Assembly: GCA_037386965.1 (NCBI GenBank)
Contig: JARRLN010000055.1
Span: forward strand, 1-51,063
DNA length: 51,063 nucleotides
Direction of reading: 5' to 3'
Origin: Nitrospirota bacterium
GTDB taxonomy: Bacteria; Nitrospirota; Thermodesulfovibrionia; Thermodesulfovibrionales; JdFR-86
Part shown: positions 1-51,063 of the stretch, one piece after another
How the letters are laid out: every line of letters begins with the position of its first letter
How positions within the stretch are numbered: the stretch's first letter is position 1
Position numbers and translations under genes: made by a program
The notes under the pieces: generated by a model
Told to the model about the DNA's origin: nothing
Database searches by the model: none
The model's input: only the letters and a program-made list of their open reading frames with translations

Positions 1-255
1 GACCCCTCCGACACCAACAGCTACGACCTCTCCTTCGACCTGGGCGACTACCAGGTCACCTCCAAGATAGTCAACACCGTGGAGGGAAACTCCGGGCCGG
101 GAGGGTACAACCTGGACAAGGGCGGTGTGGTTACCGCCAACTCCGGCGAGGTGCCCGTGGCTCACGTGCCTTATCTCTACGCCATGGAGATAGACGCCAC
201 GAACACGAAAAACCCCGCGGAGAAGGCATGCCTCTCGGTGCTGCTCAAGTACTGA
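1..255 (+). CDS. C-terminal end of an unrecognised protein (5' truncated)
   Basis: An open frame enters from the left edge and ends with TGA at 253-255, giving the last 84 residues. The piece is rich in Asp, Asn, Gly, Ser and Thr, alternates short polar and hydrophobic stretches, and ends in a Leu-Lys-Tyr tail. This looks like an exported beta-rich or pilin/surface protein, but I do not recognise a family. No membrane helix is visible in the fragment. Its stop codon shares one base with the ATG of the lipoprotein gene that follows, so the two are probably cotranscribed and translationally coupled. Reality of the frame is likely from codon use and the tight junction; function is unknown. Confidence 0.6.
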   Translation, partial: DPSDTNSYDLSFDLGDYQVTSKIVNTVEGNSGPGGYNLDKGGVVTANSGEVPVAHVPYLYAMEIDATNTKNPAEKACLSVLLKY

Positions 256-1211
256 TGAAAAGGTTCCTGGCTCCCCTGGCGCTGCTTCTGTTGCTGGCCG
301 TGGCATGCTCCGAGCAGGTTCCGCCGAAGAAGGGCGGGCAAGGCCCTCCGCCTTCCCCGGCGAAGGCCTTCCATGAGAGCGCGGCGGGGTCCTCCGGCGC
401 CTACGGCCTCGCCCTGGAGCCCGCGGAGGCCTCCCGGGGCACCGTCCTCAGGCTCAGCGCAAAGGGGTTCGACCTCGGAGAGGCCAGCCTCCGGTGGCTG
501 GTCGACGGCGCGCCGGTCTCGGCCCCCGAGGGCCCGGAGTTCGACACCGCCCTCATGGACGTCTCGCGGGGAAGCGCCGTGCAGGCGGAGGCCACGGTGG
601 GCGAGGACACGGTCCTGTCCAATCAGGTCAGCCTCCTTAACGCCAAGCCCCGTCTCACCCATGTCAAGATTCTGCCGGAGGTCTTCACCCCCGGGGAGGA
701 CGTCCACGTCGAGGCCCAGGCGGAGGACCCCGACGGCGACATGGTGGACATCGAGTACGAGTGGACGAAAAACGGGGCCTGGGCGGGCCGCGGAGAGGCG
801 CTGTCCCAGCCCTTGAAGCGGGGGGACGCCTTCTCCGTGCGGGTCATACCTTTCGACGGCCAGCAATACGGGGCCCCCGTCGTCCTGACGCGGAAAGTGC
901 AGAACATGCCGCCCATGCTCAGCGAGCACAAGGACTTTCATTTCGACGGCATCTCTTATACCTACCGCGCCCAGGCCCACGACCCGGACGGGGACCCGGT
1001 GCGCTTCGGCCTCTCGGGCGCCCCGGAGGGGATGAGCATCGACCCGGTCACCGGAGTCGTCCGCTGGAAGGTGCCCCCCGATTTTACCGGGACCGCGACC
1101 TTCACCATCACCGCCTCCGATGGCGCGGGCGGGGCCGCGGAGATGCCCATGAGCCTTCGCATCCCCGATGACGAAGGGGAAGCAGAGGCCAAGCCCGCCC
1201 CCGCTTCCTGA
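255..1211 (+). CDS. Putative lipoprotein with Ig-like/cadherin-like domains
   Basis: A 318-residue protein. I chose ATG 255 over an upstream ATG at 228 because it gives a clean lipoprotein signal: Lys-Arg, a Leu-rich stretch, then LLAVAC-S with the lipidated Cys near residue 18. The mature part has a Pro/Lys-rich linker followed by two or three beta-sandwich repeats carrying Asp-Pro-Asp-Gly-Asp motifs (about residues 165-170 and 245-250). The last repeat resembles the putative-Ig (He_PIG) fold, with a Gly-Met-x-Ile-Asp-Pro-x-Thr-Gly turn. Such domains usually bind calcium or partner proteins at the cell surface. It overlaps the preceding gene's stop by one base. Exact role is unknown; outer-membrane-anchored surface protein is inference. 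Confidence 0.75.
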   Translation: MKRFLAPLALLLLLAVACSEQVPPKKGGQGPPPSPAKAFHESAAGSSGAYGLALEPAEASRGTVLRLSAKGFDLGEASLRWLVDGAPVSAPEGPEFDTALMDVSRGSAVQAEATVGEDTVLSNQVSLLNAKPRLTHVKILPEVFTPGEDVHVEAQAEDPDGDMVDIEYEWTKNGAWAGRGEALSQPLKRGDAFSVRVIPFDGQQYGAPVVLTRKVQNMPPMLSEHKDFHFDGISYTYRAQAHDPDGDPVRFGLSGAPEGMSIDPVTGVVRWKVPPDFTGTATFTITASDGAGGAAEMPMSLRIPDDEGEAEAKPAPAS

Positions 1212-1308
1212 GGGCGCGCGCCCCCATCGGGCGACTCCTTGAGCTTTCCCTCCCCCAGGGTGTATCCTTAGTGAACCGCGCCGGAGGGCTGGAGGGAGGT
1301 CGGTGCCC

Positions 1309-2700
1309 GTGCCTCAGATACTCTACCTGGTTGCGGGCCTCATCGTGGGCTTCACCCTTTCGTGGGTGTTCCTCAAGGCCCGCGCCGAAAGGAGCTTCGC
1401 CCGGAGGCTCGCAGCCACGGAGGACGGCCTCCGGGACGCCCTGGGCGCGGCCTCGGCTGCCTCGGCGCGCGAGGAAGAGCTCCGGCGGCAGGCCGAGCGG
1501 GACGCCGGGGAGCTCAGGAGCCTGAGGGACGCACTGGACCAGGAAAGGCTCCTCAAAACCAGGGCCGAGACCGAGCTTAAAGCCTCTCTTTCGAACCTCG
1601 CCGAGCAGAAGAGCCTTCTTGAGAACATGAAGGCCGAGATGTCCGACACCTTCCGTGCCCTTTCCTCCGCGGCCCTGAAAAGCAGCAACGAGGACTTCCT
1701 CCGCCTGGCCTCGGAGCGGCTGGGGAAAGTGGTGGAGGACACCAGGGGCCGCCTGGGGGAGCACCGGGAGGCCATGGAGGGGCTGGTCAAGCCCCTCTCC
1801 GAGACCCTGAGGCGCTACGAGGAGCAGCTCCATTCCCTGGAGAAGAAACGCACCCGCGACTACGTGAGCCTCGACGAGCAGATAAAGATGCTGACCACCA
1901 CCCACAGGGACCTCCAGAAGGAGACCGGAAACCTGGTGACGGCCCTCAGGAAGCCCCACATCAGGGGGCGGTGGGGGGAGGTCACCCTGAGAAACGTGGT
2001 GGAGCTGACGGGCATGTCGGCGCACTGCGACTTCCGGGAGCAGGTCTCCGTGGCCTCCGCCGACGGGCGGCTCCGCCCCGACATGGTCATCCGCCTGCCG
2101 GGGGAACACGAGCTGGTGGTGGACTCCAAGGTGAGCCTGGAGGCCCTCCTGGAGGCCTCCTCGGCCGAGACCGAGGAGCTCAGGCGCACGGCCCTCAAGC
2201 GCCATGCCTCCCACGTCAAGGAGCACGTGGCCCGGCTGAGCTCCAAGGGCTACTGGACCCAGTTCGAGCGCTCCCCGGAGCTGGTGATACTCTTCATGGG
2301 AGAGGCCGCTCTGGCCGCGGCCCTGGAGAACGACAGCACCCTCCTGGAGGAGAGCATGGAAAAGAGGGTCCTCATCGCCACCCCCACCACGCTCTTCGCC
2401 CTCCTGACCGCCGTGGCATCGAGCTGGCGGCAGCAGGAGGTCGCCCGCAACGCCGAGACCATAGCCGCCCTGGGCAAGGAGCTCTACGGCCGCATCAGCG
2501 TATGGGCCGGGCACCTCAGTAAAGTCGGGGTCGCCCTGGGCAGGCTGACCGACGCGTACAACCAAGCGGTGGGCTCCATGGAATCCAGGGTCCTGCCCTC
2601 GGCCCGCCGGTTCCGCGACCTGGGGGCCACCGCGGCCGAAGAGATAGAAGAGGTGAAGAAGGTTGAGCAGTCCCCGAGAAACCTCAACCTCATCGACTGA
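1309..2700 (+). CDS. rmuC: RmuC family DNA recombination protein
   Basis: A 463-residue protein matching RmuC (DUF195). The N-terminus has one membrane-spanning segment (about residues 3-20), then a long Arg/Glu/Ala-rich coiled coil to about residue 190. The conserved nuclease-like core follows: GRWGEVTLRNVVE, a Cys-Asp-Phe-x-Glu-Gln segment, RPDMVIRLPG and VVDSKVSLEA, with the PD-(D/E)xK-like Asp and Asp-Ser-Lys residues. RmuC limits inversions at short inverted repeats in E. coli; the biochemical activity is poorly defined. Start choice: GTG 1303 is only 2 bases from the GGAGGT at 1295-1300, whereas GTG 1309 in the same frame is 8 bases away, so 1309 is preferred. The dinG-like gene follows after 22 bases. 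Confidence 0.9.
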   Translation: MPQILYLVAGLIVGFTLSWVFLKARAERSFARRLAATEDGLRDALGAASAASAREEELRRQAERDAGELRSLRDALDQERLLKTRAETELKASLSNLAEQKSLLENMKAEMSDTFRALSSAALKSSNEDFLRLASERLGKVVEDTRGRLGEHREAMEGLVKPLSETLRRYEEQLHSLEKKRTRDYVSLDEQIKMLTTTHRDLQKETGNLVTALRKPHIRGRWGEVTLRNVVELTGMSAHCDFREQVSVASADGRLRPDMVIRLPGEHELVVDSKVSLEALLEASSAETEELRRTALKRHASHVKEHVARLSSKGYWTQFERSPELVILFMGEAALAAALENDSTLLEESMEKRVLIATPTTLFALLTAVASSWRQQEVARNAETIAALGKELYGRISVWAGHLSKVGVALGRLTDAYNQAVGSMESRVLPSARRFRDLGATAAEEIEEVKKVEQSPRNLNLID

Positions 2701-2722
2701 TGCCCCCCGCGCCGGGGCCGCT

Positions 2723-4801
2723 ATGAAAGAGAGCCTGGGAGAGACTCTCAGGGCGCGCCTTCCCGATTACGAGCCCCGCACGGGCCAGGAGCGGATGGCC
2801 GAGGCCGTGGAGCGGGTGCTCCGGGAGGGGGGAAGCCTCCTGGTGGAGGCGGGCACGGGAACCGGCAAGAGCCTGGCCTACCTTGTTCCCCTGGCCGCGC
2901 ACCTGGCTTCCCGGGGCGGGCGCGCCGTGGTGAGCACCTACACCAAGGCCCTCCAGAGGCAGCTCGTGCAAAAGGAGCTCCCCTTCCTGGCGGAGCACGT
3001 CTTCCCGGGCCTGCGCTTCGCCCTCTGCGTGGGGAGCGAAAACTACCTCTGCCTGAGGAGGCTCGAGCAGGCCCGCATGCACGGGCTCTTCGAGAACGCG
3101 CCGCCGGAGGCCCTGGAGCGCCTCCTTGCCTGGGCCGCGGAGACGGACACGGGGCGGCGGGAGGGCACGGGGGGGCAGCTCTGGCAGACGGTCTCACGCC
3201 AGAGCGACCTGTGCTGGGGCTCCCACTGCCGCCACCGGCGGGCGTGCTTCTACTTCAAGGGCAGGGAGGAGCAGGCCCGGAGCCGCATACTGGTGCTCAA
3301 CCATCACCTGTACTTCGCCAACCTGGCCTCCGGGATGCGGGCGCTGCCGGAGTTCGAGGCCGCCGTCTTCGACGAGGCCCACGAACTGGAGGACGTGGCC
3401 TCCAGCTACCTGAGCACCGAGGTAACGAACTTCAAGGTCCTCCACGTTTTAAACGGCGTCCTGGGCCCCGAGGGCAAGGGGCTCCTGGCCCGCCTGAAAT
3501 GGCTGGCCCCCCGGGAGTTCACCCGGCTTGGCCGCCTCGCGGAGCAGGCCCGGCGGGCAAGCGCAGACCTTTTCTCGGAGCTGGGCGGCCGCCTCCCTGC
3601 GCAGCCCGTCCGCCTGAGGAAGACGCGCTTCGTCCCGGACACGCTCTCCGAGCCCCTGCTCACCCTGGCCCAGGCCCTGGGGGGCCTGGGCGGCAAGGCG
3701 GGCGACGATGAGGACGGCAGGCGGGAGCTGGAGGCCGCGGCGCTGAGGCTGACCGGGACGGCCCGGGCCCTCCGGGCGGTCCTCGAGCAGGAGCTTGCGG
3801 GGCACGTCTACTGGGCGGAGCGCTCCCGGCAGGTGCTCAGGCTCGCGGCCACCCCGGTGGACGTGGCCGGGATGAACGTTTTCGAGGACCTCGGAAGCGC
3901 CGTCTTCACGTCGGCCACGATGACCTCCGGCGGGAGCTTCGCCTTCGTCCGGGAGCGCCTGGGGCTTCAGCGGGCTGAGGAGCTTCTTGTGCCGTCTCAT
4001 TTCAAGTACCGGGAGCAGGCTCTCATTTATATCGCCCGGGACCTTCCGCCCCCGGGAAGCGAGGGGTACGAAGAGGGCGCCCTCGGGCGCATCGAGGACA
4101 TCCTCCTGAGGGCGGAGGGGGGCACGCTGGTGCTTTTTACAAGCCACGGGATGCTCCGGCGGGCCGCCCGGGCCCTCTCGGAAAAGGGCATCCCCGTCCT
4201 CACGCAGGGGGATGCGGACAGTTATGCCCTGGTGGAGGAGTTCAAGCGCCTGGGGCGGGCCGTCCTCCTGGGCACCTACACCTTCTGGCAGGGCGTCGAC
4301 GTCCCCGGGGAAGCCCTGAGCACGGTGGTCATCACCAAGCTGCCCTTCGCCGTGCCGGACGAGCCGGTGGCCGAGGCCCGCATGGAAGCGCTCAGAGGCA
4401 GGGGGCAAGACCCCTTCATGCACTACCAGGTGCCCCGGGCCGCCATCATGCTCAAGCAGGGGTTCGGCCGCCTCATACGGAGGTCCACGGACAGGGGGAC
4501 CGTAGCCATCCTGGACTCCCGCATCCTGAGCAGGGCTTACGGAAAGGAATTTCTCCGCTCCCTTCCCCGGTGCTCCACCACCGTGGAGCTTGCCGCCGTC
4601 GAGGAGTGGGCAGTGCGCTGGAAAGGAGAGAACAATGGACAGAAAGGAACTGACCAGGCTGGTGCGGGGTTTTCAGCCCGCCCGCGTCATACTGACCGCC
4701 AACAATTTCAGGGTCTTCGAGCTGTTGAAGACGAAAAAGACCGCGGCCGAGGTCGCCTCGGCCCTGAGGACGGACCAGAGGGCCACAGCCATACTCCTTG
4801 A
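2723..4801 (+). CDS. dinG: DinG/XPD-type ATP-dependent DNA helicase
   Basis: A 692-residue superfamily-2 helicase. Visible motifs are Walker A GTGTGKS (residues 44-50), DEAH (about residue 220), the SAT motif FTSATM, GTYTFWQGVDVPGEAL and the QGFGRLIRR motif VI. Between motifs I and II are four cysteines, including LCWGSHCRHRRAC, as expected for the Fe-S cluster of DinG/XPD helicases. The family unwinds 5' to 3' and acts in repair and R-loop removal. The conserved part ends near nucleotide 4620. The frame then continues to 4801 through about 165 bases of the methyltransferase gene, with low-complexity Gly/Arg/Gln residues unlike the family. The tail is either a real out-of-frame overlap or the result of a lost stop or small indel near 4600-4630. 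Confidence 0.88.
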   Translation: MKESLGETLRARLPDYEPRTGQERMAEAVERVLREGGSLLVEAGTGTGKSLAYLVPLAAHLASRGGRAVVSTYTKALQRQLVQKELPFLAEHVFPGLRFALCVGSENYLCLRRLEQARMHGLFENAPPEALERLLAWAAETDTGRREGTGGQLWQTVSRQSDLCWGSHCRHRRACFYFKGREEQARSRILVLNHHLYFANLASGMRALPEFEAAVFDEAHELEDVASSYLSTEVTNFKVLHVLNGVLGPEGKGLLARLKWLAPREFTRLGRLAEQARRASADLFSELGGRLPAQPVRLRKTRFVPDTLSEPLLTLAQALGGLGGKAGDDEDGRRELEAAALRLTGTARALRAVLEQELAGHVYWAERSRQVLRLAATPVDVAGMNVFEDLGSAVFTSATMTSGGSFAFVRERLGLQRAEELLVPSHFKYREQALIYIARDLPPPGSEGYEEGALGRIEDILLRAEGGTLVLFTSHGMLRRAARALSEKGIPVLTQGDADSYALVEEFKRLGRAVLLGTYTFWQGVDVPGEALSTVVITKLPFAVPDEPVAEARMEALRGRGQDPFMHYQVPRAAIMLKQGFGRLIRRSTDRGTVAILDSRILSRAYGKEFLRSLPRCSTTVELAAVEEWAVRWKGENNGQKGTDQAGAGFSARPRHTDRQQFQGLRAVEDEKDRGRGRLGPEDGPEGHSHTP

Positions 4802-5579
4802 CGCCCTCACCTCCCTGGGGCTTCTCCGCAAGGCCCGGGGCGCCTACACCAACGCGCCGGTGGCCAACGAGTACCTGGTCTCGGGTAAGCCCGGCTACCA
4901 GGGCGACATCATCCGGCACGAGGACAACCTCTGGGACAACTGGTCCGGCCTGGACGAGGTCATGACCACGGGGCTGCCCTCCAGAAGAAGGTTTGAGCAC
5001 GGCCACTTCATAAAGGGCATGCAGAACATTTCGGTCTTCAAGACCAAGGAGGTCATGGAAGCCCTGGACCTCGCCGGGGTCAAGACGGCCCTGGACCTGG
5101 GGGGCGGACCCGGCATCTACGCGGTGGCCCTGGCCAAGCGGGGCCTGGACGTCACCCTCTTCGACCGCCCCGAGACCATGCGCATCGCCCGGCAGAACGC
5201 CCGGCAGGCCGGCGTGAAGGTCAAGCTCCGGAAGGGGGACTTCATGGCCGACCCCCTGGGGAAGGGTTTCGACTTGGTCTTCATAAGCCAGATATTCCAT
5301 GCCTTCGCCGATGAGGAGAACCGGGAGATAGTGCAGAGATGCCGGGCCGCCCTGAACCCCGGGGGCAGGATGGCCGTGCAGGAGTTCCCCGTATCCGACG
5401 ACAGGACCAGCCCGCCCGAAGGCGCCCTGTTCGCCGTCAACATGCTGGTCAACACCCACGGGGGCAGGACCTATCCCGCCAAGGAAATCATGGGCTGGCT
5501 CCGCGAGAGCGGGTTCGTCAAGCTCTCCCAGAAACGCCTGAGCGACTCGGTCCTCATCCAGGGAAGCCTCAAGACGTGA
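4635..5579 (+). CDS. SAM-dependent O-methyltransferase family 2 protein
   Basis: A 314-residue protein with the two-domain layout of class I O-methyltransferases (hydroxyneurosporene/acetylserotonin-methyltransferase-like). Residues about 10-85 form a winged-helix dimerisation domain. The SAM-binding motif I, LDLGGGPGIYAVALA, lies near residues 152-166, followed by an acidic strand end (TLFDRPE) and the KGDFM and FISQIFHAF segments of the core fold. Substrate cannot be read from sequence; small-molecule O- or C-methylation is possible. ATG 4635 is chosen because AAAGGAGAG lies 4 bases upstream. The start sits inside the 3' end of the dinG frame, and the stop overlaps the next gene's GTG. Confidence 0.85.
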   Translation: MDRKELTRLVRGFQPARVILTANNFRVFELLKTKKTAAEVASALRTDQRATAILLDALTSLGLLRKARGAYTNAPVANEYLVSGKPGYQGDIIRHEDNLWDNWSGLDEVMTTGLPSRRRFEHGHFIKGMQNISVFKTKEVMEALDLAGVKTALDLGGGPGIYAVALAKRGLDVTLFDRPETMRIARQNARQAGVKVKLRKGDFMADPLGKGFDLVFISQIFHAFADEENREIVQRCRAALNPGGRMAVQEFPVSDDRTSPPEGALFAVNMLVNTHGGRTYPAKEIMGWLRESGFVKLSQKRLSDSVLIQGSLKT

Positions 5580-5854
5580 GCGTGCCGTACCGGAAAAGCA
5601 AGGACGGCATCACCCTAGAGGTCCGGGTACAGCCCCGCTCGTCCCGCGCCGGCATAGAAGGTGTGGAGGGCCGGGTCCTCAGGGTCAGGCTCACCGCCCC
5701 TCCCCACGGGGGCGAGGCCAACGCCCAGCTCCTCAGGGTCCTGGCCCGGGAGCTCGGCCTGCGCAAAAGCAGCCTCTCCATCATCAAGGGGCAGGCCTCC
5801 CGGAACAAGGTCGTGGAGGCCCGGGGGGTCCAGGGCCTCCCGGAGCGGCCCTGA
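5576..5854 (+). CDS. DUF167 / YggU family protein
   Basis: A 92-residue protein with the DUF167 signature: VRVQPRSSRAGIEG near the N-terminus, then LTAPPHGGEANAQLLRVLA and a C-terminal KGQASRNKVVE segment. The length is typical of the family, a small alpha/beta fold of unknown function that is widespread and often next to YggT or, as here, unrelated genes. GTG 5576 overlaps the methyltransferase TGA by three bases, suggesting translational coupling; GTG 5582 is an alternative start. No strong ribosome-binding site is seen. Function remains unknown. Confidence 0.85.
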   Translation: MSVPYRKSKDGITLEVRVQPRSSRAGIEGVEGRVLRVRLTAPPHGGEANAQLLRVLARELGLRKSSLSIIKGQASRNKVVEARGVQGLPERP

Positions 5855-5946
5855 TTCAAAAGAAAAACATATAAAAAATATTTAAAGAATCGTGTATAAT
5901 CTCAGGCAGGGCGGTTGTGGACGCCTGATTTTTTTGCTCTTCAGAG

Positions 5947-6717
5947 GTGGCCGTGCCGGACTTCTATTACATCGACCTGCTGTACGACCCCAAGGACACC
6001 GACTTCGGTTCCGTGGTGGGCGGGGCGACTGGGGCCCTGGTGGAGGCCGGATGCGCGTTCGACCGGGTGAGCATGCTCGCGCCGACGGACGAGGGGGACA
6101 GGGCCTTTTTCGCCCGTGCCCCGGAGATGGACGCCCGCAACCTGGGAGAGGTGGCCGGAAGCTACTGGGAGGCGATGAGGGCGCGGGGCCAGAACATCAT
6201 CACCTTCCCGCCCATGGGACGGGTCATGCTCCGCTACCCCTTCAGGTTCGACGAGGACATCCTGGACGACATCCACGAGGAGGAGGAAGAGAGCGGCTCA
6301 AGCCGCGATGCCGTGGGCCTTTCCTTCTCCTTCAGCGACAGCGCCACCCTGGGGAAAAAGATAGACGCCAGCGTCAGTTTCTGGGAGGAGTACGTCCTGA
6401 CCCTGGGAAGGCCCGAGACCCACAGGGCCAACATGGCCGACATCCTGGGGATGGTCGAGAGGGTGGCCCTGGCCACCAGGCCCTATTTCGGGGCCATGAA
6501 CAACGAGATTCACCTGGGCACGGACCGCTCGCTGGACCTCCTGAGGGACGGCAGGCTCCCCGAGGGAAACGACTACGTCCTGGTGGGGGCCAGGGAAGTG
6601 CCCCGCCTTGATATTGACGCGCTCAAGATGTCCCGCCGCCCCGTCAGGAGGCTGGGCGAGGAAGGCGGCCTCATCATCGAGTTTACCCGCCGCTGGGACG
6701 GCCCTGCGGGCCGCTGA
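5947..6717 (+). CDS. Hypothetical protein, 256 residues
   Basis: Not recognised. The protein appears cytosolic and acidic, with no signal peptide or membrane helix. It contains a run of Asp/Glu around residues 100-118 (Asp-Asp-Ile-His then five consecutive Glu), a Ser-rich SFSFSDS patch near 128-134, and a C-terminal Phe-Thr-Arg-Arg-Trp tail. Codon use matches its neighbours. GTG 5947 is the first possible start after an in-frame stop at 5926; GTG 5953 is an alternative. An AT-rich stretch precedes it at 5862-5900 and could hold a promoter. It is followed by a 120-base gap and then the synthase gene, so it may be a separate unit. Confidence 0.65.
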   Translation: MAVPDFYYIDLLYDPKDTDFGSVVGGATGALVEAGCAFDRVSMLAPTDEGDRAFFARAPEMDARNLGEVAGSYWEAMRARGQNIITFPPMGRVMLRYPFRFDEDILDDIHEEEEESGSSRDAVGLSFSFSDSATLGKKIDASVSFWEEYVLTLGRPETHRANMADILGMVERVALATRPYFGAMNNEIHLGTDRSLDLLRDGRLPEGNDYVLVGAREVPRLDIDALKMSRRPVRRLGEEGGLIIEFTRRWDGPAGR

Positions 6718-6773
6718 GGCCGGCGCCGCCCTCCTTGCTGCCTCCACGCCGCGGGCGCCGGGCGCCCCCTCGC

Positions 6774-6804
6774 TTGAAAACGTGCGGTGTTCTTCGTTTA
6801 TAAT
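6774..6804 (+). promoter_or_regulatory. Candidate sigma-70 promoter for the synthase/dehydrogenase pair
   Basis: TTGAAA (6774-6779) and a perfect TATAAT (6799-6804) are separated by 19 bases, 33 bases before the ATG at 6838. The spacing is slightly long. This is the only AT-rich patch in an otherwise very GC-rich gap. Confidence 0.45.
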
Positions 6805-6837
6805 TATTTCTTGCGTAGAAATCCGGAAGGTACAGGT

Positions 6838-8070
6838 ATGAGCGCCGTATATCTCATAGACGTCACGAACCGCGACGGGGTGCAGACCTCCAGGATACTC
6901 CTCTCGAAGTTGAGCAAGACGATGCTCAACATGTACCTGGACAAGATGGGGGTCTTTCAGAGCGAAATCGGGTTCCCCACCATCCGGCACGAGGTCAACT
7001 ACATAAACGCCAACCTCGAGCTGGCCAGGATGGGGGCCATCCAGAACCTCCGCCTGGAGGGCTGGTGCCGGGCCATCCCCGAGGACGTGGAGCTGGCCTT
7101 CCGAAATTGCCCCGACATCAAGCACCTGAACATTTCCATCTCCACCTCCGAGATAATGATCAAGGGCAAGTTCCAGGGGAAGAAGACCTGGGACGACATC
7201 CTGGCCTCGTCGGTGGCCGCGGTGCGCCGGGCCCGGGAGCTGGGGGCCCAGAGCGTGGGGCTGAACGCCGAGGACGGCTCCCGCACCGAGCTGGAGCGCC
7301 TGGTGGAGTTCACCCTGGCGGGCAAGGAAGCCGGGGCTGACCGCATGCGCTACTGCGACACCCTGGGGGCGGACGACCCCATCACCATTTACCGGCGCAT
7401 CGCCGAGCTGTCCCGGAGGACGAAGTTCCCCGTGGAGATGCACACCCACAACGACCTGGGCATGGCCGAGGCCGTGGCCGTCAGCGGCGCGCAGGCGGCC
7501 ATGGAAGCCGGCATGGACACCTACATAAACACCACCATAAACGGCTACGGCGAGCGCTGCGGCAACTGCGACCTCGTCTCCACCATCCTCGCCCTGAGGT
7601 TCTCCCACGGCTGGACGGAGAAGGTCCACCTCATGGAGGGCATCGACCTGACCATGGCCTGGAAGATGGGCAGGTACGCCGCCCACGCCTTCGGGCAGCC
7701 CATCCCCATCAACCAGCCCGGCATCGGCTCCAACGCCTTCGCCCACGAGTCCGGCATCCACGCCGACGGAGCCCTGAAGGACCGGAGAAACTACGAGCTC
7801 TACGACCCCGAGGACGTGGGCCGCGGAGAGCCGGAGCTGGTGCAGACCGGGCGGGTGATAACGACCGGGGAGTACGGGGGCATCAGGGGCTTCCGGCACG
7901 TCTTTGACAACCTGGGCATCCACTTCGACACCGACCAGGAGGCCAGAAAGATACTGGAGATGGTCCAGTACGCCAACCTCCACACCCAGCACGCCCTGAC
8001 CGACGACGAGCTGCGCTTCCTGGCCAGCTACCCCGAGCAGGCCCGCAAGATGATGACGGTGGACCCGTGA
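6838..8070 (+). CDS. Re-citrate synthase or homocitrate synthase (DRE-TIM metallolyase)
   Basis: A 410-residue enzyme of the HMGL-like/DRE-TIM family that condenses acetyl-CoA with a 2-oxo acid. It shows the metal-binding start ([12 protein letters not shown], residues 8-19), the [11 protein letters not shown] metal site (about residues 201-211), the [13 protein letters not shown] segment and a [11 protein letters not shown] segment. The family holds isopropylmalate, citramalate, homocitrate and Re-citrate synthases. The N-terminal motif with Asn-Arg-Asp-Gly-Val-Gln-Thr and the absence of the LeuA regulatory domain match what I recall of Re-citrate synthases of anaerobes. The adjacent gene encodes an isocitrate-type dehydrogenase, which favours citrate formation for 2-oxoglutarate synthesis. 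Homocitrate synthase is the main alternative. ATG 6838 is preceded by GGAAGG. Confidence 0.8.
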
Positions 8071-9149
8071 GCCACCCCGTCACCCTCATCCCCGGCGACG
8101 GCGTGGGGCCGGAGATAGCGGAGGCCACCCGCCGGGTGCTGGACGCCACGGGGGTGGGCCTTGAGTGGGAGGTCCAGGAAGCCGGCGAGGAGGTCTACCA
8201 GAGGGAGGGCACCCCGCTTCCGGACCGGGTCATCGAGTCCATAAGGCGCAACCGCGTCGCCATCAAGGGCCCCGTCACCACGCCCGTGGGCAAGGGCTTC
8301 AGGAGCGTGAACGTCACCCTGAGGCAGACGCTGGACCTCTATGCGTGCCTGAGGCCGTGCAAGTCCTTCAAGGGGGCCCGCACCCGCTACGAGGACCTGG
8401 ACCTGGTCATCGTCCGGGAGAACACCGAGGACCTGTACGCCGGGATAGAGTTCGAGAAGGGCACCCGCGAGGCCCTTGGCCTCATCGACTACGTCAAGAG
8501 CGCCTCGGGCCGGGATATCCGTCCCGACTCGGGCATCAGCATCAAGCCCATCAGCGTGGAGGGGACCCGGCGCATCGTGCGGTTCGCCTTCGAGTACGCC
8601 CGCAGAGAGGGCAGGAAAAAGGTGACCTCCGTGCACAAGGCCAACATCATGAAGTTCTCCGACGGCCTCTTCCTGGAGGTCTCCCGCCAGGTGGCCGACG
8701 CGTACCCGGACATAGAGTTCGAGGACCGCATCATCGACAACATGTGCATGCAACTCGTGCAGAAGCCCGAGCTGTACGACGTCCTGGTCCTGCCCAACCT
8801 CTACGGCGACATCGTCTCGGACCTGGCCGCCGGCCTGGTGGGCGGCCTGGGCCTGGCCCCGGGGGCCAATATCGGCGACGAGACGGCGGTCTTCGAGCCC
8901 ACCCACGGCAGCGCCCCCAAGTACCGAGGGTTGAATAAAATGAACCCGTTTGCTATGATGCTCTCAGGTGTGATGATGCTCCGCCACCTGGGGGAGCCGG
9001 ACGCCGCCCGGAAAATGGAAGACGCCATCGGAGCCGTTATCGAAGAAGGCAAGGACGTAACCTACGACATGAAGCCTCACCGGGACGACCCCACCGCCGC
9101 GACCACCTCGAGGGTGGCCGAAGCGGTCATCGAGAAAATGGGTCGCTGA
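8067..9149 (+). CDS. Isocitrate dehydrogenase (isocitrate/isopropylmalate dehydrogenase family)
   Basis: A 360-residue beta-decarboxylating dehydrogenase. The IPGDGVGPE start, the SVNVTLRQ active-site segment (Ser80, Asn82, Arg86), the Lys/Asn region KANIMK and NLYGDIVSD are all present. Ser and Asn in the Ser-x-Asn position are the residues that contact isocitrate in E. coli Icd, so isocitrate is the likely substrate rather than isopropylmalate. In the cofactor loop the protein has HGSAPKYRG; Lys-Tyr is found in NADP enzymes, whereas Asp-Ile is typical of NAD enzymes. A later Tyr (VTYD) is also kept but the Arg four residues on is not, so cofactor use is uncertain. GTG 8067 overlaps the synthase stop, giving a two-gene unit. 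Confidence 0.88.
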
Positions 9150-9158
9150 CCCTGTTGA

Positions 9159-10427
9159 ATGGAGCCTCACAGTCCCATCTTGTTTGACATCCTGCTGATC
9201 GCCCTCTGCATCCTGGCCATCGCCGTGATGTCCAGCTCGGAGTCCTCCCTCATCGCGGTCAACAAGATCCGCATCCGGAGCCTCATCGAGAAGGGGGACG
9301 CGCGCGCCCAGGCCGTCCGCAAGGTCATGGACCAGCACGACAAGCTCTTCAGCGCGGTCATCCTCTCGGGCAACCTGTTTACCGTCCTGGCGACCTCCTT
9401 CGGCACGGCGCTGGCCCTGAGGGTCCTGGGACACGAAATGGGCATCATCATCGCCACGGCGGCCATGACCTTCCTGACCGTCGTCTTCGGGGAGCTGACC
9501 CCCAAGACCTTCGGCGTTACCCATGCCGAGCGGGTCTCCCTGGCGCTGGCCAAGCCCCTGGCCCTTTACATACGCGTCCTGACGCCCTTCATATGGGTGT
9601 TCAGCGTCTCGGCGAACTTCATCCTGAGGCTGTTCGGCGTCAAGGAGCGTCCCCCCTCCCCGTACGTGACGGAGGAGGAAATAAGGGCGATGATAAGCAT
9701 CGGCGGCGAGGAGGGGGCGATAGAGGAAGAAGAAAGGAAGATGCTGCACCGCGTCTTCGAGTTCGGCGATACGGAGGTCTCCGAGGTCATGGTCCCCCGC
9801 ACCGACATGGTCACCATCCCGGAGGACGCCACCGTGGGGGAGTCCATGAAGCTGGTGGCCGAGAAGGGATACTCGCGCTATCCGGTCATCAAGGACAACG
9901 TCGACAACGTCAGGGGCATCCTGTACATCAAGGACCTCCTCATAAGCATGGCCCAGGCAACCATAGAGAACCTCTCCGTCAGCAACTACATGCGCGAGGC
10001 TTACTACATCCCCGAAAACAAGATGGTCACGGAGCTTCTGGACGACATGCAGAAGAAGAAGTTCCACATTGCCGTGGTCATGGACGAGTACGGGGGCACC
10101 GCGGGGCTGGTGACCCTGGAGGACATCGTGGAGGAAATCGTGGGGGGCCTTCAGGACGAGTTCGAGATGCTGGAGACCATAAAGGACGTGGAGATAATCG
10201 ACGAGCGCACCTTCATCGTCTCGGGCCAGACCGGCCTGGACGAGATAAACGAGCTGGCCGGCACCAACGTGCAGAGCGAGGACTTCAATACCATCGGGGG
10301 CTACGTCTTCGGCCTCTTCGGCCGCCTGCCCAAGGTGGGCGAGCAGGTCCGCACCCACGACCTCCGCTTCCTGGTCATGGACATGGAGGACAGGAAGATC
10401 TCCAGGGTGAAGATGACGAAGCTCTGA
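9159..10427 (+). CDS. CNNM/CorC-HlyC family membrane protein with CBS domains
   Basis: A 422-residue protein with the standard order DUF21 membrane domain (three or four hydrophobic segments within residues 5-145), two CBS domains (about residues 200-320, including VPRTDMVTIPEDATV and VVMDEYGGTAGLVTLEDIVEEIVG) and a C-terminal CorC_HlyC domain (about residues 335-420). Members are linked to magnesium or cobalt efflux and are often mislabelled haemolysins. It begins 9 bases after the isocitrate dehydrogenase stop. All parts are intact and of usual length. The transported ion cannot be told from sequence. Confidence 0.9.
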   Translation: MEPHSPILFDILLIALCILAIAVMSSSESSLIAVNKIRIRSLIEKGDARAQAVRKVMDQHDKLFSAVILSGNLFTVLATSFGTALALRVLGHEMGIIIATAAMTFLTVVFGELTPKTFGVTHAERVSLALAKPLALYIRVLTPFIWVFSVSANFILRLFGVKERPPSPYVTEEEIRAMISIGGEEGAIEEEERKMLHRVFEFGDTEVSEVMVPRTDMVTIPEDATVGESMKLVAEKGYSRYPVIKDNVDNVRGILYIKDLLISMAQATIENLSVSNYMREAYYIPENKMVTELLDDMQKKKFHIAVVMDEYGGTAGLVTLEDIVEEIVGGLQDEFEMLETIKDVEIIDERTFIVSGQTGLDEINELAGTNVQSEDFNTIGGYVFGLFGRLPKVGEQVRTHDLRFLVMDMEDRKISRVKMTKL

Positions 10428-10493
10428 TTGCCCGCGCCTCCTGCCGTCTCGCCGTCCGTGGCAATCCCCCTCCGCCCCCTGCTACAATTTTTC

Positions 10494-12257
10494 ATGCGCT
10501 TCGTGGACGTCGTCTTCCCCCTCTCCCTGGGCCCTCTGACCTACCGGGTGCCGGAGCGCCTCCAAGGCGCGGTGGCGCCGGGCGTCTTCGTGGAGGCGCC
10601 CCTCAAAAAGTCACTCAAGCGGGGCGTCGTCCTCAGGGAGGCCGGTCAGGAGCAGGAGGGGGCGCGGGACATCCACGCCGTGGCCCTCGCGGGGGAGGGA
10701 TTGAGTGCTCCCCTTCTGAAACTCCTCCAGTGGATGGCGGGCTATTATTTCGCCAGCGAGGGGATGGTGCTTAAAAGCGCCTATCCCCGGGAGCTCCTTG
10801 AGCCCGTGGTCCCCCGGGGCCAGGGCAAGGCGGCGGCAGCCGCGGCGGGGCATGCGTTGCCCCTGGCCCCGCTCAAGCCGGAGGACACAGGCGCCCTGGA
10901 TGAGATGGCCGAGAGAGCCCGAAAGGGGTACTACCGGACGTTTCTGCTTCACGCCCCCTCGGTGGCCTATGAGGTCTCCTTTGTCCTGGAGGCCGCGAAG
11001 CGGCTGGGTAACGTGCTCGTCCTTGTCCCGGACCATGCCGGGGTGAGGCGCCTGGCCCCCCTCCTGGAGGAGGCGGCCCCGGGCCGCCTGGCCCTTTACC
11101 ACAGCGGCCTGAGCAGGGGGCTCCGCTCCCGCGCCCTCCGGCGCATCGCCTCCGGGGAGGCCGACGTCGTCCTGGGCAGCAGGATGGCCGTCTTCGCACC
11201 CCTGAACCGGGTCTCCCTCATCGCCGTCCTTCAGGAGGAAAGCCCCGCGTACAAGGAGGAGGGAGGCGTGCTTTACGGCGGCAGGGACGTGGCCGTGATG
11301 CGCGGCTACCTGGAGGGGGCCCCGGTGCTTCTGACGTCGGTCTGCCCCTCCGTGGAGTCCTGGTTCAACGCCCGGGAGGGGAAGTACACGCTTCTGGACC
11401 GCTCCCGCGCAGGGGGGCGGCCCCGGGTGCGCGTCATCGACATGCGCGGCTCGGAGGCCCCCGTCTCCCGCTCCCTCAAGGAGGCCGCCCGGAAGCGGCT
11501 CCATCAGGGGGAGAGGGCCATGTTCTACATAAACCGCACGGGCTACTCCATCCTCCGGTGCGGGGAGTGCGGCCTGCTGCTCACCTGCGAAAGATGTGCG
11601 GTGCCCCTGGTCTTTCATAAGAGAAGCCACGCCCTCCGGTGCCACTCGTGCGCGGCGGAGACGCGGCCCCCGGAGACCTGTCCCCGGTGCGGCGGGGCGG
11701 CGTTTCTCTCCCCGGGGGCGGGGCTCGAGCGCGTGCAGGAAGACCTGGAGGAGCTCGCCCCCGTCTCGGTCAAGGCCAGGGACCGGAAGAGCCTCACGGT
11801 GCTTGAGGCAGGCAGCGCGGCCGTGGGCACCAAGACCCTCATCCGGGGCATGGGCCTTACCGGCGCCTTCTCGCTGGCCGGCGTCATAAACGCCGACGCC
11901 TTTCTCACCCTGCCGGACTTCCGCGCCGGGGAGCGGGCTTTCGCGGACCTCGTCTACGCCGCGGAGAAGGTCGCCCCGGCCGGCCCGGCTGGCCCTGATA
12001 ACGGCGGAGGCCGAAGGGTCAGCCCCGTCCCTGCCCCCGCTCCGGGGGGAGGCCGAGGTCATGGGCCCCCTGCCGGCGGTGAACAAGAGGGGCCGGAAGG
12101 TCTTCAAGGTCCTGGTCAAGGCCCCCGGGCGCGCAGGGCTCACGGCGGCGGTGCGGGCAGTCCTCAGAGCATGGAGGGGCAGGCGCCTTGCCGTGGATGT
12201 GGACCCGGCCTCCCTCTGACTAACCCGGCCAACGCCGGGCGCGGCCCGGTACGATAG
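10494..12257 (+). CDS. priA: PriA-like primosomal protein, helicase motifs degenerate, 3' end frameshifted
   Basis: The order of PriA is recognisable: N-terminal DNA-binding domain (VFPLSLGPLTYRVP), helicase lobe 1, two zinc knuckles (CGECG, CERC, CHSC, CPRCGG) and lobe 2. However the Walker A GVTGSGKT is replaced by HAPSVAYE, DEEH by QEES, and GSATP by TSVCP, so ATP hydrolysis is unlikely. After about 11965 the sequence becomes low complexity in this frame. The expected PriA C-terminus (ARLALITAEAEG, then a VDVDPASL end) lies in another frame and stops at 12217-12219. Motif VI (AGRAGR) and roughly 45-55 residues around it are missing. The in-frame stop at 12255-12257 lies inside a repeat element. 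ATG 10494 is chosen for the MRFVDVVFPL start; 10428 is an upstream GTG/TTG-type alternative. Confidence 0.75.
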   Translation: MRFVDVVFPLSLGPLTYRVPERLQGAVAPGVFVEAPLKKSLKRGVVLREAGQEQEGARDIHAVALAGEGLSAPLLKLLQWMAGYYFASEGMVLKSAYPRELLEPVVPRGQGKAAAAAAGHALPLAPLKPEDTGALDEMAERARKGYYRTFLLHAPSVAYEVSFVLEAAKRLGNVLVLVPDHAGVRRLAPLLEEAAPGRLALYHSGLSRGLRSRALRRIASGEADVVLGSRMAVFAPLNRVSLIAVLQEESPAYKEEGGVLYGGRDVAVMRGYLEGAPVLLTSVCPSVESWFNAREGKYTLLDRSRAGGRPRVRVIDMRGSEAPVSRSLKEAARKRLHQGERAMFYINRTGYSILRCGECGLLLTCERCAVPLVFHKRSHALRCHSCAAETRPPETCPRCGGAAFLSPGAGLERVQEDLEELAPVSVKARDRKSLTVLEAGSAAVGTKTLIRGMGLTGAFSLAGVINADAFLTLPDFRAGERAFADLVYAAEKVAPAGPAGPDNGGGRRVSPVPAPAPGGGRGHGPPAGGEQEGPEGLQGPGQGPRARRAHGGGAGSPQSMEGQAPCRGCGPGLPLTNPANAGRGPVR

Positions 12258-12322
12258 AACATCGAAACGCCTTGCTCTAGGAATGGCCGGGTTTAATGTT
12301 TAAAAGGGGCACTGGTGCCCCT
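12231..12322 (+). repeat. Composite REP-like repeat, copy A
   Basis: A GGGC-CGGCCC hairpin, a GATAGAAC segment, GGCCGGGTTTAATGTTTAAA and a GGGGCACTGGTGCCCC palindrome. The same order recurs at 29531-29615 with about 80 percent identity by eye. It overlaps the out-of-frame tail of priA. Confidence 0.7.
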
Positions 12323-12362
12323 AGTGTGGCGTTCCCGAAATACTTCGCAGAAATTCTCCGAC

Positions 12363-12437
12363 GTCATTCCCCGACTTGATCGGGGAATCCAGTCTTTTCA
12401 AAAATTTCTGGGTTGTCCGGTCAAGCCGGACAATGAC
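12363..12437. repeat. Palindromic ATTCCCC/GGGGAAT interspersed element, copy 1
   Basis: A 75-bp element bounded by GTCATT and AATGAC. It contains two hairpins, CCCCGACTTGATCGGGG and TCCGGTCAAGCCGGA, with CCAG/CTGG inner flanks, so the halves are imperfect inverted copies. Related copies lie at 25781-25884 and, degraded, at 21811-21878. The design resembles dRS3-type repeats of other bacteria. Confidence 0.75.
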
Positions 12438-12501
12438 AAATACATTTGGGACGCCACACGAATAAAATTAGCTCGTTGGAGGCTGACTGGTTAGCTGTTC
12501 A

Positions 12502-13452
12502 TTAAAGCAGTGCGGTTTTCGTACGGGAGAGGATGTCCCTGGCCCGCTCGACGTCCTTCTGGATTTCTTCTTTGAGCTCCTCGGCGGAGCCGAACCTGCG
12601 CTCCTCCCGGATGCGCTCTATGAAGCCCACGCGGACCCTCCTGCCCCTGAGCCCCCCGCCCCGGTAGCCAAAGAGGTGCACCTCCAGGGAGAGCGCCTCC
12701 TGGTCGAAGGTGGGGTTGGTCCCTATGTTGGCCACGCCGTCATAGGGCCTGCCCCCTACCGCGGCCCGCACGGCATAGACGCCGTCTCGGGGGATGAGCT
12801 CGCTTTGGGTGGCCAGGTTGGCCGTGGGCGTGCCCAGGAGCCGGGCCCCCCTGCCCGCCCCCGGCACCACCGTGCCCTCGATGGCATAAGGACGGCCCAG
12901 AAGCTCGGCTGCCTTTTTCACGTTGCCGTTTGTGAGGACGATGCGGATGCGGCTTGAGCTGACCACCTTGCCGTACCGGGTGACGTTGCGCACCACCTTG
13001 ACTCCGAAGCCGTATTTCCTCCCCCTTCGCCTCAGAAGCCCCGTGGTGCCGCTCTTGCCCTTGCCGAAGGCATAGCCGTGCCCCACGATGACGGTGCGCG
13101 CCCGGAGGTTTTGCACCAGGACGTCCCGGATGAAGTCGTCGGGGAGGAGCTTGGAGAACTCCCTGGAGAAATCGATGAACAGGACGTGCCCGATGCCGTA
13201 GTGCCCGAGGAGGCGGGCCTTGTCCTCCGCGGTGGTCAGGAGCTTGAGCCCCCTCTCCGGCGCCAGCACGCGCACCGGATGGGGCTCGAAGGTGATGGCC
13301 ATGGTGGGTGCGCCCTGGAGCCGCCGGGCCTCCTCCATGACGGCGCGGACTATCTTCTGATGGCCCACGTGCACGCCGTCGAAGTTGCCGATGGTGAGCA
13401 CCGCGCCGCGGTGCCCGTCCCGGACCGCATCGAGACCGTGAAGGACCTCCAT
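12502..13452 (-). CDS. ribF: Bifunctional riboflavin kinase / FAD synthetase
   Basis: A 316-residue protein that converts riboflavin to FMN and FMN to FAD. The N-terminal nucleotidyltransferase domain has GNFDGVHVGHQ (residues about 22-32), the ITFEPHPVRVL segment, a GHGYAFGKGKSG motif and VSSSRIR. The C-terminal kinase domain starts near residue 185 and has LGTPTANL, DGVYAV and GVANIGTNPTF, ending with the usual LFGYRG and IREERRF. Length is normal. The ATG at 13452 overlaps the coaE stop (TGATG), so the two are cotranscribed, giving a coenzyme-biosynthesis pair. Confidence 0.95.
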   Translation of the reverse strand: MEVLHGLDAVRDGHRGAVLTIGNFDGVHVGHQKIVRAVMEEARRLQGAPTMAITFEPHPVRVLAPERGLKLLTTAEDKARLLGHYGIGHVLFIDFSREFSKLLPDDFIRDVLVQNLRARTVIVGHGYAFGKGKSGTTGLLRRRGRKYGFGVKVVRNVTRYGKVVSSSRIRIVLTNGNVKKAAELLGRPYAIEGTVVPGAGRGARLLGTPTANLATQSELIPRDGVYAVRAAVGGRPYDGVANIGTNPTFDQEALSLEVHLFGYRGGGLRGRRVRVGFIERIREERRFGSAEELKEEIQKDVERARDILSRTKTALL

Positions 13453-14048
13453 CAGTTCCCGCCGTCCGAAGCAGCCCTCAGGGAGGCGCAGATTTGCCGG
13501 ACCTGGCGCCGCGTCTCCTCCAGGGTGCCTCCATTGTCTATGGCGTAGTCGGCGCGGCGTATCTTCTCGTGGGTGGGAAGTTGAACCGAGTGGCGCAGCA
13601 TGACGTCCTCGCGGCTTATGCCCTTGCGCTTCATCCTCTCGAGCACCGTGTGGTAGTCCGCATAGACGGCGACGCTCTTGTGGAACTTCTTCTCATAGCC
13701 CCTCTCGAAAAGAAGGGGCACCTCCACCACCGCAAGTGCGGCGCGGGCCCTGCCCAGGGCCTCTTGAATCCGGCTGAACACCAGGGGGTGAAGGGCCTCT
13801 TCCACGGCCTCCCGCCTGTGCCGGTCCATGAAGATGATGCGGGCCACCAGGCGCTTGTCTATGCGGCCCTCCCCGTCCAGGGCCAGGTCGCCGATTATCT
13901 CACGCACCCGTTCCTTGACGGAAGGCTCCTCCAGAAGCTCCGCCACGATGTCGTCGGCGCTCAGGGTGTAGGCCCCGCACTCCCTGAACAGCTCAAGCAC
14001 CGTGGACTTTCCCATGCCGAAATTCCCCGTAAGGGCGACGACAAGCAT
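13452..14048 (-). CDS. coaE: Dephospho-CoA kinase
   Basis: A 198-residue kinase that adds the 3'-phosphate in the last step of CoA synthesis. It has a P-loop GNFGMGKST (residues 8-16), in place of the common GGIGSGKS, then LSADDIV with the substrate-binding Asp, the HPLV motif, VEVPLLFE and a C-terminal ADYAIDNGG segment. The frame stays open for another 2 kb upstream (to 16268) on this strand, but that extension is GC-driven and antisense to two good genes. ATG 14048 gives the standard MLVVALTG start. It overlaps ribF by one base and is divergent from the YtkA-domain gene at 14175. Confidence 0.94.
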   Translation of the reverse strand: MLVVALTGNFGMGKSTVLELFRECGAYTLSADDIVAELLEEPSVKERVREIIGDLALDGEGRIDKRLVARIIFMDRHRREAVEEALHPLVFSRIQEALGRARAALAVVEVPLLFERGYEKKFHKSVAVYADYHTVLERMKRKGISREDVMLRHSVQLPTHEKIRRADYAIDNGGTLEETRRQVRQICASLRAASDGGN

Positions 14049-14174
14049 GGGTGATATTATACATGAGGACCGGGGCTTCCGGTCTCCGGTCCTTTCCTCT
14101 ACAATATAGGAAAAGGACGCGGGCGGGCCCCCGGGGAGAGGGTCGCGCGCGCTCCGCCGGAAAGGAGGCTTCAC

Positions 14175-14972
14175 ATGCGGAGGCCCGTGTTTGTCGTTTT
14201 CCTTTTCCTTTTGGCCGGGCCGGCCTTTGCGTCCCCGGGGGTAACCAAGCACTACGAGGCGAGCCGTCTTCAGATGGGGCAGAACGGCGTGTTCAGCGTG
14301 GAGCTCCTCGTGCCGGAGGGAGGGCTGGCCATGGGGCTGAACAGCGTGGATGTCATCGTCCATGACCGGGAAGACCGGGACATCGCCGGAGCGGAGGTGA
14401 CCGTCACCCCCTGGATGCCGGAGATGGGCCACGGCGTGCACGCCCGGCCCACCGTGATGGAGCGCGGGGGAGGCCTGTACACCGTGTCGGACCTGATGCT
14501 CACCATGACGGGGCACTGGGAGCTCCGCATAGGGGTGAAGATGGGAGAAAGGGAAGACCAGGTGGTCTTCGACTTCCCCCACGTGGGGGCCGGGGAGGAG
14601 GGCGTCGAGGGCACAGCACCGGCGGAGAAGCTCGACCTCTCCCGGAGCGTCCTCTCCGAGGAGAAGGTTTTCCGGGTCTCCTACACGCCCTCCCCCGACC
14701 CGCCGCCCGTGGGCCGGATACATGGCTGGACCCTCACGGTGACCTCCCCCGAGGGTGAGCCGGTTACCGGGGCGAAGATAACCGTGGTAGGCGACATGCC
14801 CGAGCACGGCCACGGCCTGCCCACCGAACCCGAAGTCACCGGCGAGCTGGGCGAGGGGCGCTACCTGGTGGAGGGAATGAAGTTCTCCATGCCCGGCTGG
14901 TGGGTGGTCAGCTTTGGCATCGAGGCGGGAGAGCGCGCCGACAGTGCGCGGTTCAACCTGATGGTGCGGTAG
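14175..14972 (+). CDS. Exported protein with two YtkA-like domains
   Basis: A 265-residue protein with a clear signal peptide (Arg-Arg, hydrophobic core, cleavage near AFA-S at residue 20). The mature part contains two similar beta-sandwich domains. Domain 1 has TPWMPEMGHG (about residues 77-86) and domain 2 has VGDMPEHGHG (about 203-212), each followed by a Gly-Tyr/Leu strand and a Trp-x-x-x-x-Gly strand. This matches the YtkA/FixH-like family, where Met/His clusters are compatible with copper or haem binding. A single-domain relative lies at 43535-43924. The next gene, 9 bases on, is a di-haem peroxidase, so a periplasmic redox or metal function is inferred. Confidence 0.8.
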   Translation: MRRPVFVVFLFLLAGPAFASPGVTKHYEASRLQMGQNGVFSVELLVPEGGLAMGLNSVDVIVHDREDRDIAGAEVTVTPWMPEMGHGVHARPTVMERGGGLYTVSDLMLTMTGHWELRIGVKMGEREDQVVFDFPHVGAGEEGVEGTAPAEKLDLSRSVLSEEKVFRVSYTPSPDPPPVGRIHGWTLTVTSPEGEPVTGAKITVVGDMPEHGHGLPTEPEVTGELGEGRYLVEGMKFSMPGWWVVSFGIEAGERADSARFNLMVR

Positions 14973-14981
14973 GAGGCGCGG

Positions 14982-16250
14982 ATGAGGCGCTCCGCAAAAG
15001 GGGTGGCTGTCCTGGCGCTTGCCGCCTGGGCGGTGCTGCTGGCCTCCCGGGCGGTGCAGGCCGGAGAGGCACAGGCGTGGAGCGATGCTCAGGTAGCAAC
15101 GCTCCGCTCCCTCTGGCTGGGCTCCCTTTCGCCCCTGCCCGACGACCCCTCGAACGCCTATGATACGGACCCCCGGGCGGCCCGCCTGGGCCGCGAGCTT
15201 TTCTTCGACACGCGCTTGAGCGGCAACCGGCGGGTCTCCTGCGCCACCTGCCACCGCGCCGACTATTCCTTCACCGACAACCTTCCCCTGGCCCACGGCA
15301 TAGGCACCGGCCCGCGGCGCACCATGCCGCTTGCGGGGACCGCGTACCAGGCGTGGTTTTTCTGGGACGGCCGGAAGGACAGCCTGTGGTCGCAGGCCCT
15401 GGGGCCCATCGAAAACCCCCTGGAGCACGGGTTCAGCCGGACCCTGTGCTTCATGGTCATCCACGAGCACTACAAGGAGCCCTACGAGCAGGTTTTCGGC
15501 CCCCTGCCTCCCCTGACCGAGGAGGACTGGCCCCTTAACGCCCGGCCCGCCCCCGAGGACCCCACGGCCCTGAAGGCCTGGGTGACCATGACCCCGGAGA
15601 TGCGCCGGGACGTAAACCGCGTCTACGTCAACATGGGCAAGGCCATCGCGGCCTACGTCCGGACCATCGTGCCCGGCCCCTCCCGCTTCGACCGGTACGT
15701 GGAGGCCCTGCTCAAGGGCGACGAAAAGGAGATGAAGGAGGCCCTCAGCGACGCCGAGGTCAGGGGGCTCCGCCTTTTCATCGGCAAAGCCAAGTGCCTC
15801 AATTGCCATAACGGCCCCCTTTTTACGAACGGAGACTTCCACGACGTGGGCCTTCCCCACGGGGAAGACCGGGGGCGCGCCGACGGCATACCGCAGGTGC
15901 TGCGGGACGAGTTCAACTGCCTGAGCCCCCATAGCGACGCCGAGCCGCGCCAGTGCGCGGAGCTTCGCTTCATCGATACGGACACGGAGAAATACGCCTA
16001 CACCTTCAAGACCCCCTCCCTGAGGAACGTGGCCCTGCGCCCGCCCTACATGCACAGCGGGCATTTCAGCCGCCTCGTCGACGTGCTTGCCTTCTACCGG
16101 GAATCGGCCAGCGGTGACACCCCGGCCGGGCACGGGCCCAGCCTCGAGCACGGCGCCCTCACCGACGAGGAAATACGGGCCCTGGAGGCCTTTCTGCATG
16201 CCCTGAGCGGCCCCATAGAGGAGAGGACGCCCGGGGAGAGCCCTCGTTAA
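14982..16250 (+). CDS. Di-haem cytochrome c peroxidase / MauG family protein
   Basis: A 422-residue periplasmic protein with a signal peptide ending near residue 28 (VQA-GEA). Two haem c motifs are present, CATCH (Cys87, Cys90, His91) and CLNCH (Cys272, Cys275, His276), with the RLGRELFFDTRLSGN and KTPSLRNVALRPPYMHSG segments typical of bacterial cytochrome c peroxidases. The family reduces hydrogen peroxide, or in MauG oxidises a partner protein. Length is larger than the usual 330-360 residues because of an insert around residues 150-215. It is cotranscribed with the YtkA-domain gene. The specific partner is unknown. Confidence 0.9.
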   Translation: MRRSAKGVAVLALAAWAVLLASRAVQAGEAQAWSDAQVATLRSLWLGSLSPLPDDPSNAYDTDPRAARLGRELFFDTRLSGNRRVSCATCHRADYSFTDNLPLAHGIGTGPRRTMPLAGTAYQAWFFWDGRKDSLWSQALGPIENPLEHGFSRTLCFMVIHEHYKEPYEQVFGPLPPLTEEDWPLNARPAPEDPTALKAWVTMTPEMRRDVNRVYVNMGKAIAAYVRTIVPGPSRFDRYVEALLKGDEKEMKEALSDAEVRGLRLFIGKAKCLNCHNGPLFTNGDFHDVGLPHGEDRGRADGIPQVLRDEFNCLSPHSDAEPRQCAELRFIDTDTEKYAYTFKTPSLRNVALRPPYMHSGHFSRLVDVLAFYRESASGDTPAGHGPSLEHGALTDEEIRALEAFLHALSGPIEERTPGESPR

Positions 16251-16353
16251 GCCCTCCGCCAGCGGCAAAAGAGGATATACAATGCGTTTGCCAGCGGTAG
16301 CCCGCTTTGATAGACTTTCACTGAGGCCGGAAGGCCCTTGCGGCCGCGGCTAG

Positions 16354-16383
16354 CTTGACAATGATATACTCAAGAATTATTAT
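16354..16383 (+). promoter_or_regulatory. Consensus promoter with embedded HspR operator (HAIR)
   Basis: TTGACA (16355-16360) and TATTAT (16378-16383) are spaced exactly 17 bases. The sequence CTTGACA-N7-ACTCAAG (16354-16374) matches the HAIR consensus CTTGAGT-N7-ACTCAAG at 12 of 14 positions. The operator covers the -35 box and most of the spacer. It sits 21 bases before dnaJ, and hspR is the second gene, so negative autoregulation lifted on heat shock is the expected control. Confidence 0.85.
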
Positions 16384-16404
16384 AAGAGCTGAGGCAAGAG
16401 ACAT

Positions 16405-17487
16405 ATGGCACGCGTCAAGGATTACTACGACATACTGGGCGTCAAAAAGGATGCCGGCCCGGACGACATAAAGAAGGCCTACCGGAAGCTCGCCCGGAAG
16501 TACCATCCCGACGTCAACCCCGGCGACAAGCACGCCGAGGAAAAGTTCAAGGAGGTCAGCGAGGCCTACGCCGTCCTGGGCGACCCCAAGAAAAGGGAGG
16601 AGTACGACAACTACGGCAAGTCGCCCTTCACGGGGGCCGAGTTCCAGGGCGGCGTGCCGCCTTTCGAGGATATCTTCGAGTTCGGTTTCGGGGACGTGTT
16701 CTCGGACATCTTCGGCGGGAGGGCAGGCGCCGGGACCCATCCGGGCATGCGCGTGCGCCAGGGGGCGGACATCGCCGCCGAGGTGGAGGTCTCCCTCGAG
16801 GAGGCGTTCTCGGGCGTGACCAGGCAGATGACCTTCGCCCGGGAGGTCTCCTGTCAGGCCTGCGGGGGCACGGGCGTGGAGTCCGCGGAGACCTGTCCCG
16901 CCTGCAAGGGAACCGGGACGGTCCAGAGCTCCAAGGGGTTTTTCCGCGTGGCCGGCCGTTGCCGGGAGTGTGGGGGGACGGGGCAGAAGGTGCTGAAGAC
17001 CTGCCCCGCCTGCGGTGGGCAGGGGCGGACCCTGAAGACCGAGACCCTCAACGTCAAGATTCCCGCCGGTGTGGACACCGGCTCCATGGTGCGCCTGAGG
17101 GGCAAGGGAAACGACGGCGTGGGCGGCGGCCCCCCGGGGGACCTCCGCCTGAAGATAAAAGTCCGGCCCCATCCCGTCTTCGAGCGCAAGGGCGACGACA
17201 TCCATATGAAGCTCCCCCTGACCTTCCCCGAGGCCGCCCTGGGGGCCAAGGTGGACGTTCCCACCCTGGACGGCACCGCCAAGATGACGGTGCCGGCGAC
17301 TACACAGGGCAACCAGCGCTTCAAGCTCACCGGCAAGGGGATGACCAGGCCCGCAGGAGGCCGGGGAGACATGTACGTGGAGGCCGTCATCGTCGTCCCC
17401 AGGCATCTTGACCAGAAGGCCAGGGAGGCCGTCCAGGCCCTGAGCAGTGCGTACAACGGGGACCCGAGAAAGGGGTTGAGGAAATGA
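16405..17487 (+). CDS. dnaJ: Chaperone DnaJ
   Basis: A 360-residue type I J-protein. It has the J-domain (residues 5-70, [10 protein letters not shown] with the HPD motif), a Gly/Phe-rich linker, four zinc-centre repeats ([32 protein letters not shown] at about residues 150-210) and the two C-terminal substrate-binding domains. It stimulates DnaK ATPase and delivers unfolded proteins. Here it is first in a dnaJ-hspR-clpB operon rather than beside dnaK, an arrangement also known from HspR-controlled genomes. The hspR ATG overlaps its stop by four bases. Confidence 0.94.
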
Positions 17488-17852
17488 TCACCAGGGACAA
17501 AGACAGGCCGATGTACATGATAAGCGTCGTCGCCCGGATGCTCAGCGTCCACCCTCAGACCCTCAGGCTGTACGAGCGCGAGGGGTTCGTCCGTCCCCAC
17601 CGGCAGGGGGGGCAGAGGCTATACTCCGAAACGGACGTCGAGAGGCTCAGCCTCATCCTCGAGCTGACGCGCACCCTCGGGGTCAACAAGGCCGGAGTGG
17701 ACATCATCCTCCGGATGCGCCGCCGCCTGGAGATGCTGCAGCGGGAGGTGGAGCACATGCTCCAGGGCATGGAGGAGAGCACCCGGAGCAGGTTCGAATA
17801 CAAGCTCAGGGAAATTCTACTGGAAGAGGAACGGAACAATGAGAATGGATAA
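17484..17852 (+). CDS. hspR: HspR, MerR-family heat-shock repressor
   Basis: A 122-residue regulator. The MerR-type helix-turn-helix is at about residues 11-45 ([20 protein letters not shown]) with the following wing ([14 protein letters not shown]), then a coiled coil with Glu/Arg/Met-rich heptads. HspR represses chaperone genes through HAIR sites and uses DnaK as co-repressor in actinobacteria. The HAIR-like site at 16354-16374 fits. A start at ATG 17511 is possible, which would remove nine residues; ATG 17484 is preferred because GAGG precedes it and it overlaps dnaJ by four bases. The clpB start lies 14 bases before its stop. Confidence 0.92.
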
Positions 17853-20493
17853 ATTCACCATGAAAAGCCAGGAGGCCATCCAGGAGGCCCAGGGCCTGGC
17901 CGAGCGCAAGGGCAACCAGGAACTGCGTCCGGAGCACCTCCTGATGGCTCTCCTTGAGGACGAGGAAGGCATCGCCGGTCAGATCCTCACGCGGCTGGAC
18001 GTGGACGTCGCCTCCCTCAGGAGGGACCTGGAGCAGGAAATAGACCGCTATCCCAAGGTCTCGGGGGCGACCCCGATGGGGCAGATATACGCCTCCACGG
18101 CGCTCAAGGATGTCCTGGAGAAGGCCATGGGCCATGCCCGGCATCTAAAGGACGAGTACGTGAGCGTGGAGCACCTGCTCTGGTCCATCGCCGAGGTGGG
18201 CGGACCGGGAGCAGAGCTTCTCAGGCGTTACGGAGTGGACCAGAACGGCGTCATGGAGGCCATGCAGCAGGTGCGGGGAGGGCAGAGGGTGACCGACCCG
18301 AACCCCGAGGACAAGTACCAGGCCCTGGCCAAGTACGGCCGCGACCTGACGGCCCTGGCCAGGCAGGGGAAGCTCGACCCGGTCATCGGCAGGGACGAGG
18401 AAATTCGCCGCATCATGCAGGTGCTTTCCCGAAGGACCAAGAACAACCCCGTGCTCATCGGCGACCCCGGCGTGGGCAAGACCGCCATCGCCGAGGGGCT
18501 GGCCCAAAGAATCGTGGCCGGCGACGTGCCGGACTCCCTCAAGGACAAGCGCGTGGTGGCCCTGGACATGGGGGCCCTCATCGCCGGGGCCAAGTACCGG
18601 GGCGAGTTCGAGGACAGGCTGAAGGCCGTCCTGAAAGAGATAGAGCAGGCCGCCGGCAGGATAATCGTCTTCATCGACGAGCTGCACACCCTGGTGGGCG
18701 CGGGGGCGGCCGAAGGGGCCATAGACGCCTCCAACATGCTCAAGCCCGCCCTGGCCCGGGGAGAGCTGCGCTGCGTGGGGGCCACCACCGTGGACGAGTA
18801 CCGCAAGCACATCGAGAAGGACCCGGCCCTGGAGCGGAGGTTTCAGCCCATCCTCATCACCGAGCCCTCGGTGGAGGACACCATATCCATCCTGCGGGGA
18901 CTGAAGGAGCGCTACGAGGTCCACCACGGCGTCAAGATAAAGGACTCGGCCCTCATCTCGGCCGCCGTCCTGAGCAACCGCTACATTACCGACAGGTTCC
19001 TCCCGGACAAGGCCATCGACCTCATCGACGAGGCCGCGGCAAGGCTGAGGATAGAGATAGACAGCATGCCCACGGAGCTTGACGAGATAGCCCGGAGGCT
19101 CCGGCAGCTGGAAATCGAAAAGCAGGCCCTCCTCAGGGAGGACTCCGAGCAGCCCGAGACGCGCGGGAAGCTTGAGGAGGTGGAGCGCGAGATGGCGGAC
19201 CTCAGGGAGCAGGAGGGCGCCCTCAGGGCCCAGTGGATGAGCGAAAAGGAGATAATCTCCCGCATCCGCGAGCTCAAGGAGGCCATCGAGAACACCCGGA
19301 TAGAGTCCGAGCAGGCCGAGCGCGAGGGCGACCTCACACGGGCCGCCGAGCTTCGCTACGGGAGGCTCCCGGAGCTTCAACGCTCCCTGGAGGAGGAGAA
19401 CGCGCGCCTCCAGGAGCGGCAGAAGCAGAGAAAGATGCTCAAGGAAGAGGTGGACGACGAGGACATCGCCGCCGTGGTGAGCAAGTGGACCGGGATACCC
19501 GTCTCCCGGATGCTGGAGAGCGAGGTGCAGAAGCTCCTGCGCATGGAGGAGCGCCTGCGCCTGCGCGTGGTGGGCCAGGACGAGGCCATCGAGGCCACGA
19601 GCAACGCCGTCCGGCGCGCCCGGGCCGGCATCCAGGACCCCCAGCGCCCCATCGGCAGCTTCCTCTTCCTCGGCCCCACCGGCGTGGGCAAGACCGAGCT
19701 CGCCCGGGCCCTGGCGGAGTTTCTCTTCGACGACGAGCAGGCCATGACACGCGTAGACATGTCCGAGTACCAGGAGCGCCACACGGTCTCCCGGCTGGTG
19801 GGTGCGCCGCCGGGGTACGTGGGCTACGAGGAGGGCGGACAGCTCACCGAGGCCATCCGGAGGAAGCCCTACTCCGTGGTGCTCTTCGACGAGGTGGAGA
19901 AGGCCCACCCGGAGGTCTTCAACATCCTCCTTCAGCTCCTGGACGACGGAAGGCTTACCGACGGGCACGGACGCACCGTGGACTTCAGAAACACGGTGGT
20001 CATCATGACCAGCAACATCGGAAGCGCGCACATCCAGCAGATGCTGGAGGAAACACGCGAGCGTCCCGCCCACTGGGCCGCCCACGGCATGCAGGACACC
20101 CTGAGGCAGCGCATCATGGAGGACCTGCGGGGGTTCTTCAAGCCGGAGTTCCTGAACCGGGTTGACGAGGTGGTCATCTTCAACCCCCTCACCAGGGAGC
20201 TCCTGCGGGATATCGTGGACATCCAGCTCAAGAGGATGAAGACCTACCTCACCCAGCAGGGCATAGACATGGCCCTGACCGACAGGGCCAAGGACTGGCT
20301 GGCCGACATCGGCTACGACCCCGTCTACGGAGCCCGGCCCCTGAAGCGCCACATCCAGCGGGAGATACTAAACCCCCTGGCCATGCGGCTCCTGGACGGC
20401 ACCTTCCAGAAGGGCGACCTGGTGGAGGTGGACGTGGAGGAAAACAAGGCCGTCTTCACGAAGGCCGCCCCCGCCCGTGCGGAGGTAAGCTAG
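17839..20493 (+). CDS. clpB: ATP-dependent disaggregase ClpB
   Basis: An 884-residue Hsp100 protein with full architecture: N-terminal Clp repeat domain (about 1-150), first AAA module with GDPGVGKT and DELHTL, the coiled-coil M-domain (about 410-530, rich in Glu/Arg/Leu heptads), second AAA module with GPTGVGKTE and FDEVEKAHP, and the C-terminal D2-small domain ([10 protein letters not shown]). It resolves protein aggregates together with DnaK/DnaJ. ATG 17839 lies within the end of hspR. The 3' end is followed by a GC-rich inverted repeat at 20509-20541 without a T-run, then the MITE. Confidence 0.96.
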
Positions 20494-20508
20494 AAGCCGG
20501 AAACGACC

Positions 20509-20541
20509 GGGGGCGCGGAAGCCCGCCCCCCGGCGCCTGCC
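20509..20541 (+). terminator. GC-rich hairpin after clpB
   Basis: CCGGGGGCG and CGCCCCCCGG form a strong stem around a short loop just after the clpB stop. There is no T-run, so intrinsic termination is uncertain. Confidence 0.35.
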
Positions 20542-20564
20542 ACCGGGTGCAGGCCGCGCGAGGC

Positions 20565-20747
20565 TTAGAACCTGTCTCAAAATTGATTTCGAAGCGAAAG
20601 AGAGAATAAATGGCGGCAGACAAGGAGGGAAGGGGAAATCGCCCGGAGGCGCAGCAGCGCTGCGTTGAGGACGATTTTCCCTTCAGGACGCCGTATGCCG
20701 TTATTTAGGCCTCTTGTAGCCGGAAGCAATTTTGAAACAGGTTCTAA
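20565..20747. mobile_element. 183-bp palindromic MITE-like element
   Basis: The ends TTAGAACCTGTCTCAAAATT (20565-) and its near-perfect complement ending at 20747 match at 20 of 21 positions. The interior is also largely self-complementary: GGGGAAATCG...GCGCAGC faces GCTGCG...CGATTTTCCC. It has no coding capacity, as expected of a non-autonomous element moved by a transposase elsewhere. The right end supplies the stop codon of the gene at 20744-21082. Confidence 0.8.
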
Positions 20748-21082
20748 TAGATGGAGCGGATTCTTCCGGTCATTCTGTCGAAGATTATCTGGTCGATGAC
20801 CTTTCCGTCACGGACGACGTCCACTAGGAGAAACCTGCCCCCCGTCCGGATGTTGGCGATGCTGCAGCCCTTGGTGTGGAAATAGGCCTTCAGGGCCATG
20901 ACGGCCTGATGAGGATGCACGGGTCCTCGGTGTGCGCCGTAGAGGCTGCACTGGGGGCAAAAGTCCCCGTATGGCGTCACGGTTCCCTCGGGCTCCTCGG
21001 CACGGGCATGGCCGGGCAGGGAAAATGCCGCCGCCCCGAGGGCGAGGGCGAGGGCGAGTATGAGGGCAATCTTCTTCACCAT
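20744..21082 (-). CDS. Small exported protein of unknown function
   Basis: A 112-residue protein with a signal peptide of Lys-Lys plus alternating Leu/Ala (cleavage near ARA-EE, about residue 28). The mature part has a CPQC pair (about residues 42-45), several His, and a C-terminal stretch that recalls PepSY-like folds (VIDQIIFDRMTGRIRSIY). The stop codon TAG is formed within the MITE end, so the original 3' end may have been altered. Upstream are two GTGAAG repeats 11 bases apart. A TATAAT abuts the ATG and no ribosome-binding site is visible, so translation may start at the second codon, a GTG, on a leaderless RNA. Confidence 0.7.
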   Translation of the reverse strand: MVKKIALILALALALGAAAFSLPGHARAEEPEGTVTPYGDFCPQCSLYGAHRGPVHPHQAVMALKAYFHTKGCSIANIRTGGRFLLVDVVRDGKVIDQIIFDRMTGRIRSIY

Positions 21083-21101
21083 ATTATATTAACAGGCTAT
21101 C

Positions 21102-21118
21102 GTGAAGAAAAAGTGAAG
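21102..21118. promoter_or_regulatory. Direct-repeat operator, two sites, 11-bp phase
   Basis: GTGAAG-N5-GTGAAG (on the minus strand CTTCAC-N5-CTTCAC), 20-36 bases upstream of the ATG at 21082. The 11-bp phase is typical of OmpR/PhoB-family response regulators. Four such half-sites precede the neighbouring gene. Confidence 0.6.
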
Positions 21119-21170
21119 ATTTCCCCGGGGACCTTATTCCCTTTCCGGGAACGTCCCCCTCGCTGCCCGA

Positions 21171-21202
21171 ATAAAAAAGGGGGCCGCTTCCGGCCCCCTT
21201 TT
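21171..21202 (-). terminator. Intrinsic terminator after the Spy-like gene
   Basis: An 11-bp stem (AAAGGGGGCCG / CGGCCCCCTTT) with a 4-base loop. On the minus strand it is followed by a run of six T. It lies 5 bases beyond the stop of the gene at 21207-21650. Confidence 0.85.
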
Positions 21203-21206
21203 ATTG

Positions 21207-21650
21207 CTAGCGCCAGCCGCCGGGGCCGGGGCATCCCCAGCCCGGGCCGCCGCGATACATCATGCCGGGCCCGTAGCCGGGACCATATCCATACATCATG
21301 CCGGGGCCGTAGCCAGGGCCGAAGGTCCGGGGACCGAAAACCCCGGGGCCGCCCTTCTTCTGAATCTTCGTCCGAAGGTCGGTAATCTCCTTGGTCAGGG
21401 CATCGGCCTTCTCCTGGTCGCCGGTCCTCAGGGCCTCGCGATAATCGAACATCTTGCCGGCGAGGTCCCGCCGGAGGTCGGCGGTCTCCTGGAAGAACTT
21501 CTGTGCCTGCTCGCTGGAGTAAGCGGAGTTGCCTCCCCACCAGCCGGGACCGCCGCCCCAGCCGGGACTGCCGCTGCCGTGCGCATAGGCCGCCGCGCCC
21601 CCTCCCAGTATGGCGATAACCGCCGCCAGTGCGATGAGCGTCTTTTTCAT
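21207..21650 (-). CDS. Spy/ZraP-like periplasmic protein with Gly-Pro-Tyr repeats
   Basis: A 147-residue protein with a signal peptide (cleavage near AYA-HG, residue 23). The centre, about residues 45-100, is helical and carries the LRRDL/LTKEITDLRTKI pattern of LTXXQ/Spy-CpxP-ZraP proteins. The N- and C-terminal ends are Gly/Trp/Pro-rich, and the C-terminus has tandem repeats of GPGYGPGMMY with many Met, suggesting metal binding. Such proteins are periplasmic chaperones or zinc/copper-stress sensors. Upstream four 11-bp-spaced TTCA half-sites suggest control by an OmpR-type regulator. GAGGAGGTGAT precedes the ATG, a strong ribosome-binding site. Confidence 0.8.
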   Translation of the reverse strand: MKKTLIALAAVIAILGGGAAAYAHGSGSPGWGGGPGWWGGNSAYSSEQAQKFFQETADLRRDLAGKMFDYREALRTGDQEKADALTKEITDLRTKIQKKGGPGVFGPRTFGPGYGPGMMYGYGPGYGPGMMYRGGPGWGCPGPGGWR

Positions 21651-21718
21651 TCGTCTATCACCTCCTCTCCCGAAGGGTTTTGAATACCTTTGAATGTGCC
21701 TTCACTCTAGCAGAGGAC

Positions 21719-21759
21719 TTTGAAGACACGGTGAAGGACTTGTGAAAAGATTATGAAGG
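21719..21759. promoter_or_regulatory. Four-fold 11-bp direct-repeat operator
   Basis: TGAAG/TGAAA half-sites begin at 21721, 21732, 21743 and 21754, exactly 11 bases apart. Read on the minus strand these are CTTCA, CTTCA, TTTCA and CTTCA. They lie 69-109 bases upstream of the ATG at 21650. This is the geometry bound head-to-tail by OmpR/PhoB-type regulators. Confidence 0.7.
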
Positions 21760-21810
21760 CATCCGTCCAAAGCGAATGGGTGAAAGAGATGAAACACCCT
21801 CCGCCTTTGC

Positions 21811-21878
21811 CTGGCTCGACCGGGGAATCCGGCTTTTCAAGACTCCTGGATTCTCCGGTCGAATCGGACAACGTGATG
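21811..21878. repeat. Degraded palindromic interspersed element, copy 3
   Basis: GGCTCGACCGGGGAATCCGG and CTGGATTCTCCGGTCGAATC form the two arms, separated by a short spacer. They resemble the elements at 12363 and 25781 but with several mismatches. Apart from this and the direct repeats, the 21651-22042 gap shows nothing else clear. Confidence 0.55.
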
Positions 21879-22042
21879 TGAGAGTCGAAAACAGGACCCG
21901 TCCATAATGACGATATCGATGGTGCTTTTTTCTTAAAAGGGCTTTTCCCTGATTATTTCGGACGGCCGTGATTATAAAGGCGCATCCGCCGCGCGGAGGG
22001 CGGCCCGTTGAGGCCGTTTCGGGCTATACGGTATACTTTTAC

Positions 22043-22659
22043 ATGGGTTTACACCATATCAGGGGGCAGGAGGACGCCCTCAGGGTCCTGAGGGGCGCCA
22101 TGCGCCGTGGACGGGTAGCCTCCACGTATCTTTTCGCGGGCGAGCAGGGCGTGGGCAAGCGCCTGACGGCGGTCGCCTTCGTCAAGGCCCTGAACTGCCT
22201 GAGCCCCTCCGAGCAGGACGGGGCCCCGGAGGCCTGCGGGCGGTGCGCCTCCTGCCGCAAGATAGAGGCCGGCACACACCCGGATTTTCTCCTCATCGAG
22301 CCGGAGGCCGGCCTCATCAAGGTGCAAGAGATACGCCGCCTGGAGGAGGCCCTGTACCTGAGGCCCTACGAGGGCCGGTGGAAGGCCGTGGTGGTGGACG
22401 ACGCCGAGGCCATGAACCCCCCTGCGGCCAACGCTTTTCTGAAGACCCTGGAGGAGCCTGCCCCGCAGAGCCTCATCGTCCTGGTCTCCTCCCGGCCGGG
22501 CCGCCTGCCCCAGACGGTGCTCTCGCGGTGCTCGCGGGTGAACTTCAAGCCCCTGCAAAACTCCGGGCCCTCAAGGAGGGCCTGGTCTTTCATCCCAACA
22601 GGGCCGTCACGTGGAATTACGCCGGCAGCATCATGAGGAGGCTGGGCGCGCATGTCTGA
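22043..22659 (+). CDS. holB: DNA polymerase III delta' subunit, internal deletion and frameshift
   Basis: Residues 1-170 match the clamp-loader delta' subunit: HHIRGQEDALR, the AAA P-loop variant GEQGVGKR, four zinc-binding cysteines (CLSPS, CGRCASC), the VVVDDAEAMNPPAANAFLKTLEEP segment and LSRCSRV. After nucleotide 22550 the frame reads an unlikely sequence to a stop at 22634-22636. A second frame from about 22554 reads AKLRALKEGL and then an NRAVTWNYAGS-type tail ending at 22657-22659, which fits the end of delta'. About 100-120 residues of the collar domain are absent. As the gene is essential, an assembly fault is a serious possibility. The true 3' end overlaps the PSP1-domain gene ATG (22652). 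Confidence 0.75.
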
Positions 22660-23623
22660 GAACGGCGAAAGCATAGTCGGCATAAAGTTCGAGGAGTCCG
22701 GCAAAACGTACTGCTTCACGGCCCGGGGGCTTCAGATAAACCAGGGAGACAGGGTCGTGGTGGAGTCGGACCTGGGCATCAGCATCGGCCGGGTGGTGGC
22801 CCTGGGCGCAGAGCCGCCGCCGGAGGGCAAACGGGAGCTCAAGCCCGTCCTGAGAAAGGTCACCGAGGTGGACCTCAGGCAGGAGGAGGAGAACGAGGGG
22901 GTCAGGCGGGAGGCCTTCGAGTACTGCAAGGAGCGCATCCGGGCCCGGGGACTCCGCATGAAGCTCCTGTCCAACGAGGTCACCCTGGACAGGAGGCGGT
23001 TCATCTTCTACTTCGTGGCCGACAGCCGCATCGACTTCCGCGAGCTGGTCAAGGACCTGGCCTCCAAGTTCCGCACCCGCATCGAGCTCAGGCAGATAGG
23101 GGTGCGCGACGCCGCCCGCATGGTGGGAGGGTACGGCGTTTGCGGCAAGGAGTTCTGCTGCAAGAGCTTCCTGAGGAGCTTCGCCCCCATCTCCATCAAG
23201 ATGGCCAAGCAGCAGGACCTAGTGCTGAACACCTGCAAGCTCTCCGGCGTCTGCGGCCGCCTCATGTGCTGCCTGAGCTACGAGTACCATAGCGGCCGGG
23301 ACGCCCGGAAAAAGGAGAAGGCCCCGCCCCCGGAGCTGGAGGCCGCCGCCCGGGAGGAGCTCCGGGAGCTGGAGTCCGCCGCAGGGGGCGTGGAGGTGCT
23401 CTGCGAGGAGGAGACCGTCCCGGCCCTGGAGGACATGCCCGGGGAGGCGGCATCCCCGTCTCCGGGCCTTCCCCGGCCGGAGGAGGACGGTGCCTCCGTG
23501 CAGGCGAGGACCTTGCCGTCCGGAGAGAGGCCCCCGCGCGAGTCGCGCCCGCCCGCCGAGGGCGCCGCCCGGAAACCCCGGCGCAGACGCAGAAGAAGGA
23601 AGCCCCGGAAGGGCAGGCAGTGA
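22652..23623 (+). CDS. PSP1 domain protein (RicT/YaaT-like)
   Basis: A 323-residue protein. The PSP1 core spans residues about 60-200 and shows FYFVADSRIDFRELVKDLA, a Cys-rich part with GYGVCGKEFCCKSFL and CKLSGVCGRLMCCLSYE. These cysteines bind the Fe-S clusters of the B. subtilis RicA-RicF-RicT complex, which affects RNase Y activity. The C-terminal 90 residues are a disordered Glu/Pro tail ending in an Arg/Lys-rich stretch, likely nucleic-acid binding. The gene lies between holB and metG, a common order. Its stop overlaps the metG GTG. Confidence 0.88.
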   Translation: MSENGESIVGIKFEESGKTYCFTARGLQINQGDRVVVESDLGISIGRVVALGAEPPPEGKRELKPVLRKVTEVDLRQEEENEGVRREAFEYCKERIRARGLRMKLLSNEVTLDRRRFIFYFVADSRIDFRELVKDLASKFRTRIELRQIGVRDAARMVGGYGVCGKEFCCKSFLRSFAPISIKMAKQQDLVLNTCKLSGVCGRLMCCLSYEYHSGRDARKKEKAPPPELEAAAREELRELESAAGGVEVLCEEETVPALEDMPGEAASPSPGLPRPEEDGASVQARTLPSGERPPRESRPPAEGAARKPRRRRRRRKPRKGRQ

Positions 23624-25578
23624 AGTTCTACGTCACCACGCCCATCTACTACGTCAACGACCAGCCCCACATCGGGCATGCCTACACCACCCTGGCAGCC
23701 GACGTCCTGGCCATTCATAACAGGATGCTCGGCAAGGACGTCTTCTTCCTCACCGGCACGGACGAGCACGGCCAGAAGGTGCAGGAGGCCGCCCGGGCGC
23801 GCAACCTCTCCCCCAAGGAGCACGCCGATAGCATGGTGGAGAACTTCAAGAACCTCTGGCGGGCCCTGGGCGTCACCCACGACGCCTTCATCCGCACCAC
23901 CGACCCCGGGCACGTGGCCGTGGTGCAGGAGATGGCAAACAAGCTCCGGGAGGAGGGGGACATCGAGAAAAGGACTTACAGCGGCTGGTACTGCACCCAC
24001 TGCGAGCGGTACTGGGCCGAGTCGGACCTCCGTGAGACCGGGGGCAATTGCCCCGAGTGCGGGCGGGAGGTCTGGCGCATGGAGGAGGAGAACTATTTCT
24101 TCCTCATGTCCCGCTACCACGCACGCCTCCTCGAACACATCGAGCAGAACCCCGGCTACATCCTGCCCGAGACGAGGCGCAACGAAGTCCTGGGCTTCCT
24201 GAACGCCCGGCCCCTGGGGGACTTGTGCATCTCCCGTCCCCGGCGACGCCTGGAGTGGGGGGTGCCCCTGCCCTTCGACCAGGACTTCGTCGTCTACGTC
24301 TGGTTCGACGCCCTGGTGAACTACTACTCGGCCACCCGCTACCTTCTACCCCAGAGGTTGAAAGAAAGCGGCACGCCCTTCTGGCCCGCCGACCACCATA
24401 TCATCGGCAAGGACATCCTCACCACGCACGCCGTCTATTGGTCCACCATGCTCATGGCCCTGGGGCTTGAGCTTCCACGCAACATCTTCGCCCACGGGTG
24501 GTGGACCATCGGAGGGAAGAAGATGTCCAAGTCCCTGGGCAACGTGGTGGACCCCGCAGAGGTGGCCGGGACTTACGGCTCGGACGCTTTCCGGTACTTC
24601 CTTTTCCGGGAAGTCCCCTTCGGCCTGGACGGGGACTACTCGGAGGCCGCCCTCGTCCACCGCATCAACACCGACCTGGCCAACGACCTGGGGAACCTGG
24701 CAAGCCGCGTGCTGAAGATGACCGAGCGGTACGCCGGCTATGCCGTGCCCTCCCCCACCCGGCCCCCCGGGGCGGAAGAGGGCGAGATGAAACTCCTGGC
24801 CGAGGACCTCCCCCGGGCCGTGGAGGAAGCCCTGAGGGAGCTGAGATTTCAGCGCGCCCTGGAGGAAATCTGGAGGCTCGTCTCCCTGGCCAACAAGTAC
24901 ATCGACGCGAGCGCCCCCTGGGCTCTGGCCAAGGACCCGGAGGAGAGGGACCGGCTGGAGACGGTGCTTTATTCCTCGCTGGAGGCCCTGCGGTTCCTCG
25001 CCCTTCTTTTGCATCCCTTCATGCCCCTGGCCACCCGGAAGCTTTACGCCGCCCTGGGGCAGGAGGGGGACCCCTCGGAGGTCAACCTCCTTGAGCTCAC
25101 CCGCTGGGGAGGCCTTGAGCCCGGCACCCCCCTTGGCAAACTGGAAGCCCTCTTCCCCCGGATAGAGACGAAGGCCAGGGAGAAGGGGACGAGAGAAGCG
25201 CAAAAGAAACCGAAACGGGAGGAGAAGATGCAGGCGCCGGAAAAGGCACAGGCGGATAACCTCATCGGCATGGAGGACTTTGCGAAGGTACAGCTCAAGA
25301 CCGGCCGGGTCACCGCTGCAGAGCGCGTGGAGGGCTCGAAGAAGCTCATCCGCCTGGAGGTGGACACCGGGGAGCCCCGCCAGGTGGTGGCGGGCGTCGG
25401 AACCAGCTACGCCCCGGAGGACCTGGTGGGAAAGACCGTCGTCGTCGTGACCAACCTCAAGCCCGCCCGCCTCATGGGGGTGGAGAGCCAGGGGATGCTC
25501 CTTGCCGCCACGGCCGACGGAAGGCCCGTCATCCTCACCACCGGGGAGGACGTTTCCCCCGGGTCCCCCATCAAGTAA
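23620..25578 (+). CDS. metG: Methionyl-tRNA synthetase
   Basis: A 652-residue class I synthetase charging tRNA-Met. It has TPIYYVNDQPHIGHAYTT with HIGH, the zinc-binding knuckle (CTHC and CPEC, residues about 128-149), the WFDALVNYYSA segment and the KMSKS loop (residues about 303-307). The anticodon-binding helical domain follows, then a Lys/Glu linker and a C-terminal tRNA-binding (EMAP/Trbp111) domain from about residue 545 with the DFAKVQLKTGRV start. Start codon GTG 23620 overlaps the previous stop. All domains are complete. Confidence 0.96.
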   Translation: MKFYVTTPIYYVNDQPHIGHAYTTLAADVLAIHNRMLGKDVFFLTGTDEHGQKVQEAARARNLSPKEHADSMVENFKNLWRALGVTHDAFIRTTDPGHVAVVQEMANKLREEGDIEKRTYSGWYCTHCERYWAESDLRETGGNCPECGREVWRMEEENYFFLMSRYHARLLEHIEQNPGYILPETRRNEVLGFLNARPLGDLCISRPRRRLEWGVPLPFDQDFVVYVWFDALVNYYSATRYLLPQRLKESGTPFWPADHHIIGKDILTTHAVYWSTMLMALGLELPRNIFAHGWWTIGGKKMSKSLGNVVDPAEVAGTYGSDAFRYFLFREVPFGLDGDYSEAALVHRINTDLANDLGNLASRVLKMTERYAGYAVPSPTRPPGAEEGEMKLLAEDLPRAVEEALRELRFQRALEEIWRLVSLANKYIDASAPWALAKDPEERDRLETVLYSSLEALRFLALLLHPFMPLATRKLYAALGQEGDPSEVNLLELTRWGGLEPGTPLGKLEALFPRIETKAREKGTREAQKKPKREEKMQAPEKAQADNLIGMEDFAKVQLKTGRVTAAERVEGSKKLIRLEVDTGEPRQVVAGVGTSYAPEDLVGKTVVVVTNLKPARLMGVESQGMLLAATADGRPVILTTGEDVSPGSPIK

Positions 25579-25617
25579 ATTCTGACGACTCGTCAAGGAA
25601 AGGTTTACAGGTTTTCG

Positions 25618-25650
25618 GCGGGCACCAGTGCCCTTTTTAAACATCAATCG
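25618..25650 (-). repeat. Inverted partial copy of the composite repeat
   Basis: GGGCACCAGTGCCC followed by TTTTTAAACAT; on the minus strand this is ATGTTTAAAAAGGGCACTGGTGCCC, the second half of the composite repeat seen at 12290-12322. A second GGGGCACCAGTGCCCTTTA lies at 25721-25739. Confidence 0.65.
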
Positions 25651-25780
25651 AGACGTGGTTGGTTCCGGAGCCGTCCCCTGAGTAAATCGTTCCGATGTCA
25701 GGTCGCTCCAGGCCGCGCCCGGGGCACCAGTGCCCTTTATATTACACCGGCAATTATAAACATGAAACATCTTCAATAGC

Positions 25781-25884
25781 GTCATTCCCCGACTTGGTCG
25801 GGGAATCCAGGGGGGACCAGTCCCCTTTTTCCCTCTCATATTGAAACGCAGGTCCTGGATTGTCCGGCCAAGCCGGACAATGAC
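25781..25884. repeat. Palindromic ATTCCCC/GGGGAAT element, copy 2, with nested hairpin
   Basis: The arms GTCATTCCCCGACTTGGTCG and the mirrored TGTCCGGCCAAGCCGGACAA are as in the copy at 12363. The spacer is longer because a GGGGACCAGTCCCC palindrome of the other repeat family sits at 25812-25826, indicating nested insertion. Confidence 0.75.
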
Positions 25885-25921
25885 AACATTATGGCTTTTA
25901 CTAACCAGTTAGTTTCTATCT

Positions 25922-25950
25922 TTGATTGAAGCCCGGAAAATACCTTATAT
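25922..25950 (+). promoter_or_regulatory. Candidate promoter for a structured RNA
   Basis: TTGATT (25922-25927) and TTATAT (25945-25950) are 17 bases apart. No coding gene follows on this strand before the convergent gene ending at 26297. Confidence 0.45.
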
Positions 25951-25956
25951 CCCATA

Positions 25957-26160
25957 CACCTTAGGGCATTGATACGTGAACTATATCATGCTCCCGGCAG
26001 TAACTCTGCGCCTGCGGAAGGCGCTGCACAGCCCTACCGGCCCTTGAAACCGGGGCACCCCTGGAACCCGGAGCATCCCGCCCGGCGGAGCCTGCACCGG
26101 GCGTTGGCGCATACGCTCCCCGGGTCAGGCGGCGAAGGCCGGCCACGCGTGCCGGCCTTC
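25957..26160 (+). ncRNA. Candidate structured non-coding RNA, about 200 nt
   Basis: The region follows a promoter-like sequence and codes for no plausible protein. A long-range helix ATGCTCC (25988-25994)/GGAGCAT (26070-26076) encloses a GCGCC-N7-GGCGC hairpin (26008-26024). A second hairpin CGCCCGG/CCGGGCG (26079-26103) follows. A 10-bp hairpin GAAGGCCGGC/GCCGGCCTTC (26134-26160) may end the transcript, although no T-run follows. I could not match it to tmRNA, SRP RNA, 6S RNA or known riboswitches. The rest of the 25579-26296 gap is repeats and unassigned sequence. Confidence 0.35.
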
Positions 26161-26296
26161 CCTCGTCCCGCCCCCTCCCCTTCTCTTTTTGTCCTCGCTG
26201 CCCCGGCTTCTCTCCTCGTCCTTGAAGGAGAGGGCCTTTTTCTTCCGCTCATAGGCCTATTATGGCCTCCGGGGGAAGGGCGTTTGCAAACAAGCC

Positions 26297-26548
26297 TCAG
26301 ATAAATGACTCAAATAACGCATCCATGAAAGGACCCAGTGCGTCAAATGCCTCTTGTGCCGGGCCGCTTCTGATGATGTGAATTGAGCGTGGAAACTCCT
26401 CCTTCTGGCAGCCCGGGGAATGGGATTCCCCCGTCTCGACGTACTTGTGGCCTGTGCAAACGTATATGACGACGCCCTCGGGCAGGGCGACGACCTGCCC
26501 CCTCGGCCTCCGTTCTTCCGGGGCTGCGGCTCTCCAAAACGATGCCAT
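26297..26548 (-). CDS. Small hypothetical protein, 83 residues
   Basis: Not recognised. The start ATG 26548 follows AAAGGAGGTGGCCC, a near-perfect ribosome-binding site at proper spacing, which is the main evidence that the gene is real. The protein is soluble, with a Pro-Glu-Gly-Val-Val-Ile-Tyr-Val-Cys strand, a Cys-Thr-Gly-His-Lys segment, a second Cys (about residue 52) and a C-terminal Phe/Asp-rich helix. One His and two Cys could bind metal. It is 55 bases downstream of rsmG on the same strand and may share its transcript. Confidence 0.6.
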   Translation of the reverse strand: MASFWRAAAPEERRPRGQVVALPEGVVIYVCTGHKYVETGESHSPGCQKEEFPRSIHIIRSGPAQEAFDALGPFMDALFESFI

Positions 26549-26603
26549 GGGCCACCTCCTTTCACTTTTTAAGAAGCAAATTAAATGCCAGGAGGAGAAA
26601 GAC

Positions 26604-27233
26604 TCAGGCCGTCTTGTGCACGACGACCATGAACCGCGTCGCCCCGGAGAAGGGCAGGACGGCGGGGACGACCTCGTGGGGAAAGGCAAGGCCCGCAGCC
26701 TCCTCTTTCACCCGGGGCCCCTTGCTCATGACGATGGTGCCGCCGGCCCTCACGATGCGGGATGCCTTCCGGACGAATACCGCCACCTCCATGAGGGCCC
26801 GGGTGACGGCGACGTCAACGCCCAGGGGGGAGACGTCCTCCAGGCGGCCCTGGAGAACCTGGACGTCCCTCAGGCCGAGGGTGCGCACGGCCTGCCTGAG
26901 GAAGGCGGCCCGCTTCGAGGAGGGCTCGATGAGCCAGACCGCAAGCTCCGGGCGAAAGAGCTTTACGGGGATGCCCGGAAACCCCGCCCCGCTGCCCACG
27001 TCCGCAAGGCTCCGGGCCTCCGGAGGGACGTGGGGAAGATAGAGGCAGGAGTCCAGGAAATGCTTGACGATAATGTCCCTGTCCTTGGCAAGGGCGGTAA
27101 GGTTATGGACGCGGTTCCATTTCTGAAGGAGCGCGAGGTGGGCCATGAAGGCGGCCACCTGCTCGTCGGAGGGCGTGAGGCCCAGGGCCTCAAGCCCCTT
27201 CCTGAGCAGTCCTTCACTGTCCTCCGCCGCCAT
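26604..27233 (-). CDS. rsmG: 16S rRNA (guanine-527-N7) methyltransferase
   Basis: A 209-residue RsmG/GidB protein. After an N-terminal helical part with QKWNRVHNLTA, the SAM-binding motif DVGSGAGFPGIPVKL (residues about 77-91) and the LIEPSSKRAAFL segment are clear. A VTRALMEV segment and a C-terminal strand ending in Val-Val-Val-His-Lys complete the fold. It methylates G527 of 16S rRNA; loss gives streptomycin resistance in other bacteria. Its start overlaps the preceding 106-residue gene by 20 bases, and mnmG lies just before that, the usual mnmG-rsmG neighbourhood. Confidence 0.94.
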   Translation of the reverse strand: MAAEDSEGLLRKGLEALGLTPSDEQVAAFMAHLALLQKWNRVHNLTALAKDRDIIVKHFLDSCLYLPHVPPEARSLADVGSGAGFPGIPVKLFRPELAVWLIEPSSKRAAFLRQAVRTLGLRDVQVLQGRLEDVSPLGVDVAVTRALMEVAVFVRKASRIVRAGGTIVMSKGPRVKEEAAGLAFPHEVVPAVLPFSGATRFMVVVHKTA

Positions 27234-27534
27234 TGTAGTCCTGGACGAAGAAGAGGAGGCCGGCCCCCTCGATTATCTGCCTGAACTCCGCCAGGTCCCG
27301 CTCGAAGGTGGAGACGTCCTGCACGCGGCTGAAGCCGGGCTTCTTCCACAGGACGTGCCCGCCGCTGTCCAGGAAGACCCGGAAACCGCGGGCCTCCACG
27401 AGGCCGTCCGTGCGGACCTTGGAGACCATGACCCGCAGCCATCCCGGATGCGCCGGGATGAAATACCCCTTGTAGTACTCCTCTCCTCTTTGGAGTTTCA
27501 TGAACTGCCGGAGGTCGATTACCGACTTGGACAA
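27214..27534 (-). CDS. Hypothetical protein between mnmG and rsmG
   Basis: Not recognised. The 106-residue soluble protein has aromatic-rich strands (Glu-Glu-Tyr-Tyr-Lys-Gly-Tyr-Phe), a Gly-Trp-Leu-Arg-Val-Met-Val-Ser-Lys-Val segment, a Phe-Leu-Asp-Ser-Gly-Gly-His turn and a C-terminal helix-strand ending in five residues of Gly and Gln. It is probably a small alpha/beta or beta-barrel protein. Its start lies inside the 3' end of mnmG (16-base overlap) and its end overlaps rsmG by 20 bases, so it is firmly part of a three-gene operon and may act in tRNA or rRNA modification. That role is inference from position only. Confidence 0.7.
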   Translation of the reverse strand: MSKSVIDLRQFMKLQRGEEYYKGYFIPAHPGWLRVMVSKVRTDGLVEARGFRVFLDSGGHVLWKKPGFSRVQDVSTFERDLAEFRQIIEGAGLLFFVQDYNGGGGQ

Positions 27535-29390
27535 GACTTCCTTCCTCCCTCCAGGGCAAACAGGATGAGGGTGAGGGCCGCGGGGGTCATGCCGGGGATT
27601 CTCCCGGCCTGCCCCAGGCTCCCGGGGCGCACCTCCTCGAGCCTGGCCAGCACCTCCGCCGACAGCCCCCTCAGGGAGCGGTAGTCGAACCCCGGGGGTA
27701 TCTTCCTCTCCTCGGCCGCCCGGAGCCTCCGGGCCGCCTCTGCCTGCCGCTTGATGTATCCGCCGTATTTCACTTCTATCTGCACCTGCCGGGCTACGTC
27801 GCTTTGAAGCCGCTTGGGCGGCGGAGCGAACTCCTCTATGAGGGCGTAGTCCGCCTCGGGACGCCTCAGGAGCTGCTCCAGGAGGACGCTCTCCGAAAGC
27901 TCCGCCGAGCCCCGCTTTCTGAGGGCGCCGTTCAGCCCGGCCGTGGGGTGCACACGCACGGTGCGAAGCCTTTCGAGCTCCCTTTCGAGGGAGCCTTTCC
28001 TTTCCAGAAACTCCCGGTATTCCCGCTCCGGCACCAGGCCCGCCTCCCGGCCCTTCTCCCTCAGCCTCAGGTCGGCGTTGTCGTGCCTCAGGAGGAGCCT
28101 GTACTCCGCCCGGGAGGTGAACATCCGGTAGGGCTCCGCCGTCCCCCTCGTCACCAGGTCGTCGATGAGGACCCCGATATAGGCCTCGTGCCTTCCGAGG
28201 ACCAGGGGCTCCCGCCCCTGAAGGGCCAGGGCGGCGTTTACGCCCGCCATGAGGCCCTGGGCCGCCGCCTCCTCGTAGCCCGACGTCCCGTTTATCTGCC
28301 CGGCCAGGTAGAGCCCCCGGACGGGCTTTGTCTCCAGGCTGTGGAGCACCTGGGTGGGAAAGACAAAGTCGTACTCGATGGCATAGCCCGGACGCATGAG
28401 CTCGGCCTCCTCCAGTCCGGCGATGCTTCTGACCAGCCGCACCTGCGCGTCGTAGGGAAGGCTCGTGGATATGCCGTTGGCATAGTACTCCCGCGTTCTC
28501 AGGCCCTCGGGCTCCAAAAACACCTGGTGCCGGGGCCTGTGGGAGAAGCGGACCACCTTGTCCTCCACCGAGGGGCAGTAGCGGGGGCCCACCCCCTCTA
28601 TCCTCCCGCTATACAGGGGCGAACGGTCCAGGTTAACGAGGATGACCTGGTGGGTCTCCTCGTTCGTGTAGGTCATGTAGCAGGGAAGCTGGGGGTTGGC
28701 TATTTCCCCGGTGGCGTAGGAGAAGGGCACCGGAGGGTCGTCCCCCCACTGCTCGGCGGTGCGGGAGAAATCCACGCTCCGGGCGTCGAGCCTGGGCGGG
28801 GTGCCCGTCTTCATGCGGCCCATCCTGAACCCCAGGGAGCGCAGTGAGTCCGAAAGCCCCACCGAGGGAAACTCACCGGCCCTGCCCGCCTCGTGCCGCT
28901 CGAGCCCGATATGGATGAGCCCCTTCAGAAACGTCCCGGTGGTGACGATGACCGCACGGGCCTCGTGGGCAGCGCCCGTGGCGTCGGCCACGCCCCGCAC
29001 CCTGCCGCCTTCGACCAGCAACCTCTCCACCGCCGCCTGCTTGATGGCCAGCCCGGGCTCTCCCTCCAGCACCTCGCGCATGCCCTGCCTGTACAGGGCC
29101 CTGTCGGCCTGGGCCCTGAGGGACCAGACGGCCGGCCCCTTGGAGCAGTTCAGCACCCGGAACTGGATGCCCGCCCGGTCCGCAGCCCTGGCCATCTCGC
29201 CGCCCAGGGCGTCTATCTCCCGCACCAGATGCCCCTTGGCCAGCCCGCCCACTGCAGGATTGCAGGACATCTGGGCGATGGTGTCGAGGTTCATCGTGAA
29301 AAGACAGGTGCGGGCCCCCATGCGCGCGGCAGCCAGGGCCGCCTCGCACCCGGCATGCCCGCCGCCCACAACCAGGACATCATATCCCAT
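27519..29390 (-). CDS. mnmG: tRNA uridine-5-carboxymethylaminomethyl modification enzyme MnmG
   Basis: A 623-residue FAD enzyme. It opens with GYDVLVVGGGHAGCEAALAA (dinucleotide-binding motif), followed by QMSCNPAVGGLAKGHLVREI, the catalytic Cys region NCSKGPAVWSLRAQ, TGTFLKG, GRMKTGTPPRL and the C-terminal helical domain with YGGYIKRQ. With MnmE it modifies U34 of tRNAs. ATG 29390 with AAAGG upstream gives the standard MGYDVLV start; the frame is open further upstream but is repeat sequence there. Complete length. Confidence 0.96.
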   Translation of the reverse strand: MGYDVLVVGGGHAGCEAALAAARMGARTCLFTMNLDTIAQMSCNPAVGGLAKGHLVREIDALGGEMARAADRAGIQFRVLNCSKGPAVWSLRAQADRALYRQGMREVLEGEPGLAIKQAAVERLLVEGGRVRGVADATGAAHEARAVIVTTGTFLKGLIHIGLERHEAGRAGEFPSVGLSDSLRSLGFRMGRMKTGTPPRLDARSVDFSRTAEQWGDDPPVPFSYATGEIANPQLPCYMTYTNEETHQVILVNLDRSPLYSGRIEGVGPRYCPSVEDKVVRFSHRPRHQVFLEPEGLRTREYYANGISTSLPYDAQVRLVRSIAGLEEAELMRPGYAIEYDFVFPTQVLHSLETKPVRGLYLAGQINGTSGYEEAAAQGLMAGVNAALALQGREPLVLGRHEAYIGVLIDDLVTRGTAEPYRMFTSRAEYRLLLRHDNADLRLREKGREAGLVPEREYREFLERKGSLERELERLRTVRVHPTAGLNGALRKRGSAELSESVLLEQLLRRPEADYALIEEFAPPPKRLQSDVARQVQIEVKYGGYIKRQAEAARRLRAAEERKIPPGFDYRSLRGLSAEVLARLEEVRPGSLGQAGRIPGMTPAALTLILFALEGGRKSCPSR

Positions 29391-29741
29391 GCCTTTATGA
29401 TAAAAGTTCCACAAAACCCATTTCCAGCGGGCCCGGCCCGCAGCGATTAAGTGGGCGCGGCCCACTGCGATTAACGATGGACCGAATGTCCTAAAATCTT
29501 TGCGAAGATGATGAAAGGGGGACTGGTCCCCGGGCGCGGCCCGCAGCGATAGAACAGCGAAACGGCGTGCCCAAGGAACAGCCGGGTTTAATGTTTAAAG
29601 GGGGACTGGTCCCCCTGGGGCGGGCGAACGACCATGACCCACTTCGGCAAACGGCGAAACGAATGTTTTAAACCTTTGCAAAGTATGGTGAATGGAGGCT
29701 GGCCTCCTTGCCAAGGTTGGAAGGGCTTTGATATGCTCTAA
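29391..29741. repeat. Repeat cluster in the mnmG / radical-SAM gap
   Basis: This 351-base divergent gap is mostly repeats. GGGCCCGGCCCGCAGCGATTAA and GTGGGCGCGGCCCACTGCGATTAA style units occur in tandem at 29431-29476. The composite repeat copy B follows at 29531-29615. Two diverged units, TTGCGAAGATGATGAAAGGG (29499-) and TTTGCAAAGTATGGTGAATG (29677-), each precede a hairpin (GGGGACTGGTCCCC and GGAGGCTGGCCTCC). I see no clear promoter. Confidence 0.65.
29531..29615 (+). repeat. Composite REP-like repeat, copy B
   Basis: CGGGCGCGGCCC hairpin, CGATAGAACAGCGAAACGG, GCCGGGTTTAATGTTTAAAG and GGGGACTGGTCCCC, in the same order as at 12236-12322. The terminal palindrome differs by compensating changes (GCACTGGTGC versus GACTGGTC), so the hairpin is maintained. 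Confidence 0.75.
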
Positions 29742-32216
29742 GTGGTGAATTTCGCGAGATTTCAGAAGCCCAGCCGCTACATAGACGCGGAGGTAAACGT
29801 CCTCAAGAAGGGGGAGGCGGCCCTCACGGTTGCCCTGGCCTTCCCGGACCTCTACGAGGTGGGCATGTCCCACCTGGGGCTCCGCATTCTTTATCACATC
29901 ATAAACGGCCTTCCTTACGCCCGGGCCGAGCGCGTGTTTCACCCCTGGCTGGACATGGAGGAGGCCCTCCGGGGGCGGGGCGAGCCCCTGCGCACGCTGG
30001 AGAGCGGCCTTCCGGTGAGGGAGTTCGACGTCCTGGGGCTGAGCCTGCAGTACGAGCTTTCCTACACCTCGGTCCTGAGCATGCTCGAGCTCTCGGGCAT
30101 CCCCCTCAGGGCCGAGGAGCGAAGCGAAGCGCATCCCCTTGTCCTCTGCGGGGGGCCCTGTGCGATGAACCCCTTGCCCCTGGCCCCCTTCGTGGATGCA
30201 TTCCTTGTGGGCGACGGCGAGGAGGCCGTGCCCGAGATACTGGATACGGTGCACATGTGGAAGACGGAGCCGGCGAGGAAGAGGGACGCCCTCCTTGGGG
30301 CACTGGCCGGGATAGAGGGTGTCTACGTCCCGCTCCTTCACGGCAAGGGGGTTCGGGTGAGGCGCAGGCTCATCGACTCCCTGGATGAGGCGCCCTATCC
30401 CACCGCTCCGGTGCTCCCCTATGCCCAGATAGTGCACGACCGGGTCACCGTGGAAGTCTCCCGGGGCTGTCCCATGGGATGCAGGTTCTGCCAGGCGGGG
30501 TACGTCTATCGCCCCCTGAGGGAGCGCTCTCCGGAGCGGGTGCTCCGGATTGCCGAGGAATCCCTGAGGAACACCGGCTACGAAGAGGTCGCCTTCTCCT
30601 CGCTGAGCGCCGGGGACTACAGCTGCCTGACCGAAGTGCTCCGGGCCTTCAACCGGAGGCAGGCCGGACGAAGGGTCTCCATCTCTCTGCCGTCCCTGAG
30701 AGTCGGGGCCGTGAGCGAGGAGCTTTTAAGGGAGATTCGCGCCGTGAAGAAGACGGGCTTCACCATAGCGCCGGAGGCCGGGAGCGAGCGGCTCAGGCAG
30801 GTGATAAACAAGGATTTCTCCGAGGAGGACTACCTGAGGGCGGTGGACACTCTTTTCAGGGAGGGCTGGCAGAACCTGAAGCTCTACTTCATGATGGGTC
30901 TGCCTACGGAGACGGACGAAGACCTGGAGGGCATCGCCGAGATGGTAAGGCGGACACTGAAGGCGGCCAAGCGCCACACCTCGCGCTATGTCAATGTCAG
31001 CGTGGCCGTCTCCCCCCTGGTGCCCAAGGCCCACACGCCCTTTCAGTGGATGGGGCAGGTGCGGGAAGAGAGCATGCGGGAGAAGCGCCGCCTGCTCAGA
31101 AGCAGGCTCAAGAAGGCGACCCTCAAGGTCCACGACGAGCGGATGAGCATGCTTGAGGCGGCCCTGGCCAGGGGAGACGAGCGCACCGGGGAGCTCATCC
31201 TCGCCGCCTTCCGCGAAGGGGCCCGCCTGGACGGATGGACCGAGGCCTTCGACATGGGGGCCTGGGAGCGGGCCATGGAGCGCACGGGAGTCGACGCCCG
31301 GGCCCAGGCCGCCCGCAGCTACGGCCTCGACGAGGAGCTTCCCTGGGACATCGTCGATACCGGCATCAAGAAGGAGTTTCTGGTGAAGGAGTACAAGCGG
31401 GCCCGCGAGGCCGCCTTCACGCCGAGTTGCCGGACCTCCTGTGCGGCCTGCGGCCTGAGGTGCAGAAGCGCCGGCGAGCCCGCCCCCGCCCCCCCGCCAT
31501 GGGATGCCGGCCGGGCCGCCCCCGCCGCGGCTCCGCAGGCCCTTCCGCCCAGAAAGCCCGTCCGCCTGCGGGTCCTGTTCTCCAAGGAAGGCGTCCTCCG
31601 GTATCTCTCCCACAGGGAGCTCATGACCCACGTGACCCGGGCCCTTCTCCGGGCGGGTGTGGCCCTGCAGTACACCCACGGGTTCAGCCCCACGCCCCGG
31701 GTGGCCTTCGGCCCGCCCCTGGGCGTGGGCGTGGCGGGGCTGGCGGAGTACTTCGACATGGAGTGCCTTCCCCTCATGACCCTGAGCGAGATAAAAAGGA
31801 GGACCAACGCCACCCTGGGAGAAGGCGTGCGGATACACGAGCTGGCCCCGGTGGGGACGCGGGAGCCCTCCCTTCAGGCCTTCGTCTCCCGCTACATCTA
31901 CGAGATGAAAGGCGGGGACCCGGCACGGGCGAACGCCTTCATGCGGAGGGAGAAGGTCATCGTGCAGCGCGAGAAGGGCGTCGTGGACATCCGCCCCATG
32001 GTCGAGGACGCCCGCCTGCTCGGGGAGGGCACGGTGCGGCTTACCCTGAGGGACCTCGGCGAGAAAAAGGTGCGCATGGACGAGATTACCGGCGTTCTTT
32101 TCGGCGTGGAGGCCGCGGAGATTGACGTCACGCGGGTGGAGCTTTACGGCAGGAGGGACGGGCGCTGGGCCACACCCCTCCAGAAGGAGGACGCATGGCG
32201 GACAGCATCCTCGTAA
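29742..32216 (+). CDS. Radical SAM protein fused to a DUF2344 domain (TIGR03960/TIGR03936 type)
   Basis: An 824-residue protein. The N-terminal part carries AFPDLYEVGMSHLGLRIL, a cobalamin-binding-like segment, then the radical SAM core with the cluster motif CPMGCRFC (Cys-x3-Cys-x2-Cys, about residues 244-251), SLSAGDYSCL, an APEAGSERLRQVINK segment and the YFMMGLPTETDED strand. After a Cys-rich linker and a Pro/Ala stretch (about residues 565-605), the C-terminal DUF2344 domain begins with RVLFSKEGVLRYLSHRELM. In many bacteria these two halves are encoded as one or two genes beside RNase G and ribosomal protein genes, and a role in RNA or ribosome maturation is suspected. GTG 29742. RNase G overlaps its end by 22 bases. 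Confidence 0.9.
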   Translation: MVNFARFQKPSRYIDAEVNVLKKGEAALTVALAFPDLYEVGMSHLGLRILYHIINGLPYARAERVFHPWLDMEEALRGRGEPLRTLESGLPVREFDVLGLSLQYELSYTSVLSMLELSGIPLRAEERSEAHPLVLCGGPCAMNPLPLAPFVDAFLVGDGEEAVPEILDTVHMWKTEPARKRDALLGALAGIEGVYVPLLHGKGVRVRRRLIDSLDEAPYPTAPVLPYAQIVHDRVTVEVSRGCPMGCRFCQAGYVYRPLRERSPERVLRIAEESLRNTGYEEVAFSSLSAGDYSCLTEVLRAFNRRQAGRRVSISLPSLRVGAVSEELLREIRAVKKTGFTIAPEAGSERLRQVINKDFSEEDYLRAVDTLFREGWQNLKLYFMMGLPTETDEDLEGIAEMVRRTLKAAKRHTSRYVNVSVAVSPLVPKAHTPFQWMGQVREESMREKRRLLRSRLKKATLKVHDERMSMLEAALARGDERTGELILAAFREGARLDGWTEAFDMGAWERAMERTGVDARAQAARSYGLDEELPWDIVDTGIKKEFLVKEYKRAREAAFTPSCRTSCAACGLRCRSAGEPAPAPPPWDAGRAAPAAAPQALPPRKPVRLRVLFSKEGVLRYLSHRELMTHVTRALLRAGVALQYTHGFSPTPRVAFGPPLGVGVAGLAEYFDMECLPLMTLSEIKRRTNATLGEGVRIHELAPVGTREPSLQAFVSRYIYEMKGGDPARANAFMRREKVIVQREKGVVDIRPMVEDARLLGEGTVRLTLRDLGEKKVRMDEITGVLFGVEAAEIDVTRVELYGRRDGRWATPLQKEDAWRTASS

Positions 32217-33709
32217 ACGTCACGCCGGAGGAAACGCGGGTGGCCCTCCTGGAGGGAGGGCAGGTGGTGGAGCTGTACGTGGAGCGGAAGAAGGACGCCT
32301 CCCTGGTGGGCAACATCTACAAGGGCAGGGTGGTCAAGATTCTTCCGGGCATGCAGTCGGCCTTCGTGGACATCGGGCTTGAGAAATCGGCCTTCCTCTA
32401 CGTGGGAGACATCAGGACGGACCTCATCGAGGAGGACTACGCCGACCTCTTCGAGGAGGAGGAGGCCGGCCCCGTGGGGCTGGACCTGGTGAGCAAGCGC
32501 AGACGCAACGACCTGCACATCGAGGAGCTCATCCAGGAGGGCCAGGAGGTCATCGTGCAGGTCTCCAAGGACCCCCTGGGCTCCAAGGGGGCGCGCGTGA
32601 CCTCCTACATAACCATCCCGGGCCGCTACCTCGTCCTCATGCCCAACGTCGACCACATAGGGGTCTCCCGCCGGATAAGCGACGAGACCGAGCGCTCCCG
32701 GCTGAAGGCCCTGGTGGCCGAGATAAAGCCCGAGGGCATGGGGCTCATCGTCCGGACCGCCAGCGAGGACGCCAGTTATGCCGAGATACAGGGGGACCTG
32801 GAGTTCCTCGCCCGCCTCTGGGAGAATATCCAGAAAAAGAAGGACCAGGTGGGCGCGCCTTTCAAGCTCCACAGCGACCTGGACCTGGTCTACCGCACCC
32901 TCCGGGACCTCATGGGCCACGACGTCGAGCGGCTGACCATCGACTCCCGGGAGGCCTACCGGGACCTTCAGGACTTCGTCAGCACGTATTTTCCCCGCCT
33001 CCTGGAGCGCATAGAGCTGTACGAGGGGACCGAGCCCCTCTTCGAGGCCCACGGCATCGAGGTGGAGCTCACCCGGGCCATGGGCCGAAAGGTCTGGCTC
33101 AAATCCGGCGGGTACATCGTCATAGACCAGACCGAGGCCATGACGGTCATCGACGTCAACACCGGAAAGTTTGTAGGCAAGGAGGACCTGGAGGACACCA
33201 TCCTGAGGACCAACCTCGAGGCGGTCAAGGAAGTGGCCTACCAGATACGGCTCAGGAACCTGGGAGGCATCATCATCATCGACTTCATCGACATGGAGCG
33301 CGCCGAGAACCGGGAGAAGGTCTTCCATGCCTTCTCCGAGGCCCTGGGGCGCGACCGCGCCAAGAACACCATCTCGCACATCTCGGAGCTGGGCCTCATC
33401 CAGATGACCCGCAAGCGGGTGCGGGAGAGCCTGGGGCGCATCCTCTGCGAGACCTGCCCGTACTGCGAGGGGAAGGGCTTCGTGAAGTCGCCCCAGACAC
33501 TCTGCTACGAGATTCTCCGCAAGGTCCGCAAGGCCGCGGCCGGAAGGGCCAAGCGCATCAGCATCACGGCCCACCCGGCGGTGGCCGAAATACTCTCGGA
33601 CGAGGAGAGGCAGGCCCTGGAGGAGGTGGAGCAGGGCCACGGCGTAAAGATCATCGTAACGGCCGACCACCACCTGCACCAGGAGAACTACGACATCTCC
33701 GCCTCCTGA
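32195..33709 (+). CDS. rng: Ribonuclease G
   Basis: A 504-residue RNase E/G family endoribonuclease. The S1 RNA-binding domain (about 37-120: GNIYKGRVVKILPGMQSAFV) is interrupted by an acidic insert. The RNase H-like and DNase I-like parts follow, with the metal-binding aspartates in IDVNTGKFVG and IIDFIDM (about residues 320 and 364) and the zinc-link CETCPYC (about 424-430). It lacks the long C-terminal scaffold of RNase E, so RNase G is the best name. It processes 16S rRNA 5' ends and degrades mRNA. It overlaps the radical SAM gene by 22 bases, an operon order known from other phyla. Confidence 0.93.
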   Translation: MADSILVNVTPEETRVALLEGGQVVELYVERKKDASLVGNIYKGRVVKILPGMQSAFVDIGLEKSAFLYVGDIRTDLIEEDYADLFEEEEAGPVGLDLVSKRRRNDLHIEELIQEGQEVIVQVSKDPLGSKGARVTSYITIPGRYLVLMPNVDHIGVSRRISDETERSRLKALVAEIKPEGMGLIVRTASEDASYAEIQGDLEFLARLWENIQKKKDQVGAPFKLHSDLDLVYRTLRDLMGHDVERLTIDSREAYRDLQDFVSTYFPRLLERIELYEGTEPLFEAHGIEVELTRAMGRKVWLKSGGYIVIDQTEAMTVIDVNTGKFVGKEDLEDTILRTNLEAVKEVAYQIRLRNLGGIIIIDFIDMERAENREKVFHAFSEALGRDRAKNTISHISELGLIQMTRKRVRESLGRILCETCPYCEGKGFVKSPQTLCYEILRKVRKAAAGRAKRISITAHPAVAEILSDEERQALEEVEQGHGVKIIVTADHHLHQENYDISAS

Positions 33710-33781
33710 GGACGGCGCCCCCGGCAAGGTCGCGCGTGCCTGCCCCGACCACGCCGGGCGGAAATGTCCCCCCTCCCCGCG

Positions 33782-33787
33782 TATAAT
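33782..33787 (+). promoter_or_regulatory. Possible -10 box before larE
   Basis: A perfect TATAAT in an AT-rich patch, followed by AAAGGAGAGG at 33792-33801. A -35 box is not clear. The Shine-Dalgarno-like AAAGGAGAGG lies about 16 bases before ATG 33818, longer than usual. Confidence 0.35.
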
Positions 33788-33817
33788 AAATAAAGGAGAG
33801 GTTATCTTTGCACCCCC

Positions 33818-34627
33818 ATGCATGACCAGGAACTCCATGAGCCCAAACTCAAGGCCCTGCTCAAGGCCCTCCGCCGGATGGAAAGCGCCGTGCTGGCGTA
33901 CTCTGGCGGGGTGGACAGCAGCTTTCTGCTGAAGGCCCTCTCCATGGCGGGCATCCCCGCCATGGCCGTGACGGCCCGCTCGGCCGCCACCCCGCAGGCG
34001 GACCTCGCCGATGCGCTGCGGCTTGCGGCGGAGCTGGGGGTGGCCCACCGCGTCATCGACTCCAGGGAGACGAAGGACGAAAACTTCTTGAGGAACCATC
34101 CCGACAGGTGCTTTCACTGCAAGAACGAGCTGTTCGGCACCCTGTGCCGTCTGGCCGGGGAGGAGGGCTATGCCGTGGTCCTTGACGGCAGCACCCTGGA
34201 GGACGCCCAGGACTACCGCCCCGGCAGGGAAGCTGCCCGCAGGCACGGGGTGAGAAGCCCCCTTCTGGAGTGCGGCTTCCGCAAGGCCGAGATACGGGCG
34301 GCCTCCCGGGCCCTGGGGCTTGACACCTGGCAAAAGCCCGCCTCGCCGTGCCTCTCGTCGCGCTTTCCCTACGGGAGGCGCATCACCCCGGAGGCCCTGA
34401 GGCGCGTGGAAAAGGCCGAGGAGTTCCTGCGCACGCGCGGGCTCAGGGAGCTCCGCGTGCGCGACCACGGCGAGACGGCCCGCATCGAGGTGCCCGCCGG
34501 GGACATGGAAAAGCTCCTCTCTCTGAGGGAGGAGGTCGTCCACCACCTGACCGGGCTCGGCTACAGCTTCGTGGCCCTGGACCTCGGGGGGTTTCGCTCG
34601 GGAAACCTCAACAGGACGCTCCGGTGA
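33818..34627 (+). CDS. larE: ATP-dependent sacrificial sulfur transferase LarE
   Basis: A 269-residue PP-loop enzyme. SGGVDSS (residues 29-35) binds ATP, RCFHCKNELF and LDGSTLEDAQDYRPG are typical of the family, and the conserved SPCLSSRFPYG holds the Cys that gives up its sulfur in the one-cysteine LarE. LarE makes the nickel-pincer cofactor of lactate racemase together with LarB and LarC, which are not in this window. The following gene is a GlcF-type iron-sulfur subunit, so a link to 2-hydroxy-acid metabolism is possible. Stop overlaps the next GTG. Confidence 0.9.
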   Translation: MHDQELHEPKLKALLKALRRMESAVLAYSGGVDSSFLLKALSMAGIPAMAVTARSAATPQADLADALRLAAELGVAHRVIDSRETKDENFLRNHPDRCFHCKNELFGTLCRLAGEEGYAVVLDGSTLEDAQDYRPGREAARRHGVRSPLLECGFRKAEIRAASRALGLDTWQKPASPCLSSRFPYGRRITPEALRRVEKAEEFLRTRGLRELRVRDHGETARIEVPAGDMEKLLSLREEVVHHLTGLGYSFVALDLGGFRSGNLNRTLR

Positions 34628-35831
34628 ACGAGGAGATTCTTCTGGACATAGAGGAGTGCGTCCGGTGCGGCAGTTGCAAGGCCCTCTGCCCCACCCACAC
34701 GCTCTCGCCCGTGGAGCCCCTCTCCGCCCGGGGGCGGCTCATGCTCGTGCGGGCGCTGGCCAGGGGCGAAATCGAATGCTCCGGGCTCCTTCAGGAAAGG
34801 CTCCTGAGCTGTCTCCTCTGCGGGGTGTGCGAGAGCACCTGCCCCGCCGGCGTCCGCGTGACCCGCGCCCTCTTTGAAGGCCGCAGGGAGGTGGCCCGGA
34901 AAAACGCCCGCGTGCGCCGCCTGGGCCGGCTCACCGCGCGGGCCCTCAAGATGCCCGCTGCATCCTTCAGGGTTGCCAGGGCGGCCCGCCCCCTGCTGCC
35001 CCGGCTCAGAAAGCGGGGCCTCCTGCCCTTTGACCTTCCCCTTCCCGACGAGGCCCCCCTCCGGAAGGGGGGCTCCCGGGTGCTCAAGCCCCGCGGGAGG
35101 CCCAGGGGGCGGGTGGCGGTCTTCACCGGGTGCGTGGTGAACTTCCTCATGCCCCATCTGGGGGAGGCGCTTCTCCGCCTGCTCCTGGCCCAGGGGTACG
35201 AGGTGGTCCTCCCCGCCGGGGAGGCCTGCTGCGGCTCGCCCCTCCTGCTTCTGGGCAGGGAGAAGGAGGCCGTCGAGATGGCCCGGCGCAACCTGAGCGT
35301 CTTTGGAAAGCTCCAGGTCAAGCCGTCCTGAGCCTCTGCCCCACCTGCACGGTAACCCTGAGGGAGCACTATCCCCTCTTTGTGGGGGAGGGCCTCGCCC
35401 GGGCCATGGACGCCACGGCCTTCCTGCACGGGGAGGACCTGGCGCTCCTGCCGGAGAAGGCGCAGGGCGCGGCGGCCTTCCACGACCCCTGCCATCTGAG
35501 GTACGCCCTGGGGGTGTGGGAAGAGCCCCGGGAGCTGATGAGGCGGGCGGGGCTCGATGTCCTCGAGGCGGAGCAGGGCTGCTGCGGACTGAGCGCCGCC
35601 CTCACCCACCGGGAGACCTCGGAGGCCCTTCTTGAAAGAAGGGCCCGGGCCTATGCGCCCGCCCACACCCTGGTCACCGCCTGCCCGGGGTGCATGCTTC
35701 AGCTCTCCCGGGTCCACGGGCGCGTCCTTCATCTTGTAGAGGTCCTGGAAGGCGCCATGCGCGAGCCCCGCGAGGCAGGCCCGGGAGGCGGCACGGAGGT
35801 AGGCGCAGAGCGGGTGGAAGGGCGCGGATAG
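34624..35831 (+). pseudogene. glcF: Glycolate oxidase iron-sulfur subunit (GlcF), single-base frameshift
   Basis: The first frame (GTG 34624 to TGA 35331) encodes two 4Fe-4S motifs, CVRCGSCKALCP and CLLCGVCESTCP, a central helical part and the first CCG domain (FTGCVVNFLMP and EACCGSP). It stops just after the GKLQVK segment. The continuation in another frame starts at about 35320 with AVLSLCPTCTVTL, then the second CCG domain (DPCHLRY, EQGCCGLSA) and TACPGCMLQL, ending at 35831. Adding one G in the run AAGCC at about 35321 would restore a single 403-residue GlcF. GlcF carries electrons from GlcD/GlcE in glycolate or lactate oxidation. It is either a recent pseudogene or a sequencing error. 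Confidence 0.8.
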
Positions 35832-35869
35832 GCCGGCTCGACGGGGCCCCCTCCAGTGCAAAAAGTATG

Positions 35870-35983
35870 TTGACTTTTTCCCCATGGCAATGTCATCATA
35901 TTACCGGAGAGAGGTTTTGCAGGAATTGGAATAGCCTCACAGAAGACCACTTGGACGAAGCGGAGCCTGAGTGGTCTTTTTTT
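35870..35983 (+). promoter_or_regulatory. cspA leader with promoter-like start and attenuator hairpin
   Basis: A TTGACT lies at 35870-35875 with weak -10 candidates near 35891-35901. A GAGG/CCTC helix (about 35910-35938) and then a 9-bp hairpin AAGACCACT/AGTGGTCTT (35943-35978) followed by eight T precede the cspA start by about 55 bases. The hairpin has the form of an intrinsic terminator inside the 5' leader, so temperature-dependent attenuation is a reasonable guess. Confidence 0.5.
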
Positions 35984-36036
35984 GTGGCGGCCGGTTCCCA
36001 GGACTCACCCTAATCATCAAAGGAGGTAGCAGCAAG

Positions 36037-36179
36037 TTGGCAAAGGGTACGGTTAAGTGGTTCAACGAAACCAAAGGCTTCGGTTTCATTTCAAGACGCT
36101 CGCCGAGGGACAGGCCGTCACTTTCGATATCGAACAGGGACCGAAGGGACCCAAGGCCGTCAACGTTCAGAAAGCGTAG
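36037..36179 (+). pseudogene. cspA: Cold-shock protein gene with internal deletion
   Basis: TTG 36037 is placed 9 bases after AAAGGAGGT and encodes [17 protein letters not shown], the start of a CspA-type protein. At about 36091-36095 the frame changes. The C-terminal half [17 protein letters not shown] and a normal Val-Asn-Val-Gln-Lys-Ala end lie in another frame and stop at 36177-36179. About 18-20 codons with the RNP2-like FVHxSAI motif are missing. In the start frame the sequence runs on to 36195 as Arg/Pro-rich nonsense. The joined product cannot fold as a normal cold-shock domain. Repeated GGTTTCA-like sequence at both ends may have guided the deletion. Confidence 0.75.
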
Positions 36180-36194
36180 CGGGCCGAAGGTGTG

Positions 36195-36228
36195 AAAGCC
36201 CCCCGGCGCAAGCCGGGGGGCTTTTTTT
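36195..36228 (+). terminator. Intrinsic terminator after cspA
   Basis: A 13-bp stem AAAGCCCCCCGGC / GCCGGGGGGCTTT with a 4-base loop and seven T residues. Confidence 0.92.
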
Positions 36229-36306
36229 GTGGGCGCCAGTGGGCACCCGTGCCCTTTACCGTCTTTCCTCTCTTTGACTCCCCGCTCCGCGGTGCTAAAA
36301 TGGGCC

Positions 36307-36657
36307 ATGCCTGTCAAGGTGAAGCGCGTCTACGAGAAGCCCACGAGGGCCGACGGCCAGCGGGTGCTGGTGGACAGGGTCTGGCCCCGGGGGATGAAAA
36401 AAGAGGAGGCCGCACTTGACCTCTGGCTCAAGGAGGTGGCCCCGAGCACCGCGCTCAGAAAGTGGTACGGCCACGACCCGGAGAAGTGGGAGGAGTTCAA
36501 GGCGCGCTACTTCAAGGAGCTCAAGAAGAAGGAAGAGGAAATCCGGACGCTCAGAAACCTCATGAACAAGGGCACCCTCACCCTCCTTTTCGGCTCGAAG
36601 GAGGAAAAGCTCAACAACGCCGCTGCCCTGAGGGAATACCTGAAAAACAAGTCCTGA
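36307..36657 (+). CDS. DUF488 family protein (YeaO-like)
   Basis: A 116-residue protein. It starts with VKVKRVYEKP and contains VLVDRVWPRGMKKE, DLWLKEVAPS and a WEEFKARYFKEL helix, then a strand TLTLLFGSKE, the pattern of the YeaO branch of DUF488. The family has an unknown biochemical role. ATG 36307 gives the normal length; an upstream ATG at 36229 would add non-conserved residues coded by the terminator region. It follows the cspA terminator by about 80 bases. Confidence 0.88.
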   Translation: MPVKVKRVYEKPTRADGQRVLVDRVWPRGMKKEEAALDLWLKEVAPSTALRKWYGHDPEKWEEFKARYFKELKKKEEEIRTLRNLMNKGTLTLLFGSKEEKLNNAAALREYLKNKS

Positions 36658-36784
36658 GGGGTCCCGGACCCCGTTTTCACCTCCCGCCAAAAGCCTTTCA
36701 TAATCACCCGCTTAGTGCCCGGCCCGTGTGCGCCCCGCCGGTATGGTATAATACCCGGACTGCAAGAACCCCCGGGAGGTAGCA

Positions 36785-37150
36785 ATGGCGCGCCGGCTCA
36801 TCGTTTTCGTCCTTATTTTCCTGTTCCTTTTCTCCGGGAGCGCCCTGGCCGCCTCGGGAGAGGTCATCTTCACCGACGTCGTCTACGGTGCGGCCATCGG
36901 CGCGGTCGTGGGCGGGGCGGTCTATCTGGTCGACCAGGACCACCTGGGCGAGAAGATGGGCATCGGCATCCTTGTGGGGGCCGTGGGCGGCCTTGTCCTG
37001 GGGGTCTCCGACGTGGGGAGCCTGGTGCAGATACAAAACAACGAAGTAAAGGTCGCCACCCCGACGATCAATATTCAGGACCGCAAGGAAGAGATGTCGC
37101 AGGAAGAAGACGTGGTGGTGCGCGCCAGCATCCTGGGCGTGAGGTTCTAG
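36785..37150 (+). CDS. Small exported or membrane protein, 121 residues
   Basis: Not assigned to a family. It has a signal peptide (Arg-Arg, a Phe/Leu/Val core, cleavage near ALA-AS, residue 22). Two Gly/Ala/Val-rich hydrophobic stretches follow (about residues 33-47 and 58-73), like a glycine-zipper hairpin, then a polar C-terminus rich in Gln, Glu and Val. GGGAGGT lies 4 bases before the ATG, and a perfect TATAAT at 36747-36752 could be its -10 box. The TAG stop at 37148-37150 is in the same frame as the L,D-transpeptidase that follows. Confidence 0.7.
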   Translation: MARRLIVFVLIFLFLFSGSALAASGEVIFTDVVYGAAIGAVVGGAVYLVDQDHLGEKMGIGILVGAVGGLVLGVSDVGSLVQIQNNEVKVATPTINIQDRKEEMSQEEDVVVRASILGVRF

Positions 37151-37162
37151 AGGGGGGAGCCG

Positions 37163-37684
37163 ATTCCCGGAGTAAAGGGGAAGTTAGGCGCAGCACTCGT
37201 TGTCCTTTCCCTCGCCTTCCTATCTTCTTACCCGTCACCTAGCAACGCAGAAGACGAGCCGTGTTCCTCGGATAAGAATCCTCATATCGTCGTCCGAACG
37301 CAGGCCGGGCGATTGTCTCTCTGCGCATCGGGGCACGTGCACCGGACATTCCCGGTATCCATCGGACGCCGAGGCACAGGGAAGTATAGCGAAGGCGATG
37401 GTAAGACACCCCTGGGCACCTATTCTTTAGGCAAACCTCGCCCATCGCGTAGATTCCATATCTTTATTCCCGTCCATTATCCCACTGCGGAACAAAAGGT
37501 CAGCGGTTTCACGGGCAGCAACATCGGCATACACGGGCCTTGGTGGGCTTTGGCATGGTTGGGAAGGCTCACGACGTGGGTGGACTGGACAGCGGGCTGT
37601 ATCGCCGTGGGCAGGAATTCGGATATCCGGGAAATTGCAAATTGGGTCGCAGAAGCGAAGCCAGACAAGATCATTATCCAGTGA
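37163..37684 (+). CDS. L,D-transpeptidase (YkuD domain), start codon unclear
   Basis: The frame after the TAG at 37150 reads a signal-peptide-like segment, GKLGAALVVLSLAFLSS with cleavage near SNA-ED, then an YkuD domain: FPVSIGRRGTGKYSEGDGKT, PLGTYSLGKP, IGIHG (the His of the active site) and WTAGCIAV with the nucleophilic Cys. These enzymes form 3-3 cross-links or anchor proteins to peptidoglycan. No ATG, GTG or TTG precedes the signal peptide; ATT 37163, 4 bases after GGGGGGAG, is the best placed codon, and TTG 37313 would remove the signal peptide. Either a rare start or a mutated start codon is present. It marks the left edge of an AT-richer island. Confidence 0.7.
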   Translation: MPGVKGKLGAALVVLSLAFLSSYPSPSNAEDEPCSSDKNPHIVVRTQAGRLSLCASGHVHRTFPVSIGRRGTGKYSEGDGKTPLGTYSLGKPRPSRRFHIFIPVHYPTAEQKVSGFTGSNIGIHGPWWALAWLGRLTTWVDWTAGCIAVGRNSDIREIANWVAEAKPDKIIIQ

Positions 37685-37844
37685 CGCGACGAGAAAACAA
37701 TATCTTCATCTCATCGCCACTCGTGGTTTCCTTCCTGAACTAAATATTGACATAGAGGGCCCAAGAGTTATAAATTACAACCAATAATCGATAGGCACAA
37801 ATGGGGAAATTCTATTTTAGTTCCAAAATAATGGGGCATTTATA

Positions 37845-38543
37845 ATGGCGTTAAAGAAGTGCAAAGAATGCGGACATGAGATCAGCTCAAAAGCAAAGCG
37901 TTGCCCTAATTGTGGTGCACCTCTCAAAAAGGGAATAGGTTGTGGTACTGCGTTTCTGATTATTATTCTGGCAGCGATCTTCATTCCTTACCTTATAGCG
38001 AAGAATTACGAGTACCCAGAAACTGAAACAACTAACGTAGGTTCTACATATAAATCAACAGGTGAAAGTAAACCTACACGTGGAAAACGTTATGCTCACC
38101 AGACTATTAATATCAGGTCAGGACGCGGAACAGATTTTAAAGTGGTAGGCTCATTAAGAAGAGGAGAAAAAGTAGAAGTAGCCGACTCAGAAAATGGTTG
38201 GATTGCTGTTTATAAGAATGGCGATAAGAAGGGATTCGTATATGAGAAGTTGCTAAAATCCTATCCCTTACCTTCATTTGAAATTGAAAATTGGAACTGG
38301 TATAAGGATCCATCATTTGGCACCAGAGGTGCGGTCATATGGACTGTCGAGGTACGCAATAATACAAATAATTACGTAGAACTTCTCAAGATTGAATTTA
38401 CAACATATGATGCGAAGGGCAATATTATTACTAGCGATTTCGCATACGTTGAAGGTCTATCCCCTGGAGGAACTGCTTCCACAAAATCATATGCCACTTA
38501 TTTTGGCAAAGAAGAGAAAGCAAAGATAAGAATTGTCCCTTGA
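37845..38543 (+). CDS. Zinc-ribbon membrane protein with SH3 and FxLYD-like domains
   Basis: A 232-residue protein. The N-terminal zinc ribbon CKECGHEISSKAKRCPNCG (residues 6-24) faces the cytosol, a hydrophobic segment at about 37-52 spans the membrane, and a bacterial SH3 domain (INIRSGRGTDFKVVGSL, about residues 86-145) is followed by a C-terminal beta domain with WTVEVRNNTNNYVELLKIEF, similar to FxLYD. Such proteins are thought to sense or bind cell-wall material. GC content is clearly lower than in the flanking chromosome, suggesting recent transfer. No ribosome-binding site of note; it stands 160 bases after the L,D-transpeptidase. Confidence 0.8.
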   Translation: MALKKCKECGHEISSKAKRCPNCGAPLKKGIGCGTAFLIIILAAIFIPYLIAKNYEYPETETTNVGSTYKSTGESKPTRGKRYAHQTINIRSGRGTDFKVVGSLRRGEKVEVADSENGWIAVYKNGDKKGFVYEKLLKSYPLPSFEIENWNWYKDPSFGTRGAVIWTVEVRNNTNNYVELLKIEFTTYDAKGNIITSDFAYVEGLSPGGTASTKSYATYFGKEEKAKIRIVP

Positions 38544-38604
38544 AGATAAAGACTGGTAGAAAAAGAAGGCTATATAACCTCAGATTCTTGCATAAGCTCA
38601 TATT

Positions 38605-39258
38605 ATGAAGCACTTTGCGCATGTCATTGCATGGCTGTCTGAAATATTGTTGAGAGATGAATGGTCAAACCTTGCTTTAAAGCTGAAAGAGCAATATTTT
38701 GCATTTCTGATTGAACTCGACAACCGACCGTCTCAACCGCTTCAGTCTCTCCTAATTTCAGGAGAAGACCACAGGTTCTTTTCACATGGCGGTATTGATG
38801 TGATCGCTGTCTGCAGGTCTCTGTGGCGTACCTTCATTGTAGGTAAGCGGGAGGGTGCAAGCACAATTGAAATGCAGATTGTTCGTGTACTCACGGGGCG
38901 CTTTGAAAATACCATCCGAAGAAAAATCAAGGAAATGGCTCTGGCTACTCTAGTCGTACGAGTTGTTCCAAAGTCCGTCTTGCCTAGTATCTATTTGCAA
39001 ATCGGATACTATGGGTGGCAAATGGACAGCTTGAGAGCGGCTTGTCAGCGTCTTTGCATCGATCCTTCTGCGATTGCAACTGAAGACGTAGCAAGCTTGG
39101 TTGCCAGAATTAAATATCCACAGCCAAGACATATTACTGACGTCTGGACTAGAAAGATTGAAAGACGGTCAAGGCATTTGCTTACCCTATACAAAAGCCA
39201 TCAATGTGGAAGAACTTATGCGGGCTTATCCGCACGGGTGAGATATGCAACCATTTAG
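38605..39258 (+). CDS. Peptidoglycan glycosyltransferase-like protein (GT51), stand-alone
   Basis: A 217-residue protein related to the transglycosylase domain of class A penicillin-binding proteins. Motif 1 is EDHRFFSHGGID (catalytic Glu54), motif 2 is GASTIEMQIVRVL in place of GGSTITQQ, motif 3 is RRKIKEMALATLV with the Lys and Glu, and motif 4 is VLPSIYLQIGYYG, with Gln where Asn is usual. No membrane anchor or signal peptide is visible, unlike MtgA or PBP1. The low GC content and the 14-base overlap with the nucleotidyltransferase gene suggest a transferred two-gene module. Whether it still uses lipid II is uncertain. Confidence 0.75.
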   Translation: MKHFAHVIAWLSEILLRDEWSNLALKLKEQYFAFLIELDNRPSQPLQSLLISGEDHRFFSHGGIDVIAVCRSLWRTFIVGKREGASTIEMQIVRVLTGRFENTIRRKIKEMALATLVVRVVPKSVLPSIYLQIGYYGWQMDSLRAACQRLCIDPSAIATEDVASLVARIKYPQPRHITDVWTRKIERRSRHLLTLYKSHQCGRTYAGLSARVRYATI

Positions 39259-39931
39259 AGTTTCGCCAGCCCTTGATCTACTAGTGGATTTTTACCCTGC
39301 GGCTCGAATTATTGCTGATGCTGCACTGAAAGGAAAGATCGACGATCGTCAGGCAATCGTTCGCCTTTGGCTATCCGAGGGCATTCCTTTTGCCTTTCGT
39401 GCTAAACCCGCACTGTACGAATCTATCAGAGTTTGGCTGGCGAATAGGCTTGACGTTGGGCCAAAGGATATTACTCTAATAGGAAGCGCCCGCTTGGGCC
39501 AATCGATGAGCCCCGATGATAACTTTGGCCGTGAGTTTGGGGCGCAATCAGACTTGGATATAAGTGTCATCTCCGTAGAACTCTTTAGTAAAGTTCGGGA
39601 CGCTTACCTTTCGTGGGCAAATGATTATGAAACTAGTACGATATTACCAAGGAATGCAGCGCAGAGAAAGTTTTGGCCTGAAAACCTTAGAGTATGCTCT
39701 GGCACAATACAGCGAGGTTTTATAGATCCTGACAAAATACCTACACTGGACAGGTATCCTATTATACAAGCGATACAACAAGCAATGTATCTCCTTCCAG
39801 AAAAACTTCGTCAGACCACAGAAGCGCCTAATGTCAGGAAAGCGAGTATACGCACATTTAATAATTGGGACGCATTTGTGAATCAGGCCAGCCTAAATCT
39901 AGAAATCGTTGCAAGGCGAATAATACCTTAA
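39245..39931 (+). CDS. Nucleotidyltransferase-fold protein, overlapping the GT51-like gene
   Basis: A 228-residue soluble protein. The nucleotidyltransferase signature is present: the LIGSARLGQS loop (Gly80-Ser81) and, after an insertion, SDLDISVIS with Asp103 and Asp105, the metal-binding pair. An Asp-Tyr-Glu/Trp-rich middle and a C-terminal NNWDAFVNQASLNLE helix complete it. Similar folds act as antitoxins, as nucleotide second-messenger synthases or as tRNA modifiers, and the substrate cannot be told here. It overlaps the GT51-like gene by 14 bases, so the two are coexpressed. No integrase or transposase is seen nearby. Confidence 0.7.
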   Translation: MQPFRVSPALDLLVDFYPAARIIADAALKGKIDDRQAIVRLWLSEGIPFAFRAKPALYESIRVWLANRLDVGPKDITLIGSARLGQSMSPDDNFGREFGAQSDLDISVISVELFSKVRDAYLSWANDYETSTILPRNAAQRKFWPENLRVCSGTIQRGFIDPDKIPTLDRYPIIQAIQQAMYLLPEKLRQTTEAPNVRKASIRTFNNWDAFVNQASLNLEIVARRIIP

Positions 39932-40101
39932 AATAACGTTTCTCGGTTCTGAAGAGCTGTTGCTGATCTACGTACGCCTTGTTGAAACCATCGTATGTTT
40001 GTTTCGGATGAAGTCTTCAACAGTTTCAATCTTTTGAACCTATTGACTCGCGGTGAAAGCCGCAACCCCTCATCTCCTCCCCCGAAAACGACCAAAAGCC
40101 C

Positions 40102-40731
40102 TCACACGCCCACAACCTCCCCCACCACCTGCATCACCCGCCGGTGCACCTCCTGCATGCTCCCCTCGGCGCTGACCACGCGGACGCGCTCCGGTTCCTT
40201 CTTAGCGATGGCAAGAAAGCCCTCCCGCACCCGCCGGTGAAAGGCCGTCTCCTCCTGCTCCAGCCTGTCAAGGAGCTTGCCCGCGGCCCGGTTCCTCTCA
40301 AGCCCCCGCTCCACCTCCATGTCAAGCACGATGGTCAGGTGCGGCCTGAGGCCTCCCGTGGCCAGCCGGTCCACGGCATCCAGGGTCTCTGCGGCAATGC
40401 CCCGCGCGGCGCCCTGGTACGCGCGGGTGGAGTCGCTGAAGCGGTCGGTTACGACCGTCTTCCCCTCCGCAAGCGAGGGCAGGATGACCTCCGCGAGGTG
40501 CTGCCTGCGGGAGGCGGCGTAAAGGAGAAGCTCGGTCATGGGGTCCATGCCCTGGTGGGCGGCATCCAGGAGGAGCGCCCTGATTCTCTCCCCCAGGGGG
40601 GTCCCGCCCGGCTCGGCCGTAAGCACCACGGGGATGCCCCGCGCCCTGAGGGCATCGGCAAGGAGCGCGGCCTGCGTGGACTTTCCGGTGCCTTCGATGC
40701 CCTCGAGGGAGATGAACACCCCCTCGGGCAT
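40102..40731 (-). CDS. tmk: Thymidylate kinase
   Basis: A 209-residue kinase converting dTMP to dTDP. The P-loop is GIEGTGKST (residues 11-19), followed by TAEPGGTPLGERIR, the DRFSDSTRAYQG segment and a lid with ERNRAAGKLLDRLEQE. An acidic LDMEVERGLERN follows the Walker B-like strand. ATG 40731 shares a base with the stop of the MetE-like gene upstream (TGATG). Complete and of normal length; the island on its downstream side ends about 20 bases past its stop. Confidence 0.95.
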   Translation of the reverse strand: MPEGVFISLEGIEGTGKSTQAALLADALRARGIPVVLTAEPGGTPLGERIRALLLDAAHQGMDPMTELLLYAASRRQHLAEVILPSLAEGKTVVTDRFSDSTRAYQGAARGIAAETLDAVDRLATGGLRPHLTIVLDMEVERGLERNRAAGKLLDRLEQEETAFHRRVREGFLAIAKKEPERVRVVSAEGSMQEVHRRVMQVVGEVVGV

Positions 40732-41774
40732 CAGGTGAGGCCCTCCTTGAGCCGCATCAGGGTCTGAAAGACCTTGAGCGTGTCCTCCACGCTCAGCGAC
40801 CCGGTGCCGCAGGACGGGGTGAGGAGGCTCCGCGAAAGCAGAAGGTCCTCGGGGATGCCGCTTTTGGTAAGGCTCTCCATCGTCTCCCGGAAAAGCCGGG
40901 CCAGGGAAAGGTCGTCCTCGTTTCTGACCACCTCGCTCGTGGGCACGATGCCCCATGCGATGTACCCGCCCCGGGAGAGGTACTCCTTCGTCTCCTCGGG
41001 GTAGATGCCCAGGGTGAAGCCGAACTCGTAGGCGTCGAAGTTGAGGATGTCCACCCCGGTCTTCATCACCAGGGGCCACTCCGCGCGCCCGCAGCAGTGG
41101 ATGCCCGAGAGGGCGCCCACCTCACGGATGGCCCGGGCGCACTCGGCCAGGAGCCTGTGGGTCTCCTCCGGGCTCACCCCCATGTAGGTCGTCCCGCCCA
41201 GGGCGGAGAGGATGGGCTCGTCGATGAAGATGATGACCTTGTGCGCGAAAGCCGACAGGATGTCCACCTGCCAGCGGGCCTTGGCCTGAAGGAGCATGAG
41301 GCTTATCTCCCGCATCTCCTCGTCGTAGTAGATGGGCTTTCCCTCCCTGTCGACAAGCCCCAGGGTAAAGGTGACGGGCCCGGTTATCTGCCCCTTGAGG
41401 AAGGGGAACCGGCGGGTCTTCACCTTCTCCAGAAAGGCGTACAGCCCGTGGGCGCTCTCCTTGGAGATGGCCACCCGGGAGCGCTCGGCCACGCTCTCGT
41501 AAAACCGGGCCATCTCCTCCTCGTTTCTCTCCACCCATATGGAGCGGCGCTCGGGGTCCACCTTGAGGGAGGGCAGCCCTTCGGCGTACTGGGGTATCAT
41601 CTGCTCGGTGAAGGAGACGTTGGGCAGCTGGGGCCAGAAGGGGATGTCGAAGGACTCCAGGCAGAGCGCGGCGGCGTCCGAGGCTCGCATGTGGGGCAGG
41701 CTTCCGATGCCCGTCGTGCTCATGGGTTTGATCTGACTTTGGCCGTCCCCCATCGTGACCCATAGATAATACAT
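40731..41774 (-). CDS. MetE-like (cobalamin-independent methionine synthase family) protein
   Basis: A 347-residue protein of the MetE-C/UROD-like superfamily. TTGIGSLPHM near the start, KGQITGPVTFTLG, FIDEPILSALGG, the GIHCCGRAEW zinc site (His, Cys), and TPSCGTGSLS with the last zinc Cys match the C-terminal catalytic half of MetE. The N-terminal MetE half is absent. Such short proteins in anaerobes are thought to use a corrinoid or other methyl donor to make methionine, or to act in other methyl transfers. ATG 41774 is preceded by GAGGG at suitable distance; ATG 41720 is the main alternative. Its stop overlaps tmk. Confidence 0.85.
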   Translation of the reverse strand: MYYLWVTMGDGQSQIKPMSTTGIGSLPHMRASDAAALCLESFDIPFWPQLPNVSFTEQMIPQYAEGLPSLKVDPERRSIWVERNEEEMARFYESVAERSRVAISKESAHGLYAFLEKVKTRRFPFLKGQITGPVTFTLGLVDREGKPIYYDEEMREISLMLLQAKARWQVDILSAFAHKVIIFIDEPILSALGGTTYMGVSPEETHRLLAECARAIREVGALSGIHCCGRAEWPLVMKTGVDILNFDAYEFGFTLGIYPEETKEYLSRGGYIAWGIVPTSEVVRNEDDLSLARLFRETMESLTKSGIPEDLLLSRSLLTPSCGTGSLSVEDTLKVFQTLMRLKEGLT

Positions 41775-41826
41775 GAATTCCCTCGCCCATACAAGTTAGG
41801 GGGCTCGGGCGGACGCGGTCCCCAGC

Positions 41827-41880
41827 GGCTAAGGGGGTTCGGCCCCCAGCGGGTGTCCAGACACTTTTCAGGTGTCCGGC
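41827..41880 (+). repeat. GGGGG..CCCCC / GTGTCCAGACAC repeat, copy 1
   Basis: AAGGGGGTTCGGCCCCCAGCGG followed by GTGTCCAGACACTTTT. A related sequence lies at 43365-43420, and a further GGTCCCCAGCGG unit precedes it. The rest of the 41775-42200 gap is GC-rich with no clear promoter; I considered and could not support a Moco riboswitch. Confidence 0.65.
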
Positions 41881-42200
41881 GCTCTTCGTCCATTTGAGCG
41901 GAATGAGCTGCTGACTGCTCTCTGGTTAGATGCGGATGCGGTCCCTTGCTGGCCGCCGCCCGCTTCAGACGCCGCGGGCCGCCGCCCGCTTGACATGCCG
42001 GGGCGGCTGCTATAGGCTTCTTCTAAGGAGAAGGCGGGGCCTCTCCGCGACTTTTCCCATGGCCATATCGCATGCGCTATATTTCACGCTTCCCCCTTCA
42101 AAACGGGCGCAAAGCCCCCTTCGGTCCCGTACGGGGCCGCCTGCGGGAGTGAGAACTTCCTCCGGGAGAGCCCGCCGTGTGTGAGACCGAAGGGCGGGAC

Positions 42201-43370
42201 ATGCGTAGCGTTCCCCTCAAGGACGCGGTGGGCATGGTGCTGGCCCATGACATCACGGAAATCCGCCCGGGGGAGTTCAAGGGGCGAGCCTTCAGAAAGG
42301 GGCAGGTCATCCACCGGGAGGACATCTGCCATCTGCAGCGGCTGGGGAAGGAGAGCCTTTTCATCCTGGAGGTGGGCCCCGACGAGATGCACGAGGACGA
42401 GGCTGCCCGCGAGCTGGCCCATGCCCTTGCGGGCGAGGGCGTGGCCCCCGGGGGAGAGCCCAGGGAGGGCAAGATAGAGCTTGTGGCCGCACGGGACGGC
42501 CTCCTCAAGGTGCACGCGGGGGCCCTCCATGCTTTCAACATGCAGGGAGAGGTGATGTGCGCCTCCCTGCACACCAACACCGTGGTCAGAAAGGGCCGGG
42601 TCGTGGCTGCCACCCGCGCCATACCCCTCGTCATAAAGCGCTCCGCCCTGGACGAGGCCCTCGCGGCCGCCCGGAGCGCCCCCCGCGGGGTGCTCGAGGT
42701 CAAGCCCATGCGGCGGCCCCGCGCCGGCAAACCGGCTCTAAGCCTCGCCACACCCCGGCCACCCGGCGACACCTCCGATATTGTGGCCCCGCCCGGCGGT
42801 ACGTCTGGCACCATCATCGTGATCGTGCCCACGCCACGCCCTGGTAAGCCCTACGTGACCGCCAACACAAATGTCAACATCCGCAGCGGGCCGGGCAGCG
42901 CGTACCCCACGATTGGTTATATGGCTATCGATCTGAGTGGCGAGGTGGTGGGCCTTCATTACGTCCCCGACGAGGAGTCCGCCATCGAGGGCCGGATGAG
43001 GGAGCTTCTTGAGGCCGGGGCGGACCTCCTTATCACCACCGGGGGGATGTCCGTGGACCCCGACGATGTGACCCGCTTTGCCATCGCCCGGCTCGGGGCC
43101 ACCGGCATCGTCTACGGCTCCGCCGTGCTCCCCGGGGCCATGTTGCTGGTGGCCTACCTGGGAGAAGTCCCCGTCCTCGGGGTGCCCGCCTGCGGGCTGT
43201 ACCACCGGAGCACGGCCTTCGACCTGGTGCTTCCCCGCGTGCTGGCCGGTGAGCGCATCACCAGAGGCGACCTGGCCGCCCTGGGCCACGGCGGGCTCTG
43301 CCTGAACTGCCCCGAATGCCGATACCCCGTCTGCCCCTTCGGCAAGGGGGGCTCGGCCCCCTGCGGTTAA
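42201..43370 (+). CDS. MoeA-like molybdopterin-binding protein interrupted by an SH3-like segment
   Basis: A 389-residue protein. Residues 1-172 match molybdopterin-binding MoeA-like proteins (VPLKDAVGMVLAHDIT, RPGEFKGRAFRKG, RAIPLVI, LEVKPMRR). Residues about 250-389 again match (LLITTGGMSVDPDDVT, VLPGAMLLVAYLG, a C-terminal CLNCPECRYPVCPFGK cluster). Between them, about 42728-42950, is a Pro/Thr-rich stretch and a bacterial SH3 segment (VTANTNVNIRSGPGSAYPTI) where the family has its GNEVY-type strand-loop. This looks like foreign sequence in place of about 40 core residues, so activity is doubtful. ATG 42201 follows GAAGGGCGGG. The last eight codons and TAA derive from a repeat element. Confidence 0.75.
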   Translation: MRSVPLKDAVGMVLAHDITEIRPGEFKGRAFRKGQVIHREDICHLQRLGKESLFILEVGPDEMHEDEAARELAHALAGEGVAPGGEPREGKIELVAARDGLLKVHAGALHAFNMQGEVMCASLHTNTVVRKGRVVAATRAIPLVIKRSALDEALAAARSAPRGVLEVKPMRRPRAGKPALSLATPRPPGDTSDIVAPPGGTSGTIIVIVPTPRPGKPYVTANTNVNIRSGPGSAYPTIGYMAIDLSGEVVGLHYVPDEESAIEGRMRELLEAGADLLITTGGMSVDPDDVTRFAIARLGATGIVYGSAVLPGAMLLVAYLGEVPVLGVPACGLYHRSTAFDLVLPRVLAGERITRGDLAALGHGGLCLNCPECRYPVCPFGKGGSAPCG

Positions 43371-43420
43371 GGGGGGCGACGGCCCCCAGCGAGTGTCCAG
43401 ACACTTTTATTTTGTCCATC
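43365..43420 (+). repeat. GGGGGG..CCCCC / GTGTCCAGACAC repeat, copy 2
   Basis: TTAAGGGGGGCGACGGCCCCCAG followed by GTGTCCAGACACTTTT, as at 41827. It contains the TAA stop of the MoeA-like gene. An extra unit, AAGGGGGGCTCGGCCCCC, precedes it inside the gene. Confidence 0.65.
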
Positions 43421-43534
43421 GAAGCGGTGACGAAATAGTGGCTGCTCTGTTTAAGAAAACGGCTCCTGGCCTTGACGTGACGGAGGGTGCTGTGGTAGCT
43501 TGCCCTGTGCGGATTTCCGCTAAAGGAGGTGCCC

Positions 43535-43924
43535 TTGGCCAGGATAGTTTCCGCTTTGTTCGTATGCGCCCTCCTGCTTTCCGCCTGTTCCACCCAGGTA
43601 ACCCAGACGGGCAAGCAGGGGATTTTCACGGTAAAGATGAAAATCGAGAAAGGCGAGCTCAGGAAGGGCAAGAACCTGGTCGAATTGCGCGTAACCGGGC
43701 CGGACGGCAAGCCGGTGGAAGGCGCCTCTATAAATGTGAGTCCCTGGATGCCGGAGATGGGGCACGGCGTTCCATGGACCGTCAGGGTCCATGACAAGGG
43801 CGGCGGGGTCTATCGCACGAACCTGCTGTTGAGCATGGGCGGGCTTTGGGAAATCAGGCTGGACATAAAGGCGGGGGGCAAGTCCGACCGGGTCGTCTTT
43901 GTATTCCCCAACGTAAAGGAATAG
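43535..43924 (+). CDS. YtkA-like lipoprotein
   Basis: A 129-residue lipoprotein. The signal ends in LLSAC-S with the lipidated Cys near residue 17. The single YtkA/FixH-like domain has SPWMPEMGHGVPW (about residues 70-82), a GGGVYRTNLLLSMGG segment and a C-terminal strand with VVFVFPN. It strongly resembles the first domain of the exported protein at 14175-14972, so the two are probably paralogues. TTG 43535 is preferred over GTG 43529 because the latter overlaps the ribosome-binding site TAAAGGAGGTG. Possible copper- or haem-delivery role is inference. It is convergent with the TlpA-like gene. Confidence 0.82.
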   Translation: MARIVSALFVCALLLSACSTQVTQTGKQGIFTVKMKIEKGELRKGKNLVELRVTGPDGKPVEGASINVSPWMPEMGHGVPWTVRVHDKGGGVYRTNLLLSMGGLWEIRLDIKAGGKSDRVVFVFPNVKE

Positions 43925-43982
43925 GTACGAAAAGCCCCGCTCGCCAGGGGCGGTCCCCTTTAGCCGCCGGAGGGCGCTTCCC

Positions 43983-44480
43983 TCAATCGCCTTCTTTCAG
44001 TATTTCCTCCAGGGAGGTCTTCAGCTCCTCGTACGTGATGCCCCCGTAGTGCATCTTTGCTATCTTGCCCCCGGGCGTGACGAAAATGCCCACCGGGAAC
44101 GCCACCAGGTTCAGGTCCCCCACGATACCCGGGTCCTTGCCCGCGGGGAAGGTGAGGTCGTATTTCTCCACGAAGTCTTCCATCGCCCTATCGCCGCTTG
44201 CCACGAAGATGCCGATGAACTGCACCTTGCCCTTGAACTCCCGCCAGGCGCGCTCCACGTCCGGGGCCTCCCGCTTACAGGGCGGGCACCATGTGGCCAT
44301 GACGTTTACGAACAGGGGCGTGCCCCGGAGGTCCGCCGAGTCGATGGTCCTGCCGTCCATGGTGGTCAGGGTGAACGGAGGGAAAACTGCATCTTCCCGC
44401 GCATCGCCCGCCCTCGCAAGGGGGAGGAAAACCAGGAGTGCCGCAAGCAGAGCAAAAGCCGTGAGGACTTTTTTCATCAT
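43983..44480 (-). CDS. TlpA-like thiol-disulfide oxidoreductase
   Basis: A 165-residue exported thioredoxin-fold protein. After a signal peptide (Lys-Lys, Leu/Ala core, cleavage near ARA-GD) it has FPPFTLTTMDGRTI, the MATWCPPCKREAP active site (Cys65, Cys68) and an AFPVGIFVTPGG strand with the cis-Pro region. Such proteins reduce apocytochrome or copper-site cysteines in the periplasm, or support cytochrome maturation. ATG 44480 is followed immediately by a second ATG 44477. It lies downstream of the FadL gene, separated by a strong hairpin. A partner role for the MauG and YtkA proteins is speculative. Confidence 0.88.
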   Translation of the reverse strand: MMKKVLTAFALLAALLVFLPLARAGDAREDAVFPPFTLTTMDGRTIDSADLRGTPLFVNVMATWCPPCKREAPDVERAWREFKGKVQFIGIFVASGDRAMEDFVEKYDLTFPAGKDPGIVGDLNLVAFPVGIFVTPGGKIAKMHYGGITYEELKTSLEEILKEGD

Positions 44481-44507
44481 GTACCGCCGTCCTTCCGTCT
44501 TGAGATG

Positions 44508-44535
44508 AAAGAGGCGGCCTCCAGGCCGCCTCTTT
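44508..44535 (-). terminator. Hairpin between the FadL and TlpA-like genes
   Basis: A 13-bp stem AAAGAGGCGGCCT / AGGCCGCCTCTTT with a 2-base loop. Read on the minus strand it ends in a short T-run, so it may end the FadL transcript upstream of the TlpA-like gene. Confidence 0.7.
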
Positions 44536-44572
44536 CTATTATACACAGATTTCGGAGCCGGGGCTTTCGCCT

Positions 44573-45859
44573 CTAAAACCTCCAGGTGACGCCGAACTCC
44601 AGGCTGTTTTCGGAAAGCTGGGACTCCAGGGCCACGGGCCTGCCGAAGGGGTCCGTCCCGGACTCCGTCAGCGTCTCCGAGAAGGCATGCGTGTAGGCCA
44701 GGTTCATGGCGAAGTTGTTCGTAAACTCGTAGCCCACCCCGCCGGTGATGTGGTGCTGGACGATGGCGGGGAAACCGATAATCCGGAAAGTCTCATAGTA
44801 ATACCGCGGGAAGGGGGTTCCCTGGACCATGACAACGTCGTTGGGTCCGGAAACGCCGAAACTGCCGTCCCAGCCGTTGTTCTCGTCCACCGGGTTCTTG
44901 GCGTAATTGTAGCCCAGGCGGAGGGCCAGCTTGGGGACGGGCTTGTACTGCCCGCCCACGGCGACCACAAACTGGTCGTCCCAGCCGAAGTCCTCATAGC
45001 CTTTGGCGCCGCTCCAGTTGACCCACTTGCCGTCGACCTCGAGGAGGAGCTGCCCGGGCAGGGGCTCGAAAGCCACCCCCACGCCCACCTCCTGAGGGGA
45101 CTCCAGCTTCAGGTCGGCGTTCTGTCCATTTGCGGCGAGCACGTTCTTGTGGTCCACCGACTGCGGGGATTGATACGTCACGCCCAGGGAGAGCATGTCG
45201 GTGGCCTTGTAGATGGCCCCCACCTGCACGCCGGCGCCATAATTGAAAGAGGAGCCGTTTCTGAAATCCAGGGAAGAGTAGATGATCTGCACGCCCAGAC
45301 CTACCGAGAGCTTGTCGTTGACCAGGTAGGCGATGTTGGGCGAGAACTTCATGATCTGAAGCTGGGTGTACTCGCCGCTGGCAAGAGGGGCGAAAGGTCC
45401 CGCTCCCACGCCTGAGAAATCAAAAAATGTGGGGTCTTCGATAGCCGTATCCCGGTAGTCCACGCCCAGGCCGGAGACGCCGAAGGCCGCCAGGCCAAAC
45501 CGGAGCTTGGGGTTGATGGGCACGGAGAGGCCGAAGGCCGGGATGGCGTAGACCTTCTCGTCGCTGTCCGCATCGATGACGCCGACGCCCTGGATGGTGA
45601 TTTTCCCCTCCGGCGACGGCATGAAGAGCGTGCCGGCGAAGTTCACCTCCGAGCCGGGGCAGTACGGCCCGAAACACATCGCCGCCGGGTTGGAAAAGAC
45701 CGCGCTGATGGCGTCCTGGGGGGCGGCTATGCCCACCCCGCCCATGGCCCGGGCGATGGGACCCACGGCTATGAGGTTGTCACCATTTGTGGCCTGCGCC
45801 GTGGGCGCCAGGACGGCCACCATGCCACATACGAGCAAGATGCAGAGAATCCTTTTCAT
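44573..45859 (-). CDS. FadL/OmpP1/TodX family outer-membrane transporter
   Basis: A 428-residue outer-membrane beta-barrel protein. It has a signal peptide (cleavage near AQA-TN, residue 23), the hatch-domain start ARAMGGVGIAAPQDAISAVF, SNPAAM, alternating amphipathic strands throughout, and a C-terminal Phe in an FGVTWRF end typical of barrels. FadL proteins import long-chain fatty acids or other hydrophobic compounds. Ala-Met-Cys and a second Cys (about residues 61 and 66) are an unusual pair in this family. No adjacent fatty-acid genes are present, so the substrate is unknown. Confidence 0.9.
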   Translation of the reverse strand: MKRILCILLVCGMVAVLAPTAQATNGDNLIAVGPIARAMGGVGIAAPQDAISAVFSNPAAMCFGPYCPGSEVNFAGTLFMPSPEGKITIQGVGVIDADSDEKVYAIPAFGLSVPINPKLRFGLAAFGVSGLGVDYRDTAIEDPTFFDFSGVGAGPFAPLASGEYTQLQIMKFSPNIAYLVNDKLSVGLGVQIIYSSLDFRNGSSFNYGAGVQVGAIYKATDMLSLGVTYQSPQSVDHKNVLAANGQNADLKLESPQEVGVGVAFEPLPGQLLLEVDGKWVNWSGAKGYEDFGWDDQFVVAVGGQYKPVPKLALRLGYNYAKNPVDENNGWDGSFGVSGPNDVVMVQGTPFPRYYYETFRIIGFPAIVQHHITGGVGYEFTNNFAMNLAYTHAFSETLTESGTDPFGRPVALESQLSENSLEFGVTWRF

Positions 45860-46091
45860 GCTCCCTCCTTTTCGTTACCTCCCGGTTTTATTGAGATAAA
45901 AAGACTCTGCGCCCCTTGCGGGCCGCGGACATATTACCCCGTTCCCGGAAACCCCTACCGGACGCGCCCATGTCCATTGTGCAAAGAGTACCATGTCCGT
46001 CCCCGTTCGTCACCGACAAACACCGGCCGCCGGAGCATGCCGGGAAAATCGGTTCCGGCATATTAAAGGAAGGGGCGAGGGATTGTCAATA

Positions 46092-46128
46092 AGTTTCTAA
46101 ACAAAATATGGTTAAGGAGTTTCTAAAC
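46092..46128. promoter_or_regulatory. Pair of GTTTCTAAAC sites upstream of the tusA operon
   Basis: AGTTTCTAAAC occurs at 46092-46102 and 46118-46128. GTTT-N2-AAAC is palindromic, and the second copy ends two bases before the -35 region. This placement suits a regulator-binding site. Confidence 0.5.
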
Positions 46129-46130
46129 TG

Positions 46131-46159
46131 TAGAAATCCATAGCCAATTGTTTTATAAT
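46131..46159 (+). promoter_or_regulatory. Promoter candidate for the tusA-dsrE operon
   Basis: TAGAAA (46131-46136) and a perfect TATAAT (46154-46159) spaced 17 bases, 60 bases before tusA. The -35 is weak, which fits activation or repression through the sites at 46092-46128. The rest of the 45860-46218 gap holds no further clear signal. Confidence 0.5.
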
Positions 46160-46218
46160 AGGGCAAAATATGGGTAGAACGACCCGGAAAAAAAGGATAT
46201 AAACGAGGAGGGTAAGCA

Positions 46219-46440
46219 ATGGCAGAGAAACTGGATTTCAGGGGGATGGCATGCCCGATGCCCATCATGAAGACCGCCATGGCCTTCAAGAAGGCGGGCT
46301 CGGGCGAGGTCTTCGAAATCGTCTGCGACGACCCCGGCTTTGAGCCCGACATCAAGGCCTGGGTCGAGGAGACCGGAAACAAGCTTGACAACATCACCAA
46401 GGAAGGCAAGGACATCACGGCTACCGTGGTGAAGAAGTAG
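46219..46440 (+). CDS. tusA: TusA family sulfur carrier protein
   Basis: A 73-residue protein with the fold of TusA/SirA/YeeD. The conserved CPMP motif (Cys12) accepts sulfur as a persulfide. The start MAEKLDFRGMACPMP and the C-terminal IKAWVEETGNK pattern are typical, and the length is usual. TusA passes sulfur to thiolation enzymes or, in sulfur oxidisers, to the Dsr or sHdr system. It is the first gene of an operon with two DsrE-family genes. AACGAGGAGGG lies 4-12 bases before the ATG. Confidence 0.92.
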   Translation: MAEKLDFRGMACPMPIMKTAMAFKKAGSGEVFEIVCDDPGFEPDIKAWVEETGNKLDNITKEGKDITATVVKK

Positions 46441-46453
46441 GGGAGGTATCGTC

Positions 46454-47011
46454 ATGAGCGACGCACAGGTCACCGCCAACTCCGGCGTCACGGAGAAGAT
46501 AAAGGAACTGGAAGAAAGAATCGGCAAACTGGAGGGCAAGGATAACCAGCTTACCATGGTCCTGTTCAGCGGCGACTTCGACAAGGCCATGGCGGCCTTC
46601 ATCATCGCCAACGGCGCCTTGGCCATGGGCAAGGACGTGACCATCTTCGTCACCTTCTGGGGGCTGGACGTCATCAAGAAGGCGTCCTTCCGCACCTCCG
46701 GAAGGGGTTTCCTCGAGAAGATGGTCCTCTGGATGCGCCCCAAGGGCGCGGGCAAACTGGCCACCTCGAAGATGAACTTCGGCGGCATCGGCCCCAGACT
46801 CTTCCGCTACATGATGGGCAAGAAGAACGTCGAGCAGCTCGAGAGCCTCATCGAGATGGCCCGGGAGTTCGGCGTGCGCATCATCGGCTGCCAGATGTCC
46901 ATGGACGTCATGGGCATGAAGAAGGAGGACCTCCTGGACGGCGTGGAGGTGGGCGGCGTGGCCGCATTCCTCAGCAGCTCGTACAAATCCAACACAACAC
47001 TGTTCATATAA
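46454..47011 (+). CDS. DsrE family protein (DsrE3-like)
   Basis: A 185-residue protein. A short N-terminal coiled stretch with Glu/Lys leads into the DsrE/F fold: LTMVLFSGDFDKAMAAFIIA, VTIFVTFWGLDVIKKA, an insert with many Met/Lys, and EFGVRIIGCQMSMDVMGM with a conserved Cys146. The pattern matches DsrE3/DsrE2-type proteins, which exchange sulfur with TusA. It lies 13 bases after tusA. Membrane binding is unlikely. The reaction partner here is probably TusA, by context. Confidence 0.88.
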   Translation: MSDAQVTANSGVTEKIKELEERIGKLEGKDNQLTMVLFSGDFDKAMAAFIIANGALAMGKDVTIFVTFWGLDVIKKASFRTSGRGFLEKMVLWMRPKGAGKLATSKMNFGGIGPRLFRYMMGKKNVEQLESLIEMAREFGVRIIGCQMSMDVMGMKKEDLLDGVEVGGVAAFLSSSYKSNTTLFI

Positions 47012-47028
47012 TCGGAGGATAGGCACGC

Positions 47029-47391
47029 ATGGCGAAGATTGTCTACGTCGTCTCGGGCGACCCCAAAGTCAAGACGGAGAACGTCTCCGCAGTCATGGCC
47101 CAGGCCCTCACCGCCGTGAGCTTCGGCTACGACTGCGAGATATTCCTGATGGACGAGGCCGTCTGGATCGGCAAGAAAGGCGGGGTGCAGGGCGTGAAGT
47201 TCAAGACCTTCGAGCCCATCGAGGAAATGCTCGCAAACTTCATGGAGATGGAGGGCAAGGTCTATATCTGCCATCCCTCCAGCGACGCGCGGGACTTCCA
47301 CCAGGAGGACGCCATCGAGGGCATCACCTTCGTCAACGCCTCCAAGCTCCTGGAAAGCGGCAAGGAGGCCGACGCCCTCTTCACCTTTTAG
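47029..47391 (+). CDS. DsrE/DsrF-like protein
   Basis: A 120-residue protein of the DsrE-like fold. VVSGDPKVKTENVSAVMAQA, an EIFLMDEAVW strand and EGKVYICHPSSDARDF with Cys81 correspond to the family's core, and VNASKLLE follows. It is shorter than the previous gene product. It probably forms a heteromer or serves as another sulfur acceptor for TusA. It ends the operon, with a strong terminator 20 bases on. Confidence 0.82.
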   Translation: MAKIVYVVSGDPKVKTENVSAVMAQALTAVSFGYDCEIFLMDEAVWIGKKGGVQGVKFKTFEPIEEMLANFMEMEGKVYICHPSSDARDFHQEDAIEGITFVNASKLLESGKEADALFTF

Positions 47392-47410
47392 CCGGCTTTT
47401 AAAAAACAAG

Positions 47411-47440
47411 AAAGGGACCGCGAAGACGGTCCCTTTTTTT
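47411..47440 (+). terminator. Intrinsic terminator of the tusA-dsrE operon
   Basis: A 10-bp stem AAAGGGACCG / CGGTCCCTTT with a 6-base loop and seven T. Confidence 0.92.
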
Positions 47441-47614
47441 ACTCCGCGCAAGGAAGCGACGGAAAAGGCGAAGGTCTCGGCCTTCGCATTTACTCTCCAC
47501 CTCTGTTCCGGCACCGAATGCTTGCCGCAGCACGTACGGAAGAGAAAAAAGGTCGACCGGCGGGATGGGAGAAAAAGCGGCACGCCGGAGCCGCCCCGGT
47601 TTGGAAGGGCCCTT

Positions 47615-47953
47615 TCAGCCCTCCACTTTCTCGAATTTCTCGAAGAGCTTGCCGCCCTGGGCCATCTGCTCCGTCAGGACTTCCTTCATCAGCATGCAGG
47701 CCTTGGTGACCTTGGGGTTGCTCAGGCTGTAGTAGATGTTGACCCCTTCCCTGCGCGCCTTGAGGACGCCCTTGTGGCGCATGACGGCCAGGTGCTGGGA
47801 GACGTTGGCCTTCGGCACGCCCAGGATATCCACGAGGTCGGTGACGGTCTTCTCGCCGTTTTTGAGCGCGTGGATGATCTCCAGCCGCTTGGGGCTTGCC
47901 AGTGTCTTACAGACCTCGGCCTGAAGCTCGAATATGGTCTTATCGTTTCTCAT
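47615..47953 (-). CDS. ArsR family transcriptional regulator
   Basis: A 112-residue winged-helix regulator: ELQAEVCKTLASPKRLEII, VTDLVDILGVPKANVSQHL as the recognition helix region and VLKARREGVNIYYSL as the wing. It has only two cysteines, Cys15 and Cys86, no ArsR CVC motif. A two-cysteine pair is used by persulfide-sensing ArsR proteins such as SqrR, BigR and sHdrR, and the gene converges on the tusA-dsrE operon; both facts favour sulfur sensing. The promoter's -10 box is five bases from the ATG, so the message is probably leaderless. The target operator may be the GTTTCTAAAC sites at 46092-46128. Confidence 0.88.
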   Translation of the reverse strand: MRNDKTIFELQAEVCKTLASPKRLEIIHALKNGEKTVTDLVDILGVPKANVSQHLAVMRHKGVLKARREGVNIYYSLSNPKVTKACMLMKEVLTEQMAQGGKLFEKFEKVEG

Positions 47954-47958
47954 AATCT

Positions 47959-47988
47959 ATAATATTCCCAACCCGCCGAATTGGTCAA
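47959..47988 (-). promoter_or_regulatory. Promoter of the arsR-type gene, leaderless layout
   Basis: On the minus strand TTGACC (47983-47988), 18 bases, TATTAT (47959-47964). The ATG begins at 47953, so the expected transcription start falls at or within the start codon and no ribosome-binding site is seen. Confidence 0.6.
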
Positions 47989-48015
47989 GTAGTTCTGCAA
48001 CTCCGAAAGGCCCCC

Positions 48016-48360
48016 TCAGAACGCGCCGGGAAGGTGCTCCACACGGGGGGAGCCGTCCCGCTCGAGGAAGACCGTCACGACGTCGAACCTGACGGGGGGC
48101 TCCGGCCGGAGCCTGCTCAGGTAGGAAAGGGCGGTCTGGCGAATCTTCTCCTGCTTGCGCGTGTCCACGGCCTCCAGGGCGTCGCCGAACCTTCTGGCCC
48201 GCCTGGTCTTCACCTCCACGAAGACCACCACCTCGCCGTCCCGGGCGATGAGGTCCACCTCGCCGGAGGGACCGCGCCAGTTGCGCGCGAGGAGCCTGTA
48301 GCCCTTCTTCTCGAGGAACGCCCCGGCCAGGCCCTCCCCCTTATCGCCCAGGCTCCGCAC
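48016..48360 (-). CDS. UPF0102 (YraN) family endonuclease-like protein
   Basis: A 114-residue protein with the YraN signature: GEGLAGAFLEKKGYRLLARNW, then GEVDLIARDGEVVVFVEVKTRR, where the Glu-x9-Asp-...-Glu-Val-Lys residues form a PD-(D/E)xK-like nuclease site, and VRFDVVTVFLE at the end. Family members are linked to Holliday-junction or DNA-uptake processes but are not well characterised. ATG 48360 lies within the end of the Toprim-protein gene, an overlap of 20 bases. Complete. Confidence 0.92.
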   Translation of the reverse strand: MRSLGDKGEGLAGAFLEKKGYRLLARNWRGPSGEVDLIARDGEVVVFVEVKTRRARRFGDALEAVDTRKQEKIRQTALSYLSRLRPEPPVRFDVVTVFLERDGSPRVEHLPGAF

Positions 48361-48862
48361 TGCCCTCCAGGTTGCTCAGCAGGCGGGGAATGCCCTCCAC
48401 GTCCTTGGTGTCCTTCTGGCAGAGGACCTTCAGCATGTTCCTCACCGGGGCGAACTCCTCCCAGTGCCCCTTCAGGTCCGTGCCCACCTGCCGCATGAGC
48501 TTCTCGCCCACGGTGTCCCAGTCCATCAGGAGCACCACCCTCCGGTAGCGGAGCGCGATGTCCTCGCAGAAGTCGTAGACCGACTTGCCCCGGTGGAAGG
48601 TGATAATCTCCCCCAGCATGCCCAGGCGCCGGAGGGCCCGCTCGTCCCGCCGCCCCTCCACGATGATGGGCACCATGCGGTTTATCTCCTGCAGGTCCTC
48701 GAGGACCTCCCGCAGGCGTTCCGCCCTCTCGACGTCCTCGACGGTGGGCGGATAAAATCCGTTCTTCCTTCCGTTCTTCCTGTTGTTGTCGGGTCTCACG
48801 GCTTTCACTGAAAGGGACCCCGGGCCGGGCCCCGGACTATTCCCCCCAGGCGGGGCGTGCAT
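48341..48862 (-). CDS. Toprim domain-containing protein
   Basis: A 173-residue protein. The Toprim core is visible as PIIVEGRRDERALRRLG (about residues 65-81, with the catalytic Glu), an EDIALRY segment and VVLLMDWDTVGEKL with the Asp-x-Asp metal site (about 111-124). It is a small Toprim protein of the type found in archaea and bacteria with unassigned roles in DNA or RNA processing. The first 25 residues are Pro/Gly/Arg-rich and may be non-coding; a GTG at 48808 is an alternative start with no better ribosome-binding site. Overlap with yraN suggests a coupled pair of nucleic-acid enzymes. Confidence 0.8.
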   Translation of the reverse strand: MHAPPGGNSPGPGPGSLSVKAVRPDNNRKNGRKNGFYPPTVEDVERAERLREVLEDLQEINRMVPIIVEGRRDERALRRLGMLGEIITFHRGKSVYDFCEDIALRYRRVVLLMDWDTVGEKLMRQVGTDLKGHWEEFAPVRNMLKVLCQKDTKDVEGIPRLLSNLEGSAEPGR

Positions 48863-48882
48863 GTGCGCCGGGGCGGCGGGCT

Positions 48883-49113
48883 TTACTCGATGGCAACGAA
48901 GGTCTCGGTCCGGGTGAGCCCCTTTATCTTCCTGATGTCCTTCAGTATCTTGTTGAATATCTCGTTGGTGTCGGCCCCTTCAAGCACCAGGGCGATGTCG
49001 TACTGTCCCGTCACGGCGTCCGCCATGGCGACCCCCTTGGTGCCGCGGAGCGTGTCGCGGATGCTCTTTTCCTTCCCCGGCAGCACATTGCTCAGCATGT
49101 AGACTCTCGCCAT
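48883..49113 (-). CDS. Stand-alone Lrp/AsnC ligand-binding (RAM) domain protein
   Basis: A 76-residue protein matching the C-terminal domain of Lrp/AsnC regulators: VYMLSNVLPGKEKSIRDTL, TGQYDIALVLEGADTNEI and GLTRTETFVAIE. There is no DNA-binding helix-turn-helix. Such SraA-type proteins are thought to bind amino acids or modulate partner enzymes. The ATG follows GAGGAGGCGCC, a good ribosome-binding site. The upstream gap to the MATE gene (49114-49268) holds no other feature I can support. Confidence 0.88.
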   Translation of the reverse strand: MARVYMLSNVLPGKEKSIRDTLRGTKGVAMADAVTGQYDIALVLEGADTNEIFNKILKDIRKIKGLTRTETFVAIE

Positions 49114-49268
49114 GGCGCCTCCTCGTCTCTCAGCATTCTCTCAGGGTCTTTCCGAAACGGTTGAAGGTGCAATGAAACGCCCCCAGATTTACTTTATCAC
49201 ACATTTCCGAAAAGATAAAGATTGCCGACGGCGCAAGGACATAGCCGCTTCCCGCCCCGAGAACTCTC

Positions 49269-50684
49269 TCAGCTCATCCCTTCTTCTATTATCGTTTCCT
49301 TTGTCGTTTCATCGGTTAATCGAACCTCTTCGGTTACCTTTTTTCGCTTCCACGTTCCTTTCGCAAACCAGACAATGGCCGCTAATCCCACCACCACGTT
49401 GGATACCGGATAAGCTATCCACAGGCCCGTTTCCGAAAGGGACGTAAACTGCGATAATACATAGGCCAACGGGAATCTCAGGACCCATACGGAGACAATC
49501 GATAACGTCATGGAAATCATCGTATTGCCGGAACCCCTGAACCCGCCGTTTAAGGCCATTTGAATGCCGATGAATCCGAACGTCAGGGCCATTATCCTGA
49601 TGAAGAAAGCACTCGTCCGTATGGTTTCCACCTCACCGGGAATAAAAATTCCGGAAATGTGCGTTGCGAATATGAAAAAAAGCATGCCCACGCATGTCAA
49701 AACGGCGAACCCCACGAGTGAGCTCAACTTAATGATTCTTTCCGCTCTCTCGACCTTTCCCGCACCGATATTCTGACCGGCCAGGGTCGAGGTCGCCATT
49801 GACAACCCCAATGCGGGGATAATGACGAAGCTCAGAATTCTGCTTCCAATGCCGAAGGCCGCGATGGTAAGAGTCCCGAAGCTGGCAACCAGAAAAGTCA
49901 TTACCGTCATTCCAAGCGCTCGTGTGGACTGCTCTATGGAAGCGGGAAAACCCAGACGGAACATTTTCCTTATCAGATAGCCGTCGGGCCTGAGGTCCTT
50001 GAGATGAAGCTGCAGGCCTTGTTCTCCCCTCAATAACAACATGAGGCCCACAAGCGCAGCCAGTCCCTGGGTGCAAATCGTGGCCACGGCCGCGCCGCTT
50101 ACTCCAAAAGCGGGGACGAAGCCGTGGCCGAAGATAAAAAGAGGGTCCAGAACGAGGTTCAAAACAACGGTCCCCGAAACGATGTATACGGGTGTTTTCA
50201 CGTCTCCCACGCCCCTCATCAGCGATTGAAAAACCATGAATGCAAACACGAAAATCATGCCGATGAAGGAAATCTTCATATAGGAAACCGCGCTTGAAAA
50301 AACCCCCGGTTCCGCGCCCATCAAATGGACCACAAGAGGAGACAGCACGTAGCCAATAGTCGCAAGAACTAAGGAAATAACGACGACCATCAACAACGTT
50401 TGAGACGTGATATGGTCAACGGCGCGCCTGTCCTGCTTGCCCTTGTACTGGGCCACAAGGATTGTGCCGGCTATGGCCAACCCCGTTCCCAGGGAGATAA
50501 TCAGGAAAATAATGGGGAAACTGATGGAGACGGCGGCAACCGCGACGGTTCCCAGCCTGCCCACCCAGAAAGTATCGATCAATTGATAAGCGGTCTGTAA
50601 AATATTCGCGAATATTATCGGCACCGACAGGGCTATCAATGATTTTAGAATGGACCCTTCCGTCAAGTTATTTCTTTCTTTCAT
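49269..50684 (-). CDS. MATE family multidrug/Na+ efflux transporter
   Basis: A 471-residue inner-membrane protein with about twelve hydrophobic helices in two matching halves, each opening with the MATE pattern (first: LIALSVPIIFANILQTAYQL; second: MFRLGFPASIEQSTRALG). VDTFWVG-like and GAGKVERAERI loops are typical. It is probably a DinF/NorM-like exporter of cationic drugs driven by Na+ or H+. Base composition is lower in GC than the neighbours, as also seen in the island at 37-40 kb, so transfer is possible. Start ATG 50684 with GAAAGAAAG upstream; substrates unknown. Confidence 0.93.
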   Translation of the reverse strand: MKERNNLTEGSILKSLIALSVPIIFANILQTAYQLIDTFWVGRLGTVAVAAVSISFPIIFLIISLGTGLAIAGTILVAQYKGKQDRRAVDHITSQTLLMVVVISLVLATIGYVLSPLVVHLMGAEPGVFSSAVSYMKISFIGMIFVFAFMVFQSLMRGVGDVKTPVYIVSGTVVLNLVLDPLFIFGHGFVPAFGVSGAAVATICTQGLAALVGLMLLLRGEQGLQLHLKDLRPDGYLIRKMFRLGFPASIEQSTRALGMTVMTFLVASFGTLTIAAFGIGSRILSFVIIPALGLSMATSTLAGQNIGAGKVERAERIIKLSSLVGFAVLTCVGMLFFIFATHISGIFIPGEVETIRTSAFFIRIMALTFGFIGIQMALNGGFRGSGNTMISMTLSIVSVWVLRFPLAYVLSQFTSLSETGLWIAYPVSNVVVGLAAIVWFAKGTWKRKKVTEEVRLTDETTKETIIEEGMS

Positions 50685-51022
50685 GGGTTCGATATATACT
50701 CTTCCTTATAAATCCGGTCAACGTTTGTTTCATCCCGGCGTATTGCCGCGAGCCGGAAAGGCACGATTGGCAGCCCGCTCTTTAGAATACGTCGAGCGGG
50801 ATACCCCGCGTTCTGCGTTCAGAAGACGGATAAAAAGAAAAGGGGGCGCGGGGGAAGTGCATTTTTGTCCGCCTGCCGCCGCACCGAAGGCGTGGTGCGG
50901 GCGGGAAGCGGTTTGTCCGTGCACCGGCGAGGCAGCGAAAACCGCAAAAACCGGGTCCTTAACGGGAATATTCTTTGCGTGCTCCCGCGAAAAGGCCGGT
51001 CACAAGCCAAAAAGTGAGTTTC
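50685..51022. other. Gap between the MATE gene and tRNA-Leu, no feature supported
   Basis: The 338 bases contain a short CCCGCTC/GAGCGGG inverted repeat (50779-50801) and otherwise nothing I can assign. Frames reading through it on the minus strand are not convincing. Confidence 0.5.
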
Positions 51023-51063
51023 TGGTGCCGAAGGGGGGATTCGAACCCCCACGGAGTTACCCC
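51023..51063 (-). tRNA. tRNA-Leu, 3' part (truncated by the window edge)
   Basis: On the minus strand the end reads CTTCGGCACCA, giving a 3' acceptor strand CTTCGGC, discriminator A and encoded CCA. Before it is a T-arm GGGGG-TTCGAAT-CCCCC and a long variable arm (GGGGTAACTCCG). The acceptor sequence pairs with GCCGAAG, and a long variable arm with discriminator A is typical of tRNA-Leu. The anticodon lies outside the window, so the isoacceptor is unknown. Confidence 0.85.

Follow-up and report, generated by a model that had tools for sequence, protein, structure and literature searches.

The window, a stretch of 51,063 nucleotides from a Nitrospirota bacterium of the order Thermodesulfovibrionales, contains two neighbouring minus-strand genes for small exported proteins, each preceded by direct repeats of a CTTCA half-site. 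The features of the locus are as follows.

21715 to 21758, minus strand: operator of the Spy-like gene, four half-sites in 11-bp direct repeats, CTTCATAATCT TTTCACAAGTC CTTCACCGTGT CTTCAAAGTCC (sequence)
21704 to 21709, minus strand: -10 hexamer TAGAGT, 11 nt after the last CTTCA (TANNNT at that offset in 22 of 24 arrays)
21657 to 21665, minus strand: ribosome-binding site of the Spy-like gene, GGAGGTGAT (sequence)
21207 to 21650, minus strand: Spy/ZraP-like exported protein, 147 aa (open reading frame, weak profile matches)
21170 to 21202, minus strand: intrinsic terminator, 12-bp stem and U-run, between the Spy-like gene and its neighbour (folding)
21097 to 21118, minus strand: two-box operator of the neighbour, CTTCACTTTTT CTTCACGATAG (sequence)
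21086 to 21091, minus strand: -10 hexamer of the neighbour, TAATAT, at the same 11-nt distance from the last CTTCA (no mismatch to CTTCAN6CTTCAN11TANNNT)
20744 to 21082, minus strand: small exported protein of the TGRIRSIY family, 112 aa (open reading frame, family alignment)

The original prediction placed TGAAR half-sites at 21721, 21732, 21743 and 21754 and GTGAAG sites at 21102 and 21113, and all of these positions were confirmed in the window. On the gene strand, the half-sites of the four-box operator read CTTCA (three of the four boxes) or TTTCA, at an exact pitch of 11 bp. The boxes have the orientation of the gene and lie at a fixed distance from the -10 hexamer, a point absent from the prediction. 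Activator sites of OmpR-family regulators typically consist of direct repeats that are spaced at 11 bp and occupy the -35 position, and boxes that replace the -35 element close to the -10 hexamer are the class II activator layout of OmpR/PhoB-type promoters. Both properties were found: the four window boxes are head-to-tail repeats of about one helical turn (10-11 bp), and TANNNT was present exactly 11 nt after the last NTTCA in the arrays counted above, and at 12 nt in another. The 24 arrays, in which most boxes are CTTCA, came from the same genome and its relatives and were selected for at least four boxes (three in two loci). Owing to this selection, the arrays are informative on one point alone, the lack of longer runs: there were never more than four consecutive perfect boxes. 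The proposal that these half-sites are bound by an OmpR/PhoB-type regulator is supported by the pitch and by the fixed spacing to the -10 hexamer.

The terminator between the two genes is strong (-29.7 kcal/mol over a 66-nt stretch, z -2.6), and the neighbour therefore needs its own promoter. In this gene and in its paralogue on contig C116, the predicted -10 hexamer lies only 3-6 nt before the ATG codon (window 21079-21091; L008 164-178) and no ribosome-binding site is visible. The corresponding mRNAs are therefore predicted to be leaderless. A 181-bp element (window 20566-20746) separates the neighbour from a ClpB-like gene. Its ends are near-perfect 20-bp inverted sequences, TAGAACCTGT[CT]TCAAAATTG. 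The genome contains 25 matches to these ends and none to the reversed control, and at two or more other places the ends are likewise exactly 181 bp apart. Judged by its sequence, the element is a MITE-like repeat.

The four-box array is enriched and marks promoters

CTTCAN6CTTCA was observed twice in the window for an expectation of 0.15, and four TTCA motifs spaced at 11 bp form one run, which was found in none of 200 dinucleotide shuffles. The genome-wide search for CTTCA-N6-CTTCA arrays, which the original prediction proposed as a check, returned 11 places versus 1 for the reversed pattern. Three boxes with at most one mismatch gave 20 places versus 1. The full pattern, which comprises four boxes and the -10 hexamer (19 fixed positions), was present at 8 places versus 0 in the same genome (own-genome sites being enumerated by pattern searches with at most three mismatches). 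Across 149 genomes of the order, where at most one mismatch was accepted, a tally over the listed matches gave 132 places in 57 genomes versus 0 for the control. The four-box operator of the window has no mismatch to this order-wide pattern. Several matches to the short pattern with two mismatches were left out of the regulon because the reversed control gave 14 for 33 observed. The possibility that the motif is common and unrelated to promoters was not borne out, in view of the order-wide count and of the -10-like hexamers behind the arrays. With this count and the absence of four-box runs from the window shuffles, an origin of the array by chance or from low-complexity sequence deserves next to no credence.

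Genes located behind the arrays

Six of the eight places in the genome are at promoters of small exported proteins or of the C11 operon, and the other two are divergent Pho-type sites near pstS and phoB on contig C4. The C116 array precedes the paralogue of the window neighbour. Contig C33 carries two array promoters, one for a Cys-rich small protein and one for an exported protein rich in Gly, His and Met. The C36 array precedes the gene of an exported protein rich in Gly, Tyr and Met, which is Spy-like only in its appearance and for which a Pfam search gave no useful match. The C11 array precedes a cytochrome-like gene and a third paralogue of the window neighbour. Weaker sites were detected on three other contigs: on C127 before the gene of a CopZ-like HMA protein (PF00403, E=5e-17), on C25 before a CcmH-like gene (PF03918), and on C105, where the site carries TCTTCACAA and the gene behind it encodes a short exported protein.

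The site on C25 (38077-38109; L044 8078-8110) is a good two-box site with a -10 hexamer, located before CcmH-like and thioredoxin-like genes, a placement that suggests a link between the regulon and cytochrome c maturation. Contigs C72 and C88 (L049 and L050) contain near-identical stretches in which a CTTCA array with roughly four boxes is accompanied by a -10 hexamer, the C72 copy having a larger exported protein gene behind the array. This stretch is possibly a duplicated member of the regulon.

The assignment of both exported genes of the window to one regulon is supported, and the two promoters share the box type and the 11-nt gap to the -10 hexamer. As to the nature of this regulon, predicted to respond to envelope or metal stress, the envelope part of the claim held up. 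The metal part fared less well, with one CopZ-like candidate at a poorer site and matches to ZraP and Metal_resist below cut-off.

In relatives, arrays precede Spy-like genes at loci L109, L112, L114, L115, L116, L117, L120 and L126, and directly precede genes of the TGRIRSIY family at L119 and L127. The TGRIRSIY gene is second behind the array at L109 and L120. Other arrays (e.g. L111, L113, L121-L125 and L128) precede different or unrecognised genes, and the regulon is thus wider than the Spy-like and TGRIRSIY families. We also considered 80 TGRIRSIY loci from public genomes, which were Nitrospirota MAGs, many of them named Thermodesulfovibrionales, together with some Deltaproteobacteria, Syntrophus and Geobacter. 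An array matching at least 15 of the 19 positions was present within 1.4 kb upstream in 42 of these loci, versus 1 for the reversed control. The scores of 15 often arose where boxes one and two were set 10 bp apart and the third box read TTCG. A regulator with an H[IV]KN[LI]R helix was encoded within about 5 kb in 56 loci, and a kinase in 57.

The arrays are linked to BaeSR-like regulator-kinase pairs

The genome encodes five OmpR-family regulators scoring above cut-off. Two of them, encoded on C11 and C8, form a pair of sister paralogues with 54% identity, and each is paired with a BaeS-like kinase. These pairs are the likely source of the regulator of the array, which the original prediction left unnamed. 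Two others were set aside as candidates: the C66 regulator has HINR instead of HIKN, the C50 regulator has no HIKN-type helix, and no array was found for either of them in the upstream stretches inspected.

The linkage between array and kinase was shown by computation, as were the operator, its constant promoter spacing and the gene set that follows it. In the C11 locus (L059), the regulator-kinase operon is followed, directly past the kinase stop codon, by an array, a cytochrome-like gene and a TGRIRSIY gene. The array is immediately 3' of the kinase gene in 11 of 14 C11-type loci (shuffle p ≤0.007 each). Besides L059, it has this position in genomes G026, G035, G014, G006, G031, G015, G027, G036, G017 and G029, and C11-type arrays are mostly followed by Spy-like genes, TGRIRSIY genes or both. 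For the C8 type, G001 has an array flanked by a divergent regulator-kinase pair on one side and a Spy-TGRIRSIY operon on the other, and a two-box array is located behind the kinase in G039. The C8-type loci examined are usually without an adjacent array. This linkage favours C11 over C8 as the candidate regulator of the window site, although either paralogue may act there. In L163 (G024 C45) and L164 (G012 C5), the genes of two BaeR-like regulators stand next to each other in divergent orientation, each accompanied by a kinase gene, and no array was found near them. This arrangement is possibly the ancestral layout of the two paralogous systems.

Another factor might bind the array, either a different regulator or one acting by repression, in which case the kinase operon would be linked to the array because its neighbour is merely a target. 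One clear exception to the co-occurrence of arrays and regulators speaks for this: G010 has three arrays (C1:1733180, 1804644 and 2087540), and a search of its single contig, which is 96% complete, yielded neither an OmpR-family regulator nor a matching kinase. The absence may be an assembly fault or may be real. Against another factor, 11-bp direct repeats at -35 are typical of OmpR-family activators, the array-regulator linkage is conserved across families, and the specificity residues and the published BaeR core match, as described below. We consider binding by another factor to be unlikely, and infer that a C11/C8-type regulator binds the array.

Comparison with BaeR, PhoB and other OmpR-family regulators

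The best match of the C11 regulator in the PDB was E. coli BaeR (4b09, E=2.7e-49); for the C8 regulator, BaeR ranked third among solved relatives, behind RegX3 and MtrA. BaeS was the best NCBIfam match for both kinases. These scores were far below the cut-offs of the BaeS model NF012163 (195-229 bits for the kinases versus 500) and of the BaeR model NF007982 (201-219 bits for the regulators versus 380). In the alignment, the C11 and C8 regulators share with E. coli BaeR a recognition helix with HIKN and a wing with VYG, which are not found in PhoB (HIRR, VRG), CpxR (HISN, LRG) or CusR. Overall, the two regulators are 38-40% identical to E. coli BaeR and 38-39% to PhoB. Since the identity to BaeR is no higher than that to PhoB, our claim is that the system works like BaeSR, not that it is BaeSR.

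The published consensus of BaeR is TCTNCANAA, in which CTNCA is the core; one site that BaeR needs for binding has the sequence GGTTGCTTCATGATTCCC (PMC3799227). This core is present in the CTTCA boxes of the window and in TCTTCACAA at C105. In E. coli, BaeR directly controls spy and mdtA (PMC7657598). The E. coli spy promoter (...CTCCATAATTGGCGCAAAAGTGTTTTTTACACT) matched 14 of the 19 positions in the same frame and ends with TACACT. At mdtA (TTTCATAATTCCTCCATTTTTCTCCCTTATTGGCTGGCTACACT), similar CTNCA/TTCA boxes were found with a less regular spacing. The two regulons have in common a BaeR-like helix and wing, a CTNCA core, a similar distance to the -10 hexamer and, judging by size, signal peptide and helical core, a target resembling spy. 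They differ in that the window operator has four regular boxes at a strict 11-bp pitch, and in that the partner is a TGRIRSIY protein here and the mdtABC efflux operon in E. coli, in addition to the BaeR/BaeS scores and overall identities given above.

PhoB also binds 11-bp head-to-tail repeats close to the -10 hexamer and acts by class II activation. If the array were a PhoB-type Pho box, its genes would belong to the phosphate regulon, and two of the eight matches in the genome are indeed located beside pstS and phoB on C4. Two Pho-type arrays near pstS (G000 C4:52713-53005, L061) have the 11-bp pitch and the -10 spacing of the window operator, and one of them reads CTGTCACAGTCCTGTAAC. However, in the two boxes nearest to the -10 hexamer, the C4 sites read CGTCA or CTGTCACAGTCCTGTAAC, not CTTCA; the half-site of PhoB is GTCA, that of the arrays TTCA. 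The recognition helix of E. coli PhoB is HIRRLR, and the genes behind the array are different. Moreover, it is C11/C8-type regulators rather than phoB that show linkage to the CTTCA arrays, and in the f9 genomes examined the only such regulator is 46-48% identical (PhoB-like) and full arrays are absent. The Pho box was rejected as the main reading on these differences in half-site and linkage, and we regard it as very unlikely. Palindromes of the CusR/CopR type were ruled out, the window boxes being direct repeats and the helix being different. CpxR boxes are GTAAA and do not fit, and this reading was dropped. Together, the comparisons indicate that the array is probably the activator operator of a BaeSR-like envelope-stress regulon, for which we do not claim orthology to BaeSR.

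Exported proteins of the regulon

The 147-aa protein and its homologues in relatives are Spy-like by size, signal peptide and helical core, with Pfam and NCBIfam scores below cut-off. For the window protein, these were E=0.0054 and 17.3 bits with Metal_resist (PF13801, cut-off 29.2 bits) and E=1.3e-5 and 25.4 bits with the NCBIfam ZraP model (cut-off 200 bits). The TGRIRSIY family consists of small exported proteins ending in this motif, 16 of which were aligned. No Pfam family was found for it, and no NCBIfam family for the 112-aa member of the window. Pfam PepSY (PF03413) did not match the window member, and one of the 16 members gave E=0.11. The AlphaFold2 model of the 112-aa protein (pLDDT 82) comprises a signal helix and a helix-plus-four-strand domain. 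Structure comparison returned the PepSY-type proteins YpeB (Z 5.8) and YpmB (Z 4.8) among many tied matches, not above background. The modelled domain is possibly PepSY-like.

According to the available text of a report on Vibrio cholerae, DbfQ contains a PepSY domain, binds the sensor of the kinase DbfS and restrains this kinase, and the DbfQRS system responds to membrane integrity (PMC12714742). As in DbfQRS, a small exported protein is encoded here beside a kinase-regulator pair. Unlike DbfQ, the TGRIRSIY proteins are below the Pfam PepSY cut-off, and the available text describes no operator of the four-box type. Since DbfQ binds and restrains a neighbouring kinase, a feedback role of the TGRIRSIY protein is plausible. 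By this analogy, we tentatively raise the possibility, doubtful as it is, that TGRIRSIY proteins are periplasmic feedback modulators that bind and restrain the sensor of their own kinase.

Discussion

In the mechanism that we propose, an envelope signal would activate the BaeS-like kinase, leading to phosphorylation of the OmpR-family response regulator. Two regulator dimers would then bind head to tail to the four CTTCA(T/C)AAT half-sites, on one face of the helix. The bound regulator would replace the -35 element, 11 nt from the -10 hexamer, and act by class II activation through recruitment of RNA polymerase. This would switch on the synthesis of Spy-like periplasmic proteins, of their small exported TGRIRSIY partner and of other envelope proteins, as judged from the genes behind the operator.

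Literature searches for a description in Thermodesulfovibrio and, separately, for the 11-bp pitch gave no match in the collection searched. OmpR-family envelope-stress regulons are of a known kind; the present one belongs to a little-studied lineage, its geometry is unusually rigid and its partner family has no name. From sequence alone, the analysis assigns to envelope stress a likely regulator, an operator and a regulon in bacteria on which little genetic work exists. The constant four-box layout is distinct enough for annotation of the regulon in any genome of the order. Recognition of BaeR-type half-sites appears to be coupled to Spy-like targets in bacteria far removed from the Enterobacteria, and an unnamed family of exported proteins is tied to a BaeS-like kinase. 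If the feedback role of the TGRIRSIY proteins is correct, the system would form a self-limiting envelope-stress loop, in which the regulator induces Spy-like chaperones and a kinase-restraining protein via the four-box operator. Such a loop would span the Thermodesulfovibrionales and some Desulfobacterota, and would be built on a family for which no Pfam or NCBIfam entry was found.

What the first reader, a model, noticed from the sequence alone, without database searches (positions are those of the whole stretch)
38605..39931. Two-gene module: soluble GT51-like transglycosylase overlapping a nucleotidyltransferase
Seen: a 217-residue protein keeping the GT51 motifs (EDHRFF, GASTIEMQ, RRKIKE) but with no signal or membrane anchor, overlapping by 14 bases a protein with GSARLG...SDLDIS nucleotidyltransferase residues. 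Both are AT-richer than the chromosome and sit with an L,D-transpeptidase and a zinc-ribbon/SH3 protein. Known: GT51 enzymes normally act on membrane lipid II; nucleotidyltransferases near toxins or second-messenger systems are often defence or antitoxin parts. Inference: this may be a defence, toxin-antitoxin or nucleotide-modification system that uses or mimics peptidoglycan substrates.
Basis: partly seen in the sequence, partly recalled or inferred. Interest (0 to 1): 0.72.

Follow-up and report, generated by a model that had tools for sequence, protein, structure and literature searches.

The report
Paired cell-wall-type enzyme and nucleotidyltransferase module
Two overlapping genes, one for a cell-wall-building type of enzyme that seems to stay inside the cell and one for a putative nucleotide-transferring partner, travel together as a mobile unit through very different bacteria, plasmids and prophages, often beside virus-defence genes, so they are probably an undescribed bacterial defence or toxin-antitoxin-like pair.

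Summary
Window 38605-39258 encodes a 217-aa GT51 domain (PF00912, 93 bits) with both catalytic glutamates and no transmembrane anchor. It overlaps by 14 bp a 228-aa protein (39245-39931) with a nucleotidyltransferase (NTase) motif. Both lie in a 2.95-kb insertion that two genomes of the same family lack. The pair is a conserved unit: all 12 close NTase homologues found (own phylum, Betaproteobacteria, a tiny-genome bacterium, an Aliarcobacter plasmid, two prophages) sit directly behind a GT51 gene or, at contig ends, a GT51 fragment or a PBP transpeptidase domain. The overlap is exactly 14 bp in 7, and pairwise distances of the two proteins correlate. Six of the 12 sit among R-M, AIPR, Mrr, 3HP or bSEFIR genes, or in prophages. 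Eight more distant NTase relatives pair with DUF262/GmrSD_N (7) or TIR (1), so the NTase looks like a shared regulator of different effectors. PADLOC-DB 2.0.0 and the papers I could search do not describe it. Best reading: a mobile two-gene defence or TA-like module with an internal GT51 effector that attacks lipid-linked wall precursors, controlled by the NTase. Pairing is shown, defence is likely, the mechanism is inferred. The neighbouring L,D-transpeptidase and SH3 protein are not part of it.

The parts
38605..39258 (+). GT51-like (PF00912) transglycosylase without membrane anchor, 217 aa; putative effector
38764..38787 (+). GT51 motif I, EDHRFFSH (residues 54-61), first catalytic Glu
38854..38877 (+). 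GT51 motif II, GASTIEMQ (residues 84-91)
38917..38934 (+). GT51 motif III, RRKIKE (residues 105-110), second catalytic Glu
39245..39931 (+). NTase-like protein, 228 aa; putative regulator, antitoxin or sensor of the GT51
   Evidence: (model pLDDT 95.5)
39245..39258 (+). 14-bp overlap of the two genes, the same length in 7 of 12 loci
39482..39487 (+). NTase Gly-Ser (residues 80-81)
39548..39559 (+). NTase SDLD (residues 102-105)
37151..40101 (.). Insertion carrying the module: relatives G032 and G360 have the flanking genes (36785-37150 and the tmk-like gene from 40102) as direct convergent neighbours
   Evidence: GC
37845..38543 (+). Zinc-ribbon/SH3 protein in the same insertion; cargo neighbour, not a conserved part
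   Evidence: absent beside the pair in other loci

Best explanation
A mobile two-gene effector-regulator module, most likely anti-phage (abortive infection or toxin-antitoxin-like). The effector is a GT51 peptidoglycan glycosyltransferase that has lost its membrane anchor and so should work from the cytoplasmic side. When released it would polymerise or consume lipid II or related undecaprenyl-pyrophosphate sugars on the inner leaflet, stopping wall synthesis in the infected cell. The translationally coupled NTase-like partner would keep it in check, by binding or by nucleotidylating it as MNT does to HEPN, until infection. Shown by computation: the genes, conserved pairing, intact GT51 catalytic residues, no anchor, mobility, and defence or prophage contexts. 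Inferred: toxicity, inner-leaflet substrate, NTase as regulator, trigger.
For: Close NTase family: 12 of 12 loci have GT51, a GT51 fragment or a PBP transpeptidase domain directly upstream. 14-bp overlap in 7; distance matrices of the two proteins correlate (Mantel r 0.69, p about 0.001, n = 9). Contexts: inside a type I R-M cluster with AIPR/AbiU (L081); between 3HP and bSEFIR/PDC-S21 genes on a plasmid (L065); behind a type IIG R-M gene (L001); next to an Mrr_cat gene (L082); in two prophages (L068, L093). Eight distant NTase relatives lie beside DUF262/GmrSD_N (7) or TIR (1). Catalytic Glu pair and phosphate-binding R94/R106 kept, anchor lost. An E. coli sister GT51 without the NTase sits in cargo positions of P2-like and lambdoid prophages. 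Window copy lies in an insertion absent from relatives.
Against: No functional data. Half the 12 loci, the window included, have no recognised defence neighbour and no background rate was computed. NTase activity is uncertain: no third acidic residue is invariant and there is no significant fold match. Motif IV Asn ('YLN') is replaced, so lipid II polymerisation is not assured. In G101 the NTase follows a transpeptidase domain, odd for a purely cytosolic effector.
Confidence: 0.42

Rival explanations
1. CBASS-like signalling: the NTase senses infection and makes a nucleotide second messenger that switches on the GT51 (or DUF262, TIR) effector.
For: NTase motif; different effectors next to the same NTase family, as in CBASS.
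Against: The GT51 protein is just a GT51 domain with short ends and no ligand-sensing domain; no PADLOC CD-NTase match; no invariant third acid.
Confidence: 0.15
2. The NTase is the toxin or effector (modifying RNA, protein or nucleotides) and the GT51-like protein is its antitoxin or scaffold.
For: Nucleotidyltransferase toxins exist (AbiEii, MenT; own knowledge).
Against: The partners of the NTase family are themselves enzyme or effector domains (GT51, DUF262, TIR) and the GT51 active site is strictly conserved, which is unexpected for a mere antitoxin.
Confidence: 0.12
3. A superinfection-exclusion or wall-repair module of mobile elements: the GT51 reaches the membrane through its N-terminal helix and alters or repairs the wall against phage entry or lysis.
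For: Prophage locations; a transpeptidase domain in G101; hydrophobic N-terminal helix in some members, stronger in the E. coli sisters (hydropathy 1.7-2.1).
Against: No export signal or anchor in 10 of 10 NTase-paired members; some lack even the short helix (L065, L068, L102); periplasmic action would not explain an NTase partner.
Confidence: 0.15
4. An ordinary housekeeping transglycosylase next to an unrelated gene.
For: GT51 catalytic residues are intact.
Against: Pair and overlap conserved in distant hosts; own genome has its own GT51 PBP; patchy distribution and insertion site.
Confidence: 0.04

Closest known systems
GT51 peptidoglycan glycosyltransferases (SgtB/MtgA, PBP1C GT domain; PF00912)
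   Same: Fold, catalytic Glu pair, motifs I-III, phosphate-binding Arg/Lys.
   Different: No transmembrane anchor, motif IV Asn replaced, family-specific ARLKYPxP segment, carried on mobile DNA with an NTase.
HEPN-MNT type VII toxin-antitoxin (PMC7641770, PMC11586414)
   Same: Two-gene operon of an enzyme and a GSxnDxD nucleotidyltransferase.
   Different: GT51 instead of HEPN; GSx21DxD instead of GSx10DxD; much larger NTase (about 225 aa); nucleotidylation untested.
CBASS (CD-NTase plus varied effectors)
   Same: One NTase family beside different effector domains.
   Different: No CD-NTase match in PADLOC, no sensor domain on the GT51, no established product.
GmrSD-like DUF262 systems (GmrSD, BrxU, TgvAB, GrwAB; PMC12137116, PMC12409362)
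   Same: Distant NTase relatives pair with a DUF262/GmrSD_N protein; L081 is embedded in type I R-M genes as TgvAB is.
   Different: Those systems have DUF262 plus DUF1524 proteins and no NTase; the window module has no DUF262.

Membership tests
GT51 glycosyltransferase (PF00912) | Above the curated Pfam cut-off | tested here: met
   93.1 bits against 27
GT51 glycosyltransferase (PF00912) | Both catalytic Glu and motifs I-III | tested here: met
   E54, E110 invariant in 10 of 10 paired members and in 59 ordinary GT51s
GT51 glycosyltransferase (PF00912) | Membrane anchor before the domain, as in ordinary members | tested here: not met
   Hydropathy at most 1.27 against median 2.31; AlphaFold gives only a 14-residue N-terminal helix before the next helix
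GT51 glycosyltransferase (PF00912) | Lipid II polymerising activity | not testable with these tools
   Needs biochemistry
Pol-beta-type nucleotidyltransferase | hGS...DxD motif in a beta-strand/turn/beta-strand setting | tested here: met
   GSx21DxD; strands 76-79 and 103-109 in a pLDDT 95.5 model; hhalign to NTP_transf_2 set 55-90%
Pol-beta-type nucleotidyltransferase | Third catalytic acid | tested here: inconclusive
   No invariant third acid; D161 nearly invariant in the close family only
Pol-beta-type nucleotidyltransferase | Significant fold match to a solved NTase | tested here: not met
   Best hit a terminal uridylyltransferase at E 0.93
HEPN-MNT type VII toxin-antitoxin | HEPN toxin with Rx4HxY | tested here: not met
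   Partner is GT51
CBASS | CD-NTase recognised by profile | tested here: not met
   No PADLOC hit for the NTase
CBASS | Cyclic oligonucleotide product activates effector | not testable with these tools
   Needs biochemistry
Known defence system in PADLOC-DB 2.0.0 | Any component matched | tested here: not met
   No hit for either protein

The most novel reading that the evidence does not exclude
A new class of anti-phage system in which a bacterial wall polymerase of the GT51 family has been turned into an intracellular suicide enzyme that destroys the cell's own lipid II pool at the inner leaflet when its NTase partner detects infection; the same NTase family drives nuclease-like (DUF262) and TIR effectors, so it is a general interchangeable immune regulator.
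Probability: 0.27. Interest if true: 0.88.

Novelty: new variant of a known kind. Interest (0 to 1): 0.63.

Why it matters
Known defence and toxin effectors attack nucleic acids, NAD, nucleotides, membranes or translation; a wall-building enzyme used from inside the cell would open peptidoglycan precursors as an intracellular immune target. It would also define a family of NTase-like regulators with interchangeable effectors, easy to test in E. coli with catalytic mutants.

Tried and rejected
PADLOC, NCBIfam and Pfam gave no name for the NTase (98 only a chance-level NTP_transf_2 match at E 0.28). PDB profile searches and Foldseek against PDB and viral models (67, 75) gave no significant NTase neighbour. 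Phage records gave no NTase hit (13, 57) and a viral scan with the GT51 alignment found none. Paper searches for GT51, lipid II or transglycosylase in phage defence found nothing describing the pair. Considered and rejected: L,D-transpeptidase and SH3 protein as members (absent beside the pair elsewhere); a frameshift in the L,D-transpeptidase (its frame reads on into an export-signal-like stretch); terminal repeats of a mobile element at the insertion borders (none convincing); GT51 as phage lysis enzyme (only one of several prophage positions is near lysis genes).

Full report
Observation. GC falls from about 65% to 38-49% over about 37.65-40.05 kb. The first protein is a GT51 domain by Pfam (93 bits against a cut-off of 27) and by phmmer against solved peptidoglycan glycosyltransferases. 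Its AlphaFold model (pLDDT 79) matches the Aquifex and Staphylococcus enzymes. The second has no family hit (except a PHROG of unknown function at E 6e-8). It carries GS-x21-SDLD-type residues (GSx21DxD), folds confidently (pLDDT 95.5), and its family profile aligns to NTP_transf_2 proteins with the motif in register and an 11-residue insert (55% for the wide alignment, 90% for the distant subgroup, 15% for the close family alone, unrelated controls below 0.3%). MNT antitoxins have GSx10DxD (PMC11586414). Fold searches gave no significant neighbour, so 'nucleotidyltransferase-like' is the fair name.

Insertion. In two genomes of the same family (G032, G360) homologues of window 36785-37150 and of the tmk-like gene starting at 40102 are direct convergent neighbours. 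In the window about 2.95 kb lies between them. This insertion holds an L,D-transpeptidase of near-chromosomal GC, the zinc-ribbon/SH3 protein and the pair. No convincing terminal repeats were found.

The pair is conserved. Searches of genomes, viral contigs and plasmids gave 20 NTase-family loci. Twelve belong to the close family. Ten of these have a GT51 gene directly upstream on the same strand: window, L001 (from a 0.7-Mb genome), L002 (Betaproteobacteria), L065 (Aliarcobacter plasmid), L068 and L093 (prophages), L079, L080, L081 and L102. L082 has a GT51 fragment running off the contig end. L083 has a PBP transpeptidase domain (PF00905 E 1.7e-7) running off the contig end, so that effector may be a whole bifunctional PBP. 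The overlap is exactly 14 bp in seven (window, L001, L002, L065, L079, L081, L082); gaps are 2-25 bp in L068, L080 and L093. Pairwise distances of the two proteins correlate (Mantel r 0.69, p about 0.001, nine complete pairs, 30-51% identity). L102 is a decayed copy with stops and a transposase inserted. Frequency: six close members among 396 genomes of the own phylum, one among about 398 Pseudomonadota, no close member in 195 or 214 genomes of two other phyla. Some of these sample sets were built around a genome already known to hold the pair, so the rates are rough.

Other partners. The other eight NTase relatives also lie beside candidate effectors: DUF262/GmrSD_N in L067, L084, L086, L087, L090, L094 and L103, and a TIR protein in L085. 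In the DUF262 pairs the NTase comes first; in the GT51 and TIR pairs it comes second.

Context. L081: hsdM, hsdS, a small membrane protein, GT51, NTase, DUF3800, AIPR (PADLOC AbiU), hsdR. L065: PADLOC Hp1/Hp2/Hp3 upstream, DrmC-like, bSEFIR and PDC-S21 downstream. L001: type IIG R-M gene 230 bp upstream. L082: Mrr_cat gene downstream. L068: behind P2-like U and D genes. L093: between tail/Dam genes and an integrase. That is six of twelve; I did not compute a background rate. A sister GT51 without NTase occurs in 5 of 5,426 E. coli genomes and one plasmid, in cargo sites of P2-like and lambdoid prophages, overlapping an upstream gene for a small membrane protein.

GT51 anatomy. Against 59 ordinary GT51 proteins the paired ones keep E54, D55, H61, G84, S86, T87, Q91, R94 (K or R elsewhere), K107 and E110. 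In S. aureus MGT, Lys140 and Arg148 hold the donor phosphate (PMC6053601); these correspond to R94 and R106 here by my alignment of the motifs. The paired proteins lose the motif IV Asn (98% elsewhere) and gain ARLKYPxP. No member has an anchor-strength hydrophobic stretch before motif I; all 58 measurable ordinary ones do. The window copy has an N-terminal helix (residues 2-15) that may be amphipathic.

Interpretation. Shown: real genes, conserved coupled pair, mobility, catalytic residues, no anchor. Likely: defence or toxin-antitoxin-like role. Inferred: the GT51 acts on inner-leaflet lipid-linked precursors and the NTase restrains or triggers it. A second-messenger scheme is less likely because the GT51 protein has no sensor domain. 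Whether the NTase is catalytic is open, since no third acid is invariant. Neither PADLOC-DB 2.0.0 nor the searched papers describe the pair; subscription papers and newer databases could not be checked.

Noticed in passing
L095 8037-8672; L096 and L097 8033-8677; L066 9812-10483: E. coli prophages and one plasmid carry a sister small GT51 without the NTase, overlapping by about 22 bp an upstream gene for a ~180-aa protein with an N-terminal hydrophobic segment and no family hit: a second candidate two-gene module.
   Followed up: partly
L067 7878-9534; L084 109-1712; L086 6752-8342; L087 7664-9272; L090 224-1821; L094 329-1975; L103 5390-6900: Seven loci with a distant NTase relative directly before a DUF262/GmrSD_N gene; the NTase members checked (L084, L087) have no PADLOC hit, so this may be a separate undescribed pair.
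   Followed up: partly
L085 7665-9387: TIR-domain protein followed by a relative of the NTase on the same strand.
   Followed up: partly
L083 2-784: In G101 (same family as the window's genome) the NTase follows a penicillin-binding transpeptidase domain with STLK, SNN and KTG motifs; the contig end hides whether a GT51 domain and an anchor precede it.
   Followed up: partly
window 37151-37684: L,D-transpeptidase (YkuD) whose frame extends upstream of the first listed start (TTG 37313) into an export-signal-like stretch without an obvious ATG/GTG/TTG start.
   Followed up: partly
window 37845-38543: Zinc-ribbon plus SH3 plus FxLYD-like protein at 38-41% GC whose N-terminus resembles PHROG 14275, a phage family of unknown function.
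   Followed up: no
L102 7367-9764: A decayed copy of the pair: stops before the NTase motif and a DDE transposase inserted in the NTase gene.
   Followed up: partly
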